Shown here one piece after another: positions 1-64,000 of a stretch of DNA of 64,000 nucleotides. Each line of letters begins with the position of its first letter. The stretch's first letter is position 1. The position numbers and the translations under genes were made by a program. Under the pieces are notes generated by a model. That model was not told the origin of the DNA. It made no database searches and saw only the letters and a list, made by a program, of their open reading frames with translations. The stretch comes from Psychroserpens sp. SPM9 (GTDB lineage Bacteria; Bacteroidota; Bacteroidia; Flavobacteriales; Flavobacteriaceae): positions 248,001 through 312,000 of the forward strand of contig NZ_JANZNR010000005.1 in NCBI RefSeq assembly GCF_025153525.1, read 5' to 3'.

Positions 1-1119
1 TTCATTGTGCCTCGCCTTTACTGTTTTTAATGCCTGATCTGTTAAATTTTTATAGGCTTCAGAAGTTAAGCTGGCCGCTTCAATAACTTTTTCTGCTAAT
101 AGTTTCGTTTGGCGAATAGGGACAATAAATCCGTTTTCACCATCGGCTATAACCTCTCCCATTCCGCCGCAATCTGTAGTAAGCACCAAGGTTTGTAAAG
201 CCATTGCTTCTAATACGACATTTGCAATACCTTCTTCAACACTCGGCAACACCAATAAATCTGAAGCCTTCATTTGCGCTTCTACCTTACTAAACGGTAA
301 ATTTCCTAAAAGCGTCACTTGAGCTGATAAGTCCAAATCTTTAATCTGATAAGCCAATTCAATATCACCAGCACCTCCAATAATAGTATATTTAAATTTT
401 AGACCTTGCTCCTTCAGTATATCACACATATCTAAAGCATAAGTATATCCTTTTTTCCAGTGGGGTCTCCCAACCGATATAATATGAAACACATCATTTT
501 TGAGTCTAGTTTCTTTGGTATTTGAAGTAATGTCTAATCCGCTATAAACCACTTTAATCTTATGACTATCAGCACCATATTTTTCAGCTTCTTGCGCAAT
601 AGCTTCAGACACCGCATGAAATCCATCTACTTTCGGGAAATGCTCCCGATACATCGCTGCTAACTGCTCATCTGCAATGGGAGAATAGTTAATATGCGCG
701 CCTCTTAAACTAAGTACAATCTTAACCCCAAACTCTTTGAGCCAAATCCATTCTGAAAGTCCTTTAGCCCATTGAATATGAAAAACATCAGGTTTATGCC
801 ATAATACAGGATAACTTTTAAGTTTCTCGAGCAAAAGATTTTTGGATTTATTTTTCAGAATCTTATCCAGTTTTGCTTTGTCTTTAGATTTAAAAAGTTT
901 TAGAAGCAAACTATATTTAAGCAGTGTAATGGCCTTATAAATTCTAATGTTTTTATACCCAAAAACCGACACATTACTTGGGTAACTAACACGGCGTTTA
1001 ACAAATCCGAAGATATAAATATCATGTGGCGAACCAGACAAGCCTTCAATAAGACGTTCAATAAATGTCGTACTAGGAATATCTCCCGAATAAACGGCTA
1101 TTTTAAGTCTATTTTTCAT
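1..1119 (-). CDS. GT4-family glycosyltransferase (3' end cut by window edge)
   Basis: My translation from the ATG at 1117-1119 runs 373 codons without a stop to the window edge, so the C-terminus is missing. The fold is that of a GT-B retaining glycosyltransferase of family GT4. The N-terminal half resembles a Rossmann acceptor domain. The donor domain contains SVGRPHWKKG near residue 217 and the family E-x7-E element within EEGIANVVLE near residue 304, which binds the nucleotide sugar. It should add one sugar to the lipid-linked glycan at the cytoplasmic face. The start overlaps the stop of the upstream SGNH gene by 11 bases, which suggests translational coupling inside the polysaccharide operon. 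Donor and acceptor cannot be read from sequence. Confidence 0.85.
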   Translation of the reverse strand, partial: MKNRLKIAVYSGDIPSTTFIERLIEGLSGSPHDIYIFGFVKRRVSYPSNVSVFGYKNIRIYKAITLLKYSLLLKLFKSKDKAKLDKILKNKSKNLLLEKLKSYPVLWHKPDVFHIQWAKGLSEWIWLKEFGVKIVLSLRGAHINYSPIADEQLAAMYREHFPKVDGFHAVSEAIAQEAEKYGADSHKIKVVYSGLDITSNTKETRLKNDVFHIISVGRPHWKKGYTYALDMCDILKEQGLKFKYTIIGGAGDIELAYQIKDLDLSAQVTLLGNLPFSKVEAQMKASDLLVLPSVEEGIANVVLEAMALQTLVLTTDCGGMGEVIADGENGFIVPIRQTKLLAEKVIEAASLTSEAYKNLTDQALKTVKARHNE

Positions 1120-2008
1120 TGGTTATCCTACTAAATTCTTCAGCAAATTTGATACTTGAAATCTGTCGTCCTCTATAATTCACATGAATTGAATCATAAA
1201 AATACATGGTATTAGTTAAGAGGTTGCTATGGTTAATGCAACGATATTCATTGTTTTCAGAAATTACAGTAACCCCTTTTACAGGTGAAAAATAACATAT
1301 CAGTTTGATATTATTGGCCTCACAGAGACGTTTTATTTTTTCTACATATTGATTCGTAAAATCAACTCTCAAATTGGATTGAGATTGAATGATTTTAGAG
1401 CTGTTTTTAATCACAGGATAAGTATAATTTCCTCGATCATCAAAGCGATTTCTTTTCTCTGGCTGAAGAACACCTAATAAGGACGGATAAAAAAGTTCGG
1501 TGTTATAATAAGTCACACCAAGCATAGGAAACCATTGAGACAGGCTCAATAAACGCGCTCTTTTACTTTCAAATTGCTTGTAATAATCTGAAACATAAGA
1601 CGTTGAAATAAATGGTAAAAATCTATAATCATTATCACTTACATCCATAGTTTTTGAATCAAAACTTGGATTACTCGGTGCCAAAATACAATACTTGGTC
1701 GTTTTTCCTTGAGCTAAAAAATGTTGCAACATAAGGTATTGACTAGACAGTGCTGTATCGTCCATTGCTAAGTTAATTCCATTGGTATGCGCTATGGAAT
1801 CAATAAGCTTTGTGTTTAGTGTTGTTAGTCCGGTACTAGCTCCTAATACGATATAATCAAATTGTTGTTCACTGACTTGATTTGCCAAAAATGAAGGTTT
1901 ATAAAACGAAGAAGCCTTTAACGACTGTAAACTAAAGAAGGCTATTACAGACGATAAAACGACAACAGCGACACAAATAAACCCTATTTTTTTTAAAAAT
2001 ACGCGCAT
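1109..2008 (-). CDS. SGNH-hydrolase-like protein, probable partner of the MBOAT acyltransferase
   Basis: The 299-residue product has one N-terminal membrane segment (about residues 8-29) followed by an extracytoplasmic domain. Two blocks fit the SGNH/GDSL fold: GAST with a downstream Asn (residues 56-65), where the Ser would be the nucleophile, and D272-x-x-H275 near the C-terminus as the rest of the triad. In alginate and teichoic-acid O-acetylation, proteins of this kind (AlgJ/AlgX/DltD-like) act outside the membrane and take the acyl group passed through an MBOAT protein. The MBOAT gene lies immediately upstream with only 2 bases between the genes, supporting the same role. Overall similarity to any named family looks low, so the function rests on motifs and context. 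Confidence 0.7.
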   Translation of the reverse strand: MRVFLKKIGFICVAVVVLSSVIAFFSLQSLKASSFYKPSFLANQVSEQQFDYIVLGASTGLTTLNTKLIDSIAHTNGINLAMDDTALSSQYLMLQHFLAQGKTTKYCILAPSNPSFDSKTMDVSDNDYRFLPFISTSYVSDYYKQFESKRARLLSLSQWFPMLGVTYYNTELFYPSLLGVLQPEKRNRFDDRGNYTYPVIKNSSKIIQSQSNLRVDFTNQYVEKIKRLCEANNIKLICYFSPVKGVTVISENNEYRCINHSNLLTNTMYFYDSIHVNYRGRQISSIKFAEEFSRITNEK

Positions 2009-2010
2009 AC

Positions 2011-3438
2011 CTAAAACTGAAAATATATAAAGTCGGATGGATTTTTAAACACCCCCATAAAACATATTAAAATGGCAATTATTAGTGCCGAATATTTGGT
2101 TAACACAACTTCTTTTTGATTTTTCTGAACTGCAAACAATTCAAATACCAGCAAGATAAGAATACTCAGTACAATAATACCTGTAAACAGCATCGATTTA
2201 GAATTCTGAACAAAGACAGTTAGAGAATAACCATTAAAACTAAAGATATCAATCAAAAACTGATTGGCTATTGACACGGTATCGGCTCTAAAAAAAACCC
2301 ATGCCAAGGTCACCATACAAAATGTCAATAAAAGCTTCGGAATATGCCAAACTAATACATGTGTATCAGACACATAAGTCCGGTTCTTTTTGGTTAGCAA
2401 TAAAGGTAAAAACAAAAGAGCATGAATGGCACCCCAAATAATAAACGTCCAGTTGGCGCCATGCCAGAAGCCGCTAATTAAGAAAACAATCAGGACATTT
2501 CGTAATTGCATTCCAATAGTTCCTCTAGAACCACCTAAGGGAATATAAACATAGTCTCTAAACCACGTTGATAATGAGATATGCCAGCGTCTCCAGAATT
2601 CGGCAATATCTCTTGAAAAATAAGGAAAGGAAAAATTGGTCATTAATGAAAATCCGAACAAGCGAGCTACACCAATAGCAATATCAGAATATCCAGAAAA
2701 ATCGCCATAAATTTGAAACGCAAAAAGCAAGGCTCCTAAAAACAATTCCGCCGAAGAATAGCCCGAAGATCCCTCAAAAATTTGGTTTACAAAGAAGGCG
2801 CAATTATCGGCAACCACGACTTTTTTAAATAAGCCCCAAATTATGAGGTAAAATCCGCTAAGAGCAAATTGGGTATTAAAATGCCTTTTTTTGCTGAACT
2901 GCGGAAGCAAATGAGAAGCACGTTCTATTGGTCCGGCAACTAACTGCGGAAAAAAGGACACAAAGGCTGCAAATTGAATAAGATTAGCTGTGGGTTCTAT
3001 TTTTTTACGATACACATCAATGGTATAGCTAAGGGTTTGAAATGTATAAAAAGATATTCCGACCGGAAGGATAATTTTCAAGGTAGAAACCTGCATTTCT
3101 ACACCCAGCATGTCCCATGCATCGACCCAGCTTTCAATAAAAAAATTAAAATACTTGAAAAAAGCCAGCATTCCTAAATTAAAAACCAAGCTAAGTCCTA
3201 GCAAGGCTTTGCGTGACTTAGGTTTAACCGTAACTTTTAACTGTTGGGCAACAGCATAGTCGATAAGCGTACTTAGCACAATAAGTCCTAAAAAACGATA
3301 GTCCCACCAGGCATAAAACACATAACTGGCACACACTAAAAACAAATTTTGCAAACGCAACGATTTGTTGGTTACAAACCAATACAAAACAAAGACTAGC
3401 GGTAAAAAAACAATAAAATCTAAGGAGTTGAATAACAT
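2011..3438 (-). CDS. MBOAT-family O-acyltransferase (AlgI/DltB-like)
   Basis: The 475-residue polytopic membrane protein has the hallmarks of the AlgI branch of the MBOAT family: FWRRWHISLS at 281-290, FRDYVYIPLGGSR at 293-305 and the invariant catalytic His in FWHGANW (His326). Such proteins move an acetyl group from a cytoplasmic donor across the inner membrane so that an exported polysaccharide can be O-acetylated. The length matches AlgI homologues. The SGNH-like gene directly downstream is the expected periplasmic partner. The gene begins with ATG at 3438 and lies between a sulfotransferase gene and the SGNH gene on the same strand. Confidence 0.93.
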   Translation of the reverse strand: MLFNSLDFIVFLPLVFVLYWFVTNKSLRLQNLFLVCASYVFYAWWDYRFLGLIVLSTLIDYAVAQQLKVTVKPKSRKALLGLSLVFNLGMLAFFKYFNFFIESWVDAWDMLGVEMQVSTLKIILPVGISFYTFQTLSYTIDVYRKKIEPTANLIQFAAFVSFFPQLVAGPIERASHLLPQFSKKRHFNTQFALSGFYLIIWGLFKKVVVADNCAFFVNQIFEGSSGYSSAELFLGALLFAFQIYGDFSGYSDIAIGVARLFGFSLMTNFSFPYFSRDIAEFWRRWHISLSTWFRDYVYIPLGGSRGTIGMQLRNVLIVFLISGFWHGANWTFIIWGAIHALLFLPLLLTKKNRTYVSDTHVLVWHIPKLLLTFCMVTLAWVFFRADTVSIANQFLIDIFSFNGYSLTVFVQNSKSMLFTGIIVLSILILLVFELFAVQKNQKEVVLTKYSALIIAILICFMGVFKNPSDFIYFQF

Positions 3439-3495
3439 CTTCTGGCTTTAAAATTCTACAGCTAATTTTGAGATTTCAGGTTTCATGCTCAATGG

Positions 3496-4491
3496 TTATA
3501 TGTTTTTAAACCATTTTGAATATACTTCTTTTTTTACCAAATCATCAAAACCTTGAAATTCAATTTTAAAAAACGCATTTAGCAAGGCTTCTGTGGCGGG
3601 AGCTGCTTTGTATGTGTAAGCGCTCTTTTTAGGATTGATTTTTTTGTGAATTTTATCGATTAATCGATATCGCAACGGCAATTTATGCTGAAAACCGGGC
3701 TGTAACGGCAAAAAATTGGAGTATCTATAATTACCAGACTTACGTAATAAACGATTTCTAAAAAGCTGAAGATTGATATTTTTAGGGATTTTAGTAATAT
3801 TAGAATGCGTATTAAAAACACTTGGTTCGAATTTTTTAAAATCGACTTCTAAAAAATCACAAACCTCTTTTAAGCAAGCTTCCTTATTTTGAATTAAATC
3901 TTCAAACAATACCACCTTAATCCTCTCAAACGGAATGTATTTATAGTAAGCTTCCAGTTGTTCTTTGTATAAACTTCTTCTAATAATACTGTTAGGATTA
4001 AACCGCAAAGTATCTTCAAGTGAATAAATGGCTCTCCCAGATTTAACTAAATGGAGGTAATTGGATATGGCGCGCTTTGTAGGTTGCCTCAAAATAAAGA
4101 GGAGTTTTATAGGTTTTTTCTGAAGAGCGATTCGTTTAGCAGCTGTTTCAGAACACAAATAGGTCGTCGAATCTTCACCAACAAGACGCGATTTATTTTG
4201 AAGCCCATTAAACTGTGTATGATACCAATTCCACAGTAACTCTGGATGTTCTTCCATCGACTGACTTAACCATTGATTGGTAGTCTTATCATAAAAATTA
4301 AAATCGGGATGCTGTAAAATATTATCGATATCAAAAAAGCCCAATTCATCATGCGCTATAGCTATATCTGGGTGACTATTGAGTATGGCATGCAGACTAG
4401 TAGTTCCAGATTTCATGGCGCCTCCAATGATAAAATCGGGCAATGAATCTGGTTCTTTAGACGTCCATATGTGCTTTAACTCATCGGTCAT
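3496..4491 (-). CDS. PAPS-dependent polysaccharide sulfotransferase (heparan-sulfate type)
   Basis: The 331-residue soluble protein shows both PAPS-binding elements of the sulfotransferase family. The 5'-phosphosulfate loop is GGAMKSGTTS (residues 23-32) with Lys27 as the expected catalytic or binding Lys. The 3'-phosphate element is ILRQPTKRAISNY (about 133-145) with Arg135 and Ser143. This arrangement is closest to heparan sulfate N/O-sulfotransferases. It would transfer sulfate from PAPS to a sugar hydroxyl or amino group of the glycan made by this locus. There are two further, clearly different sulfotransferases in the same gene cluster. The gene lies 9 bases downstream of the GT4 gene's stop. 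Confidence 0.88.
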   Translation of the reverse strand: MTDELKHIWTSKEPDSLPDFIIGGAMKSGTTSLHAILNSHPDIAIAHDELGFFDIDNILQHPDFNFYDKTTNQWLSQSMEEHPELLWNWYHTQFNGLQNKSRLVGEDSTTYLCSETAAKRIALQKKPIKLLFILRQPTKRAISNYLHLVKSGRAIYSLEDTLRFNPNSIIRRSLYKEQLEAYYKYIPFERIKVVLFEDLIQNKEACLKEVCDFLEVDFKKFEPSVFNTHSNITKIPKNINLQLFRNRLLRKSGNYRYSNFLPLQPGFQHKLPLRYRLIDKIHKKINPKKSAYTYKAAPATEALLNAFFKIEFQGFDDLVKKEVYSKWFKNI

Positions 4492-4500
4492 AGATAGCTA

Positions 4501-5604
4501 CTAGTTAACCATACTTAAATATAAGCGTTCATGATTTTTAAGAAATTCTTCAATAGAAAACTCTTTAATAACTTGTTTTCTCATGGCTTCACCAAGAGAT
4601 TGTCTTTTGGCTTCAGACATCGTTTTAATCCATAAGATTTTTTCAGCGAGTTCATCTACATTACTGGCTTGGAATAAACAATCAGGAAATTCCTTTAAAA
4701 TGTCTTTGACACCCGAAACATTAGAACCAAGAACGACACAATTAGTTGCCATAGCTTCCAATGGTGCATTGGGGATCCCTTCGCGCCTACCTTCATCTTT
4801 GGTTGGTATGACAAACAAATCTGCTAAATCCAAAAAAGGTCTCACTTCTAACTGTTTGCCTGCAAAAACAATATTTTTATTTGAGGCATACCGTTGTTTT
4901 AAATCGACACCATAGTCATTAGTATCATTACCTACAATAAGTACTTTAATGCGCTCATCATTTAATTTTTCGACGGCCTGAAAAAGAATTTCTATACCTT
5001 TTACGGCAACCAAGTTTGCGATCGATAATATCACAAAATCTTCTGTTTTGAAATAAGTGGTCTTAGAAATTGGAGACTCAAATCCGTTAGGACGATAACG
5101 ATTGGTATCAATAGCCAGGGGAAATTTGACAATCTTATGCGCCATATTACTGAAGTATTGCTCGATCATATCTTGATTTACCACAATAACTTTTTTGCTC
5201 AATTTAGAGCGCCAAGACCAGTATTTATTTCCCCAACCCATCGCTTTTTTAGTATATACATAAGGAATACCAGCTAATTTAGCCGCCAAAGGTTCAGAAA
5301 TATCAGAACTCCAATGCCACGAATGAATCAGGTCAAAATTATGCGTTTTAAAAAATTTCTTAATCTTTAAAACTCTAAAAATAAAACTGGCTTTTGGTGT
5401 ATATTTTGTTGTGAAAGAAAATATATGAATCTTAACATCGAGTTTTTCGACCTCTTTAAAAAAAGCCCCTTTATTATGAAAACAACAAATTTCGGGTTCA
5501 AAGATTGAGCGATCTAATCCGTTCACTAAATCATAAACCGACTTTCCGCTTCCTGCGGTATCAAAGTTAGGAATAGTATATAAAACCCTAATTTTTTTTT
5601 GCAT
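4501..5604 (-). CDS. GT4-family glycosyltransferase
   Basis: This is a GT-B glycosyltransferase of 367 residues when started at the ATG at 5602-5604. The longer reading from 5640 adds 12 residues that overlap the preceding gene by 32 bases. The shorter start puts the typical N-terminal beta strand (KKIRVLYTIPN) at the beginning and leaves a 4-base gap, so I prefer it. A glycine-rich GSGKSV loop follows at about 18-24. The donor-site E-x7-E element is in REGIPNAPLE (Glu275 and Glu283 in the shorter numbering). It probably extends the repeat unit of the surface glycan; the sugar is not predictable. Confidence 0.88.
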   Translation of the reverse strand: MQKKIRVLYTIPNFDTAGSGKSVYDLVNGLDRSIFEPEICCFHNKGAFFKEVEKLDVKIHIFSFTTKYTPKASFIFRVLKIKKFFKTHNFDLIHSWHWSSDISEPLAAKLAGIPYVYTKKAMGWGNKYWSWRSKLSKKVIVVNQDMIEQYFSNMAHKIVKFPLAIDTNRYRPNGFESPISKTTYFKTEDFVILSIANLVAVKGIEILFQAVEKLNDERIKVLIVGNDTNDYGVDLKQRYASNKNIVFAGKQLEVRPFLDLADLFVIPTKDEGRREGIPNAPLEAMATNCVVLGSNVSGVKDILKEFPDCLFQASNVDELAEKILWIKTMSEAKRQSLGEAMRKQVIKEFSIEEFLKNHERLYLSMVN

Positions 5605-5608
5605 AAAC

Positions 5609-6184
5609 CTATTTAATAATTTTAGCAGGATTCCCTGCAATCACACAGTTTGACGGGACGTTTTTAACAACAACTGAACCCGCTCCAATCACAACATTAT
5701 CGCCAATAGTAATATCACCTATTATAACCACATGAGCACCAACAACAACATTATTACCAATAGTTGGCAGCAAGGTATTATCATTATTTTTATTTCCAAT
5801 GGTTAAACCATTTCTAAATTGAAAATTTTTTCCAATCGATTTAGCGTTTATCACTGTAGCAAAAGGATGATAACACATCATACCACCGTCTATTTTAGTA
5901 CTTTGAAATATTTTACAATGAAAATCTTTACCAAATACCTGTTTTATTCGCTTGCTTCCGCCACCTATTCTCCAAAGAAAAATAATAGCATACTCAGGGT
6001 AATACAGCATTAAATGGTAAAACTTTTTTTCAATAGTATCTGGATTGACCTTACAGCCTCTTACCCTTATAGTTTCTAAAACATCGTCTTGAATAACGTT
6101 ATCATTTATCACATACCTTTTATACAAAGCACGCAGTAACAGTTTCTTGTAAGCATGTCTTAAAATAAATAACAAACGGTTCAT
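5609..6184 (-). CDS. left-handed beta-helix (hexapeptide) acetyltransferase, serine-acetyltransferase-like
   Basis: The 191-residue protein has an alpha-helical N-terminal half and a C-terminal run of imperfect hexapeptide repeats (from about residue 105) ending in the typical [11 protein letters not shown] tail. This is the layout of serine acetyltransferase relatives found in polysaccharide loci, which acetylate sugars using acetyl-CoA as trimers in the cytoplasm. Canonical CysE is longer at the N-terminus and sits near cysteine genes, whereas this gene is between two glycosyltransferase genes, so a sugar O-acetyltransferase is more likely than a cysteine biosynthesis role. It starts at ATG 6184, 16 bases after the stop of the GT2 gene. 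Confidence 0.78.
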
Positions 6185-6200
6185 AGTGAGTTTAGATAGT

Positions 6201-7193
6201 TTACAGTTTTTCTATGTGATTTTTTAAAAAGTAAGGTGCTAAATAATACACGTAAACCTTTAAAAAAATTGGATATGGGAAGATAGTCATAATCGACAAA
6301 AACAGTCTTAAAACCAACGGTGTTTTCACAGGTTTAATTTCATTTAGCATGTCTTTAAGCAACTGTTTTCTATTTTGGATTCCTTTTGTTTCGCAGAGTC
6401 TTTTTGCCGTTGTAGAATACAAATAAGCATAAAGCAACTCTTTATATTTTAAAGGTACATCATTTTCTAAATAAAAAGGCAAGTGAGATTTTACATATCT
6501 CGGCCAATGCAGTGCAACTTTACTTTTCTTCTTTTTTGCTTTCTCAATAGTGGATGTCGAATGTTTATAATACAAATAAATATAGGTATTCAAAAACGCG
6601 ACATTACATGTCATTCCCAGCTTGATATCTAAAGCTGTATCTTGACCAATTCTAAGATCTTCATTATAATGCCCAATGGTATCAAACACAGTCCTTTTGT
6701 ACAAAAAAGCAGGAGGCCCAACAACATGTTTTAAGTTAGAAAACCAAAACATTCCCCAGTATGGTTTCTCTTTTAAAACTAATGCATCGGTTTCATCATC
6801 AGGTTTTTTAGTTTCTGAAATACCCTTGTGAGATTTAATCATTTTACCAAAAACAGCATCAACCGTCTGGTTTGTATCCAAGACGTTTATCATCTTTTGT
6901 AAGGCTTTCGGATAAATCTCATCATCAACATCAAAAAAATACACATAGGTACCACTTGCATTCTCTATCCCTTTATTTCTGGCTGGGGCAGAACCTTGTT
7001 TGGATTGCTTAAATAATTTGACCCGGTCATCCATAGCGATAACCTCTTGAATTTTCTCTACGGAATTGTCTTCAGAATTATTATCAACATATAAAATTTC
7101 AATATCGGTAACCTGTTGATCTATAATAGAATTATAAGACTTCCAGATAAAATCTGCGCCATTATAAACAGGAATGATAACGGATAATTTCAT
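6201..7193 (-). CDS. GT2-family glycosyltransferase
   Basis: The 330-residue protein begins with the GT-A signature [13 protein letters not shown] and has the nucleotide-binding DNNSED block at 37-42. The metal-binding acidic motif is FDVDD at residues 87-91. It is an inverting GT2 enzyme of the cytoplasmic membrane face. The last 90 residues are basic and rich in aromatic residues, probably for membrane contact. The gene starts 3 bases after the stop of the asparagine-synthase-like gene, as expected in a tight operon. Substrate is unknown. Confidence 0.87.
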
Positions 7194-7196
7194 AGG

Positions 7197-8591
7197 TTAC
7201 TTATTGTGATTTTGTTGATGCCATACAGCCAATGTTAGCAGTATACTGGTAGGATGAGAATGGTACACATTATCTATGTTCTTAAATTTTTGATAAACAT
7301 TCCTCACAATTTCTTCCGGGATAAAATCAAAAAATGAGGTGTTAAAAATACGCTGTCTTAATTGCTCATCATTATCTGCTCCTAAAAACTGTAATTCATA
7401 ATTACGCTGAATATAAGGATTTCCTAGAAGTGCATTCAACTCACGCTTCATTTTGTTCACCACTCGATATGGCAAATTATAAGGCGTTTTATTTAAATGA
7501 TAATTATTTAAATGGAAAGGCTTTTGCTCATGCCATGTGATTCTAGACAAGTCATTATTTTGTCTTAGGTGGGCGATCTGCAATTGGCGATCTGCCAAAA
7601 AGGTTTCTGGGACAGTACAAATAAACTGGCACATTCTATCGTCATAAAATGGCATACTAATAGGATGTGCTGCCTCAAAAATACTCAAGTTAGTTGTGGT
7701 CCATCTATGTGCCCAATGCGTCGTTTTAAAAGCTCTTACCTTAGCATTTAAATCTTCAATTTTTATCTTAGCTAATAGAACTTCAATGCGAGATTCAAGA
7801 TAGGCTTTAAAATTTGAAGGCAAACCCCAAGCTTGCCATAATTGCTCAGCAAGTTCTAATCCGCCAGGCTTCAACATTTTTTTAAGTAGTAATGGAATTA
7901 CATCCTTTTCCTTTGTACCTTCAGGAACACCTCTATCAAATAGCACATCGCCCCAATGCCCAAGAGAAAAAAGACCATTCATTTTTTTTAATTCGTCTAA
8001 CACACCCATTTGTCTGGGATGTGTAAATTCTGAATAGCATCCGTTTATTTGAGCTAATTCGTCAATACTTTCCCATAAATAACCTTTTGGGATCATAAAA
8101 GACTTAAAATCGAAACCACAAACCTTCGCTATTTTTTCACTTATTTTATGCTCAGGATAACCACCAGGGAAGGCATAACTATAAGCTTGTACTGGGTTAT
8201 TAAGATCTTTTAAAATAAGTGCCTGACTTCTACTATCTAATCCGCCTGATAAAGGTAAAATAACAGGATGATCTTTAATTTGTTCTTTTGTTATGGTGGT
8301 TAACAACGCAATGTATTCTTCTAGTGCCTCTTGAAAAGAAATAGCACGAGGCTCATAATACCACTCAAACCAGGGTTTACTTTTAATACGCTTGTTTTGA
8401 GCATCAAGCGTATGTTCATGAGCAGGACTTAAACACACCTCATCTTTCCAATAGCTATCTTCATCTAAAAAAAAACCAGTAGCAACAAAAACACAAATAG
8501 CTTCAAGATGCAATTCATGTAAATGAGTTGGCTCTTTAGCATAGGTATGATTTTTAGGAAGTATCGGAGTGATTATACTATTCATAGACAA
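7197..8591 (-). CDS. asparagine-synthase-like protein lacking an intact glutaminase domain
   Basis: The 464-residue protein carries the PP-loop ATP pyrophosphatase motif SGGLDS at residues 115-120, the signature of the asparagine synthase C-terminal domain. The N-terminal 100 residues are too short for the class II glutaminase domain and there is no Cys at position 2, so it cannot generate ammonia from glutamine by the usual route. Related proteins occur beside AsnB-type enzymes in polysaccharide loci and in lasso-peptide clusters, where the domain adenylates a carboxylate. Here it could amidate a uronic acid, or form another amide, using ammonia or amine from elsewhere. It lies 57 bases after a complete AsnB gene; a substrate is not readable. 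Confidence 0.75.
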   Translation of the reverse strand: MSMNSIITPILPKNHTYAKEPTHLHELHLEAICVFVATGFFLDEDSYWKDEVCLSPAHEHTLDAQNKRIKSKPWFEWYYEPRAISFQEALEEYIALLTTITKEQIKDHPVILPLSGGLDSRSQALILKDLNNPVQAYSYAFPGGYPEHKISEKIAKVCGFDFKSFMIPKGYLWESIDELAQINGCYSEFTHPRQMGVLDELKKMNGLFSLGHWGDVLFDRGVPEGTKEKDVIPLLLKKMLKPGGLELAEQLWQAWGLPSNFKAYLESRIEVLLAKIKIEDLNAKVRAFKTTHWAHRWTTTNLSIFEAAHPISMPFYDDRMCQFICTVPETFLADRQLQIAHLRQNNDLSRITWHEQKPFHLNNYHLNKTPYNLPYRVVNKMKRELNALLGNPYIQRNYELQFLGADNDEQLRQRIFNTSFFDFIPEEIVRNVYQKFKNIDNVYHSHPTSILLTLAVWHQQNHNK

Positions 8592-8648
8592 GCGCTAAGA
8601 TAAAAAAAACCGTCCTTTAGGCACAATAAATTTTACCTAATTCAAAGA

Positions 8649-10478
8649 TTAATTATTCACATGAATTGCTGCCCATTTTTGCCATGAATAAATGTGCCAT
8701 ACACCCCAAGAATTGTCATGTTTAGCATCGATAAAATCTTGTACATATTGTTTTAATACATCGGTCTCTAAAATATTTGCGCCATAAAATGGAACATCAA
8801 AAACAGTTTTGATTAGATCTTGTTTTATATCGCCACGTAGCCAATCACTAAGCGGCACTAAGAATCCGCGTTTCTTTTTGTTGATTAAGTCGTTGGGGAC
8901 TTCTTCAGACAGCAATGTTTTGAGTGTTATTTTTAAATCCTTGTAGGTTTTCAAATCCTGTAATTCTTTCCAAGCATGTACAATACTTTCTTTATCTAAA
9001 TAAGGAATTCTGACCTCCAGACTATGAGCCATACTGGCACGATCAACCTTTATTAACACACGCTGCATGTGTGCATAAAATTCATTCCATCGCATTTCAT
9101 GCAAAAGTCCCTCCCGAGATGAATTATCAAATTGGTACAACTGGTGAATCGCTTCTGAAAAGTCACAATTAGGCTGCACTTTATCCAATATATGAAACGG
9201 AATCTTAATATGTTTGTTTAAAATAAAAGTGTCAATCGTATTAAAGTAAGGCGCCCAAGTATTTGTAATTCCAAGTTTATTTGTGATTTTGGCTAAGCTT
9301 TTCCGAAGGATATAAGGCATTTTAAACCAAAACCGTTTATCTAGAACATCTAACATTCGTGGGTATCCCAAAAACAATTCGTCGCCTCCATCTCCCGAAA
9401 GCATTACAGTATGTCGTTTTTTAGATTCTCTTGCAATAACATAAGTTGGAATACTTGAATAATCTCCAAAAGGTTCAGAATACGCATTAAAATGGTCGTC
9501 GAGACTTTGTATCAAATCGTTGGCTTCTATTGAAACAATATGCTGACTTAAACCTATAGCTTTAGCATAACTTTGCGCAATTTCGCTCTCATTAAGTCTT
9601 TTATCATTCACCTTTAAAGTAAAGGCTTCAATATCGGTTTTTGATTTTTTTGCATAGCTACTAATCAAAGGGCTATCAATACCTCCGCTTAAAAAAGTAG
9701 CGACTGAAACATCACTAATTAACTGTCGTTTTATTGCATCTTTAAGAACATTGCCATAGTTAGAAGGTTCAGGTTTTGGAATGTGTTTATGGGTCTTATC
9801 AAATTGTAGAATTATGTTCTTGCTGTACTGACCAGTATTTGAAATTATAACGACTTCCCCAGGGTTGACCTGGTATATATTTTCATAAATGGTATTGGGC
9901 GCCTGCATATATCCGAAGCCAAAATATTCTTTTACAATCTCTGGTCGTAATTGTAATTCATGCTTAAACCATTCGTGTTTAAAAATTTGGTCAAATTGAG
10001 AAGCTGCTACAATGCCATTAGCATGAACTCCATAAAACAAAGGCTTAATTCCGGCAAAATCTCGGCTCAAATAACAACTATTGGTTTGCTTGTCTATAAT
10101 TGTAATGGCGAACATTCCGTTTAGGTGCGTAAGGGTTTGTTCGACACCCAATATATCTAGAAGACAAATAATGACTTCGGTATCTGAAGTAGAATTAAGG
10201 TTTTGTAACTTATAACGTTCGGCTAATTCGAGATAATTATAAATTTCACCATTAAAAACGATATGATATCGGCCACTCGGACTCGTTTTTGGCTGGTTTC
10301 CCTTAGGTGATAAATCTAAAATTGCCAGCCTATTAAATCCCAACCTATAATTTTCGCCTGTGTGTACCTGAGTAGAATCTGGACCGCGATGCTTAGACAA
10401 TTCCAACAGTTTATCAAATGAACTGGCATGAGATAGCATTTCAGAATTAAAACAAAACTCCCCTAAAAATCCACACAT
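8649..10478 (-). CDS. asnB: glutamine-hydrolysing asparagine synthase family amidotransferase
   Basis: The 609-residue protein has the complete two-domain layout. The N-terminal glutaminase domain has nucleophile Cys2 (MCGF), HRGPD at 30-34, the RLAI element at 49-52 and FNGEIYN at 75-81. The synthetase domain has SGGIDSP at 264-270 for ATP. The canonical reaction turns aspartate, glutamine and ATP into asparagine. AsnB homologues inside O-antigen loci, such as WbpS of Pseudomonas aeruginosa O6, instead amidate uronic acids. Because this locus also makes a HexNAc uronate (genes at 28528-30803), glycan amidation is the more likely job, but that is inference from context. Confidence 0.88.
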   Translation of the reverse strand: MCGFLGEFCFNSEMLSHASSFDKLLELSKHRGPDSTQVHTGENYRLGFNRLAILDLSPKGNQPKTSPSGRYHIVFNGEIYNYLELAERYKLQNLNSTSDTEVIICLLDILGVEQTLTHLNGMFAITIIDKQTNSCYLSRDFAGIKPLFYGVHANGIVAASQFDQIFKHEWFKHELQLRPEIVKEYFGFGYMQAPNTIYENIYQVNPGEVVIISNTGQYSKNIILQFDKTHKHIPKPEPSNYGNVLKDAIKRQLISDVSVATFLSGGIDSPLISSYAKKSKTDIEAFTLKVNDKRLNESEIAQSYAKAIGLSQHIVSIEANDLIQSLDDHFNAYSEPFGDYSSIPTYVIARESKKRHTVMLSGDGGDELFLGYPRMLDVLDKRFWFKMPYILRKSLAKITNKLGITNTWAPYFNTIDTFILNKHIKIPFHILDKVQPNCDFSEAIHQLYQFDNSSREGLLHEMRWNEFYAHMQRVLIKVDRASMAHSLEVRIPYLDKESIVHAWKELQDLKTYKDLKITLKTLLSEEVPNDLINKKKRGFLVPLSDWLRGDIKQDLIKTVFDVPFYGANILETDVLKQYVQDFIDAKHDNSWGVWHIYSWQKWAAIHVNN

Positions 10479-10507
10479 TTACTTTTAATTTTTTTGCTAA
10501 AGATAAC

Positions 10508-11677
10508 TTAACTATTGAGTTCGGTATACAATTCATTTAATTGTTTAACACCTTTATTAAACGAAAATTTCTCTGTTACTTTTTGATTAAATTCCTGAAG
10601 CTTTTCTTTATCAAGTGTTAAACATTCTAGAATGGCAGCATCTAGGTTTTCGGGAGAATTTATGTCAAAACTAATACCGTTAATACCATGAGACAGAAAC
10701 TCAGGAATTCCGCCAACGTTTGAGGTCACGCAAGGTAAATTATGCAGACACATTTCTATTAATCCGTTAGGCAACGACTCATAAATTGAACACTGAACTG
10801 CCAGGTGATACGTTTTATAGGTTTTTCTTAAAGCTTCATTTTTCATATAGCCAAGTAGTCTTACATGGTCTTGAAGTTTAAGCTGAGCTATTCTAAATTC
10901 GAGGAATTCTCTGAATCTTCCATCTCCATAAATATCACAAAACACATTCACCCCTTTGTTTTTAAGCCTGTAAATACTATCGAGAATATACCATTGCCCT
11001 TTTTCCCATTCAAGCCTTCCTACCGAAATAAGTTTAATAGCTTGATCACTTGTTGGCAACTCCTTGTGATTATAATTTTCTTTTTGATACAAATCGGGTT
11101 CTACACCTCTATAAATCACTTTTATTTTTTGAGATTCAATACCACGTTCTTGAGCCAACTCTTTAAGATACTGGCTATTGACATGAATGTTTGTAAAGCA
11201 TTCCATTTTTTCTAAAAAGATTGCTCTACTGGTTTCATTAAGAGTTTCTACCACTAAGTCTCGTCCTCTGAGCGAGACCAACATTTTGGTATTTTTAGAT
11301 TTCAGAAATTTTAAAACTTCAAGAGGCACCATATGCAAATTATGCACATGAAGCACATCACTATTAGTTCTTAAAACCTGTTCCCATTTTATCAGTAGTT
11401 TTATTCTGTTTTTTAAGGTTTCAGAATTAAAAACAGCCATATCTCCTTTTGAGAACAAGAGTTGAGACCCAATAAAACCTGCTGTTTTGGGTTTAAAAAT
11501 ATGAGAGGGTTTACCTATTTGCTGATAAGGAATATTTGAAGTTTTGCCTAAGTTTTTTACGCAAAAGACGGTGTGTGATAGCGTTGATTTTTCTAAAGAC
11601 AAAGCATTAAAGAGCGTTTGCATATAAGGCTGGTCTGGATGGCCTAAAAACTTTACAAGATGCATGACTCTCAACAT
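10508..11677 (-). CDS. GT4-family glycosyltransferase
   Basis: The 389-residue GT-B protein has the donor-domain opening SVGRLEWEKGQ near residue 218, a conserved HNLH segment near 112-115 in the acceptor domain and the E-x7-E motif within ESLPNGLIE (Glu300 and Glu308). It is a retaining glycosyltransferase expected to act on the lipid-linked oligosaccharide. The gene lies between the GT2 gene upstream and asnB downstream, with short gaps of 43 and 29 bases. Specificity cannot be inferred. Confidence 0.88.
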   Translation of the reverse strand: MLRVMHLVKFLGHPDQPYMQTLFNALSLEKSTLSHTVFCVKNLGKTSNIPYQQIGKPSHIFKPKTAGFIGSQLLFSKGDMAVFNSETLKNRIKLLIKWEQVLRTNSDVLHVHNLHMVPLEVLKFLKSKNTKMLVSLRGRDLVVETLNETSRAIFLEKMECFTNIHVNSQYLKELAQERGIESQKIKVIYRGVEPDLYQKENYNHKELPTSDQAIKLISVGRLEWEKGQWYILDSIYRLKNKGVNVFCDIYGDGRFREFLEFRIAQLKLQDHVRLLGYMKNEALRKTYKTYHLAVQCSIYESLPNGLIEMCLHNLPCVTSNVGGIPEFLSHGINGISFDINSPENLDAAILECLTLDKEKLQEFNQKVTEKFSFNKGVKQLNELYTELNS

Positions 11678-11720
11678 AAATTCAGATTCCTTTTGGTGTG
11701 CTTTGGCTTTAAAAATAGTC

Positions 11721-12761
11721 TTATTTTACGTTATTTTTATAAAAAACCATAGATTTTAAAAACAATTTTAAACCGTCGCGAAACTTCAGTTTATAAGTTC
11801 CGTCGCTTTTTGTTTTCAAGTACTGCTTAAAAACTTTTGGAGAATAAGACATTCTGTTTAAAAAATAGTCTTTAAACATTAATTGCTGGACACGTTCAAG
11901 ATAATCCTCAAAACCTCTGGTATCGTAAAATTTTGAAGAATTAGCGTTTAACAATTTTGCTTTAATTCTATCAAAGCCTTGTATATCTTGGACCTCAATA
12001 TCCTGTTGCCTTTCAAATAATTTTGTGAGAACAGCTTCAGCTTCGGAATCCATCTCAGCATTGAGATATCGCAACATTTTAAGGCGTATTGTAGCTCTTA
12101 CTTTGGGCTTAATGTCTTGCTTTTTAACAGAAACCTGATTATCATGAATACGATATTTCAGCAATACATCTGGTAAGTTATGTAATGTCCCAAACGGAAT
12201 TAATCGCACCCAAAAATCATAATCTTGAGTGACGCTAAAAGCTTCATCATAATTGAGTTGATTTGCTTTTAATACGCTATTGCGAATCATTACCGAAGGA
12301 TGAGTAAAACAGTTTTTTTGTAATAATTCTATTTTAATAGCCTCGTGAGACTCTGGTCGTTTTACAATCTTGTCGGTTCCTAAAATAACATGAGCCGAAC
12401 CACATAACACAACATCTGGGTGTGCATCTAAGAAATCGGCTTGCTTTTTAAAACGGTCTGGCAAACTAATATCATCACCATCCATTCGCGCTATATATTG
12501 CCCATTAGCAATAGTCACCCCATGAATTAAACTATTGGTATGTCCGCTATTAACAGATTTCTCAATGAGTTGAATTCGTGAATCCTTAAACTTCTTAACC
12601 TTAGACACCGTCTCATCTGTTGAGGCATCATCAATTATAATGAGCTCAAAATTGGTAAGTGTTTGTTCTAATATACTCGCCACGGCATCCTCAACAAAAG
12701 CAGCGCAATTATAGACAGGCATTAAGACCGATATTTTAGGATGAGTTACAGTCGGATCCAT
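11721..12761 (-). CDS. GT2-family glycosyltransferase
   Basis: The 346-residue protein starts with ISVLMPVYNCAAF and carries IIDDAST near residue 43 and the catalytic acidic motif ARMDGDD at 91-97, all typical of the GT-A fold of family GT2. The C-terminal third is basic and helical. The ATG start overlaps the end of the GT11 fucosyltransferase gene by 16 bases, so the two are probably translated together. It likely adds one residue of the repeat unit. Confidence 0.87.
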   Translation of the reverse strand: MDPTVTHPKISVLMPVYNCAAFVEDAVASILEQTLTNFELIIIDDASTDETVSKVKKFKDSRIQLIEKSVNSGHTNSLIHGVTIANGQYIARMDGDDISLPDRFKKQADFLDAHPDVVLCGSAHVILGTDKIVKRPESHEAIKIELLQKNCFTHPSVMIRNSVLKANQLNYDEAFSVTQDYDFWVRLIPFGTLHNLPDVLLKYRIHDNQVSVKKQDIKPKVRATIRLKMLRYLNAEMDSEAEAVLTKLFERQQDIEVQDIQGFDRIKAKLLNANSSKFYDTRGFEDYLERVQQLMFKDYFLNRMSYSPKVFKQYLKTKSDGTYKLKFRDGLKLFLKSMVFYKNNVK

Positions 12762-13627
12762 GTCTCAGGAATTAAATCATTGGTATTTCTTGTTCGATCT
12801 GCAAACCATTGTTTAGGAGCAATCACTTTTTTTTGCGGATGTGCATTTAGCCATGCTGCCCACCAGCTAAAAGAACTATTTGCAATAATATTATGGGTAC
12901 ACTTACTCATTAAACACAGGTCTTTCCAGCTATCTTTACCCGTATTATGATCTACAAACAACTTATCCATAGACAGCTGTTCAAATGTATTTTTAACCCA
13001 TTTAGAATCATCTGAAAAAAACACAAGCTTCATCTTGTCATTGTTTTTTGTAAGTTGCTCAATCGCTTTCATGTAGTAATCAACACTACACACGCCGTGG
13101 GTTTGATTGGTTTTAGGGTCACTTATATAATCCCCTCTTCTGATATGAATTCCTAGGGTTGTTTCAGAATTAAGTGTATTTAAAATATCACGGTTTTTAG
13201 GTTGAAAATCTTCCGTAGGAAAAGAAAACAATGCTCTTATAGCTTCTTCATAGCCGCGATAATAGTGATGACTTTGGAAATAACCATTTAGAAATAATGG
13301 TGGCTTGATATTACTTAGATCTTGCTGAAAAACCGGAGAAGGTTCATTGTATTTTTTAAGATAATTGAAGCCCAGTTTTTTATTAATACGATGAATTACT
13401 GAAAGCTGATCAAATTGTAAAATATCTTTTTTACTCGCAAAATTATAGGAATTATTGAAAATATCGAGTTCAAAATCTCTGGTAGTAACTCGATGATTAT
13501 GTCGACTCAAATCAAAAAAACGCGTATCAATTTTAAGAGGACATTTATGTGTTTCAGACAAAACATATCCAAGTGCAAATTGAAACATTTGGTTTCCCAA
13601 ACCTCCTTTTAATCTGATTATAATCAT
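12746..13627 (-). CDS. GT11 fucosyltransferase (alpha-1,2-fucosyltransferase-like)
   Basis: The 293-residue protein opens with RLKGGLGNQMFQFALG (5-20) and contains the hallmark HIRRGDY at 161-167, which binds GDP-fucose. Near residue 251 it has NSSFSWWAAWL, also diagnostic of GT11. These enzymes move L-fucose from GDP-fucose to galactose or a related sugar. No GDP-fucose biosynthesis genes (gmd, fcl) occur in this window, so the donor must come from elsewhere or another GDP-sugar is used. The gene overlaps both neighbours (4 bases with the upstream methyltransferase, 16 with the downstream GT2). Confidence 0.93.
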   Translation of the reverse strand: MIIIRLKGGLGNQMFQFALGYVLSETHKCPLKIDTRFFDLSRHNHRVTTRDFELDIFNNSYNFASKKDILQFDQLSVIHRINKKLGFNYLKKYNEPSPVFQQDLSNIKPPLFLNGYFQSHHYYRGYEEAIRALFSFPTEDFQPKNRDILNTLNSETTLGIHIRRGDYISDPKTNQTHGVCSVDYYMKAIEQLTKNNDKMKLVFFSDDSKWVKNTFEQLSMDKLFVDHNTGKDSWKDLCLMSKCTHNIIANSSFSWWAAWLNAHPQKKVIAPKQWFADRTRNTNDLIPETWIRL

Positions 13628-14373
13628 TTTTTCTTAGCTAAAACATGATAGCCATAGCATAACAACTCTGACGAATTAGCATCTTTATCAGACAGCGTTT
13701 TTAGCAGTTTTTTCATATTAAACAACAACTTTTTTGATGGAGCATCTAAAGTAACATTGCTGTAACGCTGAGACATTGATGGCAACCTATTGACTTCTTG
13801 AGCTAGGTATTCGAAATAGTTACCATTGGCAGTGATGTTTACAATTTCAAAACCATTTTTCTCTAATTCGGTTTCATAAAAAAAGGAATTAAAGCCCGAA
13901 TAAAAATGATAAGGTGCAAAATGCGTCAGACTACAAAATGGCGCGGTTATAATTAAAGTTCCGCCAGGTTTTAAAAGTCTCGTAAACTCAGCAATAGCTT
14001 CTTTTGGGTTGACAACATGCTCTAAAACCTCAATACACATAATAGCATCAAAGGATGCATCTTCTCTCGGAATCGAAGCGATATCTGAAATGATATCAAG
14101 TTCGCCATAATCCCAATCTTTCTTTTGCAAACCCGGTTTACCATTATTGGCTTCATAGCCACCAAAATCCTGAGACACGTACTCCAAATGTGTACAATAA
14201 GCCTTATACTGTTGTTGTCCGGCACCAGCATCTAGAATTTTGCTTCCGTTAGGTAAATTTTTAAGCGTTTCTTTTAACCACACTTTTCGGTCACGCTCAT
14301 TAGACTTGCCTACATCTATTTTTTCGTTTGGAGCTTTCCCTAAAATTGATTTCAGCTTATGTTTTAAATTCAT
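13624..14373 (-). CDS. class I SAM-dependent methyltransferase
   Basis: The 249-residue protein has the SAM-binding motif I (ILDAGAG at 46-52), an acidic motif II in the following strand and the methyltransferase-11 type FDAIMCIEVLEHV segment, followed by the LKPGG loop. It resembles UbiE/WbdD-like small-molecule methyltransferases. Located between FkbM methyltransferase and fucosyltransferase genes, it probably methylates a sugar or the growing glycan. The stop overlaps the start of the GT11 gene by 4 bases. The exact acceptor is unknown. Confidence 0.87.
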   Translation of the reverse strand: MNLKHKLKSILGKAPNEKIDVGKSNERDRKVWLKETLKNLPNGSKILDAGAGQQQYKAYCTHLEYVSQDFGGYEANNGKPGLQKKDWDYGELDIISDIASIPREDASFDAIMCIEVLEHVVNPKEAIAEFTRLLKPGGTLIITAPFCSLTHFAPYHFYSGFNSFFYETELEKNGFEIVNITANGNYFEYLAQEVNRLPSMSQRYSNVTLDAPSKKLLFNMKKLLKTLSDKDANSSELLCYGYHVLAKKK

Positions 14374-14390
14374 TTCAACTTTGTTTTATC

Positions 14391-15095
14391 CTATTTTGAA
14401 CGCCATAAGGATTCGCGAACAAATATAGTATTGATATAGGTATCTGCATAAATAAGATACCCTTTACTTGCTATATAATCAATTAATGATTGATTTTTTA
14501 CGCCTTGGCCACTCGTTGAAAATGAAATGGTTTCTACACAAATAACCAATGGGTAGTTCTTTTCAAAATCAATAGACTTAATCACTAACTCGTCAATACC
14601 TTCAGCATCTAAGCTAAGGAACTGAGGGAATTCACCATTAAAATTTTCGTTTAAAACTGTCGGCAGGGTCTTGACTTGTATCTTTTTGACTTCTTTAATT
14701 TTATAATTTCCTTCTTTACTATAATTTTCGGCATCGGTCTTTGAAAAGGTATTTAATGTAGACGAGCTAATGATATAAAAATCCTCTTCAGAATTAGTAT
14801 CACCAATACCTATATTGATATTAACATCTTCTTTTCTATGCTCTATAAACGCCTCGAATAAAACAGGATCTGGCTCAATATTTATGCCTCGGGCACCTGA
14901 CTTATAAAACAATGCTGTATTACTTATTTTAAAAGGGTGATGCGCTCCTATATCGATATATGTTGGTTTAGAAATCCCTAATCGCTTAAAAACAAAACCT
15001 ATGATTAAATCTTCGCCACATTGCGAATAAGACACTTTTTCATAAGACGCTTTTGCCTTGAACGATTTTAATACGGATTTGATTTTAGACTTCAC
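14391..15095 (-). CDS. FkbM-family methyltransferase
   Basis: The 234-residue protein shows YIDIGAHHP at 46-54 (SAM-binding motif I), the FkbM-characteristic INIEPDP at 71-77 and LSLDAEGIDELVIKS further on, where the Asp-x-Glu-Gly stretch is typical of the family. FkbM proteins are O-methyltransferases common in polysaccharide and macrolide clusters. Together with the neighbouring methyltransferase it suggests a methylated glycan. It is preceded by a 111-base gap that contains a -7-like element (15117-15124), so it may also have its own promoter. Confidence 0.87.
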   Translation of the reverse strand: MKSKIKSVLKSFKAKASYEKVSYSQCGEDLIIGFVFKRLGISKPTYIDIGAHHPFKISNTALFYKSGARGINIEPDPVLFEAFIEHRKEDVNINIGIGDTNSEEDFYIISSSTLNTFSKTDAENYSKEGNYKIKEVKKIQVKTLPTVLNENFNGEFPQFLSLDAEGIDELVIKSIDFEKNYPLVICVETISFSTSGQGVKNQSLIDYIASKGYLIYADTYINTIFVRESLWRSK

Positions 15096-15116
15096 TTGTG
15101 GGTGTTATTTATATCT

Positions 15117-15124
15117 CAAAGTTA
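15117..15124 (-). promoter_or_regulatory. possible internal promoter -7 box (TAACTTTG)
   Basis: On the minus strand the sequence TAACTTTG matches the Bacteroidota -7 consensus TAnnTTTG. It lies 21 bases before the FkbM ATG at 15095, in one of the two longest gaps of the polysaccharide locus. No -33 TTG is present at the usual distance, so support is partial. Confidence 0.33.
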
Positions 15125-15206
15125 AACTTATTTATGTAATTACTTAAGCGCTTGTGAATTATACAGCTTAACCTGTTGTTCTGTCAATTAACACAGCCAA
15201 AGGCTC

Positions 15207-16040
15207 TTATAGATTTTGTAATTTTGGGGCTTTATAGGTGACTCCAAAATGATTCAGCATTTGAAGTAAATACCGCTCGCGATAACTTACGTAGTCGATT
15301 CCCTTTTGTGTCCATAGCTTATTAACATCATCGACGTTATAATCGGTAATATTAAGTTTCTTCTTATGATTGATAAAATCGATATCTGATTTATCAAATC
15401 CGTGATTTAACAAAAACTGAATCAAATCATCATTTAAGTGTTCTTGTCTGAGGAATTTCATTTCTCCCATATCTGCTTTAAATGCTCCAGAATTGATATA
15501 GTCATCATTAAGTTTAGACAAGGCTACTTTAGGATCTTTAAAAAACATTTGAACAAATTGTATGGTTTGAGTACCAATATCAAGGTTATTTAAGGCTTCG
15601 TCTATGGTGTTTATTCTTATTTTTTCGGCATGTTTATTCAAGTCGACATAGTCATCCATATTTAAGTCTGGAAAAGACGGAAAATGCACATCAAGTATTG
15701 ATTTCGGGACTTCCAACTGATTAGGATTTGCCCATGCTTTAAATTTATAGGTTGATAAAAACCGACTATAAGGGTCTCGTATTGTTGAAACAATGACGCG
15801 ATTTAAATACTGCTGAGGAATTTGTGAATACGTTCCGTGTTGATCGGGACGACGGTTAGGCATTTTGATGTTAGGCAGTATCAATTCCTGAAACTTAGGT
15901 GTAACGATATGAAACTTATAAAGCGCTTTTTCAAAGATAGAGCGCTTATCAACTTTGTATAGTGTTTTTAAAACATTACGGGTAAATGTGCTACCTGTTT
16001 TAGGCAGATTAAGAACAACAAAATCTTTTGTAATTATCAT
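15207..16040 (-). CDS. carbohydrate sulfotransferase (Sulfotransfer_2-like)
   Basis: The 277-residue protein begins almost directly with the PAPS 5'-phosphosulfate loop (NLPKTGSTFTRN, 11-22). The 3'-phosphate site follows as STIRDPYSRFLS at 85-96. This layout is typical of carbohydrate sulfotransferases of the chondroitin/HNK-1 group and differs from the heparan-sulfate-like enzyme at 3496. It should sulfate a glycan hydroxyl using PAPS. It is 18 bases from the upstream GT2 gene, and its stop is followed by the 111-base gap before the FkbM gene. Confidence 0.85.
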   Translation of the reverse strand: MIITKDFVVLNLPKTGSTFTRNVLKTLYKVDKRSIFEKALYKFHIVTPKFQELILPNIKMPNRRPDQHGTYSQIPQQYLNRVIVSTIRDPYSRFLSTYKFKAWANPNQLEVPKSILDVHFPSFPDLNMDDYVDLNKHAEKIRINTIDEALNNLDIGTQTIQFVQMFFKDPKVALSKLNDDYINSGAFKADMGEMKFLRQEHLNDDLIQFLLNHGFDKSDIDFINHKKKLNITDYNVDDVNKLWTQKGIDYVSYRERYLLQMLNHFGVTYKAPKLQNL

Positions 16041-16058
16041 GGTGCTGTATTTATGTAT

Positions 16059-17033
16059 TTAATATACCAATAACTTATTGAGTACTTTATTGAAAAACTG
16101 GTTTGTTTTTTTGTGCTTTAAAATAAAGGGCATTGAAATTATACTGAACGCTACCCAAATTTTTATATGTTCTGAAAACCTGAGTTTTTTAAACGACTGC
16201 CGATAATTTTTTGTCCATAATTTTCTAAACCACCTAAAGCGTTTCACATCGTGGATTTTAAGTGCCAGTAATTTTTTAAAGATCATGGCATAATATTTAA
16301 GATAAAGCTTTCTATCAATCAGTTTTAACGAACCAAACATGGTTAAAAGCATGGCTTCAATCTTTTTAATCTTGCTTTTTGAACTAAAAACACCGCCTTC
16401 ATGTAACCTATAGCTTCCAGTAATTTCGTCTAAACACTTAATTTTTCCGAAGTTAGATTGATACAACAACATCACAGTATCTAATCCCGGTACATTTGGT
16501 AATACATTTTGAAAATTTCTATTTCGAAAAACCCGTGTTAAGGTAGGCGCCCAAATTGGCAAATCTTTTTGTTCGTAGATATTTTTACGCTCACTTGGTA
16601 TTAATTGCTCTTTTACTATGTGGTTGTCTTTATTGACAATATTTATATTCGTGAAGCAAACTTCAAAGTCGGCATTAGCCTCAAGAAAATCTACTTGCTT
16701 CTGCAATTTCAAAGGGTCTGTCCAGTAATCATCACCTTCACACAATGCAATATATGTTCCTTGGCATTGCTCTAATGCAAACATAAAATTATCATACATT
16801 CCTTTATTTTCAGAATGAGAAATCAATTTGATTACTTCTGATTTTTCATGATTTTTTAGAACCCTTTCAATATGTTGAACCGTTTGGTCCTTAGAACAGT
16901 CATCAGCAATAATAAATTCAAACTCAAAATTTGTTTGTTGCATTAAAACACTTTCAATCGCTTGAATTATAAAGTTTTGATGCAAGTATGTGATCATACA
17001 AACACTTAATAGCGGTTTATCTTTCACTTTCAA
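16059..17033 (-). CDS. GT2-family glycosyltransferase
   Basis: The 324-residue protein has LLSVCMITYLHQNFI at 8-22, IIADDCSKD at 41-49 and the acidic motif ALCEGDDYWTDP at 96-107, a combination seen in GT2 enzymes of bacterial O-antigen and capsule loci. The C-terminal 100 residues are strongly basic. Its start overlaps the acetyltransferase gene upstream by 17 bases, implying coupled translation. The sugar transferred cannot be deduced. Confidence 0.87.
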   Translation of the reverse strand: MKVKDKPLLSVCMITYLHQNFIIQAIESVLMQQTNFEFEFIIADDCSKDQTVQHIERVLKNHEKSEVIKLISHSENKGMYDNFMFALEQCQGTYIALCEGDDYWTDPLKLQKQVDFLEANADFEVCFTNINIVNKDNHIVKEQLIPSERKNIYEQKDLPIWAPTLTRVFRNRNFQNVLPNVPGLDTVMLLYQSNFGKIKCLDEITGSYRLHEGGVFSSKSKIKKIEAMLLTMFGSLKLIDRKLYLKYYAMIFKKLLALKIHDVKRFRWFRKLWTKNYRQSFKKLRFSEHIKIWVAFSIISMPFILKHKKTNQFFNKVLNKLLVY

Positions 17034-17676
17034 AATTTAGAGGTTCGAGATGTTTTTTTACAGTAGCAGGTACTCCAGCGACCATACAATTACTAGGAAC
17101 ATCTTTAGTAACGACAGCTCCAGCAGCCACTATAACATTTTCACCAACAACAACATCGGGTAAAATTGTAGCATGACTTCCTATTTGAGAATAACTTTTA
17201 ATGGTGCATCTTCCTAACAGTTGTGCACCTGGAGAAATTTCGACAAAATCACCAATAGTGACATCATGCGTTAAGGTTACGTTGTAATAAATAATAGCCC
17301 CTTTTCCAACACTAACACCATTAGCGATGATTGATTGATCTAAAATATTAGAACCTTCACCAATGCTAATATCGTAACTTCCTATAATGGCATGTTTACT
17401 AATTGTACTTGAAAACACACCACCAAGTTTGGTAAATGTATCATAAACTTTTTTCCGCAAAACAGGTTTGCCGATACCGATGGTGAACTTTTTGTCTGTA
17501 GATTTAAAATAGTCTTCGGCTTGTTTTGAAGTATTAAGTATGGGAAATGTATCAAAAAGAAGTTTGGGCACATCTGGATTTACATCATCATAAAACACCA
17601 AGTTATCAGTCTCATTTAATTGATGTAATGTTTCTAAAACCTCTTTTGCAAAACCTTTGGCACCAACAACAATCAT
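17017..17676 (-). CDS. NeuD/PglD-type sugar N- or O-acetyltransferase
   Basis: The 219-residue protein has an N-terminal Rossmann-like domain (VVGAKGFAKEVLETL near residues 3-17) and a C-terminal left-handed beta-helix of hexapeptide repeats finishing with VAGVPA, the layout of PglD and NeuD. PglD acetylates the 4-amino group of UDP-4-amino sugars. The aminotransferase gene directly upstream overlaps by 4 bases, so the pair plausibly makes an N-acetylated (or otherwise acylated) amino sugar. A second such pair is at 23145-24904. Confidence 0.87.
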   Translation of the reverse strand: MIVVGAKGFAKEVLETLHQLNETDNLVFYDDVNPDVPKLLFDTFPILNTSKQAEDYFKSTDKKFTIGIGKPVLRKKVYDTFTKLGGVFSSTISKHAIIGSYDISIGEGSNILDQSIIANGVSVGKGAIIYYNVTLTHDVTIGDFVEISPGAQLLGRCTIKSYSQIGSHATILPDVVVGENVIVAAGAVVTKDVPSNCMVAGVPATVKKHLEPLNFESER

Positions 17677-18752
17677 AAATTCTTTTTAATCGTATTAATA
17701 ATCATTTGTATTGCTTCCTCATTGAGACCCACGTACAAGGGCAAACACAAGACCGTTGACGCTATCGCTCTAGAGACTTGGCACTTATTGTCAGACACAT
17801 CAATATAAGGTAATGTATCTAAACTTGGATAAAAATACCGTCGGGTAAAGACCTTTTGCGCTTCTAGAGCCTCTTTTACTTTAATGAGGACAGCTTCAGT
17901 TTTAAAAATTACAGGAAAATAACAGTAATTCCAATCTGTATGCGTTCTAATCTTAAGCATTTTTAGATTGGTCTCTTTTAAACCTTCATTATATTGATCT
18001 ACAATTGCTTTTCGATTCCTTATTATTTCATCAAAATAAGGAAGAACAGCAAGTCCCATAGCTGCTTGTAATTCACTCATTTTAGCATTAATACCAATGC
18101 CATGGAAGGCTTCAGAACCATCATGACCAAAATTATGGTGATGAAATAAAGTCTCGTGTAATTTACTGTTATTGGTGATCATCGTACCTCCTTCTCCTGT
18201 GTGAAACACCTTTGTTGCATGAAAACTGCAGGTACTCACATCTCCGAAGTTAAAAACACTTTGACCTTTATACGATACTCCAAAACAATGTGCAGCATCA
18301 TAAATAACCTTTAGATGATGCTTTTTAGCTATGGCTTCTATAGCTTCAATATGACAAGGATTTCCAAATACATGTGTGGCTAAAATTGCTGAAGTATTAG
18401 GAGTGATGGCTGCTTCTATTTTAGTGTCGTCTATAGTTAAATATTCGGGATGAATATCTACAAAAACAGGCGTACAAGCTTCCCAAACAATACTACTAGT
18501 TGTTGCTACATAACTAAAAGGTGTTGTAATAATTTCCCCTTTTAGAGCTAATGCTTTTATGGCAATTTGTATTGGAAGTGTCCCATTTGTAGTGGCAATA
18601 ATATGCTTTACACCCAAATAGGTTTTAAGTTTTGCTTCGAGCTCTTGTACTAAAACACCTCTATTAGTGATCCAACCTGTTTCCCAGGCTCTGGATACTA
18701 TGGCTTGATATTCATCAAGTGGAGGTAAAAAAGTTTTAGTAACGTTAATCAT
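17673..18752 (-). CDS. DegT/DnrJ/EryC1/StrS PLP aminotransferase for a nucleotide sugar
   Basis: The 359-residue protein is a sugar aminotransferase of the DegT family. The PLP-binding Lys is Lys181 in STCSFHATKVFHTGEGG, with the cofactor Asp in VIYDAAHCFG at about 149-158. These enzymes place an amino group on a 3- or 4-keto sugar nucleotide using glutamate. The acetyltransferase gene that overlaps its 3' end supports a two-step amine formation and acylation. The 4,6-dehydratase that would supply the keto sugar is not in this window. Confidence 0.9.
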   Translation of the reverse strand: MINVTKTFLPPLDEYQAIVSRAWETGWITNRGVLVQELEAKLKTYLGVKHIIATTNGTLPIQIAIKALALKGEIITTPFSYVATTSSIVWEACTPVFVDIHPEYLTIDDTKIEAAITPNTSAILATHVFGNPCHIEAIEAIAKKHHLKVIYDAAHCFGVSYKGQSVFNFGDVSTCSFHATKVFHTGEGGTMITNNSKLHETLFHHHNFGHDGSEAFHGIGINAKMSELQAAMGLAVLPYFDEIIRNRKAIVDQYNEGLKETNLKMLKIRTHTDWNYCYFPVIFKTEAVLIKVKEALEAQKVFTRRYFYPSLDTLPYIDVSDNKCQVSRAIASTVLCLPLYVGLNEEAIQMIINTIKKNL

Positions 18753-18754
18753 AA

Positions 18755-19396
18755 TTAGGTTTTATTTTTCCATGGAAAATTGTCGCCCTGTGGTGTTTGT
18801 TTTAAAAACGAACACAAGTTACCATAATCTGATGAGTTTGATACATTGATAATCAGCAATTTTTCAGGTTGCTCTTTAAAATAAGTTTTGACTTGCTCGT
18901 TGTAATTATTATAATGGGAGATTAAAGCAGTCTTATTATAGAGATCAGAATCTTGAGTATGATATATATTCTTCATAAATTGATAGGCATACCCCTTATA
19001 ACGATACGTAGCGTTGGTTAAATCTTCTACTGTTGGGATGCGCTTGCCATCAGACCATTTTTTAGAATGAAATCTGGTAAGCGATTGGTACCATTGTTCA
19101 GCTGAATCTCTTTCTGTTAAAATAAATTTAGCATCAGGATAGGCTTCATCTAGGTGTTGATAAGTATTTGGCAAAGAAAAAGGCACGTCTTGAAATGCTT
19201 CAGCCGTTTTACAAAATTCAATAATTTCTTTAAAATTGCCTTCTTGCCAGGCTTTAAATAACAATTCGCCCTTTATTTGATTGCCCAAAGTGTACCCAAA
19301 ACTTTTAAAGACAGACTCGACGGTTGTGGTACCCGTTTTATTCTGTCCAATACAAAATATTTTAGCAGCGCTTGTTTTGCGAAACAATGACTTCAT
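18755..19396 (-). CDS. sulfotransferase-family protein
   Basis: From the ATG at 19394-19396 this is a 213-residue protein. A longer reading from 19444 would overlap the ABC ATPase gene by 41 bases and adds a sequence without family likeness, so the internal start, 7 bases after the ATPase stop, is preferred. The 5'-phosphosulfate loop is IGQNKTGTTTVES (about 16-28) and a TERDSAEQWYQS segment fits the 3'-phosphate site. It is a third sulfotransferase type, similar to short families annotated as Sulfotransfer_4. The target is probably the glycan exported by the adjacent Wzt/Wzm. Confidence 0.75.
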   Translation of the reverse strand: MKSLFRKTSAAKIFCIGQNKTGTTTVESVFKSFGYTLGNQIKGELLFKAWQEGNFKEIIEFCKTAEAFQDVPFSLPNTYQHLDEAYPDAKFILTERDSAEQWYQSLTRFHSKKWSDGKRIPTVEDLTNATYRYKGYAYQFMKNIYHTQDSDLYNKTALISHYNNYNEQVKTYFKEQPEKLLIINVSNSSDYGNLCSFLKQTPQGDNFPWKNKT

Positions 19397-19403
19397 GTAT
19401 ACG

Positions 19404-20672
19404 TTAGTTTGACAATTCCCATTTAAATTGAGGTTTAAGCGCACCTGGTGTTCTTCCCATCCACTCTCCTAATTCGCGTTCTTCTTGAACTATTATCAAG
19501 CAAAGCGCATCTTCTTCTTTAAATAATACTTTTCTTCCGTTAGACAGCATGACATCGACATAAATAGAGCCTTCATTAAAAAAATGCGACGGAATCGTCA
19601 TTAAGACTTCTTTTTCACCTTCAAAATCTAGCTTAAAATCACTAAATGCTGAGCTACTCACAAAAATATAATCGCCTTGAGCATCTTTAAATCTGTAGAC
19701 CAGATATAAGTTTTTAGGATAACTATTGGAAATCAAAGTAGAAAAAACAATCGTATCATTTCTATCAATAGGTTCACCAATCTCTTTTCCAACAGCTCGA
19801 ATAGAGGTCTTTTTTAATTGAAAGAATTCATTGTAAAGCTCTTCACTAAAATACCGAAGCGTATCACTGCCTTTTTCATTTCCGTTTTGTAAATAAAATT
19901 GAATGGATTCTTCGGTTCCACCACTGTACACTAACTGGCCGTTACTCAAAACAATTGCTCTGGTACATAAACTTTTTACAGCAGCCATATTATGACTTAC
20001 AAAAATCACTGTGCGTCCGTCGCCTTTAGAAATATCTTGCATTTTTCCAACGGCTTTCTTCTGAAACTCAGCATCTCCTACAGCTAGCACCTCATCAATA
20101 ACTAAAATATCGGGTTCTAAAAAAGCGGCTACTGCAAACGCTAACCGCACGCGCATACCCGAAGAATATCTTTTAACCGGAGTTTCAATATATCTTGCAC
20201 AGCCAGAAAAATCTATAATTTCATCTTCTTTGGCTTTTATTTCGGATTTGGTCATTCCTAAAATTGCACCATTGAGGTAGATATTTTCTCTTCCGGTAAG
20301 TTCGGGATGAAACCCTGTACCTACTTCCAGTAAAGAGGCGATTCGGCCTTTGGTTTTAATTTCACCAGTGGTTGGACCAGTAACACGTGATAATATTTTT
20401 AAGAGGGTTGATTTTCCGGCACCATTTTTACCAATAATTCCTAAAACTTCGCCTCTGGCAACTTCAAAGTTGATGTCTTTTAAAGCCCATACATAATCAC
20501 TTTCTCCTTTTGTACTTCTATCATTGACTTCTCCAACCTTTAAAAAGGGATCTTCTTTTCCGCGAATTCGATGCCACCATCTGCTTAAATCATGACTTAA
20601 AGTGCCTGTACCAACAAGGCCTAGCCTATATTGCTTATTAATATTAGAAACTTTTAATATAATATCAGACAT
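19404..20672 (-). CDS. wzt: polysaccharide ABC transporter ATP-binding protein with C-terminal glycan-binding domain (Wzt type)
   Basis: The 422-residue protein has Walker A GKNGAGKST (81-89), ABC signature YSSGM (168-172) and Walker B ILVIDE (188-193). About 160 further residues after the nucleotide-binding domain form a beta-rich region like the Wzt C-terminal domain, which in O9a-type systems recognises the modified chain end before export. An N-terminal extension of about 45 residues with a WWHRIRGKEDPF segment is typical of this subfamily. It forms the exporter with the permease gene 2 bases upstream and acts at the inner membrane. Confidence 0.92.
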   Translation of the reverse strand: MSDIILKVSNINKQYRLGLVGTGTLSHDLSRWWHRIRGKEDPFLKVGEVNDRSTKGESDYVWALKDINFEVARGEVLGIIGKNGAGKSTLLKILSRVTGPTTGEIKTKGRIASLLEVGTGFHPELTGRENIYLNGAILGMTKSEIKAKEDEIIDFSGCARYIETPVKRYSSGMRVRLAFAVAAFLEPDILVIDEVLAVGDAEFQKKAVGKMQDISKGDGRTVIFVSHNMAAVKSLCTRAIVLSNGQLVYSGGTEESIQFYLQNGNEKGSDTLRYFSEELYNEFFQLKKTSIRAVGKEIGEPIDRNDTIVFSTLISNSYPKNLYLVYRFKDAQGDYIFVSSSAFSDFKLDFEGEKEVLMTIPSHFFNEGSIYVDVMLSNGRKVLFKEEDALCLIIVQEERELGEWMGRTPGALKPQFKWELSN

Positions 20673-20674
20673 AA

Positions 20675-21529
20675 TTAAACGGTATCGATAAATGTTTTTT
20701 CTGTTCGGTTAAAAATAATGATTCCGAAAAATAAAATAATTAATGTTATGCTTATGGTATATACAATGCCAAACATCCCAACAGCGCCTTCCCCAAGCAA
20801 CATAACTCTTGACATTTCTACAATATAAGCTACCGGATTATATTCTACCAACCAAGCTATTTTAGGCATTTGTTCTCTAACCAATGCTAATGGGTACATT
20901 ACCGCAGAAACATACATGAGTAATTGCACACCAAAAGTGACTAAAAAGGTTAAGTCTCTATATTTGGTTACCAAAGAGGAAATTATCATTCCAAGACCAA
21001 GCCCTAATAATCCCATAAATACAACTACAATAGGAAAAAACACAATGGAACTATCTATGGAAACCGCAGCGCCTTGAAAATAATAATAAATATAGAAGGC
21101 TATAAAAATCAATAATTGAATGCCGAACTTAACTAAATTAGAAATAACCAGTGATAATGGTAAAATAACACGAGGAAAATAAACCTTACTAAAAATAGAC
21201 GCATTGGTTTTAAAAGTATCGCTGGTAGATGTTAAACAGGTTTTGAAATAATTCCAAATAGACACACCAGCTAAGTTGAATAAAAATGGTGGAATGCCTC
21301 CTGTTTCAATTTTTGCAACTTTATTGAAAATAAATGTAAATATAAGTGCCGTAAACAAAGGCTGAATTAAATACCATAGTGGCCCTAAAATAGTTTGTTT
21401 ATATACTGTAACAACATCTCGTTTTACAAATAACACAAGCAAATCTCTATACTGCCAAATCTCTTTAAAATTAAGATCTAGTAGCTTTCGTTTAGCCGAA
21501 ATTGTGTATAACCAAGAATTATCTTTCAT
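20675..21529 (-). CDS. wzm: polysaccharide ABC transporter permease (Wzm type, ABC-2)
   Basis: The 284-residue protein has six predicted membrane segments and the ABC-2 family start: a soluble N-terminus with an RDLLVLFVKRDVVTVYKQT coupling helix, then GPLWYLIQPL. It is the membrane subunit for Wzt. Presence of Wzm/Wzt shows that at least one glycan from this locus, or a nearby one, is polymerised in the cytoplasm and exported as a finished chain. The gene begins exactly one base after the stop of the membrane protein gene at 21530. Confidence 0.92.
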   Translation of the reverse strand: MKDNSWLYTISAKRKLLDLNFKEIWQYRDLLVLFVKRDVVTVYKQTILGPLWYLIQPLFTALIFTFIFNKVAKIETGGIPPFLFNLAGVSIWNYFKTCLTSTSDTFKTNASIFSKVYFPRVILPLSLVISNLVKFGIQLLIFIAFYIYYYFQGAAVSIDSSIVFFPIVVVFMGLLGLGLGMIISSLVTKYRDLTFLVTFGVQLLMYVSAVMYPLALVREQMPKIAWLVEYNPVAYIVEMSRVMLLGEGAVGMFGIVYTISITLIILFFGIIIFNRTEKTFIDTV

Positions 21530-23155
21530 TTATTCATTTACTGTTAAGACGCCCCAAAAAGCACCATACTGCTCAAACTGAGTATTATATTTCGCTTCTA
21601 ACTTTGTAATAATATTAGTATAGGAAGAATACACGACTACTTTTTTGTTTTTTGATACATATGATTGCATTAACGCCGAATCAAAAAGTGCTTTTTTATT
21701 TTTAAAAACATCAATATTAATACTATTTGAATTCGTTTCAAAACGTCTATGAAAACCAAATTCATTTGATGCATTCAACTCATCTTTAGCACTATACCCT
21801 TTTTCACTAAGCTTTGCTGCGATATACGAATGATTAACATCCTGCAAAATATTACATTTATTTTCAATCGCATAATTAACTGCAGCTTCTCTTTCATTAT
21901 TATGCTTAGACACAAACTGTTTCCAGTCTTTTAAAAGCACTGCTCCAAATCCGAATAATGGACGAGGCCCTTCAGGTGTTGGCATGGCCATTCCGGAGCC
22001 TAATACCAAACTAACATTTTCAATAGCTGTAGACTTATCTGGATTAAAATTATGAGTTTCAATACTGTTATTAGTAATGGCTCTTACCTCAAAACCTGGG
22101 CCCCAAGCCGAATTACTTTTAAGGTGTAACCCAACCAACCATGGTCCAATAATTACAGCATATATGATATATTTAATCTTTTGATTTTTAATAGATAAAA
22201 ATCCATGTGCCAATATTAGAACCAAAGGCAAAATTGTGGTGATCATATACTTATACATGGGCACAATACCCATAGTAAAATAAGGCAATACAGACATTAG
22301 CCACAGTCCTAAAGGGAACCAAAGTTTTTGCTTTATACAGTAAATAACACCCAGAATCAACAAGACTGCCAAGGCTGGTGTTATAAAAGAAATTGCTACA
22401 GCTCCAACCGACAATAATGAGGTTTCCTTATCTTCTAGATATTTGGAGCCATTAACGAACACTTCATAAATATCGACAACCGAATACCCGGAAATTTGAA
22501 TCCACAAAATTACAGACACAATAAAAAAGGGAAAAACGATAAAGCTTTTCTTTAATTTTTCTACGGAAACTACCGCTTTTAAATGCGCAGAATTTGTAAA
22601 CACAAAATGTCCATACAACACAAAAATATAAAAGCCAATGCTCCATCTAAAACTCACACCCAGACCAAACAAAACTATAGCTACAACAAGTGTTGGGATT
22701 GAATTATTTTTTAAATACTTGATAAAAAACACATGCGCTAATAGCACTAAAGCAAAAGAAATGTTTGTAGGATTAATAATCAAGCTACTAAAAAGTGTTT
22801 CAGGAATTATAAACGGTAAGGCTAACAAAAACCAACACAGTTGTGGTTTCTCTTTGCCTAGAATATCTACAACTATTTTCGCCAGACATAGAAGTACGGC
22901 AAGTCCTGACAAAAATGATAATACAATACCCATTTGCCTCAGTAGAGTTTCACTTTGTGTAGGCAGCAAAGAAAACAAGGTATCAAACATAGAATGATAG
23001 GGCGAGTATGGCGGTTGAAAATCTACATCTCTACCAAAAGCATGAAATAGAATGGTTCTAGCGTCGTCACCTTCTATATAATTCAGGTTTAGTGCTAACA
23101 AGCCTATAACAAGAAATAAGACTGAATAAAAAATATAAACTTTTTTAATGCTCAT
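21530..23155 (-). CDS. polytopic membrane protein, possible GT-C glycosyltransferase
   Basis: This 541-residue protein has about eleven hydrophobic segments in its first 350 residues and a soluble C-terminal domain of about 180 residues. Directly after the first membrane helix is YIEGDDAR (26-33). An acidic pair in this first loop is characteristic of GT-C fold glycosyltransferases that use polyprenyl-phosphate sugars. A dolichol-phosphate-mannose-synthase-like GT2 that could make such a donor is encoded at 24908-25837. It is not similar to the Wzx flippase; a Wzy polymerase cannot be excluded. The start overlaps the upstream aminotransferase gene by 11 bases. Confidence 0.55.
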   Translation of the reverse strand: MSIKKVYIFYSVLFLVIGLLALNLNYIEGDDARTILFHAFGRDVDFQPPYSPYHSMFDTLFSLLPTQSETLLRQMGIVLSFLSGLAVLLCLAKIVVDILGKEKPQLCWFLLALPFIIPETLFSSLIINPTNISFALVLLAHVFFIKYLKNNSIPTLVVAIVLFGLGVSFRWSIGFYIFVLYGHFVFTNSAHLKAVVSVEKLKKSFIVFPFFIVSVILWIQISGYSVVDIYEVFVNGSKYLEDKETSLLSVGAVAISFITPALAVLLILGVIYCIKQKLWFPLGLWLMSVLPYFTMGIVPMYKYMITTILPLVLILAHGFLSIKNQKIKYIIYAVIIGPWLVGLHLKSNSAWGPGFEVRAITNNSIETHNFNPDKSTAIENVSLVLGSGMAMPTPEGPRPLFGFGAVLLKDWKQFVSKHNNEREAAVNYAIENKCNILQDVNHSYIAAKLSEKGYSAKDELNASNEFGFHRRFETNSNSINIDVFKNKKALFDSALMQSYVSKNKKVVVYSSYTNIITKLEAKYNTQFEQYGAFWGVLTVNE

Positions 23156-24272
23156 AAAACGCCTTTATTTGATTAGCGATGTATGAAACGTCTTTTAAAT
23201 CAAGTTCATAGAACAAGGGCAATCTCAATAATCTGTCGGCATAGGAATCGGTCATTGGAAGCATTCTTCCATCGTGTTTGCTATGATAAAAGACACTTTT
23301 ATGCAAACTCAAATAATGAAACACAGCTTTAATTTCTTTAGCAATCAGAAAACTTATAAGTTGTGTCCGCTCATCATAGTTTCGACATAACACGTAGAAC
23401 ATATGCGCATTATTGGTAGAATATTCAGGGTGTTTTGGCAGTTTAATAAAGCCTTTATCTTCTAAAGGCTGAAGTTGAGAAGCGTATTGATTCCAAATTA
23501 ACTTCCGTTTAGCCTGAATATCATCAATGGTTTCTAATTGTGCCCAAAGAAAAGCGGCAATAATTTCCGAAGGCAAAAAAGAAGAGCCAATATCGACCCA
23601 ACCATATTTATTGATTTCACCTCTAAAAAAAGCCGAACGATTGGTTCCTTTTTCCCATATAATTTCTGAACGTTCTATAAACTGCTCATCATTAATAGCG
23701 AGCAAACCACCTTCTCCTGAAATGATATTTTTTGTTTCATGAAAAGAGAATGTCGCCAAATGCCCTATGCTTCCTAGGGCTTTTCCTTTGTAATAGCTTT
23801 CAATGGCTTGAGCGGCATCTTCTACCACAAAGAGGCTGTGTTTTTTTGCAATGGCCATGATTGTATCCATTTCACAAGCAAAACCTGCATAATGCACTAC
23901 AACTATAGCTTTGGTTTTGGGCGTGATTAAAGCTTCTATTTTTGTTTCGTCGATATTAGGATGCTCAGATTTAGAATCGGCAAATACAATTTTAGCACCT
24001 CGCAAAACAAATGCGTTTGCCGTAGACACAAAGGTATAGGAAGGGATAATCACCTCATCGCCTTCTTTAATATTTAAGAGTATGGCACACATTTCTAGGG
24101 CATCTGTACACGATGTGGTTAATAAAGCTTTTTTGATATGGTATTTTGTTTCAAAGAAATGCTGGCATTGTTTTGTAAACATGCCATTACCTGAAATCAT
24201 ACCTGAACTAACGGCTTGTTCGATGTATGCTGTTTCTTTTCCGGTTAAAAAAGGCTTATTAAATGGTATCAT
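23145..24272 (-). CDS. wecE: dTDP-4-amino-4,6-dideoxygalactose transaminase (WecE/RffA)
   Basis: The 375-residue protein follows E. coli RffA/WecE closely from the first residues (MIPFN) through SYTFVSTANAFVLRGAKIVF at 78-97 and VHYAGFACEMDTIMAIAKKH to the PLP Lys181 in FSFHETKNIISGEGG. WecE transfers an amino group from glutamate to dTDP-4-keto-6-deoxyglucose, giving dTDP-4-amino-4,6-dideoxygalactose (TDP-Fuc4N). The downstream partner in enterobacteria, WecD, acetylates it; here the adjacent hexapeptide acetyltransferase (start-stop overlap at 24272) is the likely equivalent. RmlA and RmlB, which supply the substrate, are not in the window. Confidence 0.92.
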   Translation of the reverse strand: MIPFNKPFLTGKETAYIEQAVSSGMISGNGMFTKQCQHFFETKYHIKKALLTTSCTDALEMCAILLNIKEGDEVIIPSYTFVSTANAFVLRGAKIVFADSKSEHPNIDETKIEALITPKTKAIVVVHYAGFACEMDTIMAIAKKHSLFVVEDAAQAIESYYKGKALGSIGHLATFSFHETKNIISGEGGLLAINDEQFIERSEIIWEKGTNRSAFFRGEINKYGWVDIGSSFLPSEIIAAFLWAQLETIDDIQAKRKLIWNQYASQLQPLEDKGFIKLPKHPEYSTNNAHMFYVLCRNYDERTQLISFLIAKEIKAVFHYLSLHKSVFYHSKHDGRMLPMTDSYADRLLRLPLFYELDLKDVSYIANQIKAFYEH

Positions 24273-24904
24273 TAACGTATAAATCTAGAGGGATTACCAA
24301 CATATAATCCTTTGTTTTTTAAACTAGTAATGACGATAGTTCCGCCACCTGTCTGGATATCATCAGCAATAGTAATATTATCAATTATAGTGGTATTTAC
24401 ACCTATATTACAGCGTTTACCAAGTGTTACAAAACCAGCAATAGCGGCTCTTGGAGACACAAAGGAATGCGCGCCAATTGTAGAATCATGAGCAATGACA
24501 CAAGCAATATTAATGACAACATTGTCTTCAATAGTCACATTGTGATCTAAGACAGAACCAGGCAGCATAAAAATACCTTGTCCTAAATTACAAGAAGCAT
24601 CGACATAACATGACGAGTGTATAAGATTAGCAAACTTTATTTTTTGATGTAGTTGATTAAAGATTCGTTCTCTAAATGCCAGATGCTTATACCCTATACC
24701 ACAAATGATGACATCAAAATCACCTTGATGATAGCAAGTTTCTATATCTGAAATAGCCCCTAAAACTTTGATGTGATTTACGGTACTTCCTTTGGCTTGA
24801 AAATCATCAAAAAAACCAGCGACATCAAACTGCTTATCCTGTACAGCATGATAGGCCATTAACTGTCCTAAATCTCCAGATCCAATAATGGCTAGTTTTT
24901 TCAT
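24272..24904 (-). CDS. NeuD/PglD-type acyltransferase acting with WecE
   Basis: The 210-residue protein has a Rossmann-like N-terminus (AIIGSGDLGQLMAYHA, about 5-20) and a left-handed beta-helix with hexapeptide repeats from about residue 95, ending VGNPSRFIR. It fits sugar N-acyltransferases of the PglD/NeuD type. Its stop codon region overlaps the ATG of wecE by one base, so the product probably acetylates the 4-amino group of the WecE product. The acyl group could be other than acetyl. Confidence 0.87.
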   Translation of the reverse strand: MKKLAIIGSGDLGQLMAYHAVQDKQFDVAGFFDDFQAKGSTVNHIKVLGAISDIETCYHQGDFDVIICGIGYKHLAFRERIFNQLHQKIKFANLIHSSCYVDASCNLGQGIFMLPGSVLDHNVTIEDNVVINIACVIAHDSTIGAHSFVSPRAAIAGFVTLGKRCNIGVNTTIIDNITIADDIQTGGGTIVITSLKNKGLYVGNPSRFIR

Positions 24905-24907
24905 TTT

Positions 24908-25837
24908 CTATTCATAAATTTTTTTAATGATTGCATTAGGTCTTCCTTGGACTTGTTTAAATATTTTATGCAGATAAATACCTATAACACCTAAAAAAGT
25001 AGAAATAATACCTAAAACCAAAACACTAATAGCAACTAATGAGGTCCACCCTAACTGTACCTCTTCAACATACAAAATCTTTTGAATGATAAGATAAATA
25101 ATGAATAGGACACTTAAAAAAGAAACAATTAATCCGAAATAGAAGAGATATTCTAAAGGCTTTGCCGAAAAGGAAGTAACTGCTTGTAACATTAAGTCAG
25201 CGCGTTTTTTTAAAGAATAGGTACTCGCACCTTCTCTTTGTCCTTTTGATAAGGCTATTCCTTTTTGATTAAATCCTACCCAATACATCATTCCTCCTAA
25301 AAATAAGTTAGCATCATTAAGACTTAACAAAGCTTTTACATAGGCTTTAGTCATAAGTCTTTCTGTTAATATATTATGTGGAATTTTAGTGTCTGATAGT
25401 TTATTTATAAGAACCCAGAAGATGCTTCCCAAAACGCTTTCCATTAGATTTCCTTTACGTGATTTTTGATAACCATACACAACATCTAAGTCTGTATCTT
25501 TTTGTATTTCATTATAAAAATCCACTAGAACCTTGGGTGATATTTCTAAATCATTGTCTATTAAAAAAACGAATTCTCCTTTTGCTTTTATTAATCCAGC
25601 TTGAATTGCATAATGGTGTCCGAAATTTCTTGATAAATCAATGATTTTAATTTTTGGATATTTTTCTTTTTTTAAAGTGATTAGATATTGAAGAGAGTCA
25701 TCTGGAGAACCATCATTAACAAAGATTAACTCATAATCTTCCACTTTAATGCTTGCAATTGCTTTTTCTATTTCTACTAAAAAAGTATCTAAAAAGACTT
25801 TAGATTGATACAATGTACTTACAACAGATAATTTCAT
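24908..25837 (-). CDS. GT2 glycosyltransferase of the polyprenyl-phosphate sugar synthase type
   Basis: The 309-residue protein has a GT2 catalytic domain (KLSVVSTLYQS, FVNDGSPDDS at 39-48, FLIDNDLEISP at 91-101, the DXD-like acidic site) followed by two membrane helices near 230-255 and 268-292. This layout is shared with ArnC, GtrB and dolichol-phosphate mannose synthase, which attach a sugar to polyprenyl phosphate. Such donors feed GT-C enzymes that act outside the inner membrane; the candidate at 21530 is close by. It shares one base with the WbqC gene at 25837. Confidence 0.87.
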   Translation of the reverse strand: MKLSVVSTLYQSKVFLDTFLVEIEKAIASIKVEDYELIFVNDGSPDDSLQYLITLKKEKYPKIKIIDLSRNFGHHYAIQAGLIKAKGEFVFLIDNDLEISPKVLVDFYNEIQKDTDLDVVYGYQKSRKGNLMESVLGSIFWVLINKLSDTKIPHNILTERLMTKAYVKALLSLNDANLFLGGMMYWVGFNQKGIALSKGQREGASTYSLKKRADLMLQAVTSFSAKPLEYLFYFGLIVSFLSVLFIIYLIIQKILYVEEVQLGWTSLVAISVLVLGIISTFLGVIGIYLHKIFKQVQGRPNAIIKKIYE

Positions 25838-26529
25838 TATGTATAACTTTTCAAGTACTTTTTAGCATTAGGTCCTTCATTAAAGATTAAGTCTAAAATA
25901 CTTACTCTGTGTTCAAATGGTGGATGCAACTGGTTATAAGTTTTATAATTACTATAATCCATCCACTCGACATTAATTTGATGATTACTAAAAAAATCTT
26001 CGTCAATATAGTTTTTAGCAGCTGGACCACTAAGATAAGTATCTGCATTTAATTGTTTGCATGCTTGCACTAATCTTTCTTGTTTATCACCTGTTAGATT
26101 TAAACTTCTAGAATCGATAATTTTAGTGTCAATTTCCAAAATAGCACAAATTTCTTTAATAAAACTGATATTAATCTCACTTAAATTAATGGAAGCATTT
26201 TCATAAATTTTAAAAATTCTGTCTTTATAATCTGAAAAATATGGTGCCTTGCTATAATTAGCTTGCAAAGTACCAATATGCTTTTTTGTCCAATTCGTTT
26301 TAAAAACTAAAGTTTCACAAATAGCTTGACTTAAAGATTCTTGCCTTACAGCTATAGTTAACCATTGAAGTCCATTTTTTGTTTTAATAATATTTCTATT
26401 TCTCCAATCATTTTTTGTGTATTGTACTTCGTCATAAATTACAAAAACGTCAACATTTGCTATCATATCAAAATACCCCTTCCAAGGTATATAATTAGAT
26501 TGTAAAATAGCAATTTTTTTTGAGCCCAT
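25837..26529 (-). CDS. WbqC-family protein
   Basis: The 230-residue protein matches the WbqC-like family: it starts with IAILQSNYIPWKGYFDMI (8-25), then YDEVQYTKNDWRNRN and ends with a tail around FNEGPNAKKYL. The family is common in O-antigen and capsule loci next to aminotransferase genes, and its biochemical role is not established to my knowledge. Its place between WecE-type amino sugar genes and the membrane fusion protein suggests modification of an amino sugar, which is only a contextual idea. The 163-base gap upstream is the longest in the polysaccharide operon. Confidence 0.85.
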   Translation of the reverse strand: MGSKKIAILQSNYIPWKGYFDMIANVDVFVIYDEVQYTKNDWRNRNIIKTKNGLQWLTIAVRQESLSQAICETLVFKTNWTKKHIGTLQANYSKAPYFSDYKDRIFKIYENASINLSEINISFIKEICAILEIDTKIIDSRSLNLTGDKQERLVQACKQLNADTYLSGPAAKNYIDEDFFSNHQINVEWMDYSNYKTYNQLHPPFEHRVSILDLIFNEGPNAKKYLKSYT

Positions 26530-26692
26530 TAATTTCGTTCTTAAACGTGTTCAATAAAATACATTAATCATTACCGATAAGTATTGGAGATACTTTCACT
26601 TTTAATTTTAAATCATACAATTCAAAACAATGATAAGAGAAACAACTCTTTACCAATGTAAAAGATTGTGTAAAGCTATAAGCTTCTTTTTT
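26530..26692. other. longest intergenic gap of the polysaccharide operon, no clear signal
   Basis: This 163-base AT-rich stretch separates the HTTM-DCC gene from wbqC. I see no TAnnTTTG box, no convincing terminator and no gene. A short inverted repeat (AAGCT-ATA-AGCTT, about 26676) is followed by a T-run only on the plus strand, the wrong side for the operon. A weak internal promoter cannot be excluded. Confidence 0.4.
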
Positions 26693-28510
26693 CTATTCAT
26701 GTAATAGAAACGTTGCTTGATTATCATTCCAAACAACATCTCCAATTGTTTCCCATTTAGAATCAAAATTATCATGAAGCACATTTAACTCCCATGCTGT
26801 TGGCAAATGTATTTCTTTTCGTAAAAGCTTAAAACTAGTGAGATTTAATTTTACATTGTTTTTATGTGCCCAAAATATAATATATCGTTCTAATCCTTTT
26901 CTCAACTCTAGGTTATTGGCTTCTCTTCCACCTTTATTAACTCTAAAATTAAAATTCACCCATAACCCACCTCGAATGTATGCATCAGGCATCCCTTTTT
27001 CATTATAAAATGGCAACAGTTTCCCCTTATAAGATACTGTGAAAATTTCATCATAATTTTTATAATGACCATCCATAAAAACACCATGTTGAGTGATCCC
27101 TAATAATTTAGAAGAAACAACTTTTACCTTAGCATGTACGCTATTTAAAATACCGTTTGAAAATGGCTTTTTAAGATTTACTAAAACTTGCAAAACCACA
27201 ACACTTATAATAAATAATTTAAAAGCAATAATTTTAACATCCTTTCGCTTAAAATTATGCCCTATCATGATAGCATCTTTATCAACTTTATCAGCTACAG
27301 GTAAAAACCCACAATTATCAGCAGTACAACGTTCTACATTTCGGTTTGAAGCAACATATTTATAAACAAACTTTGCAATATGGAATATGCCAGGAATATG
27401 CAAGATAACACCCAAAGGAAAGAATAACGGAGTTATCAAAAATGCCTTCTTATAAGCGTTAATCCCTGAATACAAATGACCTTTGTTATCTATAGCATGC
27501 ATTGTAAGTAATAAGTCAGTCATCGACACATGATCTAAAGCTTCATTGGTAGCTTTACTTTGTTGTACCGATTTAAACTCTAGCATATTGAAACTATCAA
27601 AATGCTTTAAAACGATACGAGTTTTCATACATAGCGGACATTCAGCATCATAAAACAAGGTGAGGCGAGGTGTTTTAGCTTTGATTTTTTGTTCTAGCCT
27701 TTTCCACACACAATTAGGAACCATCAATATATAAAGTGCTGCAACTCCCAATGCAAAAAATGGAATAGGAAACTCTAACAATATGCCTAAATGAAGTCCG
27801 ATACCTATAATTAAAAAAGGAATTCTAAGTTTTTTCACCCAAAACAGAAATGGAAACAACACTTCAAAAGCAAAAGTGAGGTACCCTAAAAATTTAATCA
27901 AGACTTCTTGATTTAACAACCATTGATTATCAAACACCGTCATTTGTGGTAATGAAGCCGGATACCACATCCCTAAACCTGATGTCCAAATCTTAGAGCC
28001 CATTTTAAAAAATACAGAGTCCAGATAAACCAAGCCTACACCAACAAATATAATAAGCCAATACGTGAGTACTGAAGTTAGCTCTTTAGGCTTATGCAGC
28101 CGGTTTAAATTAGAATAATTGAGTTTTTCTCGTAAACGATCTACGGAATAGGATTTTGATGCCGAAAGAAAAATAAGCATAAAACTCACACCTGTATAGG
28201 TGTAATCCATATGATATTCATAAACACCTATCGAAGAAATATAAATAATTATAAAAATATAATTGAGCAGCGCCATGAGCTTTGTATAGGCACCAATAAC
28301 AAGCATAAACAAAACTCCCATCCAAATAACAAAAGGAATTTCCGCACTTAAACCACTCGTCTGAATAAAAGGAATAGGGTCATAATATAACTGCCTGTAT
28401 CTAAAAATTCTAAAAACTTCACATAGTAGCACTAAAGAAAAGAGTATCCTAAAGAGACCTAAACCTTTAGAGGATATTTTTTTATCATAAAGTCTATTTA
28501 TAAAGTTCAT
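26693..28510 (-). CDS. HTTM-like membrane domain fused to a DCC (DUF393) redox-like domain
   Basis: The 605-residue protein has three parts. Residues 1-275 are polytopic and resemble the HTTM domain of vitamin-K-dependent gamma-carboxylase relatives. Residues 284-400 are a DCC/DUF393 domain with FYDAECPLCMKTR, where Cys291 and Cys294 form the C-x-x-C site. A further membrane helix (about 427-445) leads to an unfamiliar C-terminal domain. Bacterial HTTM proteins are seldom characterised, so a reaction cannot be named. Its position between sugar-nucleotide genes and WbqC suggests an integral-membrane step of glycan modification or redox maintenance, but a passenger gene is equally possible. Confidence 0.8.
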   Translation of the reverse strand: MNFINRLYDKKISSKGLGLFRILFSLVLLCEVFRIFRYRQLYYDPIPFIQTSGLSAEIPFVIWMGVLFMLVIGAYTKLMALLNYIFIIIYISSIGVYEYHMDYTYTGVSFMLIFLSASKSYSVDRLREKLNYSNLNRLHKPKELTSVLTYWLIIFVGVGLVYLDSVFFKMGSKIWTSGLGMWYPASLPQMTVFDNQWLLNQEVLIKFLGYLTFAFEVLFPFLFWVKKLRIPFLIIGIGLHLGILLEFPIPFFALGVAALYILMVPNCVWKRLEQKIKAKTPRLTLFYDAECPLCMKTRIVLKHFDSFNMLEFKSVQQSKATNEALDHVSMTDLLLTMHAIDNKGHLYSGINAYKKAFLITPLFFPLGVILHIPGIFHIAKFVYKYVASNRNVERCTADNCGFLPVADKVDKDAIMIGHNFKRKDVKIIAFKLFIISVVVLQVLVNLKKPFSNGILNSVHAKVKVVSSKLLGITQHGVFMDGHYKNYDEIFTVSYKGKLLPFYNEKGMPDAYIRGGLWVNFNFRVNKGGREANNLELRKGLERYIIFWAHKNNVKLNLTSFKLLRKEIHLPTAWELNVLHDNFDSKWETIGDVVWNDNQATFLLHE

Positions 28511-28527
28511 AAAACTATTAAATACAA

Positions 28528-29511
28528 CTAGTGTTTAGTAAACCAATCGTAAGTTATGGTTAATCCTTCTCTTACAGAAAACTGTGGTTGATAACCTAAT
28601 AAATGTTCTGCTTTAGAAATATTGGCAAGCGAATCTCTCACATCTCCTTGCCTTGGTGGTCCATAAATTGCATCAACCTTCGAATTAGCAGCATTTTTTA
28701 AAGAATCCCACAAATAGTTAATGCTTATTCGTTCACCGCAAGCTACATTAAACACTTGATTCTTTGCAGCTTCTGAAGCAAAAAATCCTCTAATATTTGC
28801 TTGTACGGCATTATCAACATAAGTAAAGTCTCTGGTTTGCTCACCATCACCATTAATCTTTGGTGATTTTTCATCTTTTAAGGCTTGCATAAATAACGGA
28901 ATAACCGCAGCATAGGCACCATCTGGACTTTGTTTTGGACCAAAGACGTTAAAATACCTTAAACCAATAACATCGGTATTATAAGTGATTCCGAAAACAT
29001 TCGCATACAGTTCGTTGACATATTTGGTAACTGCATAAGGCGATAAAGGGTTTCCGATATTATCTTCTAATTTGGGCAAAGCTTTGCTATCTCCGTAAGT
29101 AGAACTTGAAGCCGCATAGACCATTCGTTTCACAGATGAGGATTCTTTTAAAGCAATCATCATGTTTAAAAACCCCGTAATATTAACCTCGTTTGTTGTT
29201 GCAGGATCATTTATGGATCTAGGCACCGAACCTAAAGCGGCTTGATGAGACACATAATCTATGTCTTTCATCGCGTCTTTACAGGTTTGCAAATCTCTGA
29301 TATCGCCTTCTATCAATTCAAAGGCAGGATTATCATGAAATTCGGTAAGATTTTTTCGATGACCGTTTGAAAAGTTATCGAGAACTCTTACTTTTTTCGC
29401 ATTATATTTCAGAAGATATTCAACAATATTCGAGCCTATAAATCCGCCGCCACCTGTTACTAAAAATGATAACTGACTTAAATCTTGGTTGTGATAGTTG
29501 TTTTCGTACAT
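28528..29511 (-). CDS. tviC: UDP-N-acetylhexosamine (or uronate) 4-epimerase, TviC/WbpP type
   Basis: The 327-residue short-chain epimerase has the NAD site TGGGGFIGSN (19-28), the Ser in AASSSTYG (133-140) and the catalytic Tyr159/Lys163 pair in YAVTK. The segment HQAALGSVPRSINDP (89-103) is a hallmark of WbpP/TviC, which interconvert UDP-GlcNAc with UDP-GalNAc or the matching uronates. With the dehydrogenase gene immediately upstream (one base overlap at 29511) it would provide UDP-GalNAc uronate, as in Vi antigen and P. aeruginosa O6. Confidence 0.92.
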   Translation of the reverse strand: MYENNYHNQDLSQLSFLVTGGGGFIGSNIVEYLLKYNAKKVRVLDNFSNGHRKNLTEFHDNPAFELIEGDIRDLQTCKDAMKDIDYVSHQAALGSVPRSINDPATTNEVNITGFLNMMIALKESSSVKRMVYAASSSTYGDSKALPKLEDNIGNPLSPYAVTKYVNELYANVFGITYNTDVIGLRYFNVFGPKQSPDGAYAAVIPLFMQALKDEKSPKINGDGEQTRDFTYVDNAVQANIRGFFASEAAKNQVFNVACGERISINYLWDSLKNAANSKVDAIYGPPRQGDVRDSLANISKAEHLLGYQPQFSVREGLTITYDWFTKH

Positions 29512-30803
29512 TATAATCTTGCGTCTACTGTGTCTTTTGGTAATAAAGATTTTACATCAAAAATGACACCTATATCCGACTTTAAGTTTTGTAAATCTAA
29601 TTCTAAAAATTCGTTATGGGAAACTGCTAAAACAATAGCATCATAATCACTTTTTAATTGTGACTCTTGGTCTAATAAATCAAATCCGTATTCATGAGTA
29701 ACCTCTTCTTTTGAAGCCCAAGGGTCATACACATCAACATTAACGTTATAAGTTTCAAACTCTTCAATAATATCTATGACTCTAGAGTTTCGAATATCTG
29801 GACAGTTTTCTTTAAAAGTGATGCCTAACACAAGTACATTAGAATCTTTAATTCTTGCGCCTTTTTTAATCATCATTTTCACCGTTTCCTGGGCAACATA
29901 ACCACCCATGCTATCGTTCATCTTACGTCCTGCCAAAATGATTTCCGGATTGTAACCAGACTCAATTGCTTTTTGGGCAAGATAATAAGGATCAACTCCA
30001 ATACAATGCCCACCAACTAAACCTGGAGTGAAATTAATAAAATTCCATTTGGTACCAGCGGCTTCTAAGACTGCTTTGGTGTCGATATCTAACAATCTGA
30101 ATATTTTAGAAAGCTCATTCACAAAAGCAATATTGATATCTCTTTGAGAGTTTTCAATAACTTTAGCGGCTTCAGCAACCTTAATCGATGGTGCCGAATG
30201 AGTGCCTGCTATAATTATTGATTTGTATAAATCATCTACTTCTTTAGCTATTTCTGGTGTAGAACCCGAAGTCACTTTAAGAATCTTAGTTACTGTATGT
30301 TTTTTATCACCCGGATTGATGCGCTCTGGAGAATAGCCCGCATAAAAGCCTTCATTGAATTTTAATCCTGAATGTTCTTCTAATATAGGCACGCAGATAT
30401 CTTCGGTAACGCCTGGATATACTGTAGATTCATAAATAACAATATCACCTTGCTTTAACACTTTACCTACACTTTCACTTGCTTTTACTAAAGGCGTAAA
30501 CACAGGTCTTTTAAGTTCGTCTGTTGGTGTAGGAACCGTTACTATATAGATTTTTGAATCGGCTAAATCATCTGGATTATTGGTTATTAAGAGGCCTTTT
30601 TCAGCATTTGAATTTGTTGTTAAAACCGCTTTTAAATCCTCATTTTCGACTTCTAAGGTTTTGTCAACACCGCTATTAAGCTCATCAATACGTTTCTGGT
30701 TAATATCAAATCCGACAACCATATATTTTTTAGCAAATTCTACGGCTAAAGGCAGACCTACATAACCTAATCCAAGGATTGTTATTTTTTTATTGGTATT
30801 CAT
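29511..30803 (-). CDS. tviB: UDP-N-acetylglucosamine 6-dehydrogenase, TviB/WbpO type
   Basis: The 430-residue protein has the NAD-binding GLGYVGLP at 11-18, GYSPERINPGDKKH at 157-170, the long KVAEAAKVIENSQRDINIA segment and the catalytic Cys267 in GGHCIGVDPYYL. It follows TviB/WbpO closely, enzymes that oxidise C6 of UDP-HexNAc to a uronic acid with two NAD+. The residue pattern is distinct from UDP-glucose dehydrogenase. The product could be amidated by the AsnB-type enzymes at 7197-10478, as reported for galacturonamide-containing antigens. Confidence 0.93.
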   Translation of the reverse strand: MNTNKKITILGLGYVGLPLAVEFAKKYMVVGFDINQKRIDELNSGVDKTLEVENEDLKAVLTTNSNAEKGLLITNNPDDLADSKIYIVTVPTPTDELKRPVFTPLVKASESVGKVLKQGDIVIYESTVYPGVTEDICVPILEEHSGLKFNEGFYAGYSPERINPGDKKHTVTKILKVTSGSTPEIAKEVDDLYKSIIIAGTHSAPSIKVAEAAKVIENSQRDINIAFVNELSKIFRLLDIDTKAVLEAAGTKWNFINFTPGLVGGHCIGVDPYYLAQKAIESGYNPEIILAGRKMNDSMGGYVAQETVKMMIKKGARIKDSNVLVLGITFKENCPDIRNSRVIDIIEEFETYNVNVDVYDPWASKEEVTHEYGFDLLDQESQLKSDYDAIVLAVSHNEFLELDLQNLKSDIGVIFDVKSLLPKDTVDARL

Positions 30804-30805
30804 TT

Positions 30806-31393
30806 TCAGTTAAGTATAGATTTAGTAATAATGTTCAAATCTAAATAAAAACTCCAATTTTGCACGTATTTTTTATTGATTTCAACCTTATCTACCCAAA
30901 TAATCGTTCTATTGTAGGTTTCGGGGTCATCCTGCTTACACAAAATTGCTTCTTCGTCTCTATATTTTAAAGTTGCGGGTCCTGTAATCCCTGGTTTGAC
31001 CTTTAAAATAATTCGATCATCTCCAGTTAATTGATCGGCAAATCCTTCAATATCAGGTCGCGGACCAACAAAACTCATATCACCAAGCAGCACATTGAAC
31101 AATTGAGGCAGTTCGTCTAATTTAGAATTCCGTAAAAAAAGCCCTAAACGTGTTGTACTCTTATTAAGATGACCTAATTGATGTGGTTCTTCTTTTAAAG
31201 CTCGCAATTTAAAAATCTTAAAAGGCTTTCCGTGTTGCCCTATCCGGTATTGAGAAAACACACCAAACTGTTTGGAATCAATAGTGCATAGAATAATTAA
31301 CAGAATAATAGGTACGATTAAAACAGGCAGCAACAGAACAGACAACACCAAATCAAATATACGTTTTTGTATGAGTTGCTTTTTCCCAATCAC
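30806..31393 (-). CDS. initiating phosphoglycosyltransferase (PglC/WcaJ C-terminal type)
   Basis: The 195-residue protein is a bacterial sugar transferase of the short monotopic kind. It has one N-terminal hydrophobic hairpin (about 12-36), LDELPQLFNVLLGDMSFVGPRP in its centre and KPGITGPATLKYRDEE before the end. These enzymes transfer a sugar phosphate to undecaprenyl phosphate at the cytoplasmic face and start repeat-unit assembly. The start is GTG at 31391-31393, leaving a one-base gap from the co-polymerase stop. Specificity may be for GlcNAc-, GalNAc- or diNAcBac-like nucleotides. Confidence 0.9.
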   Translation of the reverse strand: MIGKKQLIQKRIFDLVLSVLLLPVLIVPIILLIILCTIDSKQFGVFSQYRIGQHGKPFKIFKLRALKEEPHQLGHLNKSTTRLGLFLRNSKLDELPQLFNVLLGDMSFVGPRPDIEGFADQLTGDDRIILKVKPGITGPATLKYRDEEAILCKQDDPETYNRTIIWVDKVEINKKYVQNWSFYLDLNIITKSILN

Positions 31394-31394
31394 T

Positions 31395-33875
31395 TTACAA
31401 GCGTTTTAGAAAACGTTTGACACGCTTCCACACAGACGATTGGTTATCACGCTCATGATAGGCATTACCATAAACACCATAACCATAGCCATAACCATAA
31501 CCGTAACCGTAACCATAACCATAGTTATGATTTGTTTTATGCTTGTAGAAGTTCAATACAAAACTTATGTTTTTCACTTCACCTGCACGATACTTAGCAT
31601 TAATTAAAGCCAACATGCCTTTTTTAGTATAATCTAATCGAACCATAAATATGGTAGCATCGGCATATTGTGTTAATTCAAGTGCATCGGTCACCAGACC
31701 TAAAGGCGGCGTATCTAAAACGATCATATCATAGTCTTTTCGCAGTTGACTAATCATAATACTCATTTGGTCGCTCATCAATAATTCAGAAGGATTAGGA
31801 GGTACTGGTCCAGAAGGAATGACATCTAAATTCTCAATATGAGTGGTATATTTTACTTCTTCAAAAGTACTTTCCCCTATAAGGTAATTTACAATCCCTT
31901 TGTCATTATCAATATTAAAATCTCCAAATATTTTAGGTTTACGCAAATCGAGACCCAGTAAGATTGTTTTCTTTCCTGACAAGGCATATACCGTCGCCAT
32001 ATTGATAGAACAAAATGTTTTTCCTTCACCACTTACCGAAGAGGTAATCATTAAGGTTTTTCCTTCGGATTTTCCTTGTTTTTTATATAAAAACTGTAAG
32101 CTTGATCGTATGGATCTAAAGGATTCGGCAACTGCAGACTTCGGTTTTTCGAAGACAATTAAATTGTTTTTGTAGTTATACTTTCCAATTAATCCTAAAA
32201 TAGGAATCTTAGACAGCTGCTCTATTTCATCAGAACCGTGAATGGTATTATCTAATAAGAACAATACAAAAATTAAAAACATCGGTATAAAAAAGCCTAA
32301 CATCAAAGCCATCATATAATTAAGTGACTTATTAGGACCAATGAGTCCGCCACCAATATCTTTAGCTTCATCAATTACCGTGATATCCGAAATATTGGCA
32401 GCCTTAACAATAGCTGCTTCACTACGCTTTTCGATATATACGTCATAAGCTTCCTGACTGATATCTAACTTTCTTTGAATTTTAAGATACTCTTGTTGAT
32501 CTTCAGGCAAGCCGCTTAATTTAGCTTCCAAATTGGCTATACTTCTGTTAATGGTCGATAATTGAATGCCAAGTGTTTTTTTAGTCGCATCAATAGTCTC
32601 TAAAAGTACGTTCTTTTCAGAATCTATTTTTCGATCTAAGTCTTTGAACAAATTGGAGCCTTCTTTAGTGGTATATTCTAAGTTTTGACGCTCGGCAGCC
32701 AGCGCTATGATTTTAGAGACACTGCTCAATATATTGGCTTCTTGAATCCCAACAGATGTTGGTGCGGCTATTTCGGTATAGTCTGTTTTTGTATTTAAAT
32801 ACTTTTCTAAATTATCAAGATAATCCAACTTTAGCTTTTCTTGCTCTTTGGTTAAATCGTAATCTCTCAACTGGTTTGAAATTTGAGTAATTTCTTCGGT
32901 AACATCAAAAACTTTATTCTCTTTTCGAAATTTATTCATTTCGTCTGTGACGTCTTTCAGACTATTATTTACAGCTGCCAAACTACTATCAATAAACTTT
33001 ATCGTATTGGTTGCATATAGATTTTTTCGTTCTAATTCCGTTTTACTTAAAATCTCAGAAGTCGCATTTAGATAATCGACTATTTTTGCTTTATTATTTC
33101 CTGCCAATTGCAATCGCAACACTGATGACGATGTAGAAAACGGCGCAATCATAATACGATCTTGATAGTTTTTTACTATGTTATCAAAACTTAAAAATCT
33201 TACAAAATATTCAGAGCCTGGTTTGACGCGTAACGAAGGTTTTATGACCAGTCGACCGTTAAGAAAAGGTAAATCAATTAACTCGCCATTTTTATATGTT
33301 TTTGTATAGACACCGGTTGGCACATCTACAGTTTCAAAGGTTTTATCTTCATAAATCTGAGCACGTCGTCTCGAACCTTCAAACTCTGTAAAAATCTCAA
33401 ATTCATTATTTTCTTTAAATCTGATACCTATTGGGGAGCTTAGAAGTTGCGGTTTGGTTTTATCGATTAAAAAATCAAATGGTGCTTTATTGTAAATATC
33501 TTGCTTTCTGTATTTACCTTCTTCTAAATATTCCTTATAAAATTGTAAAGAGTCGACTACTTTTTCATTGTGACTTCTGGTTTTGATTGCAGTAATAATT
33601 TTACTGACTTTACCAGACACACCTCCCCAGTTAAACGATATACTCGTATTGGCAGTAAAAAAGGGGTTTTGATCATTTTCTACGGAAATTAAAGTGTCAA
33701 GTTTATAAACATTTTGCTTTCTAACATTAATAAAATAAGCGACTAAAAGCGCTGTACCTATAGAAAGCATAATAAACTTCCATAGGTTTAAAACTTTAAA
33801 TAAATAACCTCTGAAGTCAAAACTTACACGACCCGATTCACTTTGATCAAATTCTTCTTGAGTGTTATGTTCCAT
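31395..33875 (-). CDS. polysaccharide co-polymerase / tyrosine autokinase (Wzc-like)
   Basis: The 826-residue protein combines a Wzz-type periplasmic domain between two membrane helices (about 30-52 and 525-547), with long coiled-coil stretches, and a cytoplasmic BY-kinase domain. The Walker A motif is SGEGKT (615-620), Walker A' is LGLDLRKP near 635 and the Walker B-like LDTPPLG lies before the C-terminus. The tail carries eight YG dipeptides (785-800) and more Tyr residues, the probable autophosphorylation cluster. Wzc controls chain length and partners with the outer-membrane Wza-like exporter, whose gene is 3 bases upstream. Confidence 0.93.
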   Translation of the reverse strand: MEHNTQEEFDQSESGRVSFDFRGYLFKVLNLWKFIMLSIGTALLVAYFINVRKQNVYKLDTLISVENDQNPFFTANTSISFNWGGVSGKVSKIITAIKTRSHNEKVVDSLQFYKEYLEEGKYRKQDIYNKAPFDFLIDKTKPQLLSSPIGIRFKENNEFEIFTEFEGSRRRAQIYEDKTFETVDVPTGVYTKTYKNGELIDLPFLNGRLVIKPSLRVKPGSEYFVRFLSFDNIVKNYQDRIMIAPFSTSSSVLRLQLAGNNKAKIVDYLNATSEILSKTELERKNLYATNTIKFIDSSLAAVNNSLKDVTDEMNKFRKENKVFDVTEEITQISNQLRDYDLTKEQEKLKLDYLDNLEKYLNTKTDYTEIAAPTSVGIQEANILSSVSKIIALAAERQNLEYTTKEGSNLFKDLDRKIDSEKNVLLETIDATKKTLGIQLSTINRSIANLEAKLSGLPEDQQEYLKIQRKLDISQEAYDVYIEKRSEAAIVKAANISDITVIDEAKDIGGGLIGPNKSLNYMMALMLGFFIPMFLIFVLFLLDNTIHGSDEIEQLSKIPILGLIGKYNYKNNLIVFEKPKSAVAESFRSIRSSLQFLYKKQGKSEGKTLMITSSVSGEGKTFCSINMATVYALSGKKTILLGLDLRKPKIFGDFNIDNDKGIVNYLIGESTFEEVKYTTHIENLDVIPSGPVPPNPSELLMSDQMSIMISQLRKDYDMIVLDTPPLGLVTDALELTQYADATIFMVRLDYTKKGMLALINAKYRAGEVKNISFVLNFYKHKTNHNYGYGYGYGYGYGYGYGVYGNAYHERDNQSSVWKRVKRFLKRL
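31476..31523 (-). repeat. hexanucleotide tandem repeat encoding eight Tyr-Gly units
   Basis: The minus strand here reads eight consecutive TATGGT-like codon pairs (TAT/TAC then GGT/GGC), coding YG eight times at residues 785-800 of the co-polymerase. Silent differences (TAT against TAC, GGT against GGC) show it is not a freshly slipped perfect repeat, although slippage could still change the number of Tyr residues without a frameshift. Confidence 0.9.
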
Positions 33876-33878
33876 GCT

Positions 33879-34673
33879 TTATAATCTTGTAAATAGTAAT
33901 ATTGAAGTCGTAATCAATGATAATACTGTAACAATTGTTCCTAAAGTTTCCACTGCTGTTCGACCTGTACCTATCGACTTCTGCCTTAGCGGCTTAACAT
34001 AAATGATATCATTTGGCTGAATGTAATAAAACGGTGATTTCATAACATTTATGTCGGTTAAATCTATCGTATGTATTTGCTGGCCTTGAGGATATTGCCT
34101 AATAATTTGAACCTCTCTTTTATTTCCCGTTACCGGAATTTCTCCAACATTTGCAATGGCTTCAAAAATATTAACTCGGTCTTGAAAAAGAGTTACAGTT
34201 CCTGGGCTTCCAACTTCTCCATTAGCTGTAAAACGCAATCCCGATAACTTTACAGTAATAAATATATTAGCCGTTTCTTTAAATTGATCGGCCAATAACT
34301 TCTCTTTTATTAAAACTTCAATTTCTTCTGCTGTATAGCCTAAAACATTTAATTTCCCTAATTCAGGAATTCTAATATTACCATGATAATCTACCGTAAA
34401 CCCATCAAAATAGGCACGTTCTGCACTAGACGCATTTAAATTACCTTCACCTACCGGATTAAATATGGTTACATTTTCTTGATCTAAAACTTTAATTCTA
34501 ATATTTAAAATATCATTAATTTGTACACGATAAGGCTTCTGTTGCTCTACCATAGTTTGTGTAGAGTCTGTTGCTGTATTTTTATTCTGAAGATAAACAG
34601 TATCCTTATGAGGTATACAGGATGTTGATAATATACAGAGTAACACACCTGTAAGCAATAATAGTCTATTCAT
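33879..34673 (-). CDS. polysaccharide export outer-membrane lipoprotein (Wza-like)
   Basis: From the ATG at 34671-34673 the product is 264 residues and begins with a lipoprotein signal (LLLLTGVLLCILSTSC). A reading from 34712 adds 13 residues, but it would start upstream of the promoter -7 box at 34696-34703, so the shorter start is right. The poly-export domain with QINDILNIRI... lies about 45-130, followed by an SLBB-type domain. A C-terminal hydrophobic helix with ETLGTIVTVLSLITTS is typical of Bacteroidota relatives. It forms the outer-membrane exit for the polysaccharide with the Wzc-like protein and is the first gene of the operon. Confidence 0.92.
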   Translation of the reverse strand: MNRLLLLTGVLLCILSTSCIPHKDTVYLQNKNTATDSTQTMVEQQKPYRVQINDILNIRIKVLDQENVTIFNPVGEGNLNASSAERAYFDGFTVDYHGNIRIPELGKLNVLGYTAEEIEVLIKEKLLADQFKETANIFITVKLSGLRFTANGEVGSPGTVTLFQDRVNIFEAIANVGEIPVTGNKREVQIIRQYPQGQQIHTIDLTDINVMKSPFYYIQPNDIIYVKPLRQKSIGTGRTAVETLGTIVTVLSLITTSILLFTRL

Positions 34674-34695
34674 TGTTAAGTTGCTTGTTGCTTCA

Positions 34696-34703
34696 CAAAT
34701 ATA
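34696..34703 (-). promoter_or_regulatory. promoter -7 box of the polysaccharide operon (TATATTTG)
   Basis: The minus strand carries TATATTTG, an exact match to the Bacteroidota -7 consensus TAnnTTTG, 22 bases before the ATG at 34673. Transcription would start around 34690. The -33 region is T-rich (TTTTTA) rather than a clean TTG. This is the only strong box upstream of the whole 32-gene array. Confidence 0.58.
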
Positions 34704-34776
34704 GCCTATCACTATTAATATAAAAACTATTCATCGTTTTTTTGAGTAATATCACTTTCTTTGTAAAAAATTTAAT

Positions 34777-36648
34777 TTGAACTATCTAACTGTAGAAAAT
34801 ATATCAAAATCTTATGGCGAATTAGAGCTGTTCTCTAATCTCTCTTTCAGTATCCATAAAGATGACAAAATCGCTTTTGTAGCCAAAAACGGTAGCGGAA
34901 AAACCTCCATTCTTAATATCCTTTCTGGTGCAGACACACCTGATTCTGGTCAAATAGTAATGAGAAATGGCTTACGAATTTCCTTTTTATCACAATCGCC
35001 TCAATTTGATCCAAACCTCACCATTAATGATACCATATTCAATTCAGAGTCTCCGCAATTAAAAATTATTGAAAATTACGAGAAAGCCTTGCAAAATCCT
35101 GAAAACACCGAAGCCTATCAAAAAGCTTTCGAGCAAATGGATATTCATAATGCCTGGGAATTTGAACTTCAGTTTAAGCAAATCTTATCACAACTTAAAC
35201 TTGATGACCTCAACCAAAAAATAAGTACCATGTCTGGCGGACAAATAAAAAGGTTGGCATTAGCACAAGCACTTATTAGCAATCCCGATTTACTTGTACT
35301 TGATGAGCCTACCAACCATCTCGATTTAGAAATGATTGAATGGTTAGAGCAGTATTTTGCCAAAGCACAGTTTACATTATTTATGGTTACTCACGACCGT
35401 TATTTTTTAGAACGTGTTTGTAATGAAATTATCGAGTTAGACCACGGAAAACTTTACACATACAAAGGAAATTACAGTTACTATTTAGAAAACAAAGAAG
35501 CACGAATAGCCCAAGAACAAGTCGAAACCGGAAAAGCCAAACAACTCTTCAAAAAAGAGTTGGAATGGATGCGTCGCCAGCCAAAAGCCAGAACCACCAA
35601 ATCTAAATCACGTATTGATGATTTCTCTGACATCAAAAAAAGAGCCCACCAACGCCGAAAGGACCATAAGATTGAATTAGAAATTAATATGGAACGCTTA
35701 GGCAGCAAAATTGTTGAGTTTCATAAGGTTTCAAAATCGTTTAAAGACAAAGTGATTCTCAATGGTTTTGAATACGTTTTCAAACGTGGGGAACGCATTG
35801 GTATTATTGGAAAAAACGGTACAGGCAAATCGACATTCTTAAACATGCTTACCAATAATCTTACACCAGACGCTGGCAAGATAATCATTGGTGAAACTGT
35901 TAAATTTGGATATTATACACAAGGCGGCATCGAAGTCAAACCCGAACAAAAAGTAATTGATGTTATTAAAGCTTTTGGGGAGTATATTCCATTAACCAAA
36001 GGACGTCAAATTAGTGCCAAACAATTATTAGAACGTTTTCTTTTTGATGGCAAAAAGCAACATGATTTTGTTGAAAAATTAAGTGGTGGCGAACAAAAGC
36101 GACTCTACTTGTGTACCGTTTTAATTCAAAATCCTAATTTTTTAATCCTCGATGAGCCTACTAACGACCTTGATATCGTTACCCTGAATATTTTAGAAGA
36201 ATTCCTTCTGGATTTTCCAGGCTGCCTCCTTGTTGTATCGCATGACCGTTATTTCATGGATAAGATTGTAGATCATCTTTTTGTGTTTAAAGGAAATGGT
36301 GAAATTCAGGATTTTCCCGGAAATTATTCCGATTATCGTGAGTATGAAGCCTCAAAACCTCAGGAAGAAAACACTTCAGAAACCCCTACACCTCAAATTT
36401 CAGAAGAAAAAGAAGAGGCTAATAAGGCTCAAAAATTATCTTATAACGAACAAAAAGAATATAAAAACTTAGAAAGTAAAATCCGTGCGCTCGAATTAGA
36501 CAAAAAAGCATTGGAAGCCCAATTTAACGATGCCACATTAACCCAAGATAAAATCAACGAACTATCGCAACAGCTTCAAGTGATATTAGATGCTATAGAG
36601 GAAAAAGAAATGCGCTGGTTTGAATTAGCTGAAAAGTTTGAATCTTAA
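34777..36648 (+). CDS. uup: ABC-F family ATPase (Uup-like)
   Basis: The 623-residue cytoplasmic protein contains two ABC nucleotide-binding domains and no membrane segments. Walker A sites are AKNGSGKTS (36-44) and GKNGTGKST (about 345-353), with SGGQIKRL and SGGEQKRL signatures and DEPTN Walker B ends. A charged coiled-coil extension follows (about 540-623), as in Uup. ABC-F proteins act on ribosomes or in DNA-related functions rather than transport. The start is TTG at 34777, supported by the family-typical beginning NYLTVENISKSYGE; no ATG fits. It is divergent from the polysaccharide operon. Confidence 0.92.
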   Translation: MNYLTVENISKSYGELELFSNLSFSIHKDDKIAFVAKNGSGKTSILNILSGADTPDSGQIVMRNGLRISFLSQSPQFDPNLTINDTIFNSESPQLKIIENYEKALQNPENTEAYQKAFEQMDIHNAWEFELQFKQILSQLKLDDLNQKISTMSGGQIKRLALAQALISNPDLLVLDEPTNHLDLEMIEWLEQYFAKAQFTLFMVTHDRYFLERVCNEIIELDHGKLYTYKGNYSYYLENKEARIAQEQVETGKAKQLFKKELEWMRRQPKARTTKSKSRIDDFSDIKKRAHQRRKDHKIELEINMERLGSKIVEFHKVSKSFKDKVILNGFEYVFKRGERIGIIGKNGTGKSTFLNMLTNNLTPDAGKIIIGETVKFGYYTQGGIEVKPEQKVIDVIKAFGEYIPLTKGRQISAKQLLERFLFDGKKQHDFVEKLSGGEQKRLYLCTVLIQNPNFLILDEPTNDLDIVTLNILEEFLLDFPGCLLVVSHDRYFMDKIVDHLFVFKGNGEIQDFPGNYSDYREYEASKPQEENTSETPTPQISEEKEEANKAQKLSYNEQKEYKNLESKIRALELDKKALEAQFNDATLTQDKINELSQQLQVILDAIEEKEMRWFELAEKFES

Positions 36649-36654
36649 TTTATT

Positions 36655-36682
36655 AGTAGTTGTTAATACCAACTGCTTTTTA
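36655..36682 (+). terminator. intrinsic terminator after the ABC-F gene
   Basis: An 8-base stem (AGTAGTTG pairing with CAACTGCT with one G-T pair, loop TTAATAC) is followed by TTTTTT. It starts 7 bases after the stop of the ABC-F gene. Confidence 0.55.
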
Positions 36683-36721
36683 ACTGTGATATGCTATAAA
36701 CTATAAACCATCTAACTATAC

Positions 36722-37492
36722 GTGTTTCAAATTATTGAATATATCAAGTTTCTAGTATCCTCAACCAATCAGCATGGTGTGCATTCGCCTTTTGTTTATG
36801 ATTTGGTGACCAAATGCTTCTATGACAACACCAAACACGACGCCTATTCTAAACTTAAGGCTTACCGTTCTGCATTAATTACAAATAAAAACACTATTAA
36901 TGTCACCGATTTTGGCTCAGGCTCAAGAGTGTTTAAATCTAACCAACGCCAAATCAGCGCTATTGCAAAAACTTCGGGAACAACGTCAAAAAGAGCCCAG
37001 CTTTTATATCGTCTGGTAACCTATTTTAAGCCAGAACACACCTTAGAACTCGGGACATCTCTGGGCATCGCCTCTTATGCGATGGCTTTGGGCCATTCAA
37101 AAAATAGCATCACTTCAATTGAAGGTTGCTCAAACATTGCTGCGCATACAAAACAACAATTTTCAAAATTTCAGAGCCCTCAAATCACTGTTAAAACTGG
37201 AGCATTTGAAGCGATACTTCCTGAGTTAGACACCAAATTTTATGATTTAATTTTCTTTGATGGCCATCACAATAAGGAAGCCACATTAAAGTATTTCAAT
37301 AGGCTTGTAACTAAAGCGCATAACGATTCCGTGTTTATTTTTGATGATATTCATTGGTCTAAAGACATGCGTGAAGCCTGGGAAACTATAAAAACACACC
37401 CACAAGTAAGCGTCACTATAGACACTTTTTTTTGGGGATTCGTATTTTTCAGAAAAGAACAAGCTAAAGAAAATTTCACCATTAGGTTGTAA
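36722..37492 (+). CDS. class I SAM-dependent methyltransferase (O-methyltransferase-like)
   Basis: The 256-residue protein shows SAM motif I in TLELGTSLGIASYAMA (about 114-129) and an acidic end of strand 2 (SIEGCSN). The FFDGHHNKEATLKYF segment resembles the metal-site part of the O-methyltransferase group. It opens with a conserved-looking NQHGVHSPFVYDL sequence near residue 16, seen in Bacteroidota homologues. The start codon is GTG at 36722; no upstream ATG is in frame. It is probably an independent housekeeping methyltransferase; the acceptor is unknown. Confidence 0.8.
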   Translation: MFQIIEYIKFLVSSTNQHGVHSPFVYDLVTKCFYDNTKHDAYSKLKAYRSALITNKNTINVTDFGSGSRVFKSNQRQISAIAKTSGTTSKRAQLLYRLVTYFKPEHTLELGTSLGIASYAMALGHSKNSITSIEGCSNIAAHTKQQFSKFQSPQITVKTGAFEAILPELDTKFYDLIFFDGHHNKEATLKYFNRLVTKAHNDSVFIFDDIHWSKDMREAWETIKTHPQVSVTIDTFFWGFVFFRKEQAKENFTIRL

Positions 37493-37560
37493 CATCACTC
37501 CCTATTTAGCGTCATATTGATTATATTGCAAATGCGCATCAATTAAAAGCAAACTTCTGT

Positions 37561-38244
37561 ATGAGTAATGTCATTGAAATTAGAAATATCATCCGTGATT
37601 TTGAACTTGGCCAAGAAATCGTTCACGTTTTAAAAGGCATCGATTTAGATATCGAACTTGGTGATTATGTCGCTATCATGGGACCTTCAGGTTCAGGAAA
37701 ATCAACACTAATGAATCTTTTAGGTTGCCTCGATACGCCAACTGCGGGAACGTATATTCTTAACGGAAAAGATGTAAGCAAGATGAGTGATGACGAATTA
37801 GCCGACATTAGAAATACTGAAATTGGTTTCGTTTTTCAAACCTTTAATTTGTTGCCCAGAACTACCGCTTTAGATAATGTAGCCTTGCCAATGGTATATG
37901 CCGGAATGTCTAAAGCACAACGCAACAAACGCGCTGAAGAGGTCTTAACAGATGTCGGACTCGCAGATCGAATGGATCATAAACCCAACCAGCTTTCTGG
38001 TGGGCAACGCCAACGTGTAGCCGTAGGTCGAGCCTTAGTAAATAAACCTTCTATCATATTAGCCGATGAGCCAACAGGAAACTTAGACTCTAAAACCGGA
38101 CATGAAATCATGGCACTTTTTGATGAGATTCATAAAGCAGGAAATACGGTGATTATGGTTACACATGAAGAAGATATTGCAGCTCATGCCAGTCGGGTTA
38201 TCAGACTTAGAGATGGTATTATAGAAAGTGACACAAGAAACTAA
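37561..38244 (+). CDS. ABC transporter ATP-binding protein (LolD/MacB-like)
   Basis: The 227-residue protein is a single ABC domain with Walker [10 protein letters not shown] (41-49), [19 protein letters not shown] (Q-loop region), signature [15 protein letters not shown] (about 143-157) and Walker [12 protein letters not shown]. The wording matches the LolD/MacB/FtsE group that powers lipoprotein release or macrolide and peptide export. No cognate permease is encoded next to it, so its membrane partner lies elsewhere. Confidence 0.93.
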
Positions 38245-38261
38245 ATGTAAAATAAATCGTC

Positions 38262-38387
38262 ATGCTTTGGGTGTTATTAATTATCGGTTTTTTTATGATG
38301 ATCAAAATGATTAGCAAAAACAACGATCGCCTCAGAGAACGTCGCAACAAAGACTCTATGTTTAATAAGCGCCGATTCAAACGTTAG
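38262..38387 (+). CDS. 41-residue single-pass membrane microprotein (hypothetical)
   Basis: An ATG at 38262 opens a 41-codon frame closing with TAG at 38387. The product has a hydrophobic N-terminal half (LWVLLIIGFFMM) followed by a very basic tail rich in Arg and Lys (about 12 basic residues in the last 27). It lies 17 bases after the ABC ATPase stop on the same strand, as expected for a cotranscribed gene. The composition contrast and location argue for a real gene, but I know no homologue. Confidence 0.5.
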   Translation: MLWVLLIIGFFMMIKMISKNNDRLRERRNKDSMFNKRRFKR

Positions 38388-38460
38388 ACGACTCAAATTC
38401 ACCATCCTTTTTAAGAATAAAACGTTTGCCTTTTAGCCTATTACTCGTTAACTTGCCTCT

Positions 38461-39036
38461 ATGAAAATATACACCAAAACTGGAGATAAAGGCACCACAG
38501 CACTTTTTGGAGGTACTCGCGTCCCTAAACATCATATTCGTATTGATAGCTACGGAACAGTAGACGAACTCAATTCACATTTAGGTCTTATCAGAGACCA
38601 AAATATCAACCATCATTATAAAGATGTGCTTATAGACATTCAGGATAAATTATTTACAGTTGGCGCTATTTTGGCAACCGACCCTGAAAAAGCGACGCTT
38701 AAAAATGGTAAAGACCGACTCAATATCCCAAAAATTTCTGAAGCTGATATCACGCTACTTGAAACAGAAATGGATAGGATGAACGAATCGTTACCACCTA
38801 TGACGCACTTTGTATTACCTGGCGGACACCAAACGGTGTCATTCTGTCACATTGCGCGTTGTGTATGCCGCAGAGCCGAACGTTTAGCCAGTGCCTTAAA
38901 CGATTTAGAACCCTTTCAACCGGAAAGCTTAAAGTACTTAAACCGACTTTCTGACTACCTCTTTGTATTGGCACGAAAGTTGTCTTATGACTTACAAGCC
39001 GAAGAAGTAAAATGGATTCCGAAGAAAGAATCCTAG
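38461..39036 (+). CDS. PduO-type ATP:cob(I)alamin adenosyltransferase
   Basis: The 191-residue protein begins with the family signature KIYTKTGDKGTTALFGG and continues with VDELNSHLG (about 35-43), both from the ATP-binding site of PduO/MMAB enzymes. Near residue 139 is the helix ARCVCRRAERLA, also highly conserved. It transfers the adenosyl group of ATP to cob(I)alamin to make adenosylcobalamin. This coenzyme serves methylmalonyl-CoA mutase, whose accessory GTPase MeaB is encoded at 51229. The mutase itself is not in the window. Confidence 0.93.
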   Translation: MKIYTKTGDKGTTALFGGTRVPKHHIRIDSYGTVDELNSHLGLIRDQNINHHYKDVLIDIQDKLFTVGAILATDPEKATLKNGKDRLNIPKISEADITLLETEMDRMNESLPPMTHFVLPGGHQTVSFCHIARCVCRRAERLASALNDLEPFQPESLKYLNRLSDYLFVLARKLSYDLQAEEVKWIPKKES

Positions 39037-39350
39037 TGTTATGTCACATTAAAATAACGCATTAGGCAATCGTGTAATTTGTGATAGGTTTAGGCAAAAA
39101 ATAATTGCATAGCCATAGCTACGAAATTAGTTTTTAACGAAGAGATACCACAAAAGACATTTTGGATAATGTGAATGTTTTGATTTGACTTAACACTTAA
39201 GTACCACTTTGCAGAATAAATTAGAAGTTCTACTTGGCTTAAATGATTGAAAATGTAAGTTCTTTAAAATTATTATTTAATTAATTCGTTTTTTTCTTGA
39301 CTTTATGAACTATAATTTTATTTTTGCAAAAAAATAAATACCATTAAGAA
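39037..39350 (+). other. 314-base intergenic region with the DUF2795 promoter
   Basis: The region between the adenosyltransferase and DUF2795 genes is AT-rich and has no open frame I would call. Its only recognisable element is the promoter at 39297-39326. The remaining about 260 bases show no repeat, RNA gene or terminator that I can support. Confidence 0.5.
39297..39326 (+). promoter_or_regulatory. Bacteroidota promoter (TTG, 19-base spacer, TATTTTTG)
   Basis: TTG at 39297-39299 and TATTTTTG at 39319-39326 match both halves of the Bacteroidota sigma-A consensus with a 19-base spacer. Transcription would begin near 39333, 18 bases before the ATG of the DUF2795 gene at 39351. Confidence 0.65.
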
Positions 39351-39572
39351 ATGTATTGGACATTAGAATTAGCATCCTATTTAAGTGATGCGCCTTGGCC
39401 AGCGACAAAAGACGAATTGATTGACTACGCTATTAGAACAGGAGCTCCTTTAGAAGTTGTTGAAAATCTACAAGCGATAGAAGACGAAGGCGACTCTTAT
39501 GATTCCATAGAAGAAATCTGGTCAGATTATCCTACTGACGAAGATTATCTCTGGAACGAAGACGAATATTAA
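39351..39572 (+). CDS. DUF2795 domain protein
   Basis: This 73-residue acidic protein matches the DUF2795 family: WTLELASYLSDAPWPATKDELIDYAIRTG in the N-terminal part, followed by an Asp/Glu-rich tail (EDEGDSYDSIEEIWSDYPTDEDY). Bacteroidota genomes often carry it close to secA, as here. It is small, soluble and of unknown function. A good promoter precedes it and a strong terminator follows at 39616, so it is its own transcription unit. Confidence 0.85.
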   Translation: MYWTLELASYLSDAPWPATKDELIDYAIRTGAPLEVVENLQAIEDEGDSYDSIEEIWSDYPTDEDYLWNEDEY

Positions 39573-39615
39573 AGTAATTTGGCGTTCAAGTTACATTAAA
39601 CGTAAAATAAAAGTT

Positions 39616-39642
39616 AAAAAGTCTCATACTGAGACTTTTTTT
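39616..39642 (+). terminator. intrinsic terminator after the DUF2795 gene
   Basis: An 11-base perfect stem (AAAAAGTCTCA with TGAGACTTTTT, loop TAC) continues into a T-run. It lies 44 bases after the stop of the DUF2795 gene and closes a single-gene transcription unit. Confidence 0.85.
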
Positions 39643-39858
39643 GTGCCTGAATCTTTCAGTATAACTAACACAAATCCTATCTTTGAAACCTAAGAATTTT
39701 GAAGATAAGACGTTATCTAAAAACACATAATATAGCGCAGCCTGAATGCATTTCTGGTTCTCTATAAAAGGTTCACCTAAATTATGAGATTCTGAACCAA
39801 GTTAAGAATAACAAATTCAAATGTTTTGAGATAATGTCATTAAATAAAATAAACACCA

Positions 39859-42800
39859 ATGAGTTTTTTAAATTCAGTATTAAAAGTATTTGTAGGAGAC
39901 AAAGCCAAACAAGATGTAAAGGCACTCTCTCCTATCGTTGAAAAAGTAAAAGCATTTGAAAGCGCTCTTGAGCAATTATCACATGATGAGTTAAGAGCAA
40001 AAACAGCAGCCTTCAAAGCAAAAATTGCCGAAGCACGCAAACCGCTTCAGGATACCATCGATCAATTATTAAAAGACGCTGAAGCTACCGATGACATCGA
40101 TAAAAGAGAAGATATCTATGTCGAAATCGATAAAATCAAAGATGATATTTATCAAGTCACAGAAGATGTTCTAAACGACATCATGGCCGAAGCCTTTGCT
40201 GTTGTTAAAGAAACTGCCAAACGTTTTGTTCACAATACAGAAATTCCGGTACAAGCCAATGAGTTTGACCGTTTAATTTCTGGAGATAAAGACTATGTGT
40301 CCTTAGAAGGTGATAAAGCCATTTGGGCTAATTCTTGGGATGCTGCAGGAAAGCCAATTACTTGGGACATGATTCATTACGATGTTCAGCTTATTGGTGG
40401 TGCCGCCATGCATCAAGGTAAAATTGCTGAGATGCAAACGGGTGAAGGAAAAACCTTAGTAGCAACGCTTCCAGTATATCTCAATGCGCTTGCAGGAAAA
40501 GGTGTTCACTTAGTCACAGTTAACGATTATCTTGCCAAACGTGATAGCGCGTGGATGGCTCCTATTTTCGAATTTCACGGCTTAAGTGTCGATTGTATTG
40601 ATTACCACACACCAAACTCTGAAGCACGTCGTAAAGCTTATAGAGCTGATATTACTTACGGAACAAACAACGAATTTGGCTTTGATTACTTAAGAGATAA
40701 CATGGCGCACTCGCCAGATGATTTGGTACAACGTCCGCATCACTACGCTATTGTAGATGAGGTCGATTCGGTATTGGTCGATGATGCGCGTACACCTTTA
40801 ATTATTTCCGGACCTATTCCGCAAGGAGATCGTCACGAGTTTACAGAATTAAAACCAAAAGTAGAAGACCTTGCTAATATTCAAAGAAAAGAACTGGTTG
40901 GTGTTTTAGCCGAAGCTAAAAAGTTAATTGCTGAAGGTGATACTAAAGAAGGAGGTTTCCTTTTATTAAGAGCCTACAGAGGGATTCCGAAGAATAAAGC
41001 CTTAATTAAATTCTTAAGTGAAGAAGGTATCAAACAATTACTTCAGAAGACCGAAAACTTCTACATGCAAGATAACAATAGAGAAATGCCTAAAGTAGAT
41101 GCAGAACTCTACTACGTTATCGAAGAAAAAAACAATCAAGTTGAATTAACCGATAAAGGGGTTGAATACCTCTCTGGTAAAGATAACCCTGACTTTTTCG
41201 TGATGCCTGAAATTGGGATGGAAATCTCAAAAATTGAAGCAAAAGGCTTGTCTAAAGAAGAAGAAGCGGCCGAAAAAGAAGAATTATTTAGAGATTTTGG
41301 TATCAAATCAGAACGTATCCATACACTCAACCAATTATTAAAAGCTTATGCTTTGTTTGAAAAAGACATTCAGTATGTCGTTATGGACAATAAAGTAATG
41401 ATTGTTGATGAGCAAACAGGTCGTATTATGGATGGACGTCGTTATAGCGATGGTTTACACCAGGCGATTGAAGCCAAAGAAAATGTAAAAATTGAAGACG
41501 CTACCCAAACCTTTGCCACAGTAACCCTTCAGAATTATTTCAGAATGTATCGTAAACTTTCTGGTATGACAGGAACTGCTGTGACTGAAGCAGGAGAATT
41601 CTGGGAAATCTATAAACTGGATGTGGTTGAAATTCCAACCAACAGACCTATCGCTCGTGATGACAGAGAGGATTTGGTATATAAAACCAAGCGTGAAAAA
41701 TACAATGCTGTTATCGATGAAGTGACTAAATTATCACAAGCTGGTCGACCGGTTTTAATTGGTACAACCAGTGTTGAGATTTCAGAATTATTAGGTAAAA
41801 TGCTTTCCATTAGAAAAGTACCTCATAACGTATTAAACGCAAAACTTCATAAAAAAGAAGCCGATATTGTTGCCGAAGCAGGACAACCTGGGCAAGTAAC
41901 TATTGCAACCAATATGGCAGGTCGTGGTACCGATATTAAGTTAACCGAAGCTGTAAAAGAAGCTGGCGGTCTGGCTATTGTAGGTACCGAACGTCATGAT
42001 TCACGTCGTGTCGACAGACAATTACGTGGTCGTGCTGGACGTCAAGGAGATCCAGGAAGCTCGCAGTTTTATGTTTCCTTAGAAGATAATTTAATGCGTT
42101 TATTTGGTAGTGAACGAATTGCCAAAATGATGGATAAAATGGGATTAAAGGAAGGTGAAGTGATTCAGCATTCTATGATTTCAAAGTCGATTGAACGTGC
42201 ACAAAAGAAGGTGGAAGAAAATCAATTTGGTGTTCGTAAGCGTTTGTTAGAATATGATGATGTGATGAATGCTCAACGTGAAGTTGTGTATAAACGTCGT
42301 CGCCACGCTCTTGAAGGGGAACGTCTTCGTGTGGATTTAGCAAATATGATTTATGATACTTCGGAAGGCATTGTTGAAACCAATAAAAACGCTGAAGATT
42401 TTAAGAATTTTGAATTTGAATTGATTAGATACTTCTCAATGAGTTCTCCAATTTCTGAAGCTGAATTTGCTAAAGGTTCCGTTCAAGATATTGCTGGAAA
42501 AGTTTATAAAGCTGCATTTGAGCATTACCGAGAAAAAATGCAGCGCAATGCTGAATTAGCATTTCCTGTTATTGAGAATGTCTACCTGAATCAGCGTGAC
42601 AAATACAAACGTATTGTTGTTCCTTTTACTGATGGCGTGAAGAATTTACAAGTCGTTACAGATCTTGAAAAAGCCTATGAAACAAAGGGAACTCAGTTAA
42701 TTAACGATTTTGAAAAGAACATTACTTTAGCCATTGTAGACGATGCCTGGAAAACGCATTTACGTAAAATGGATGAGTTAAAACAATCGGTACAGTTAGC

Positions 42801-43212
42801 GGTTCACGAGCAAAAAGATCCTTTATTAATTTACAAGTTCGAAGCCTTTGAGTTATTCAAACAAATGATTGATCAAGTGAATAAAGATGTGATTTCATTT
42901 TTATTTAAAGGAGAATTACCAACCGAAACTCAGAACAATATCCAAGAAGCGAAAGCGCGCAAGCAAGAAAAATTGCAAACTCAGAAAGACGAAATCCCAA
43001 ATATGGATGAACGTGCTGCGCAAAGTAGAGCTGCTGGAAATACACAACGTCAACCTGAAGTTGTTGAAACGATTGTACGCGACAAACCAAAAATTGGTCG
43101 TAACGATCGTGTGACAATTAAACATGTAATGAGTGGCGAAAACAAAACGGTAAAATACAAACAAGCCGAACCTTTAATTGCTAAAGGCGAATGGGTACTT
43201 ATCGAAGAATAG
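39859..43212 (+). CDS. secA: preprotein translocase ATPase SecA
   Basis: SecA drives the Sec translocon. The 1117-residue protein has Walker A MQTGEGKTLVA, the DEVDSVLVDDARTPLIISGP block, GTDIKL with the RGRAGRQGDPG motif of the second motor domain, and preprotein cross-linking and helical scaffold regions. It is about 200 residues longer than E. coli SecA. Part of this is an insertion of about 100 residues (RKELVGVLAEAKKL to about IEEKNN) after the first motor motifs, common in Bacteroidota. The C-terminus lacks the Cys-rich zinc motif that binds SecB in proteobacteria. A strong terminator follows. Confidence 0.98.
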   Translation: MSFLNSVLKVFVGDKAKQDVKALSPIVEKVKAFESALEQLSHDELRAKTAAFKAKIAEARKPLQDTIDQLLKDAEATDDIDKREDIYVEIDKIKDDIYQVTEDVLNDIMAEAFAVVKETAKRFVHNTEIPVQANEFDRLISGDKDYVSLEGDKAIWANSWDAAGKPITWDMIHYDVQLIGGAAMHQGKIAEMQTGEGKTLVATLPVYLNALAGKGVHLVTVNDYLAKRDSAWMAPIFEFHGLSVDCIDYHTPNSEARRKAYRADITYGTNNEFGFDYLRDNMAHSPDDLVQRPHHYAIVDEVDSVLVDDARTPLIISGPIPQGDRHEFTELKPKVEDLANIQRKELVGVLAEAKKLIAEGDTKEGGFLLLRAYRGIPKNKALIKFLSEEGIKQLLQKTENFYMQDNNREMPKVDAELYYVIEEKNNQVELTDKGVEYLSGKDNPDFFVMPEIGMEISKIEAKGLSKEEEAAEKEELFRDFGIKSERIHTLNQLLKAYALFEKDIQYVVMDNKVMIVDEQTGRIMDGRRYSDGLHQAIEAKENVKIEDATQTFATVTLQNYFRMYRKLSGMTGTAVTEAGEFWEIYKLDVVEIPTNRPIARDDREDLVYKTKREKYNAVIDEVTKLSQAGRPVLIGTTSVEISELLGKMLSIRKVPHNVLNAKLHKKEADIVAEAGQPGQVTIATNMAGRGTDIKLTEAVKEAGGLAIVGTERHDSRRVDRQLRGRAGRQGDPGSSQFYVSLEDNLMRLFGSERIAKMMDKMGLKEGEVIQHSMISKSIERAQKKVEENQFGVRKRLLEYDDVMNAQREVVYKRRRHALEGERLRVDLANMIYDTSEGIVETNKNAEDFKNFEFELIRYFSMSSPISEAEFAKGSVQDIAGKVYKAAFEHYREKMQRNAELAFPVIENVYLNQRDKYKRIVVPFTDGVKNLQVVTDLEKAYETKGTQLINDFEKNITLAIVDDAWKTHLRKMDELKQSVQLAVHEQKDPLLIYKFEAFELFKQMIDQVNKDVISFLFKGELPTETQNNIQEAKARKQEKLQTQKDEIPNMDERAAQSRAAGNTQRQPEVVETIVRDKPKIGRNDRVTIKHVMSGENKTVKYKQAEPLIAKGEWVLIEE

Positions 43213-43296
43213 ATGAATCCAATTGGTTTTTAATTATCCTGAACGTGTTTCAGAATTATATATAAAACAGTCATTCAAAACGAAATGACATATCTA

Positions 43297-43329
43297 AAAA
43301 AATCCCAAACATGACGTTTGGGATTTTTT
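43297..43329 (+). terminator. intrinsic terminator after secA
   Basis: A 14-base stem (AAAAAATCCCAAAC with GTTTGGGATTTTTT, loop ATGAC) ends in a T-run, 84 bases after the secA stop. Confidence 0.85.
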
Positions 43330-43436
43330 GTTTACAATAAATTAAATTGTTTCATTATTATAAGTTATATTTTACTATATTCATAACCAATACGTTATAT
43401 TCAAAAATCAATTTCACAAACCAAACAACCATCAAC

Positions 43437-43955
43437 ATGAAAAAATTAATTTTCTTTATTGCATTATTAATGTGTACCACAGTATTTGCTCAAGACCGAA
43501 TAATTAAACCCAAACCAACATTGACGATTGTTGATGTGAAAAATTTTGATTTCAATTCAAACTTTTTAAATGTTTATTATCAAATAGATGATTATGAAAT
43601 AATCCCATTGAAAATATTATTTTTTAAACAAAAGCACACCACCGAAGTGATTAATGAAGCAACATCTAAAACGGTACCTGTATCAACAATTATGATCAAA
43701 GGAGAGTATTCTAAAAATGGAACAAAAAGTGTTTACTTCAAATATAGTTATACAGATATGGATGCTTTCTTAGCGATAAAATCCTTATTCGAAAACTATG
43801 ATCAAGAAGGGAAGCTTATTTTAATCAAATCTCCAGCAAAAATTGGTGATCCTACTACAATTAATGTCCCAGGTAGCGAAAGTAAACAAAGCATATTCCC
43901 AATACAAAACGACCAAATTGAATATATTCATAAAGCTTCTACTAAAATGTTTTAA
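43437..43955 (+). CDS. secreted protein of unknown function
   Basis: From the ATG at 43437 the product is 172 residues with a clear signal peptide (KKLIFFIALLMCTTVFA, cleavage before Gln). A reading from 43347 adds 30 residues with no signal likeness and is not needed. The mature part is beta-rich, with alternating charged and hydrophobic residues, and has no motif I recognise. The next gene starts 10 bases later on the same strand, so the two are probably cotranscribed and may act together in the periplasm or outer membrane. Confidence 0.7.
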   Translation: MKKLIFFIALLMCTTVFAQDRIIKPKPTLTIVDVKNFDFNSNFLNVYYQIDDYEIIPLKILFFKQKHTTEVINEATSKTVPVSTIMIKGEYSKNGTKSVYFKYSYTDMDAFLAIKSLFENYDQEGKLILIKSPAKIGDPTTINVPGSESKQSIFPIQNDQIEYIHKASTKMF

Positions 43956-43965
43956 AAACATCCAT

Positions 43966-44784
43966 ATGAAAATCAATTTCCTTTTTTTAGCGTTCTTTAT
44001 TAGCTCAATATCAATGCAAATTCAAGCTCAAGAGCAACCAGTGATTACGACTACAATTCAAAAAATTGGCCAAACTGAAATAAAAGTTAGCGTTGTTCAA
44101 CCCAAAATAATGAGAGTTACTAATCGCAATAAAGCACTCAATTACAAAAACCTTTGGAAACAACATGTAAATGGAGCTGCTGAAATAGAATTTAACAACG
44201 ATGTTATTGTTGACAAGATTAAACTAAAAGCCGGGAAGTACTTAATTTTACTATTTCCTGGGAATGATTGGAAACCTAAAAATGATTCTATGAGAGCTTT
44301 TCCTGGGAATGATTGGAGTCCAAAAGATTCCAAAATTAAATTTCCAGGTAACGATTGGAAACCCAAAAATGATTCTGTCAAAGCTTTTCCAGGAAATGAT
44401 TGGAAACCAAGTACTGACACTCTTAATGTTTTCCCAGGGAATGACTGGAATATTAAAGATTCCAAAGTTAAATTCCCAGGTAATGATTGGAAGCCTAAAA
44501 ATTCAAAAATTGCCTTTCCAGGAAATGATTGGAGCCCTTTAAATGATGCTATGGATGAATTTCCTGGGAACGATTGGCTCGTTGTGTTTTACCAAAACAC
44601 AAATTCTAACAGTAAAACATTAGATAAAAATTTAATTGCTGCGGAAATAATGGTCAATCCCGAAAAAATTATTCAACCATTAATGAATTTATCGGCTAAC
44701 TTCATGTATTCAAATCCAAAAAGCATCCAATTAACACTTGCTTGGGACAAAACTCTGATTTCAATACCAATACATCTAAAATAA
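43966..44784 (+). CDS. DUF2911-like secreted protein interrupted by an FPGNDW tandem repeat
   Basis: From the ATG at 43966 the product is 272 residues with a signal peptide ending SMQIQA. A reading from 43843 overlaps the preceding gene and adds 41 irrelevant residues. The flanks match a DUF2911 fold: AAEIEFNNDVIV and LKAGKYLIL before, LTLAWDKTLISIPI at the end, comparable with the paralogue at 50648 (LPKGKYTLW, LTMAWDNTKIAVPL). Between them, residues 97-204 hold eight FPGNDW units spaced 14-15 residues apart. A normal domain would run straight from KAGKY..PGNDW to LVVFYQN. The function is unknown; the insertion probably projects from a beta hairpin. Confidence 0.75.
   Translation: MKINFLFLAFFISSISMQIQAQEQPVITTTIQKIGQTEIKVSVVQPKIMRVTNRNKALNYKNLWKQHVNGAAEIEFNNDVIVDKIKLKAGKYLILLFPGNDWKPKNDSMRAFPGNDWSPKDSKIKFPGNDWKPKNDSVKAFPGNDWKPSTDTLNVFPGNDWNIKDSKVKFPGNDWKPKNSKIAFPGNDWSPLNDAMDEFPGNDWLVVFYQNTNSNSKTLDKNLIAAEIMVNPEKIIQPLMNLSANFMYSNPKSIQLTLAWDKTLISIPIHLK
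44254..44577 (+). repeat. in-frame tandem repeat of 42/45 bases encoding FPGNDW units
   Basis: The 324 bases encode eight FPGNDW hexapeptides separated by seven linkers of 8-9 residues that are rich in Lys, Asp, Ser and Pro. All eight hexapeptides are identical in protein, but the codons for Phe, Pro, Gly, Asn and Asp vary (for example GGG, GGT, GGA), while Trp has one codon. This points to selection on the peptide rather than recent DNA duplication alone. Confidence 0.93.
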
Positions 44785-44838
44785 TTATTGATTAAATTTA
44801 AATGCGTAAAACCAACAATCAATACTTAAAAATCAATC

Positions 44839-45243
44839 ATGAAAAAAGTAATAGCAACCATAGTAGGCTTTATTGTAGCATCATTAACTGTTTACATTTT
44901 TGAATCTCTTATTGGCCACAACCTGTTTCCATTGCCTGAAGGTGCCAATCCAATGGATATGGAATGGATTAAAAATAATATGGATCAAATCCCAACGGGA
45001 GCTAAAATATTTGTTGTTATTGCTCATTTTGTAGGTATAGTTGCCGGAATGGTAGTGGCAAGCTTGATTTCTAAAACCAGTATGGTTCCAGCTTATATTG
45101 TTGGTGGATTGATGTTAGCCGCAACTATTTTTAATGTGGCGATGTTACCAAAAGAATTGTGGTTTAGCATTAGCGATATTGTATTAGCTGTTGCTGGTTT
45201 ATTACTCGGAAAGTCTTTGGCGAAGCGACAGTTAAAAATATAG
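44839..45243 (+). CDS. small four-helix integral membrane protein (hypothetical)
   Basis: The 134-residue protein has four hydrophobic stretches: about 4-22, 55-80, 85-103 and 109-125. The loop after the first one is acidic and Pro-rich (LPEGANPMDMEW). It resembles small uncharacterised membrane proteins of Flavobacteria. The gene stands 54 bases after the DUF2911-like gene and could be in the same transcript. No function can be assigned. Confidence 0.68.
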   Translation: MKKVIATIVGFIVASLTVYIFESLIGHNLFPLPEGANPMDMEWIKNNMDQIPTGAKIFVVIAHFVGIVAGMVVASLISKTSMVPAYIVGGLMLAATIFNVAMLPKELWFSISDIVLAVAGLLLGKSLAKRQLKI

Positions 45244-45320
45244 GTAACCTTTCATAATATAGTACACCTGAAGCATTTGCAGGCTCAGAATGACAGTATT
45301 ACAAACCATATATTATTTTA

Positions 45321-46001
45321 CTATAACCTTAATAACAACTCAGGATTTGGGCAATTATTTTTATAAAACGCCACATCATGTTTTGAACATACGCCAGGAT
45401 AATCGCCTTTATAATTTTGCAAATCTTTAATAAGCTGAAAGTGTAAATGTGGTGCATAATCACCATTAACCGTTGCATCACCCAAAGTGGCAATCTGCTC
45501 CCCTTTTTTAAAAGTTTGTCCAATGCTTAAACCTTCAATTGAAGCCAGACTTAGATGTCCGTAAAGTGTATAAAAGGTAAAATTTTTAAGCGTGTGTTTT
45601 AATATAATCGTCGGTCCATAATCACCAAAGTTCGTATTGTTTTTAAAACTATGAACCTCAGCATCCATTGGTGTGAAAATAGGTGTTTCAGCAGCAATCC
45701 AAAGATCCAGACCTAGATGAATGTGACGTTCGGTTTCGGGGTTTTCAGCTTTAAAATAAGCGCTTCGCTGGTAAATATTTCGAGCTTCAAGATAACCCCC
45801 AAAAGCCACTTTAGCATGATGTTTTGCTTTAAAAGCATTGATATAATCCTCCAATAATTCCGAAGAAGATACATCTATCGCTTGTAATCTGGTATTGGTT
45901 TTTGACAAATCTAAAGTCACATAATCAGAAGGGGCAATCGAGGGATCTAAAACAGATGTCTTAGGTAACGATAGCAACAAGGTTTCAAGTGTGGTGTTCA
46001 T
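45321..46001 (-). CDS. M23-family peptidase without a signal peptide
   Basis: The 226-residue protein contains a LytM-type zinc site: HxxxD in HLGLD (His95 and Asp99), His149 in LYGH and HLH at 185-187. Such enzymes cut peptidoglycan cross-bridges or other peptides. No signal peptide or membrane helix is seen at the N-terminus, which starts NTTLETLLLSLPK, so a cytoplasmic role or non-classical export must be considered. The first 90 residues may be a partner-binding domain. It converges on the membrane protein gene with a 77-base gap. Confidence 0.82.
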   Translation of the reverse strand: MNTTLETLLLSLPKTSVLDPSIAPSDYVTLDLSKTNTRLQAIDVSSSELLEDYINAFKAKHHAKVAFGGYLEARNIYQRSAYFKAENPETERHIHLGLDLWIAAETPIFTPMDAEVHSFKNNTNFGDYGPTIILKHTLKNFTFYTLYGHLSLASIEGLSIGQTFKKGEQIATLGDATVNGDYAPHLHFQLIKDLQNYKGDYPGVCSKHDVAFYKNNCPNPELLLRL

Positions 46002-46051
46002 AAATCTAAATTGGCGTAAAAACTAAAACTTCCGAAGCAAATAAGCGTCAA

Positions 46052-47557
46052 TTACTTTTTTGAAAGCGCTTTTTCCAAGGCTTCAGCTTTATCTTTTGCA
46101 TACATCAAACTATTATCCATCTCAAAACACTTTTTAAAATTAGCTAAAGCCTGAAGCGAGTCGCCTTGTAACAATAAAGCATCACCATAACTATCGTAAA
46201 CATTTGCAGATGCTGGATACTCACTGATGTTTAGTTTAAAAATCTGAGCGGCTGCATCTACCTTATTTTCATTGATGAGTAAGTAACCTAATTGATTGAT
46301 ATCATTTTCGTTAACACTATAGTTTGTAGTATCTGTTTTTACCTCTTGATAAAATGAAATTGCTGAGTTGACATCTTTCTCGTAGATTGTTTTTGCCATT
46401 TCCTTATAGGCAATTTTCTTTGGCATTTGATAGGTTTCACCTGCTCGTAAACGCTTAACATTATCGTAAACAGTTCCAAAATGCGCTCCAGAATTGTTGG
46501 TTAAAATGACAAATCCGCTTTTTGTATCGACCTCATTGTGTAAAAACGTCACAAAACCTACCCAACCACCAGAATGATTAATCACACGAGGTTCTCCTGG
46601 GTTGTACTCCAGAAACCATCCGAAGCCATACCCTGTATATTCGCCATCATTGGTTTGTCCTGAGGACCAGGCTTCATCCAGATACGCTTTAGAGATAATG
46701 GTGTGATTCGCCAAAGCCATATTCCATTTATAGAGATCTTCTACCGTAGAATAAATACCGCCATCGCCTCTTACATCATTAACAATATTGTAATCATTAA
46801 GTACTAAGTCTTTTTGATTAAGCGAAAAATTATAGCCAAAAACCCGATGAGGCATCTTTGGATCTGCAGCTATTTGATATTGATATAATACTGTATTAGT
46901 CATCCCAATCGGATCAGTGATATGTTCTTTTAAGAACGTTCTAAAATGCTGACCAGAAATCTTTTCAACAATTGAGGCCAATACCAAATAACCCGTGTTA
47001 CTATATTCCCATTTATCTCCTGGCTGAAAATCTAACTCAGGATTGACACGGTAAAACACGTCTAAAATTTCGTCATTACCCAGAATATACTGTTTGGTTG
47101 AATCTTCTTTTACAAAATGATTAGCAATCACCCGTTCGTAGTCTGTAAGTCCAGATGTATGATGCAATAATTGTCGAATGGTAATATTATCATAAGGAAA
47201 ATCGGTTAAAACTGTATTTACTTGTTGATCATAATCGAGTTTACCTGCTTCTTTTAATTTCATAATAGCCATCCCAGTAAACTGTTTACTCACTGAAGCT
47301 AGTCTGAATTGAGAATTCAAGTCTAAAGAATCATTAGGAGCGATAGATCGCAATCCGTTAGAATTTTTAAAAACGACTTCTCCATTTTCATATACGAGTA
47401 TATTTCCGGTAGACAGACCTTTAGCCTTCATAGCCTGTACAAAAGATTGGTATTCACTTTTAACGTCTTTTGTAGTATTGGTATTAGTTTCCTTTTTACA
47501 CGAAAAAAAGCATGCCGAAAAAAGACACACTACTATTAGTTGTTTGAATAAACCCAT
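46052..47557 (-). CDS. serine-hydrolase (beta-lactamase/PBP class C-like) lipoprotein with a C-terminal helical-repeat region
   Basis: The 501-residue protein begins with a lipoprotein signal whose lipobox Cys is Cys20 (FFSC). The catalytic domain has the S-x-x-K motif SVSK at 88-91, a YSN motif near 183 and HSGG near 336, as in class C beta-lactamases and low-molecular-weight PBPs. A region with tetratricopeptide-like helices follows (about 400-501). Such proteins are D-Ala peptidases or esterases at the outer membrane; beta-lactamase activity itself is only a possibility. The neighbouring M23 peptidase gene could mean a shared cell-wall function. Confidence 0.85.
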   Translation of the reverse strand: MGLFKQLIVVCLFSACFFSCKKETNTNTTKDVKSEYQSFVQAMKAKGLSTGNILVYENGEVVFKNSNGLRSIAPNDSLDLNSQFRLASVSKQFTGMAIMKLKEAGKLDYDQQVNTVLTDFPYDNITIRQLLHHTSGLTDYERVIANHFVKEDSTKQYILGNDEILDVFYRVNPELDFQPGDKWEYSNTGYLVLASIVEKISGQHFRTFLKEHITDPIGMTNTVLYQYQIAADPKMPHRVFGYNFSLNQKDLVLNDYNIVNDVRGDGGIYSTVEDLYKWNMALANHTIISKAYLDEAWSSGQTNDGEYTGYGFGWFLEYNPGEPRVINHSGGWVGFVTFLHNEVDTKSGFVILTNNSGAHFGTVYDNVKRLRAGETYQMPKKIAYKEMAKTIYEKDVNSAISFYQEVKTDTTNYSVNENDINQLGYLLINENKVDAAAQIFKLNISEYPASANVYDSYGDALLLQGDSLQALANFKKCFEMDNSLMYAKDKAEALEKALSKK

Positions 47558-47667
47558 ATGTTTTGATTGATTGTAGTTTTACTCTATAAAGATAAGTATT
47601 TAATTAATTGTTACAGTAGTCTAAAATATTGCTTGTTTTGCTTCGGAAATGAGACAACGCTATACTA

Positions 47668-49224
47668 TTAGTTTAAAACGATAGCGCTAAACTTCGCATT
47701 AATGATAATGGTTTTAGCAGAATTTTTAGAATTTGGAAAATTAGTAATGGTTTTTTGAGTCGTTAATTGATCGTTTAAACGGGAACGGTTCCCTTTAAAA
47801 TACACGCTATAATCGGTGGTTTTACTAGGCAATTTAATAAGGGCTTCACTGTTTTCGAGAATGATATTCAAATTTGTAAAGCTATCGGCAATATTAGAAA
47901 TAGACAAATCTCCAAAACTACCATCAATTATGGCATTTTCGATTAAATCATTGATACGAATATCTGATGAATTACTGTTTAAACGTAGCGTTCTCACGGT
48001 ATTTAAATGTGCATCCTCTACATACTTTAAGTTAAGTTCTCCCGCACTCCACGTTGTAACATGCACTGGAGAAAAAGACACATTGATGGAAGTCTCGCTC
48101 CCATCAATGTGATTTGCTAAAAATGTAGCATGTGATATATCTGCTTTTAGATTATGAATAACAGATGCCATTTTTAATTGACCATGTCTCACATTGAGAT
48201 TTAGTTTAGCATCTTTAGGCATTTTAATTTTAATGACCTTTTTTACATTAAGATGACGCTCTTCAATGCGTTTTGCAATCTCTTCACGACGCTGCTCTTG
48301 GACTTCGTGACGTTCTTCCAAACGCTTTGCTAACTTTTCCTGACGTTTTTCCATTTCTTTAGTACGCTTTTCCATTTGCTTTTCCCGTTCGGCTAAACGC
48401 TCTTCCATAACTTTAGCACGCTCTTCCATTTGCTTGCCGTATTTTTCACCCCAAACTTCCATCTTTTTAGCCCAATCTTTGTCGAATTGCTTTCCAAATT
48501 CTTCGCCCCAAGCTTCCATTTTCTTACCGTATTCTTCACCAAACCTATCACCCCAAGCTTCCATTTTTCTCTCATACGCTGAAAAATCCATTTCGCCCAT
48601 TTTACGAGCCCATTCTTTCATTTTTTGTTTGTACTCGGCACCATACTTTTCTTCATATTCTTTACTCCATTTTTCAAGATAAGCTTCACCACCTTTTTTA
48701 TAGGCTTCGGTATCAAAGCTAACGTTGTTAACACCTTCAGGTAATTCTGGCAATTCAGGTAATTCTGGCATTTCTGGCATTTCAAAACGTGCAATCTCAG
48801 GTAACTCTGGCATTTCCGGCATTTCTGGTAATTCAGGAATATCACCCAAATCTAAACCTTCGATAATCATTAAAGGTTCAAAATTTTTATCAAATCCTGT
48901 TAGTTGATCCCAAGTTCCATGACCTCCGCCTTCCGAAGTTATACTTACACGGCTTCCTGAACCTTCTACTTTAAGTTTCCAGTTTTTTAAGGCTTTTTCC
49001 AGATCTTCTTTAGATAATTTCTCACCATCGATATAGGCCTCAATTTCTAAGGTACTTTTGTTCCATGTATCAATTTCAATTTCTACGAAACTTGTATTTA
49101 AATCGATTGTCACATCTTTAGTCACATCGATTTTCTTTGACATTTTAGTCAACTGTTGTTGGGCTGAAACACTTATAGTGAAACAGAACAACACGAGTAA
49201 TATTAGATTATATTTTGTTTTCAT
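47668..49224 (-). CDS. secreted repeat-rich protein with a coiled-coil and an adhesin-like C-terminus
   Basis: The 518-residue protein has a signal peptide (residues 1-21) and several unusual regions. Residues 129-163 are a run of PELPE/PEMPE units. Residues 204-265 contain repeated KMEAWGEEFGK-like units. Residues 266-324 are a strongly charged coiled-coil (MEKRTKEMEKRQEKLAKR type). Residues about 350-518 are beta-rich and resemble the DUF4097/adhesin-like domain. It is encoded after a sigma and an anti-sigma-like gene and may be the main target or output of that regulon. No enzyme function is visible. Confidence 0.72.
   Translation of the reverse strand: MKTKYNLILLVLFCFTISVSAQQQLTKMSKKIDVTKDVTIDLNTSFVEIEIDTWNKSTLEIEAYIDGEKLSKEDLEKALKNWKLKVEGSGSRVSITSEGGGHGTWDQLTGFDKNFEPLMIIEGLDLGDIPELPEMPEMPELPEIARFEMPEMPELPELPELPEGVNNVSFDTEAYKKGGEAYLEKWSKEYEEKYGAEYKQKMKEWARKMGEMDFSAYERKMEAWGDRFGEEYGKKMEAWGEEFGKQFDKDWAKKMEVWGEKYGKQMEERAKVMEERLAEREKQMEKRTKEMEKRQEKLAKRLEERHEVQEQRREEIAKRIEERHLNVKKVIKIKMPKDAKLNLNVRHGQLKMASVIHNLKADISHATFLANHIDGSETSINVSFSPVHVTTWSAGELNLKYVEDAHLNTVRTLRLNSNSSDIRINDLIENAIIDGSFGDLSISNIADSFTNLNIILENSEALIKLPSKTTDYSVYFKGNRSRLNDQLTTQKTITNFPNSKNSAKTIIINAKFSAIVLN
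48736..48840 (-). repeat. pentad/triplet repeat encoding PELPE/PEMPE units
   Basis: Within the secreted protein, 35 residues consist almost entirely of PELPE and PEMPE, split by one EIARFEM interruption. The low-complexity stretch encodes an extended acidic, Pro-rich spacer. Confidence 0.85.
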
Positions 49225-49309
49225 TGTCTTATGTTTTTATACTGAAATCGTTGTATTTAAGGTTATAATCATTCTTAACCTTTTGTTTTACAAGTATTCA
49301 GGATTTGGT

Positions 49310-49894
49310 TTATGCTTTAATGTTTTCTTCTTCTGATGTATTTAAATCATTTAATTGTTCTTTTAAACGATACAATAAATTAAGTCTGAGTTTAAGATTG
49401 TCTATCAAAGCACTAACGGTTAACTCGTTTGGTCCATTTTCGGTTAGCTCTACCGAAAGACGCTTGTACTCTTGATTTAATTCGCCCAATCGCGCTACAT
49501 AACCATCAAACAATTCTTTATTATTTTCGGTAAGTTTCACTTTAGATAATTCTAAATTGATATGGGCTAAATAGTAATCTTCAACCTTTTTAAAATCTGG
49601 AGAGATGTCGCCAAGAGATTTCAATTTTGCTTCTTTTTCTGGTTGATCTACATCTACAGTTTTTAATCCTTCGGGTAATGGTTTCTGAAAAAACTGAGAA
49701 GCTCCAAGTCCTAATCCGATTAAAATGACGATACTCGCCGCAATTTGCAACATACTGAAACGTTTTTTGCTTGATGATTCAACGGGTAAGGCTTCGTCTA
49801 ACTTTTGAAGAAAGCGTGCTTGATGCCCTTGAGGCATTTTTTCTTGTGATGCCTTATTTTCGTTTTCAAATAATGTTTTAATATCTCGTGCCAT
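49310..49894 (-). CDS. anti-sigma-factor-like membrane protein
   Basis: The 194-residue protein has an N-terminal cytoplasmic region of about 45 residues, one membrane helix (about 46-65, with MLQIAASIVILIGLGLGA), and an extracytoplasmic helical domain. This layout fits a single-pass anti-sigma factor. Its gene overlaps the 3' end of the ECF sigma gene by 17 bases, the usual arrangement for a sigma/anti-sigma pair. I see no zinc-binding Cys/His signature in the N-terminal part, so the match is architectural only. The secreted protein gene follows after 85 bases. Confidence 0.7.
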   Translation of the reverse strand: MARDIKTLFENENKASQEKMPQGHQARFLQKLDEALPVESSSKKRFSMLQIAASIVILIGLGLGASQFFQKPLPEGLKTVDVDQPEKEAKLKSLGDISPDFKKVEDYYLAHINLELSKVKLTENNKELFDGYVARLGELNQEYKRLSVELTENGPNELTVSALIDNLKLRLNLLYRLKEQLNDLNTSEEENIKA

Positions 49895-50435
49895 TTTTAA
49901 CGGGAATTAATAGTTCTTTTAATTTCGACTTTCCTCTGGAGAGTTGTGTTCTTGAAGCGATTTCTGAAATCTGTAAAATCTCTGAAATTTCCTGATGATC
50001 ATACCCTTCAACCAAATACAAGGTTACCACGTAACGGTATTTGTCGGGTAATTTTTCAATCGCACTTTTAATCTCATCCAATGTTATTGTATCATCTACT
50101 AACCATTCGCTTTGATAATCGGTATCTACTACTTTGAGGTGCACCTCTTCCAATTCTTGCATGTGCTGCTTTTTGGATTTTAAACAGTCGATACTTTTAT
50201 TAATCACGATACGTTTTAACCAAGCTCCAAAAGTAACTTCAGCTTTATACTGATTGAGTTTTGCAAATGCTTTAATAAAGGCTTCTTGTACGATATCTTC
50301 AGCTTCCATAGAATCCTTTACAAAACGCATGGCAACCGCAAACATACCATCACAATATTGATTGTATAATTTTAATTGCGCAGTGCGATCATTCTGCTTG
50401 CATTGTTCAATAATGTCAACTTGAAACGTATTCAA
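49878..50435 (-). CDS. ECF-type RNA polymerase sigma factor
   Basis: The 185-residue protein carries the sigma region 2 sequence AMRFVKDSMEAEDIVQEAFIKAF (about 36-58, as an ECF -10 recognition helix) and a sigma region 4 helix-turn-helix near EGYDHQEISEILQISEIASRTQLSRGKSKL. The start is TTG at 50433-50435; the in-frame codons up to the stop near 50480 include no ATG. It would direct RNA polymerase to promoters of its own operon and of envelope genes. The next two genes (anti-sigma-like and secreted protein) make the operon. Confidence 0.9.
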   Translation of the reverse strand: MNTFQVDIIEQCKQNDRTAQLKLYNQYCDGMFAVAMRFVKDSMEAEDIVQEAFIKAFAKLNQYKAEVTFGAWLKRIVINKSIDCLKSKKQHMQELEEVHLKVVDTDYQSEWLVDDTITLDEIKSAIEKLPDKYRYVVTLYLVEGYDHQEISEILQISEIASRTQLSRGKSKLKELLIPVKNGTRY

Positions 50436-50610
50436 ATCTCTTTTGGTTTGGTTATATACCTCATAAACTGATGATGCTTATTTGGTATGGGTTCTTTATA
50501 AAGACGACACAAAAAATGAAGTGTTGCAAAAAATATATGATTTTTTTATTTTTCATAAGAAATTTATAGAAATTCACGTTAAGTATTTACTGAGCGTTTC
50601 AATTTTAAAT

Positions 50611-50618
50611 TATCTTTG
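50611..50618 (+). promoter_or_regulatory. -7 box of the DUF2911 gene (TATCTTTG)
   Basis: TATCTTTG matches TAnnTTTG and would give a start near 50625, 23 bases before the ATG at 50648. A -33 TTG at the proper spacing is not present. Confidence 0.43.
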
Positions 50619-50647
50619 ACGCCAATTAGTTACAATCTTTTTTTACT

Positions 50648-51220
50648 ATGAACACGTTTTTAAAACGCCTACTTGTTATATTATCTATTGTTGCGCTCGG
50701 ACTCTTTCTATATTCCTATTTTGTTGAAAATATTTTTTCACCTAGGCTGAGTCCTAAAGATACAGTAGAATTTAAATTAAATGATCTTAAACTAGAAGTC
50801 TTCTATAATAGACCCTCTAAAAAAGGACGTGAGATTTTTGGTGCTTTAGTGCCTTATGATAAGGTATGGAGAACTGGTGCCAATGAAGCAACAACTTTTG
50901 AATCTAACAAAGATTTACTCATAAAAGGAATTGTTTTACCGAAAGGAAAGTATACACTTTGGACTGTCCCAAAAGACTCGGCGTGGAATGTGATGTTTAA
51001 TAGCAAGCAATACGCTTGGGGTGTCGATGAAGAAATGCAAGTGATGTGGGATCCTAATCACGACGTGATGGAAATAACTGTTCCTATTGAAAAACTAGAC
51101 ACAACGGTCGAACAATTTACCATTGCATTTGACAATTCTACCGATGACCTTAAACTGACTATGGCTTGGGATAATACAAAAATTGCAGTACCTTTAAAAG
51201 TCATAAAAGACCAAAACTAA
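50648..51220 (+). CDS. DUF2911 protein with an N-terminal membrane anchor
   Basis: The 190-residue protein has an N-terminal hydrophobic helix (about 6-27). It is followed by a complete DUF2911 domain: VWRTGANEATTFES near 78-91, LPKGKYTLWTVP, WNVMFN and the end LTMAWDNTKIAVPL. These match the flanks of the repeat-bearing paralogue at 43966, where the segment between KGKY and the VMFN-like strand has been expanded. The biochemical role of DUF2911 is not known. It lies divergently from the ECF sigma operon, which may mean shared regulation. Confidence 0.87.
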   Translation: MNTFLKRLLVILSIVALGLFLYSYFVENIFSPRLSPKDTVEFKLNDLKLEVFYNRPSKKGREIFGALVPYDKVWRTGANEATTFESNKDLLIKGIVLPKGKYTLWTVPKDSAWNVMFNSKQYAWGVDEEMQVMWDPNHDVMEITVPIEKLDTTVEQFTIAFDNSTDDLKLTMAWDNTKIAVPLKVIKDQN

Positions 51221-51228
51221 AAGGGAAT

Positions 51229-52308
51229 TTGTCTAAAAAATCGAAAACCTCAGCCATACATGAAACAGATGGTGTATCGCAATCTGATATCACCAATGCG
51301 TCTTCGATTGACAGTATCAAGCAAAAAAGAAAAGCACAGCCCGACACATCAACTTTAGTCGCCAATATTTTAAAAGGAAATATTACGGCTTTAAGCAGAG
51401 CCATTACTTTGATTGAAAGTTCTAATCCGAAACACCTAAAACAAGCCAATGCTATTATTACTGAATGTTTAGCGCATGCTAATAAGTCGGTACGACTCGG
51501 CATTACTGGTGTTCCTGGTGTTGGAAAAAGCACCTTTATTGAAGCTCTAGGATTGCATTTAATCGCTTTAGGCAAAAAAGTTGCTGTCTTAGCTGTAGAC
51601 CCAAGTAGCAGCTTAAGCAAAGGCAGTATTTTGGGAGACAAAACCCGAATGGAAGATTTGGTAAAAAGTGACCAAGCGTTTATTAGACCTTCGCCTTCTG
51701 GCACCTCGCTTGGTGGTGTGGCGCGAAAAACCCGAGAAACTATTATACTCTGTGAAGCCGCTGGTTTTGACACCATTATTATTGAAACGGTTGGCGTTGG
51801 GCAAAGTGAAACGGCTGTACACAGTATGGTAGACTTCTTTTTATTACTTAAAATCGCTGGAGCTGGTGATGAACTTCAGGGAATTAAACGCGGTATTATT
51901 GAAATGGCCGATGCGATTGCTATCAACAAAGCCGATGGTGATAACCTTAAAGCTGCTAAACTGGCTAAAGTTGAATTTAATAGAGCCTTACATTTGTATC
52001 CGCAGAAAGCATCAGCATGGCAACCTAAAGTCACCTTATGTAGTGCTTTAAAACATGAAGGTATTGCCGATTTATGGAACTTGGTTTTGGATTATATGAA
52101 ACATACCAAAGCTAATAACTATTTTGAACAACACAGGACAGAGCAAAATAAATTCTGGCTCCTACAAACGATTGAAGACCGATTGAAATCTGATTTTTTT
52201 AATCAGCCAGAAATCAAAAAAGCTTTAAAAACACAACTCCAACTAATAGAAGATGGTAAAACAACGCCTTTTACAGCTGCGGAATTTTTACTGCAACTTA
52301 AAAATTAG
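51229..52308 (+). CDS. meaB: methylmalonyl-CoA mutase-associated GTPase MeaB
   Basis: The 359-residue G3E-family GTPase has the P-loop GVPGVGKST (94-102), DPSSSLSKGSILGDKTRME and the family-defining IETVGVGQSE, with a Cys-free nucleotide specificity element (NKADGDN). MeaB gates cofactor loading and protects methylmalonyl-CoA mutase. The start is TTG at 51229, 8 bases after the DUF2911 stop; the first 45 residues are an extension rich in Ser and Thr. The PduO-type adenosyltransferase at 38461 supplies its cofactor. The 3' end overlaps the convergent epimerase gene by 11 bases. Confidence 0.95.
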   Translation: MSKKSKTSAIHETDGVSQSDITNASSIDSIKQKRKAQPDTSTLVANILKGNITALSRAITLIESSNPKHLKQANAIITECLAHANKSVRLGITGVPGVGKSTFIEALGLHLIALGKKVAVLAVDPSSSLSKGSILGDKTRMEDLVKSDQAFIRPSPSGTSLGGVARKTRETIILCEAAGFDTIIIETVGVGQSETAVHSMVDFFLLLKIAGAGDELQGIKRGIIEMADAIAINKADGDNLKAAKLAKVEFNRALHLYPQKASAWQPKVTLCSALKHEGIADLWNLVLDYMKHTKANNYFEQHRTEQNKFWLLQTIEDRLKSDFFNQPEIKKALKTQLQLIEDGKTTPFTAAEFLLQLKN

Positions 52309-53236
52309 CTTTATACCACTCGACCTGCTTTTTAACCGCTTCTAATAATGTGGTTCTCGGATTGTAATTCAGTAATTTTCTCGCCTTTTCAATATTCGCT
52401 TTGGTTCGGGATTGATCTCCAGGTCGCTTCGGAATTACTTGAATTGCTATAGATTTTCCCAGAACCTTTTCAACCGCTTCAATACCTTCTTTCGTTGTAT
52501 GTTCGACTTCGGTACCCAGGTTAATAATTTCGCCATTTACTTTAGCTTCATTTCCAATAACACTAACGACACCATCTACGATATCTCCAACATAGGTAAA
52601 ACTGCGTAGATGTTTATCGCTTCCCTCAAACAAAGGAAAAGGCTTATCTTCTAAACCTAAAGCAATCAGTTTGGTATACATTTTTTCAGGACGCTCTCGC
52701 GGACCAATTACAGAGTACAATCGCAATGAACAAGCTTTGATAAGTTGTTCTCTGCTTTTTTGAAGCACCAACTGTTCTGCTGCTAGTTTGGTCACACCAT
52801 AATGCGATGCTGGTTTTGGTGCTTTTTCTTCAGGAAATGTGGCTTCCAAACCATAAATTGAAGAAGTACCAATATTGACAAATAGCTGTAAGTCTTTGCA
52901 TTCTAAAGCATAATCCACTAAATTTTTTGTCGCGATGATATTATTTGTGAAATAATCTTCGAAGGTCGAAGTTTGAGAAATTCCAGGTTGGGCTGCAAAA
53001 TGAAAAATATAACTAATATCTCTAGGCAAATCTGAAGCAAACGATTCGTCACGTAAATCTTTTTTTAAAACGGTAATACCTTTTGCTTTTAATGCCTTGG
53101 CGTTCAGGTTTTTTAACTCTAAACTATAGTGATCATTAAAATTGTCTAAGGCCAAAACATCATGGCCAAGACTTTGCAAACGTTCTGCAGTATGCGAACC
53201 AATAAAACCAACAGCGCCTGTAACGAGTATTTTCAT
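52298..53236 (-). CDS. NAD-dependent sugar-nucleotide epimerase/dehydratase
   Basis: The 312-residue short-chain protein begins with the NAD site TGAVGFIGSH (6-15). The catalytic Tyr and Lys lie in ASHYGVTKLAAEQ (about 143-155), and IGTSSIYG with the active-site Ser in the preceding strand. The family is GalE-like, with features of UDP-glucuronate 4-epimerases. It is far from the polysaccharide locus but beside a GT2 gene at 53336. The exact sugar nucleotide is not readable. Confidence 0.85.
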   Translation of the reverse strand: MKILVTGAVGFIGSHTAERLQSLGHDVLALDNFNDHYSLELKNLNAKALKAKGITVLKKDLRDESFASDLPRDISYIFHFAAQPGISQTSTFEDYFTNNIIATKNLVDYALECKDLQLFVNIGTSSIYGLEATFPEEKAPKPASHYGVTKLAAEQLVLQKSREQLIKACSLRLYSVIGPRERPEKMYTKLIALGLEDKPFPLFEGSDKHLRSFTYVGDIVDGVVSVIGNEAKVNGEIINLGTEVEHTTKEGIEAVEKVLGKSIAIQVIPKRPGDQSRTKANIEKARKLLNYNPRTTLLEAVKKQVEWYKANF

Positions 53237-53308
53237 ATTAATCTTTTGATGCTACAAATTAACAATTTTTAAATCAAACCCATTCAGCATCGTGCAGATA
53301 AAAAAGAA

Positions 53309-53316
53309 TATTTTTG
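53309..53316 (+). promoter_or_regulatory. possible -7 box for the GT2 gene (TATTTTTG)
   Basis: TATTTTTG matches TAnnTTTG and lies 20 bases before the ATG at 53336. A -33 element is not clear, so support is partial. Confidence 0.4.
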
Positions 53317-53335
53317 CATTATCAACGCCTTACAA

Positions 53336-54052
53336 ATGGATTATAAGTTTACAATTATTGTTCCTGTTTATAATGAAGAGGATAACATAGAACGCTTGGA
53401 AAAAGAACTCGTGGCCTATTTAGAGTTGGCACTTGTTTCTACCAAAATACTTATCATCAATGATGGCTCAACAGATGCTAGTCAGTCGTTAATTGAAGCC
53501 ATTTGCCATAAACATTTCAATTTTGATTATGTTCTTTTTGAAAAAAATCAGGGTTTGAGTGCGGCTTTAAAAGCAGGTTTTGACCTCGCAACAACAGAAT
53601 TGGTTGGTTATATAGATGCCGACTTACAAACGTCTCCAAAAGATTTCAATTTATTACTCGAGTACAGTAGTGATTATGATTTAGTCACTGGCGTTCGTCT
53701 GAACCGAAAAGACCATTTTATTAAGAAGCTATCTTCAAAAATTGCTAATCGTATTCGGCGTCTATTCACACAAGACGGCATGGACGATACAGGTTGCCCT
53801 TTAAAAGTAATAAAGACTGAATACGCAAAACGAATCATCATGTTTAAAGGCTTACATCGGTTTTTACCAGCTTTGGTTTTATTACAAAACGGAAGGATAA
53901 AACAAGTCCCAGTCAATCATTTTCCGCGAATTGCAGGAACATCAAAATATGGCTTGCGAAAGCGATTGTTTGCTCCTTTGGCAGATTGCTTTGCCTATGT
54001 ATGGATGAAAAAAAGAATGCTCCATTACAAGATAGCAAAAAAGAGCTTTTAA
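53336..54052 (+). CDS. GT2-family glycosyltransferase (dolichol-phosphate mannose synthase-like, no membrane helix)
   Basis: The 238-residue protein contains FTIIVPVYNEEDNIERL (5-21), IINDGSTDAS at about 42-51, YIDADLQTSP and the RKRLFAPLADCFAYVWMKKRML tail. These belong to the DPM1/ArnC-like branch of GT2, though the usual C-terminal membrane helices are absent. It probably transfers a sugar to polyprenyl phosphate or to a lipid head group. It overlaps the convergent PAP2 gene by 4 bases. Confidence 0.85.
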   Translation: MDYKFTIIVPVYNEEDNIERLEKELVAYLELALVSTKILIINDGSTDASQSLIEAICHKHFNFDYVLFEKNQGLSAALKAGFDLATTELVGYIDADLQTSPKDFNLLLEYSSDYDLVTGVRLNRKDHFIKKLSSKIANRIRRLFTQDGMDDTGCPLKVIKTEYAKRIIMFKGLHRFLPALVLLQNGRIKQVPVNHFPRIAGTSKYGLRKRLFAPLADCFAYVWMKKRMLHYKIAKKSF

Positions 54053-54627
54053 GTAATGAGCTGAAATCTGGACTGAAGGTATTTATCTAATTTATAAAAA
54101 ACAAAACCTGAAACAGCGCCGAATAACATGCCACTAATCACATCCAGAGGATAATGAACACCAATGTAAATGCGACTGTATCCCATCGCAATAGCCCAAG
54201 GAATCATAATAAACGAAATGTATTTATACTTGGATCTTAGCATTAAACTTGTGAAAACCGCAACTGCCATTGAATTTGAAGAATGCCCGGAAAAATAACC
54301 ATATTGTCCGCCACAATATTCTTTAACCAATCTAAACATCCCATCGATATCACCATTATGACAGGGTCTTAAACGCATGACCAATACTTTTTTAAATACA
54401 TTAGTCATTTGATCTGTAAATGTAATCATTAAGGCAACGACCAATAAGGTTAACAAAAACATTTTGGTATTGAGTCGCTTATACATAAGATAAGCCAGCA
54501 CTGCATAAAACGGTATCCAATTGAATTTGGTGGTATAAAACAGCCAAAAAGCATCCCAGGATTTGTTACCAAGGTTGTTTAAGTAAATAAAGAGTTCGGT
54601 ATCGAGTTTTAAGAGTTCTTCAATCAT
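54049..54627 (-). CDS. PAP2-superfamily membrane phosphatase
   Basis: The 192-residue membrane protein has the three PAP2 phosphatase signatures in order: KKVLVMRLRPCHN, YFSGHSSNSMA and SRIYIGVHYPLDV, with about five hydrophobic helices. Members dephosphorylate lipid phosphates such as undecaprenyl diphosphate or phosphatidate. A role in recycling the undecaprenyl carrier would link it to the adjacent GT2 enzyme, but this is inference. Confidence 0.9.
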   Translation of the reverse strand: MIEELLKLDTELFIYLNNLGNKSWDAFWLFYTTKFNWIPFYAVLAYLMYKRLNTKMFLLTLLVVALMITFTDQMTNVFKKVLVMRLRPCHNGDIDGMFRLVKEYCGGQYGYFSGHSSNSMAVAVFTSLMLRSKYKYISFIMIPWAIAMGYSRIYIGVHYPLDVISGMLFGAVSGFVFYKLDKYLQSRFQLIT

Positions 54628-54866
54628 TAGTCGTCGTATCTGGAAACCTCTCGGTCATAAAAATCGGTTGCAGCCTGAATTAAATTTTCGGCTTCGCTTT
54701 CAATCTCTCGTTGATCGTGTTCGTCAAATTCTTCAAACCATTCGACATCGTCATCTTCAAGATTGATTATAAATCTAGGAAATTCAGTATGAATAACAAA
54801 TATTGCATTAGGATAATCTGTATTATCACCAAGAATGAATTTAGGTAGTTCCATGTTGTTAGGCAT
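54627..54866 (-). CDS. small acidic protein of unknown function
   Basis: The 79-residue protein is rich in Asp and Glu (EDDDVEWFEEFDEHDQREIESEAENL), soluble, with no recognised domain. It overlaps the MATE gene by 8 bases and shares one base with the PAP2 gene, so it is translated within this operon. Its position and composition recall small regulators or adaptor proteins, but no function can be given. Confidence 0.65.
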   Translation of the reverse strand: MPNNMELPKFILGDNTDYPNAIFVIHTEFPRFIINLEDDDVEWFEEFDEHDQREIESEAENLIQAATDFYDREVSRYDD

Positions 54867-56250
54867 TAGTATTTGACAAAATTAACTTTTTCGTAAGATA
54901 ATTAAATCTTATAAACAATAATATGGCAGCAGTGGTCAATCCTGCTAATAATCCTAGCCAAATACCAAAACTTCCGTAGTGCTCTTCTTTTCCGAAGTAA
55001 AAACTAATAGGAAACCCAATAACCCAATAGGAAATAAAGGTAATTACTGTAGGAATCTTAACATCTTGCAGGCCGCGAAGCGCTCCTAAAACAACGACTT
55101 GAATACTATCACTTATCTGAAAAATAGCAGCTGCAATCATAAGTTTAGCGGCTATAGATACAACTTCAATGTTATCGGTTAAATTTTCAGTATCATCATA
55201 ATCGACGTAGAGTTTAGGCAAATCATCATGAAAAATAAAAAATATCGCACCAAAACATACAGCCAATAAAATAGCTAACAGAAAGATGGAAAAGGCGATT
55301 CTTCGCAATTCAAAATAATGTCCTAAACCTTTCTGATTACCGACTCTAATCATAGATGCGACGCTGAGTCCCATTGCCACCATAAAGGTCATTGACGATA
55401 GGTTTAAAGCAATTTGATTTGCTGCCTGAGGATTTTTTCCCAATAAACCACTTAACCAAATCGCAGCCGTAAATATGGCGACTTCAAAAAACATTTGCAT
55501 CGCACTAGGTGTTCCCAGGTTGATGAGTTTTCTTATCATTAGTTTATCTAAAACTAAAATTTTGATTTGGGTAACAAAAGCTTTCGATTTTTCTTTTTTA
55601 GTCAATATCCACCAAAGATGAGCCACCATAACAACTCTTGAAACTAAGGTTCCGTAAGCAGCACCAACGATGCCCATTTCGGGAAAACCAAATTTTCCAA
55701 AAATTAAGACATAGTTTAAAAAGACATTGATAAGGTTGGCCAAAATTGTAGCATACATAGGATAACGTGTCATTGACAAACCATCACTAAACTGTTTAAA
55801 AGCCTGAAATACAATGAGCGGAATTAAAGAAAAGGCAACCAGATTTAAATATGGTATGGCAAGTTCAACAACTTCAACTGGTTGCTTCATATAATACAAT
55901 AGGGGCTTGGCAAAAAACACGGTTAAAAACAGAAGCACACCAAGCACTGTACAGAGTAACAATCCGTGTTTAAATGAAGATTTCCCAAGATTAAAATTTT
56001 TAGCCGCATCTGCTTCAGCAACAAGTGGTGTAATCGCTGTAGAAAAACCAATTCCGATAGACATGGCAATAAACATAAAGCTATTTCCTAATGATACTGC
56101 AGCCAATTCTGCAGTACCAAGTTGGCCAACCATAATGTTATCAACAAAACTTACAAACGTATGACCGAGCATACCCAGAATGACTGGAGCTGCCAATTTA
56201 TAATTGTAATAAAATTCTTTTGTGTATTGGGTTAAAATCAACTGTTGCAC
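54859..56250 (-). CDS. MATE-family multidrug exporter
   Basis: The 463-residue protein has twelve predicted membrane helices and the NorM/DinF type pattern in both halves (GHTFVSFVDNIMVGQLGTAELAAVSLGNS near 28-56, and the equivalent second half). MATE exporters move cationic or bulky compounds out of the cell with H+ or Na+ exchange. The flanking genes give no clear hint of the substrate; it may also act as a lipid or glycan-precursor carrier, but sequence similarity is to the drug exporters. Confidence 0.92.
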   Translation of the reverse strand: MQQLILTQYTKEFYYNYKLAAPVILGMLGHTFVSFVDNIMVGQLGTAELAAVSLGNSFMFIAMSIGIGFSTAITPLVAEADAAKNFNLGKSSFKHGLLLCTVLGVLLFLTVFFAKPLLYYMKQPVEVVELAIPYLNLVAFSLIPLIVFQAFKQFSDGLSMTRYPMYATILANLINVFLNYVLIFGKFGFPEMGIVGAAYGTLVSRVVMVAHLWWILTKKEKSKAFVTQIKILVLDKLMIRKLINLGTPSAMQMFFEVAIFTAAIWLSGLLGKNPQAANQIALNLSSMTFMVAMGLSVASMIRVGNQKGLGHYFELRRIAFSIFLLAILLAVCFGAIFFIFHDDLPKLYVDYDDTENLTDNIEVVSIAAKLMIAAAIFQISDSIQVVVLGALRGLQDVKIPTVITFISYWVIGFPISFYFGKEEHYGSFGIWLGLLAGLTTAAILLFIRFNYLTKKLILSNTNA

Positions 56251-56565
56251 CTTTGAAAGCGCAAAGTTAAACCATTTGATTTGGGTAGACTTTACCTTAA
56301 CTCGATTTTCTGAAACAAAAATTCAAACCTTTGATTTCTATAAAGTTATGAACTATAATTGTTGATAAGTTGCATTAAAAACAGTACTAACAACACTTCT
56401 AAACCCTTATTTTTATAACAATTAAATACCTTATTGTAGTAGGTTAGGTATTTGGGGTAGAAACTTTTTTAGCTATTATTTTAGAGGGATTTAAAAATTT
56501 TATTGTTAAAAAACGTTTCATGCAAAAAGAGGATTCGTCCTCTTTTTGTCATTTTATAAATCAGC
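56251..56565. other. 315-base intergenic region between the MATE and ATP-grasp genes
   Basis: This AT-rich stretch contains the terminator at 56524-56547. A TAACTTTG-like -7 box on the minus strand (56262-56269) lies close to the MATE start at 56250; a -33 element is not seen. I find no further gene. Confidence 0.5.
56524..56547 (-). terminator. intrinsic terminator after the ATP-grasp gene (works in both directions)
   Basis: A 10-base perfect stem (AAAAAGAGGA with TCCTCTTTTT) with the stable TTCG-type loop ends in T-runs on both strands. It lies 19 bases beyond the stop of the minus-strand ATP-grasp gene. Confidence 0.75.
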
Positions 56566-57669
56566 TTAAAACTGTCTTCCTAACCATTCTCTAAATTTAT
56601 AGATGGTTGGAAAAGGGTCTTTCAAAAAAGATTCCATCTCTGTATTGTTCGCTAAATATTTTGAATTAAATAAGAATAGTGGTCGGCGTTTAATAGATTT
56701 CAAAACGCCTTTTAAACGCATGTAACTGATGGGCTCAAACTGTTGTTTTTCAATATCACCATTTAAAGCTAATTTAATGACAAGATCAGGAAAGTTTACA
56801 CCTGCCTTTCTCGACGCATCAATACTTCCCCAGAATCGAGCATTAATTTCTATGAGTTTATAGTTTTTAACCTGCTTATCATATCTCAGATCTAAGTGTG
56901 CAACACCAGACCAATTGAGTTTTTTCATGGTATGGCTAACAACATTAAGCACCTCATCGTTCTCCATAAAATCGAAGCCTAATTGTGGTGCATAAGCGTT
57001 ATCTCCTTTTAAATTTCCTTTTTGAATCGTATAAGTAAGAATCGTACCATTAAGACATAAGACACTACAATCGATATCATAACCCTCAATATACTCTTGA
57101 ACAAACTGAGGCGTGGTTATTATCTTCAAGGCCTTTGGGAGCTTCTTAACATTGCCTACTTTTTTAATACCATCACCTCCTTTTTGGTTGAGCGGCTTCA
57201 CAAGAATTGGAAAATTGATTTGTGACAACATACGTTTCTTATCGCTTTCCGAAGCAATCAAAAACGATTTAGGATGTGGTATACTGTGTTTTTCAGCAAA
57301 TTCACTCAATTTTCTTTTATTGATTGCAATCTCAAAATCAGATAAAGCTGGCAAAGGAATAACTTGTGCTTTATCCGATAGCTTTTCTTTGTTTTTTATA
57401 AAAAAAGAGGCTTCTAATTCGGCAATAGGAACAACGACATTAATAGCATTAGATTCTATTTCTGAATTTAAAATATCCAGCCACGACGCATCCTGAGGTC
57501 GCTTATAAAATTTATAGTAAGATGTATATTTCGAAAACTTGGTCGCTGTTCGTTTTTTGTTTGATAAAACGAATAGTTTGTAGTGCTTAAACTGAGACAA
57601 ACATTGTATCACAGACAAAGCCCAAGTGCTATCGCCATCTGGGATTAGAACATTAATTTTAGAAGTCAT
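56566..57669 (-). CDS. ATP-grasp enzyme (carboxylate-amine ligase-like)
   Basis: The 367-residue protein has the ATP-grasp layout: an N-terminal domain beginning INVLIPDGDSTWALSVI, PILVKPLNQKGGDGIKKV (the glycine-rich ATP loop), QEYIEGYDIDCSVLCL and LIEINARFWGSID for metal binding. The family joins a carboxylate to an amine or thiol. The sequence resembles the CarB-like ligases in capsule and natural product loci, but its substrate is unknown. It stands alone between the NMO-like gene and a terminator. Confidence 0.82.
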   Translation of the reverse strand: MTSKINVLIPDGDSTWALSVIQCLSQFKHYKLFVLSNKKRTATKFSKYTSYYKFYKRPQDASWLDILNSEIESNAINVVVPIAELEASFFIKNKEKLSDKAQVIPLPALSDFEIAINKRKLSEFAEKHSIPHPKSFLIASESDKKRMLSQINFPILVKPLNQKGGDGIKKVGNVKKLPKALKIITTPQFVQEYIEGYDIDCSVLCLNGTILTYTIQKGNLKGDNAYAPQLGFDFMENDEVLNVVSHTMKKLNWSGVAHLDLRYDKQVKNYKLIEINARFWGSIDASRKAGVNFPDLVIKLALNGDIEKQQFEPISYMRLKGVLKSIKRRPLFLFNSKYLANNTEMESFLKDPFPTIYKFREWLGRQF

Positions 57670-57707
57670 TAATTAGGGTCAACAATTAATCGACTCAAAT
57701 ATACTAT

Positions 57708-58655
57708 TTAAAGTCTAATATTTTGAGACAAACGCTGTGCTTGATTAAATTCGGAAACCATATCGGCAACAATTTGTGCTGCAGGTTTAATATCGTGTAT
57801 CAATCCCGCTATTTGACCAATTTCTAATTCGCCATCTTCCAAATCACCTTCAAACATGCCTCGCTTAGCTCTAGCGCGTCCTAAAAGTTCCTTTAACTCC
57901 TCTACAGTTGGTCCTTTTTTATATAATTCTTGAAGTTCATTAAAGAATTTATTTTTTATTAATCGCACTGGCGCTAATTCTTTAAGCGTAAGTTGGGTAT
58001 CACCTTCTTTGGCATCAACCACTACTTTTTTGAAAGCTTGATGCGCAGAAGATTCTTCACTAGCTACAAATCGGCTTCCTACTTGAACAGCATCTGCACC
58101 TAAAATCATAACCGCTAACATGGCGTTTCCGTTGGCAATTCCGCCAGCCGCAATCAAAGGGATGCTAAGTTGTTCTTTTACCATAGGAATGAGCGTTAGA
58201 GTCGTTGTTTCCTCTCTTCCGTTATGGCCTCCAGCTTCAAAACCTTCAGCTACAACAGCATCTACTCCAGCTTCTTGAGCTTTTAAAGCGAATTTTACGC
58301 TACTCACCACATGAACGACCGTAATCCCTCTTTCTTTTAGCCAGGAAGTCCACGTTTTTGGATTTCCTGCAGATGTAAATACAATTTTCACACCTTCTTC
58401 TACTAAAATATCCATAATCTCTTCGATGTTGGGATATAACATGGGGACGTTAACGCCAAACGGTTTACTGGTTGCTTTTTTACATTTCTGAATATGTTCT
58501 CGTAGCACATCGGGATACATAGAACCCGCTCCTATTAATCCGAGAGCACCAGCATTACTTGCTGCGGAAGCAAGCCTCCAACCACTATTCCATATCATTC
58601 CTGCTTGAATGATTGGATATTTAATATCGAAGAGTTCGGTAATTTTATTTGCCAT
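57708..58655 (-). CDS. nitronate monooxygenase / FabK-like flavoprotein
   Basis: The 315-residue TIM-barrel protein begins YPIIQAGMIWNSGWRLA (13-29) and has GFEAGGHNGREE (about 138-149), AAGGIANGNAMLA and the QVGSRFVASEES phosphate-binding motif. This is the pattern of 2-nitropropane dioxygenase and the FMN-dependent enoyl-ACP reductase FabK. The two activities are difficult to separate by sequence. The gene lies one base before the subtilase gene and may be cotranscribed with it. Confidence 0.85.
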   Translation of the reverse strand: MANKITELFDIKYPIIQAGMIWNSGWRLASAASNAGALGLIGAGSMYPDVLREHIQKCKKATSKPFGVNVPMLYPNIEEIMDILVEEGVKIVFTSAGNPKTWTSWLKERGITVVHVVSSVKFALKAQEAGVDAVVAEGFEAGGHNGREETTTLTLIPMVKEQLSIPLIAAGGIANGNAMLAVMILGADAVQVGSRFVASEESSAHQAFKKVVVDAKEGDTQLTLKELAPVRLIKNKFFNELQELYKKGPTVEELKELLGRARAKRGMFEGDLEDGELEIGQIAGLIHDIKPAAQIVADMVSEFNQAQRLSQNIRL

Positions 58656-60263
58656 TTATGATTTTATCAGTTTGAAAGTTTTAGACGTATTTTCAGATTG
58701 GAAAGACAAGATATAAACTCCTGATGCCATTGAAGAGACATCCAGTTGATGTGTTGTTGATGTTAGTAATTGTTCTAAAACCGATTGCCCCAGAATGTCA
58801 TACACTCTCAATGTCGTTAGGTTATTCATTGACGGGATTTGAATGTTCAAAACATCTGTAACAGGATTAGGAAACACCTTGAATTCAAAAACCGCTTCTT
58901 CTTGTAAAGACAAACCTATATCTAAGGCTAATTGTAAGTTTGGTATGCCATATCCGAGTAGATAATCCGGAGAATTAAACTGTGAAGCCGATAACCTAAC
59001 ATAGTGTTTAATCTCTTCATTGGTAGCTTCTGGTAAGGCTTCCCATAATGACGCAAGGCCTCCAGCAAGTATTGGAGAACTGAATGAGGTTCCGTTATTA
59101 TTAACAATGGTATTTGTATCATCAATTACAGCGGCTCCTTCACCTTGTGCTACAACATCTGGTTTGATAGTGGGTTGAGCATCACTACCTTGAGAACTAA
59201 AAAAGGCATAAGCACCATCGGCATCAACGGCTCCAATACTAAATACACCAGTGCCATCTGCAGGAGCACCAACACCAACAGCTCCTGAGTTTCCTGAAGA
59301 TGTCACTACCAAAATACCTTTTTCATTAGCGATATTAGCACCACGAGTTATAAAAGTTGTCTGTCCATCTAAATCGGCACTTGTATGGCTGTAATTGTTG
59401 TTGTCATAAGTTCTATAACCTAAAGAAGTATTAATAATATGAACCCCTAAACTGTCTGCTCGTTCGGCAGCTTCAACCCAATTGGCTTCTTCAAGCGGAG
59501 TTTCACTATTGGCATCTTCAGTTCGAAACAGATAATACGATGCATCAGGTGCTGTTCCAACAAATTGATTGGTAATAAAACCAGCCATGTCACTAAGTAC
59601 TTTTGTTCCGTGGTCATTTTCAGTGTAAGCATAAACATTTTCAGTTCTGTCCACAAAATCATAACCACCAAGCAAATCATTATTGTCTCTTAAACGTTGA
59701 AAAGCATCCATAGTATTCACATTTGGAAACCCTGTATCCATAATTGCAACAACAATACCTTGACCAGTATAATCCTGAAGATGTAAGGCATGAGCATTAA
59801 TCATTTCAACTTGGTTTTGAGCATCGCCGTAATTGAAATCAATATTGGTATTTTCTAGAGAAAACTTGTCGTTAACCTCAGCAAAACGAGCTGGTGTATT
59901 GAGATTATCATCAGCAAAATCTACATAGTCAACAAAATCGAAATCATCAACAAGCGCATTGATAGCGGCTTCACTTCCGCGAACATAAACAGCATTAAAC
60001 CATTTGGATTTAGCATGCACAGTCACTCCAGTTTCTGGCGCTTTAAGCATTGCAATATAGGACTCATTAACAGGAACATCACGTTCGTCTATAGGAATAT
60101 TATAGGTGTTTTTTCGATCAATAGCCTGTTGCGTTAAGATAGTAATAGGATTATCAAGCGAGGCCTGAACGTTAGCTTTGGCATTAAAATAGACCCAAGC
60201 ATCTTGTTGAGCAATGGCATTATACTGAAACAGCACAATACAAAGGAGTAGGATTTTTTTCAT
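58656..60263 (-). CDS. secreted subtilase (S8) with type IX secretion C-terminal domain
   Basis: The 535-residue protein has a signal peptide (1-19), a propeptide region, and an S8 catalytic domain: Asp176 (AIMDTGFPN), His218 (NDHGT), the oxyanion Asn325 (SSGNSG) and the nucleophile Ser393 (NGTSFSSP). The last about 75 residues (FKVFPNPVTD to the end) match the T9SS sorting domain, so the protease is exported across the outer membrane through the PorSS and anchored or released. No enzyme partner is encoded nearby. Confidence 0.95.
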   Translation of the reverse strand: MKKILLLCIVLFQYNAIAQQDAWVYFNAKANVQASLDNPITILTQQAIDRKNTYNIPIDERDVPVNESYIAMLKAPETGVTVHAKSKWFNAVYVRGSEAAINALVDDFDFVDYVDFADDNLNTPARFAEVNDKFSLENTNIDFNYGDAQNQVEMINAHALHLQDYTGQGIVVAIMDTGFPNVNTMDAFQRLRDNNDLLGGYDFVDRTENVYAYTENDHGTKVLSDMAGFITNQFVGTAPDASYYLFRTEDANSETPLEEANWVEAAERADSLGVHIINTSLGYRTYDNNNYSHTSADLDGQTTFITRGANIANEKGILVVTSSGNSGAVGVGAPADGTGVFSIGAVDADGAYAFFSSQGSDAQPTIKPDVVAQGEGAAVIDDTNTIVNNNGTSFSSPILAGGLASLWEALPEATNEEIKHYVRLSASQFNSPDYLLGYGIPNLQLALDIGLSLQEEAVFEFKVFPNPVTDVLNIQIPSMNNLTTLRVYDILGQSVLEQLLTSTTHQLDVSSMASGVYILSFQSENTSKTFKLIKS

Positions 60264-60280
60264 AGCAAACCGTTATTTCA

Positions 60281-60306
60281 TTTTTAAAACTTAGTCGTTT
60301 TAAAAA
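60281..60306. other. AT-rich inverted repeat between mnmA and the subtilase gene
   Basis: TTTTTAAAAC and GTTTTAAAAA pair perfectly around a six-base loop (TTAGTC). It could end the mnmA transcript, but no T-run follows the stem on that strand. Confidence 0.35.
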
Positions 60307-60336
60307 CGTCATACTTAAAATTAGCTTTCCTGCAAT

Positions 60337-61524
60337 TTAAGAAATTACTCCCGAACCTACTAATTCATCATCCAAATACCAGGCTACGAACTGCCCTTCG
60401 GTAATGGCCGATTGTGCATTTTTAAACTCAACGAAAAGTCCGTTATCCACCTTATAAAGTGTTGCCTCTTCAAGCGCCTGACGGTATCTAATTCTGGCTT
60501 TAACCTTCATGGTTTCGTCAACTTTCAGACTTAAATCTTCTCGTACCCAATGCAACTCGTCATCGTTAACAAATAAAGCTTTTTTGAATAAGCCTGGATG
60601 CATTTTCCCTTGTCCGGTGTAAATGACATTTTCATCAACATCGGTGTCAATGACAAATAACGGTTCAATCGTTCCACCTACAGCCAAGCCTTTTCGTTGG
60701 CCTTTAGTAAAGTAATGTGCGCCTTGGTGTTTCCCAACTATTTTTCCGTCGTTTACTGAATACGCTACTTTTTGGGTTAGGTATTCGAGTTCTTTTTCTT
60801 TAGAATCGAATTCAGGTGGTTGCTTTGTGAATACATTAGTGTCATTAGGAATTTCAACAATCACTCCTTCTTTTGGCTTTAATTTTTGCTGAAGAAACTC
60901 TGGAAGTCTCACTTTTCCTATAAAACATAAGCCTTGAGAATCTTTTTTATTTGCTGTAACCAAATCCAGTTTGGTCGCAATTGCACGAACTTCAGGTTTG
61001 GTTAATTCTCCAATAGGAAAAAGTGCCTTTGCTAATTGTTCTTGAGACAATTGACATAAAAAATACGATTGATCCTTGTTAATATCGACTCCAGACAACA
61101 ACTGATAGATTTCCTTTCCATCCTTTTCAATTGTGCCTTTTCTACAATAATGACCAGTAGCGACATAATCTGCGCCTAAATCGAGAGCAATTTTCATAAA
61201 GACATCAAATTTGATTTCTCTATTACAAAGTACATCAGGGTTTGGTGTTCTTCCCTTTTGATATTCGTCAAACATGTAATCTACAATACGTTCTTTGTAT
61301 TGTTCACTTAAGTCGATTGTTTGGAAAGGTATTCCCAACTTATCAGCTACCAACATGGCATCGTTGCTATCGTCGAGCCACGGACATTCATCAGAAATCG
61401 TCACAGAGTCGTCGTGCCAGTTTTTCATAAACAAGCCAATAACTTCATAGCCTTGCTCCTTTAGTAAATAAGCAGCAACACTAGAATCTACGCCTCCTGA
61501 AAGTCCGACAATTACTCTTTTCAT
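60337..61524 (-). CDS. mnmA: tRNA-specific 2-thiouridylase MnmA
   Basis: The 395-residue protein starts [18 protein letters not shown] (4-21), the PP-loop of MnmA, and has the catalytic Cys pair in [12 protein letters not shown] and [10 protein letters not shown]. It adds sulfur to U34 of glutamate, lysine and glutamine tRNAs using sulfur from an IscS relay. A 15-base palindrome precedes the start and could affect expression. Confidence 0.96.
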
Positions 61525-61542
61525 CTCATTATTATTAGCGAT

Positions 61543-61557
61543 TGAGATTAGATCTCA
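61543..61557. other. 15-base palindrome in the mnmA leader (TGAGAT-TAG-ATCTCA)
   Basis: A perfect six-base inverted repeat with a three-base centre lies 18 bases before the mnmA ATG and downstream of the likely promoter box. It could be an operator or a leader hairpin; no regulator is known. Confidence 0.5.
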
Positions 61558-61576
61558 GTTCATGATTTTGATGCTG

Positions 61577-61584
61577 CAAAATTA
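61577..61584 (-). promoter_or_regulatory. -7 box of mnmA (TAATTTTG)
   Basis: On the minus strand TAATTTTG matches TAnnTTTG and would place the start near 61570, 46 bases before the ATG. A TTG lies 17 bases upstream, a little short of the usual spacing. Confidence 0.4.
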
Positions 61585-61590
61585 AGAAAT

Positions 61591-61619
61591 AAAAATAGCA
61601 ACAAGATAAATGTTGCTAT
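61591..61619 (-). terminator. intrinsic terminator of the YwqK-like gene
   Basis: A perfect nine-base stem (ATAGCAACA with TGTTGCTAT, loop TTTATCT on the minus strand) is followed by TTTTT. It lies 32 bases downstream of the stop codon of the gene at 61651 and abuts the mnmA promoter. Confidence 0.78.
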
Positions 61620-61650
61620 ATTAAATGACTATGTATGGTATTGGTTTTAG

Positions 61651-62556
61651 CTATTGTTTTTGAGTTGTTTTATGGTTTTCGGTTTTGTCTAATTTTCCGT
61701 GTTTATAATAACTCCAATCACCACTTTTGACACCTTCAATATATTCGCCTTTAGACTCTATATTTCCTAAATGATCATAATATTTACATTCACCGTGTAA
61801 TAGGCCTTTTTCATAGTGTAAGTCTTTTAAGATTTTACCAGATGGCGCATACCAAATGGTTTTACCATCTAACTTTCCGTTTTTATAGTGCATTACTTTA
61901 GACTTCTTATTATTTTCATAATAGGTCCACACACCAATTCTCAAATCATTTTTGTAAGCACCTTCGGCTTGCAAGTTACCATCGGCATCATAGTATTTAG
62001 AAACACCATTTAATTCGTTATTAGCGTAGGTAAACTCTTTTAACGTTTTTCCATCCTTAGCATACCAAATCGATTTTCCTTCAAGTTTGCCGTTAACGTA
62101 ATTGGCTTGTTCTGCTGTAGTTCCGTCAGGATAAAAGACTAATTTCTCCCCTTCAAGTTCGCCATTAGCATTATAATATTCTGTAGACATGACAGCGTCG
62201 CTCTTATTGTGGTAGTAGATCCATTTGCCGATATGGTGTCTGCCATCCATCTCGCCTTCACTAATCAGTTTTCCTTTAGAAGACAAAAATTTGACCATCG
62301 CTTTGGAATTAGTGTCATTGAATTGCTTCGTAGCACTTAATACACTTTCGCCTTTGTAAAGAGTATAAAATTTAAAAAGTCCAACTTCTTTGCCGTGATT
62401 AAATTGTCCTTCATAACGAAGCTCTTGTGTTTTATCAAAATACTTTCGCCATACACCGTGACGCTTTCCATCGGCATCAAACTGATTTACAGATTGTTGT
62501 GCAAACGAACTTAAAGCAAGTAGTGTTAAAATAAATATAAATAAATAAGTCCTCAT
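61651..62556 (-). CDS. secreted YwqK/MORN-like repeat protein
   Basis: The 301-residue protein has a signal peptide (cleavage after SSFA). It then contains about nine repeats of roughly 22 residues of the type GKLEGKSIWYAKDGKTLKE and GVSKYYDADGNLQAEG, typical of YwqK/MORN-like domains. Although annotation pipelines often call these antitoxins, no toxin gene is adjacent and the protein is secreted, so I see no toxin-antitoxin system. The repeats probably form an extended beta structure. Its role is unknown. Confidence 0.8.
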   Translation of the reverse strand: MRTYLFIFILTLLALSSFAQQSVNQFDADGKRHGVWRKYFDKTQELRYEGQFNHGKEVGLFKFYTLYKGESVLSATKQFNDTNSKAMVKFLSSKGKLISEGEMDGRHHIGKWIYYHNKSDAVMSTEYYNANGELEGEKLVFYPDGTTAEQANYVNGKLEGKSIWYAKDGKTLKEFTYANNELNGVSKYYDADGNLQAEGAYKNDLRIGVWTYYENNKKSKVMHYKNGKLDGKTIWYAPSGKILKDLHYEKGLLHGECKYYDHLGNIESKGEYIEGVKSGDWSYYKHGKLDKTENHKTTQKQ

Positions 62557-62578
62557 GATATTTTGTTTAATCTTTTCA

Positions 62579-62586
62579 TAAATTTG
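62579..62586 (+). promoter_or_regulatory. possible -7 box for the fasciclin gene (TAAATTTG)
   Basis: TAAATTTG matches the Bacteroidota -7 consensus 53 bases before the ATG at 62639. A nearby TTTTG is too close to serve as the -33 element. Confidence 0.38.
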
Positions 62587-62638
62587 TTAAACAAACTATT
62601 TTTTTATTAATAATGTTGAACAACAAAAACTCAAAAAA

Positions 62639-64000
62639 ATGAAAATTATTTCAAAAGTATTCAAATTATTACCATTATTTCTACTGACATTAACATCTTG
62701 TAGTAATGATGATGACAACTCTACAATAACACCACAACCTATGAATATTGTGGAAATTGCCAGCGCAAATTCAGACCTAACAAGTTTAGTTTCGGCACTT
62801 CAAGCCGCAGATGGAAACCTAGTAAGCCTTTTGAGTGGTGATGGTCCCTTTACGGTATTAGCACCTACTAACGAAGCATTTTCGACATTTTTAAGTGCTA
62901 ATGGATTTTCACAATTAAGCGAAGTTCCTACTGATGTTTTATCACAAATACTATTGAACCATGTCATATCTGTAGATTTATCAGCATCAGATTTAGCTGG
63001 TTTAGGATCTGGTTATGCCAAAACAAATGCTACTGGTGTGGCTGGACAAAATGTTAGTATATATTTTAACACTTCAAATGGCGTGGAGTTTAATGGTGCA
63101 TCATCAGTAACTGACAACGGAGCAGATATTGATGCATCTAACGGAACTATACATATTGTAGATGCTGTAATAGGATTACCAACAATTGTAGATCACGCTG
63201 TTTCCAATCCAGAATTCAGTAATTTAGTTGCGGCTTTAAGTGCTGCCGATGGGGATTTGGTAACTGTTCTTAGCGGAAATGGTCCTTTTACTGTTTTAGC
63301 ACCAGACAACACAGCATTTACAACTTTTTTAAACGGAACGCCTTTAGACGAAGTACCCACTGATGCTTTATCAACTATTTTATTAAATCACGTTATAGAT
63401 AATGCAGTCCCTTCTGGAACGCTTACAGGAACAGGTTCTGGCTACATCAACACTTATGCTACCGGTCCAAATACTAACAATTTAAGTTTGTACTATAACA
63501 CTAGTGATGGTGTTCGTATTAATGGAATATCATCAGTAACAACAGCAGATATTGTTGGTACTAATGGGATTATTCATACGGTTGATGCTGTTGTTGATAT
63601 TCCTACAATAGTAACGTTTGCAACTGCAGATCCAAACTTTTCAACCTTGGTCTCTGCTTTAACAGAATTAACTCCTGAAACAGACTTTGTAGCAACTCTA
63701 TCAACTGCAAATGGAACCAGCCCTGCTCCTTTCACAGTATTTGCTCCTACTAATGATGCATTTGCTGCTTTAACTTCAATTCCTGACGAACCAGTTTTAA
63801 CTCAGGTGTTACTACATCACGTTTTAGGAGATGCTAATGTACAATCTGGAGATTTGACCGATGGCATTTCCCCATCGATGCTAGATGGCCAAACTATTAC
63901 AATTAACCTACCCGGAACCGGTGATAACATCGCTGACGTTACTGATGGCGCAGGTAATTTTGATATTGGCGTGATTGCTGTTGATATACAGGCAGGAAAT
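62639..64000 (+). CDS. fasciclin-domain lipoprotein (3' end cut by window edge)
   Basis: My translation from the ATG at 62639 gives 454 residues to the window edge with no stop. The lipoprotein signal ends LTLTSC, with the lipid-bearing Cys at residue 21. Two complete fasciclin (FAS1) domains follow (about 35-180 and 183-325), each with the GPFTVLAPTNEAF block and a later NHVI segment, and a third begins at about residue 328 (PFTVFAPTNDAFAAL). FAS1 domains mediate adhesion and are frequent in marine Bacteroidota outer-membrane lipoproteins. More domains may lie past the edge. Confidence 0.93.
   Translation, partial: MKIISKVFKLLPLFLLTLTSCSNDDDNSTITPQPMNIVEIASANSDLTSLVSALQAADGNLVSLLSGDGPFTVLAPTNEAFSTFLSANGFSQLSEVPTDVLSQILLNHVISVDLSASDLAGLGSGYAKTNATGVAGQNVSIYFNTSNGVEFNGASSVTDNGADIDASNGTIHIVDAVIGLPTIVDHAVSNPEFSNLVAALSAADGDLVTVLSGNGPFTVLAPDNTAFTTFLNGTPLDEVPTDALSTILLNHVIDNAVPSGTLTGTGSGYINTYATGPNTNNLSLYYNTSDGVRINGISSVTTADIVGTNGIIHTVDAVVDIPTIVTFATADPNFSTLVSALTELTPETDFVATLSTANGTSPAPFTVFAPTNDAFAALTSIPDEPVLTQVLLHHVLGDANVQSGDLTDGISPSMLDGQTITINLPGTGDNIADVTDGAGNFDIGVIAVDIQAGN

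Follow-up and report, generated by a model that had tools for sequence, protein, structure and literature searches.

The FPGNDW array, its relatives and its slot

The window, i.e., the whole stretch of 64,000 nucleotides of Psychroserpens sp. SPM9 that was analyzed, contains a gene whose product carries the hexapeptide FPGNDW eight times inside a DUF2911 domain. It forms a small cassette with the gene upstream. The features referred to throughout are the following.

43437..43955 (+): upstream gene of the cassette, 172 aa, with a secreted-protein-like start
43966..44784 (+): array protein gene, 272 aa
44050..44268 (+): first DUF2911 stretch, residues 29-101, profile positions 5-77
44254..44271 (+): FPGNDW unit 1, exact match
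44299..44316 (+): FPGNDW unit 2, exact match
44341..44358 (+): FPGNDW unit 3, exact match
44386..44403 (+): FPGNDW unit 4, exact match
44431..44448 (+): FPGNDW unit 5, exact match
44473..44490 (+): FPGNDW unit 6, exact match
44515..44532 (+): FPGNDW unit 7, exact match
44560..44577 (+): FPGNDW unit 8, exact match, continuing into the strand LVVFYQN
44569..44772 (+): second DUF2911 stretch, profile positions 77-145; alone it scores 24.2 bits, under the cut-off of 27
44839..45243 (+): downstream 134-aa gene, membrane-like by reading; a conserved neighbour on the far side of the slot, outside the cassette
50648..51220 (+): canonical DUF2911 paralogue with a single turn (E 9.9e-50), used as comparison

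The eight identical units reported in the initial annotation are indeed present between residues 97 and 204, starting at residues 97, 112, 126, 141, 156, 170, 184 and 199, always at a spacing of 14 or 15. The degenerate DNA pattern for FPGNDW matched eight times in the window versus none in 100 shuffles, and throughout the genome (3.8 Mb) it gave eight forward matches, all in the array gene (control 0). Six different DNA spellings are used among these units. The N-terminus of the protein resembles a signal peptide, which suggests that it is exported. FPGNDW is also the top repeated hexapeptide among the frames of at least 60 aa in the window, followed by YGYGYG (six times) and GYGYGY (five times). 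Two other repetitive proteins were noted by eye. One (31395-33875, -) is a Wzc-like tyrosine kinase with its end close to a (GY)n tail, where the six YGYGYG are found, and the other (47668-49224, -) is a secreted protein in which repeats of the EMPELPELPE type precede a long, charged stretch resembling a coiled coil, with a sigma-factor-like gene near.

A scan for two FPG[ND]xW units over about 85,000 species genomes gave eight stretches, two of which were true relatives, those of Algibacter pacificus (239 aa, six units) and Lacinutrix sp. C3R15 (241 aa, six units). Because the pattern demands TTT at the start and two units that are nearly perfect, it may miss arrays and is biased towards those that are intact. 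The family was also searched with a profile, which imposes no requirement for perfect units, and this added the protein of genome G189 (257 aa, seven units). The genes at loci L031 and L030 are those of L022 and L025, and thus the family genomes G174 and G365 are those of the two relatives from the scan. DUF2911, of unknown function according to Pfam, is common in the family, the array-protein profile matching 216 of 397 genomes at E <= 1e-6. Among the matches listed, only four of the 397 genomes carry the array, and after them the E value drops from 3.2e-61 to 2.7e-11; the lower-scoring sequences inspected were those of 26 loci. The full-length array protein appeared in one of the 23 genomes of its own genus, and the other two genera contribute two carriers out of seven genomes and one out of five. 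An order-wide search matched a single genome out of 395, our own, so that the other three carriers evidently lie outside that sample. In none of these searches did a protein with the same flanks and just one unit turn up, and the intermediate is therefore missing. Viral and phage collections contained no relative either: one scan returned no stretches, another search found none, and peptide-pattern scans matched 22 and 71 stretches, none of which was confirmed as a relative.

The remaining stretches of the species-genome scan were rejected, as in none of them does a DUF2911-like hairpin carry an FPGNDW array. Four (L021, L023, L026 and L027) had one match per separate frame, one (L024) had a frame with two copies of FPGNSW and the last (L028) had FPGDTW three times. 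A Microcystis plasmid match was also discarded, as one frame of the matched stretch encodes a PGxDGxPGKDG repeat of collagen type and FPGNDW is absent.

The upstream protein matches no Pfam family above the cut-off (DUF6974 gave 17.6 bits versus a cut-off of 26). Its profile matched three of the 397 family genomes at E <= 1e-5, all of them array carriers, with the gene located directly upstream of the array each time; in its own genus there was one clear match among 23 genomes plus a weak one (G014, E 7.8e-4, residues 1-59). The Algibacter genome gave no match to it in the family search, and there an rsmB-like gene adjoins the array upstream. Since the Algibacter array is intact, the upstream product is not an obligatory partner.

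In the window and in loci L025 and L033 the pair is flanked by secA and the 134-aa gene, the latter matched at E <= 1e-5 in 19 of the 23 genus genomes, our own included. FPGNDW was absent from all 11 stretches fetched from genus mates with a strong match to the 134-aa gene. The secA end was visible in four of them, two of which (L077 and L080) had no separate frame of at least 60 aa between secA and the 134-aa gene, while in the remaining two (L073 and L074) different small frames, 170 and 132 aa long, occupied the interval. The contents of the slot differ among genus mates, hence the slot is variable and the cassette accessory. As a side observation, the interval between secA and the 134-aa gene (43212-44839 in the window, and its equivalents in these four loci) may be a small insertion hotspot. 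Comparison with L025 gave 90% identity for the parts of SecA compared, 39% for the 134-aa protein, 42% for the upstream protein and 55 and 65% for the two flanks of the array protein, a contrast that does not by itself demonstrate recent transfer. Just past secA (43300-43330) a clear stem followed by a T run could be read by eye, although a scan did not list it; with such a stem, the cassette probably has a transcript of its own.

A DUF2911 domain interrupted at one hairpin

The assignment of the flanks to DUF2911 in the initial annotation was borne out, as PF11138 aligned with both halves of the protein (60.8 bits, cut-off 27, E 1.7e-16). All four array orthologues match the family (best E 8.3e-17), so the relatives also carry the array within DUF2911 and not in an unrelated fold. 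The same search identified five DUF2911 genes in the genome. The two matching stretches abut at profile position 77, which places the array at one point of a domain that is otherwise nearly complete.

As a reference for the ordinary members we aligned 28 DUF2911 sequences, retained because they have WRxGAN (30 loci were considered, of which L046 and L047 had no match to it and were dropped). These canonical proteins have one short turn at the position of the array, the usual hairpin being AGxYxIFTKPGxxxW followed by V-x-F-Y, with the Pro in 25 and the Trp in 27 of the 28. In the window protein the same region is AGKYLILL-FPGNDW-(linker-FPGNDW)7-LVVFYQN, with a similar arrangement in the three remaining array proteins, so that the pattern AGxY....P, turn, W..FY is preserved on either side of the array. 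LVVFYQN aligns with the strand that comes after the turn in the single-turn members, in agreement with the earlier observation that the last unit leads directly into it. The proposal that the expansion is a duplicated beta-hairpin has to be abandoned, given that the strands AGKYLILL and LVVFYQN are each present in a single copy and the reiterated part is only the turn, together with a new linker of 8-9 residues.

AlphaFold2 models agree with the alignment in placing the array at this hairpin, as had been suggested. A first job, with three alignment rows, had a mean pLDDT of 37 and was not used for the core. The second was run on the Algibacter protein with paralogue halves added (five alignment rows), and its best model reached a mean pLDDT of 59 (46-50 in the other four). 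The core blocks of this model are mostly at pLDDT 69-92, residues 49-60 being under 50, and the array (about 31) is a coil located between the strands at 90-98 and 173-180, so that it is predicted to emerge from the hairpin. A Foldseek search of the second model against the PDB and viral models gave nothing at E 0.001 or better, and a PDB sequence search with the array protein found no match at E <= 1; DUF2911 itself is without a solved relative by sequence at that E value. Two other similarities were below threshold and were set aside, one to the GLAA-B beta-barrel (20.1 bits versus a cut-off of 28; three of the four orthologues at E <= 1) and the other to neuropilin (E 0.18).

The array proteins have also lost residues that characterize the ordinary members. 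At three columns where all 28 canonical sequences have Arg, the four array proteins show Q/H/L/Q, V/R/L/W and K/K/K/K, leaving Arg in one instance in one protein; the third of these columns is invariant partly by construction, due to the WRxGAN selection, and the first two lie in a region of uncertain alignment. Among the residues invariant in the canonical set, Trp and Asn are kept in all four array proteins and Pro in three, and Gly-Ala has been lost, with the reservation that the WRxGAN columns are invariant by construction and that the sequences are not securely aligned between the Arg-Pro and the Trp columns. The loss of residues invariant in the ordinary DUF2911 proteins compared identifies the array proteins as a divergent offshoot of the family, in which the function of the ordinary site is probably no longer performed.

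Selection on the units and pattern of the linkers

All 27 units of the four proteins (8, 6, 6 and 7) read FPGNDW. They were found by exact match, and the zero residue differences follow partly from the method, but the unit spacing is always 14 or 15 in the four proteins, so no degenerate unit can be hidden between them. The 351 pairs of units (79 within a gene and 272 between genes) differ at 63% of the fourfold-degenerate sites within a gene and at 69% between genes, and at 43 and 48% of the twofold sites, respectively. Synonymous divergence is thus about the same within and between genes, i.e., the units are old and have not been recently homogenised. Meanwhile, the flanks of the orthologues are 45-65% identical with a dN of 0.24-0.46 (for several pairs the dS was high or could not be computed). 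Selection on the peptide, which had been deduced from the silent codon variation in the single gene, is strongly supported by these codon comparisons.

The same data bear on the idea that the array is simply a DNA-level expansion, neutral or recent, without function. The number of units does vary between genomes, and linkers 1 and 3 of our protein are mutual best matches, perhaps a younger duplicate. However, synonymous sites as diverged within as between genes, without a single residue difference, are not what such duplication would leave, and the order of the units is shared with the G189 protein (only 5 of 2000 shuffles reach the observed value). The signal of order is weak in the other comparisons, both for our protein (224 of 2000 shuffles with Algibacter, 296 with Lacinutrix) and for that of G189 (111 of 2000 with Lacinutrix, 171 with Algibacter). 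A neutral origin is already contradicted by these observations and we consider it hardly credible.

Open frames also run antisense to the arrays, one of 107 aa in the window (44142-44465, -), one of 146 aa across from the G189 array and one of 56 aa across from that of Algibacter; they probably just result from the codon pattern.

The 23 linkers (8 residues in 11 of them, 9 in the other 12) are less constrained than FPGNDW yet clearly patterned, with a Pro at position 2 in 22 and a hydrophobic residue (I, L, V or M) close to the end also in 22. The complete unit can be written as FPGNDW-x-P-x-N-(D)-S-x-hydrophobic-x, of 14-15 residues. Three of the four proteins contain, in all, six D-[ST]-[AILVMT] sequons, every one in the linkers and none elsewhere in those proteins; shuffling within linkers never reached six in 5000 trials (mean 0.57). 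PMC12871550 describes this D-S/T-hydrophobic motif and its glycosylation in non-cytoplasmic Bacteroidota proteins. O-glycans at these sites, with FPGNDW left bare, would turn the array into a glycosylated stalk of stickers and linkers that could act as a rigid spacer or a shield. However, the Algibacter protein has no sequons, so that glycosylation cannot be essential, and the linkers are related copies, hence the six sequons are not independent. The sequons offer a lead, but a glycosylated stalk appears improbable.

A different reading is that FPGNDW-containing peptides are excised from the loop. Multi-copy peptide precursors consist of identical short units between variable linkers, and the identical units and Lys-rich variable linkers of the array resemble them. 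On the other hand, no uniform cut site is apparent, as the residue preceding the Phe after a linker varies (K, A, V, S, L, N, R, E) while 22 of the 23 linkers give W-x-P after the motif. Besides, both strands of the hairpin are intact around the array and no maturation enzyme was recognised among the immediate neighbours profiled. Excision of peptides is, we believe, very improbable.

Possible roles of the array and known repeat systems

The hydropathy of the array (0.35-0.38) falls on the disordered side of the charge-hydropathy boundary (0.41-0.43) in all four proteins, and that of the core (0.46-0.49, boundary 0.43-0.45) on the folded side, again in all four; composition thus favours disorder for the array. 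The low pLDDT of the array in the models may reflect true disorder or result from having only 3-5 alignment rows.

The main rival to the reading that we favour is that each unit of 14-15 residues is a rung of a beta-roll or of a stack of hairpins, forming a stalk that protrudes from the DUF2911 core and in which FPGNDW is structural. The linkers are constrained as well as the motif, the unit length is only 14 or 15, the Phe, the Trp and one further hydrophobic residue per unit could make a core, and a tight turn would account for Gly, Pro, Asn and Asp being strictly conserved. Against such a ladder, AlphaFold2 gave coil with a pLDDT about 30 in both proteins tried (albeit from shallow alignments), the mean hydropathy is low, and no fold or sequence match of note appeared. 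A folded ladder is possible but on balance rather doubtful, although the patterned linkers keep it close to the scaffold that we propose below.

Our preferred reading, to which we would nevertheless give somewhat less than an even chance, is that a divergent DUF2911 domain serves as a scaffold that shows identical turn epitopes for multivalent binding. A secreted or periplasmic beta-rich domain, its own conserved site lost, would have been reused to support one hairpin whose turn, FPGNDW, was reiterated six to eight times with hydrophilic linkers of 8-9 residues, giving a loop of 78-108 residues. Each unit would display the same Phe-turn-Trp face, and the copies would jointly bind a partner, either a surface polymer or a protein. 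The architecture, the invariance of the units, the loss of family-conserved residues and the rarity are directly supported by the data, and the multivalent binding is what we infer from them. In favour of a scaffold are the identity of 27 of 27 units with randomised synonymous sites next to flanks just 45-65% identical, the replacement of the single canonical turn by the array, the abutting Pfam stretches, the altered Arg columns, the disordered-side array on a folded-side core, and the coil modelled between the two strands in the Algibacter protein. Against it, the patterned linkers fit a folded repeat at least as well, no binding partner was found, and the upstream gene has no match in Algibacter.

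The route itself, by which the hairpin turn of a globular domain is reiterated into an old, invariant array of binding epitopes on the same hairpin while the parent site is lost, we put forward only tentatively, as having appreciably less than an even chance. A passage of this kind from fold to multivalent ligand is not described for DUF2911 in the literature searched, where the family appears in one paper, as a row in a table. No mention of FPGNDW or PF11138 was found in that literature, most subscription journals being outside the search, and searches for work on arrays of repeats or motifs turned up nothing specific. The initial statement that no such family has been described agrees with this, absence being no proof. 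The array provides a short and testable candidate ligand sequence, the hexapeptide having remained constant in 27 copies while the flanks diverged by about half. The offshoot is also a clear-cut example of how a loop became a repeat region. In any event, this is a repeat array within a known domain family, real, rare and strongly selected, and its origin from a hairpin turn is unusual.

Compared with canonical DUF2911, the array proteins share the core and the hairpin (AGxYxxxxP, turn, WxxFY) but have six to eight turns instead of one, and the YSRP, GR and WRxGAN kept in the canonical members have lost their arginines. Multivalent arrays of short linear motifs, such as NPF or FG repeats, likewise repeat an invariant short motif with aromatics in a hydrophilic region, and here the motif is invariant in 27 of 27 units and the linkers are variable but patterned. 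Unlike the motifs of those arrays, FPGNDW corresponds to a beta-turn of the host domain, continuous with its strands, and the patterning of the linkers is itself a difference. MORN, choline-binding and RTX repeats build beta-solenoids and ladders from short units that, like ours, combine an aromatic with turn residues, but their profiles were not listed for the array protein in Pfam (limit E 10, with the HMMER filters dropping most matches above about 0.1). Finally, the rejected Salinibacteraceae stretch (L028:1038-1694) encodes a secreted-like protein, by reading, of 218 aa with a near-identical hexapeptide, FPGDTW, repeated three times. Its repeats are in direct tandem, without the linkers of the array protein, and it has no Pfam match at E <= 1; the two are possibly convergent.
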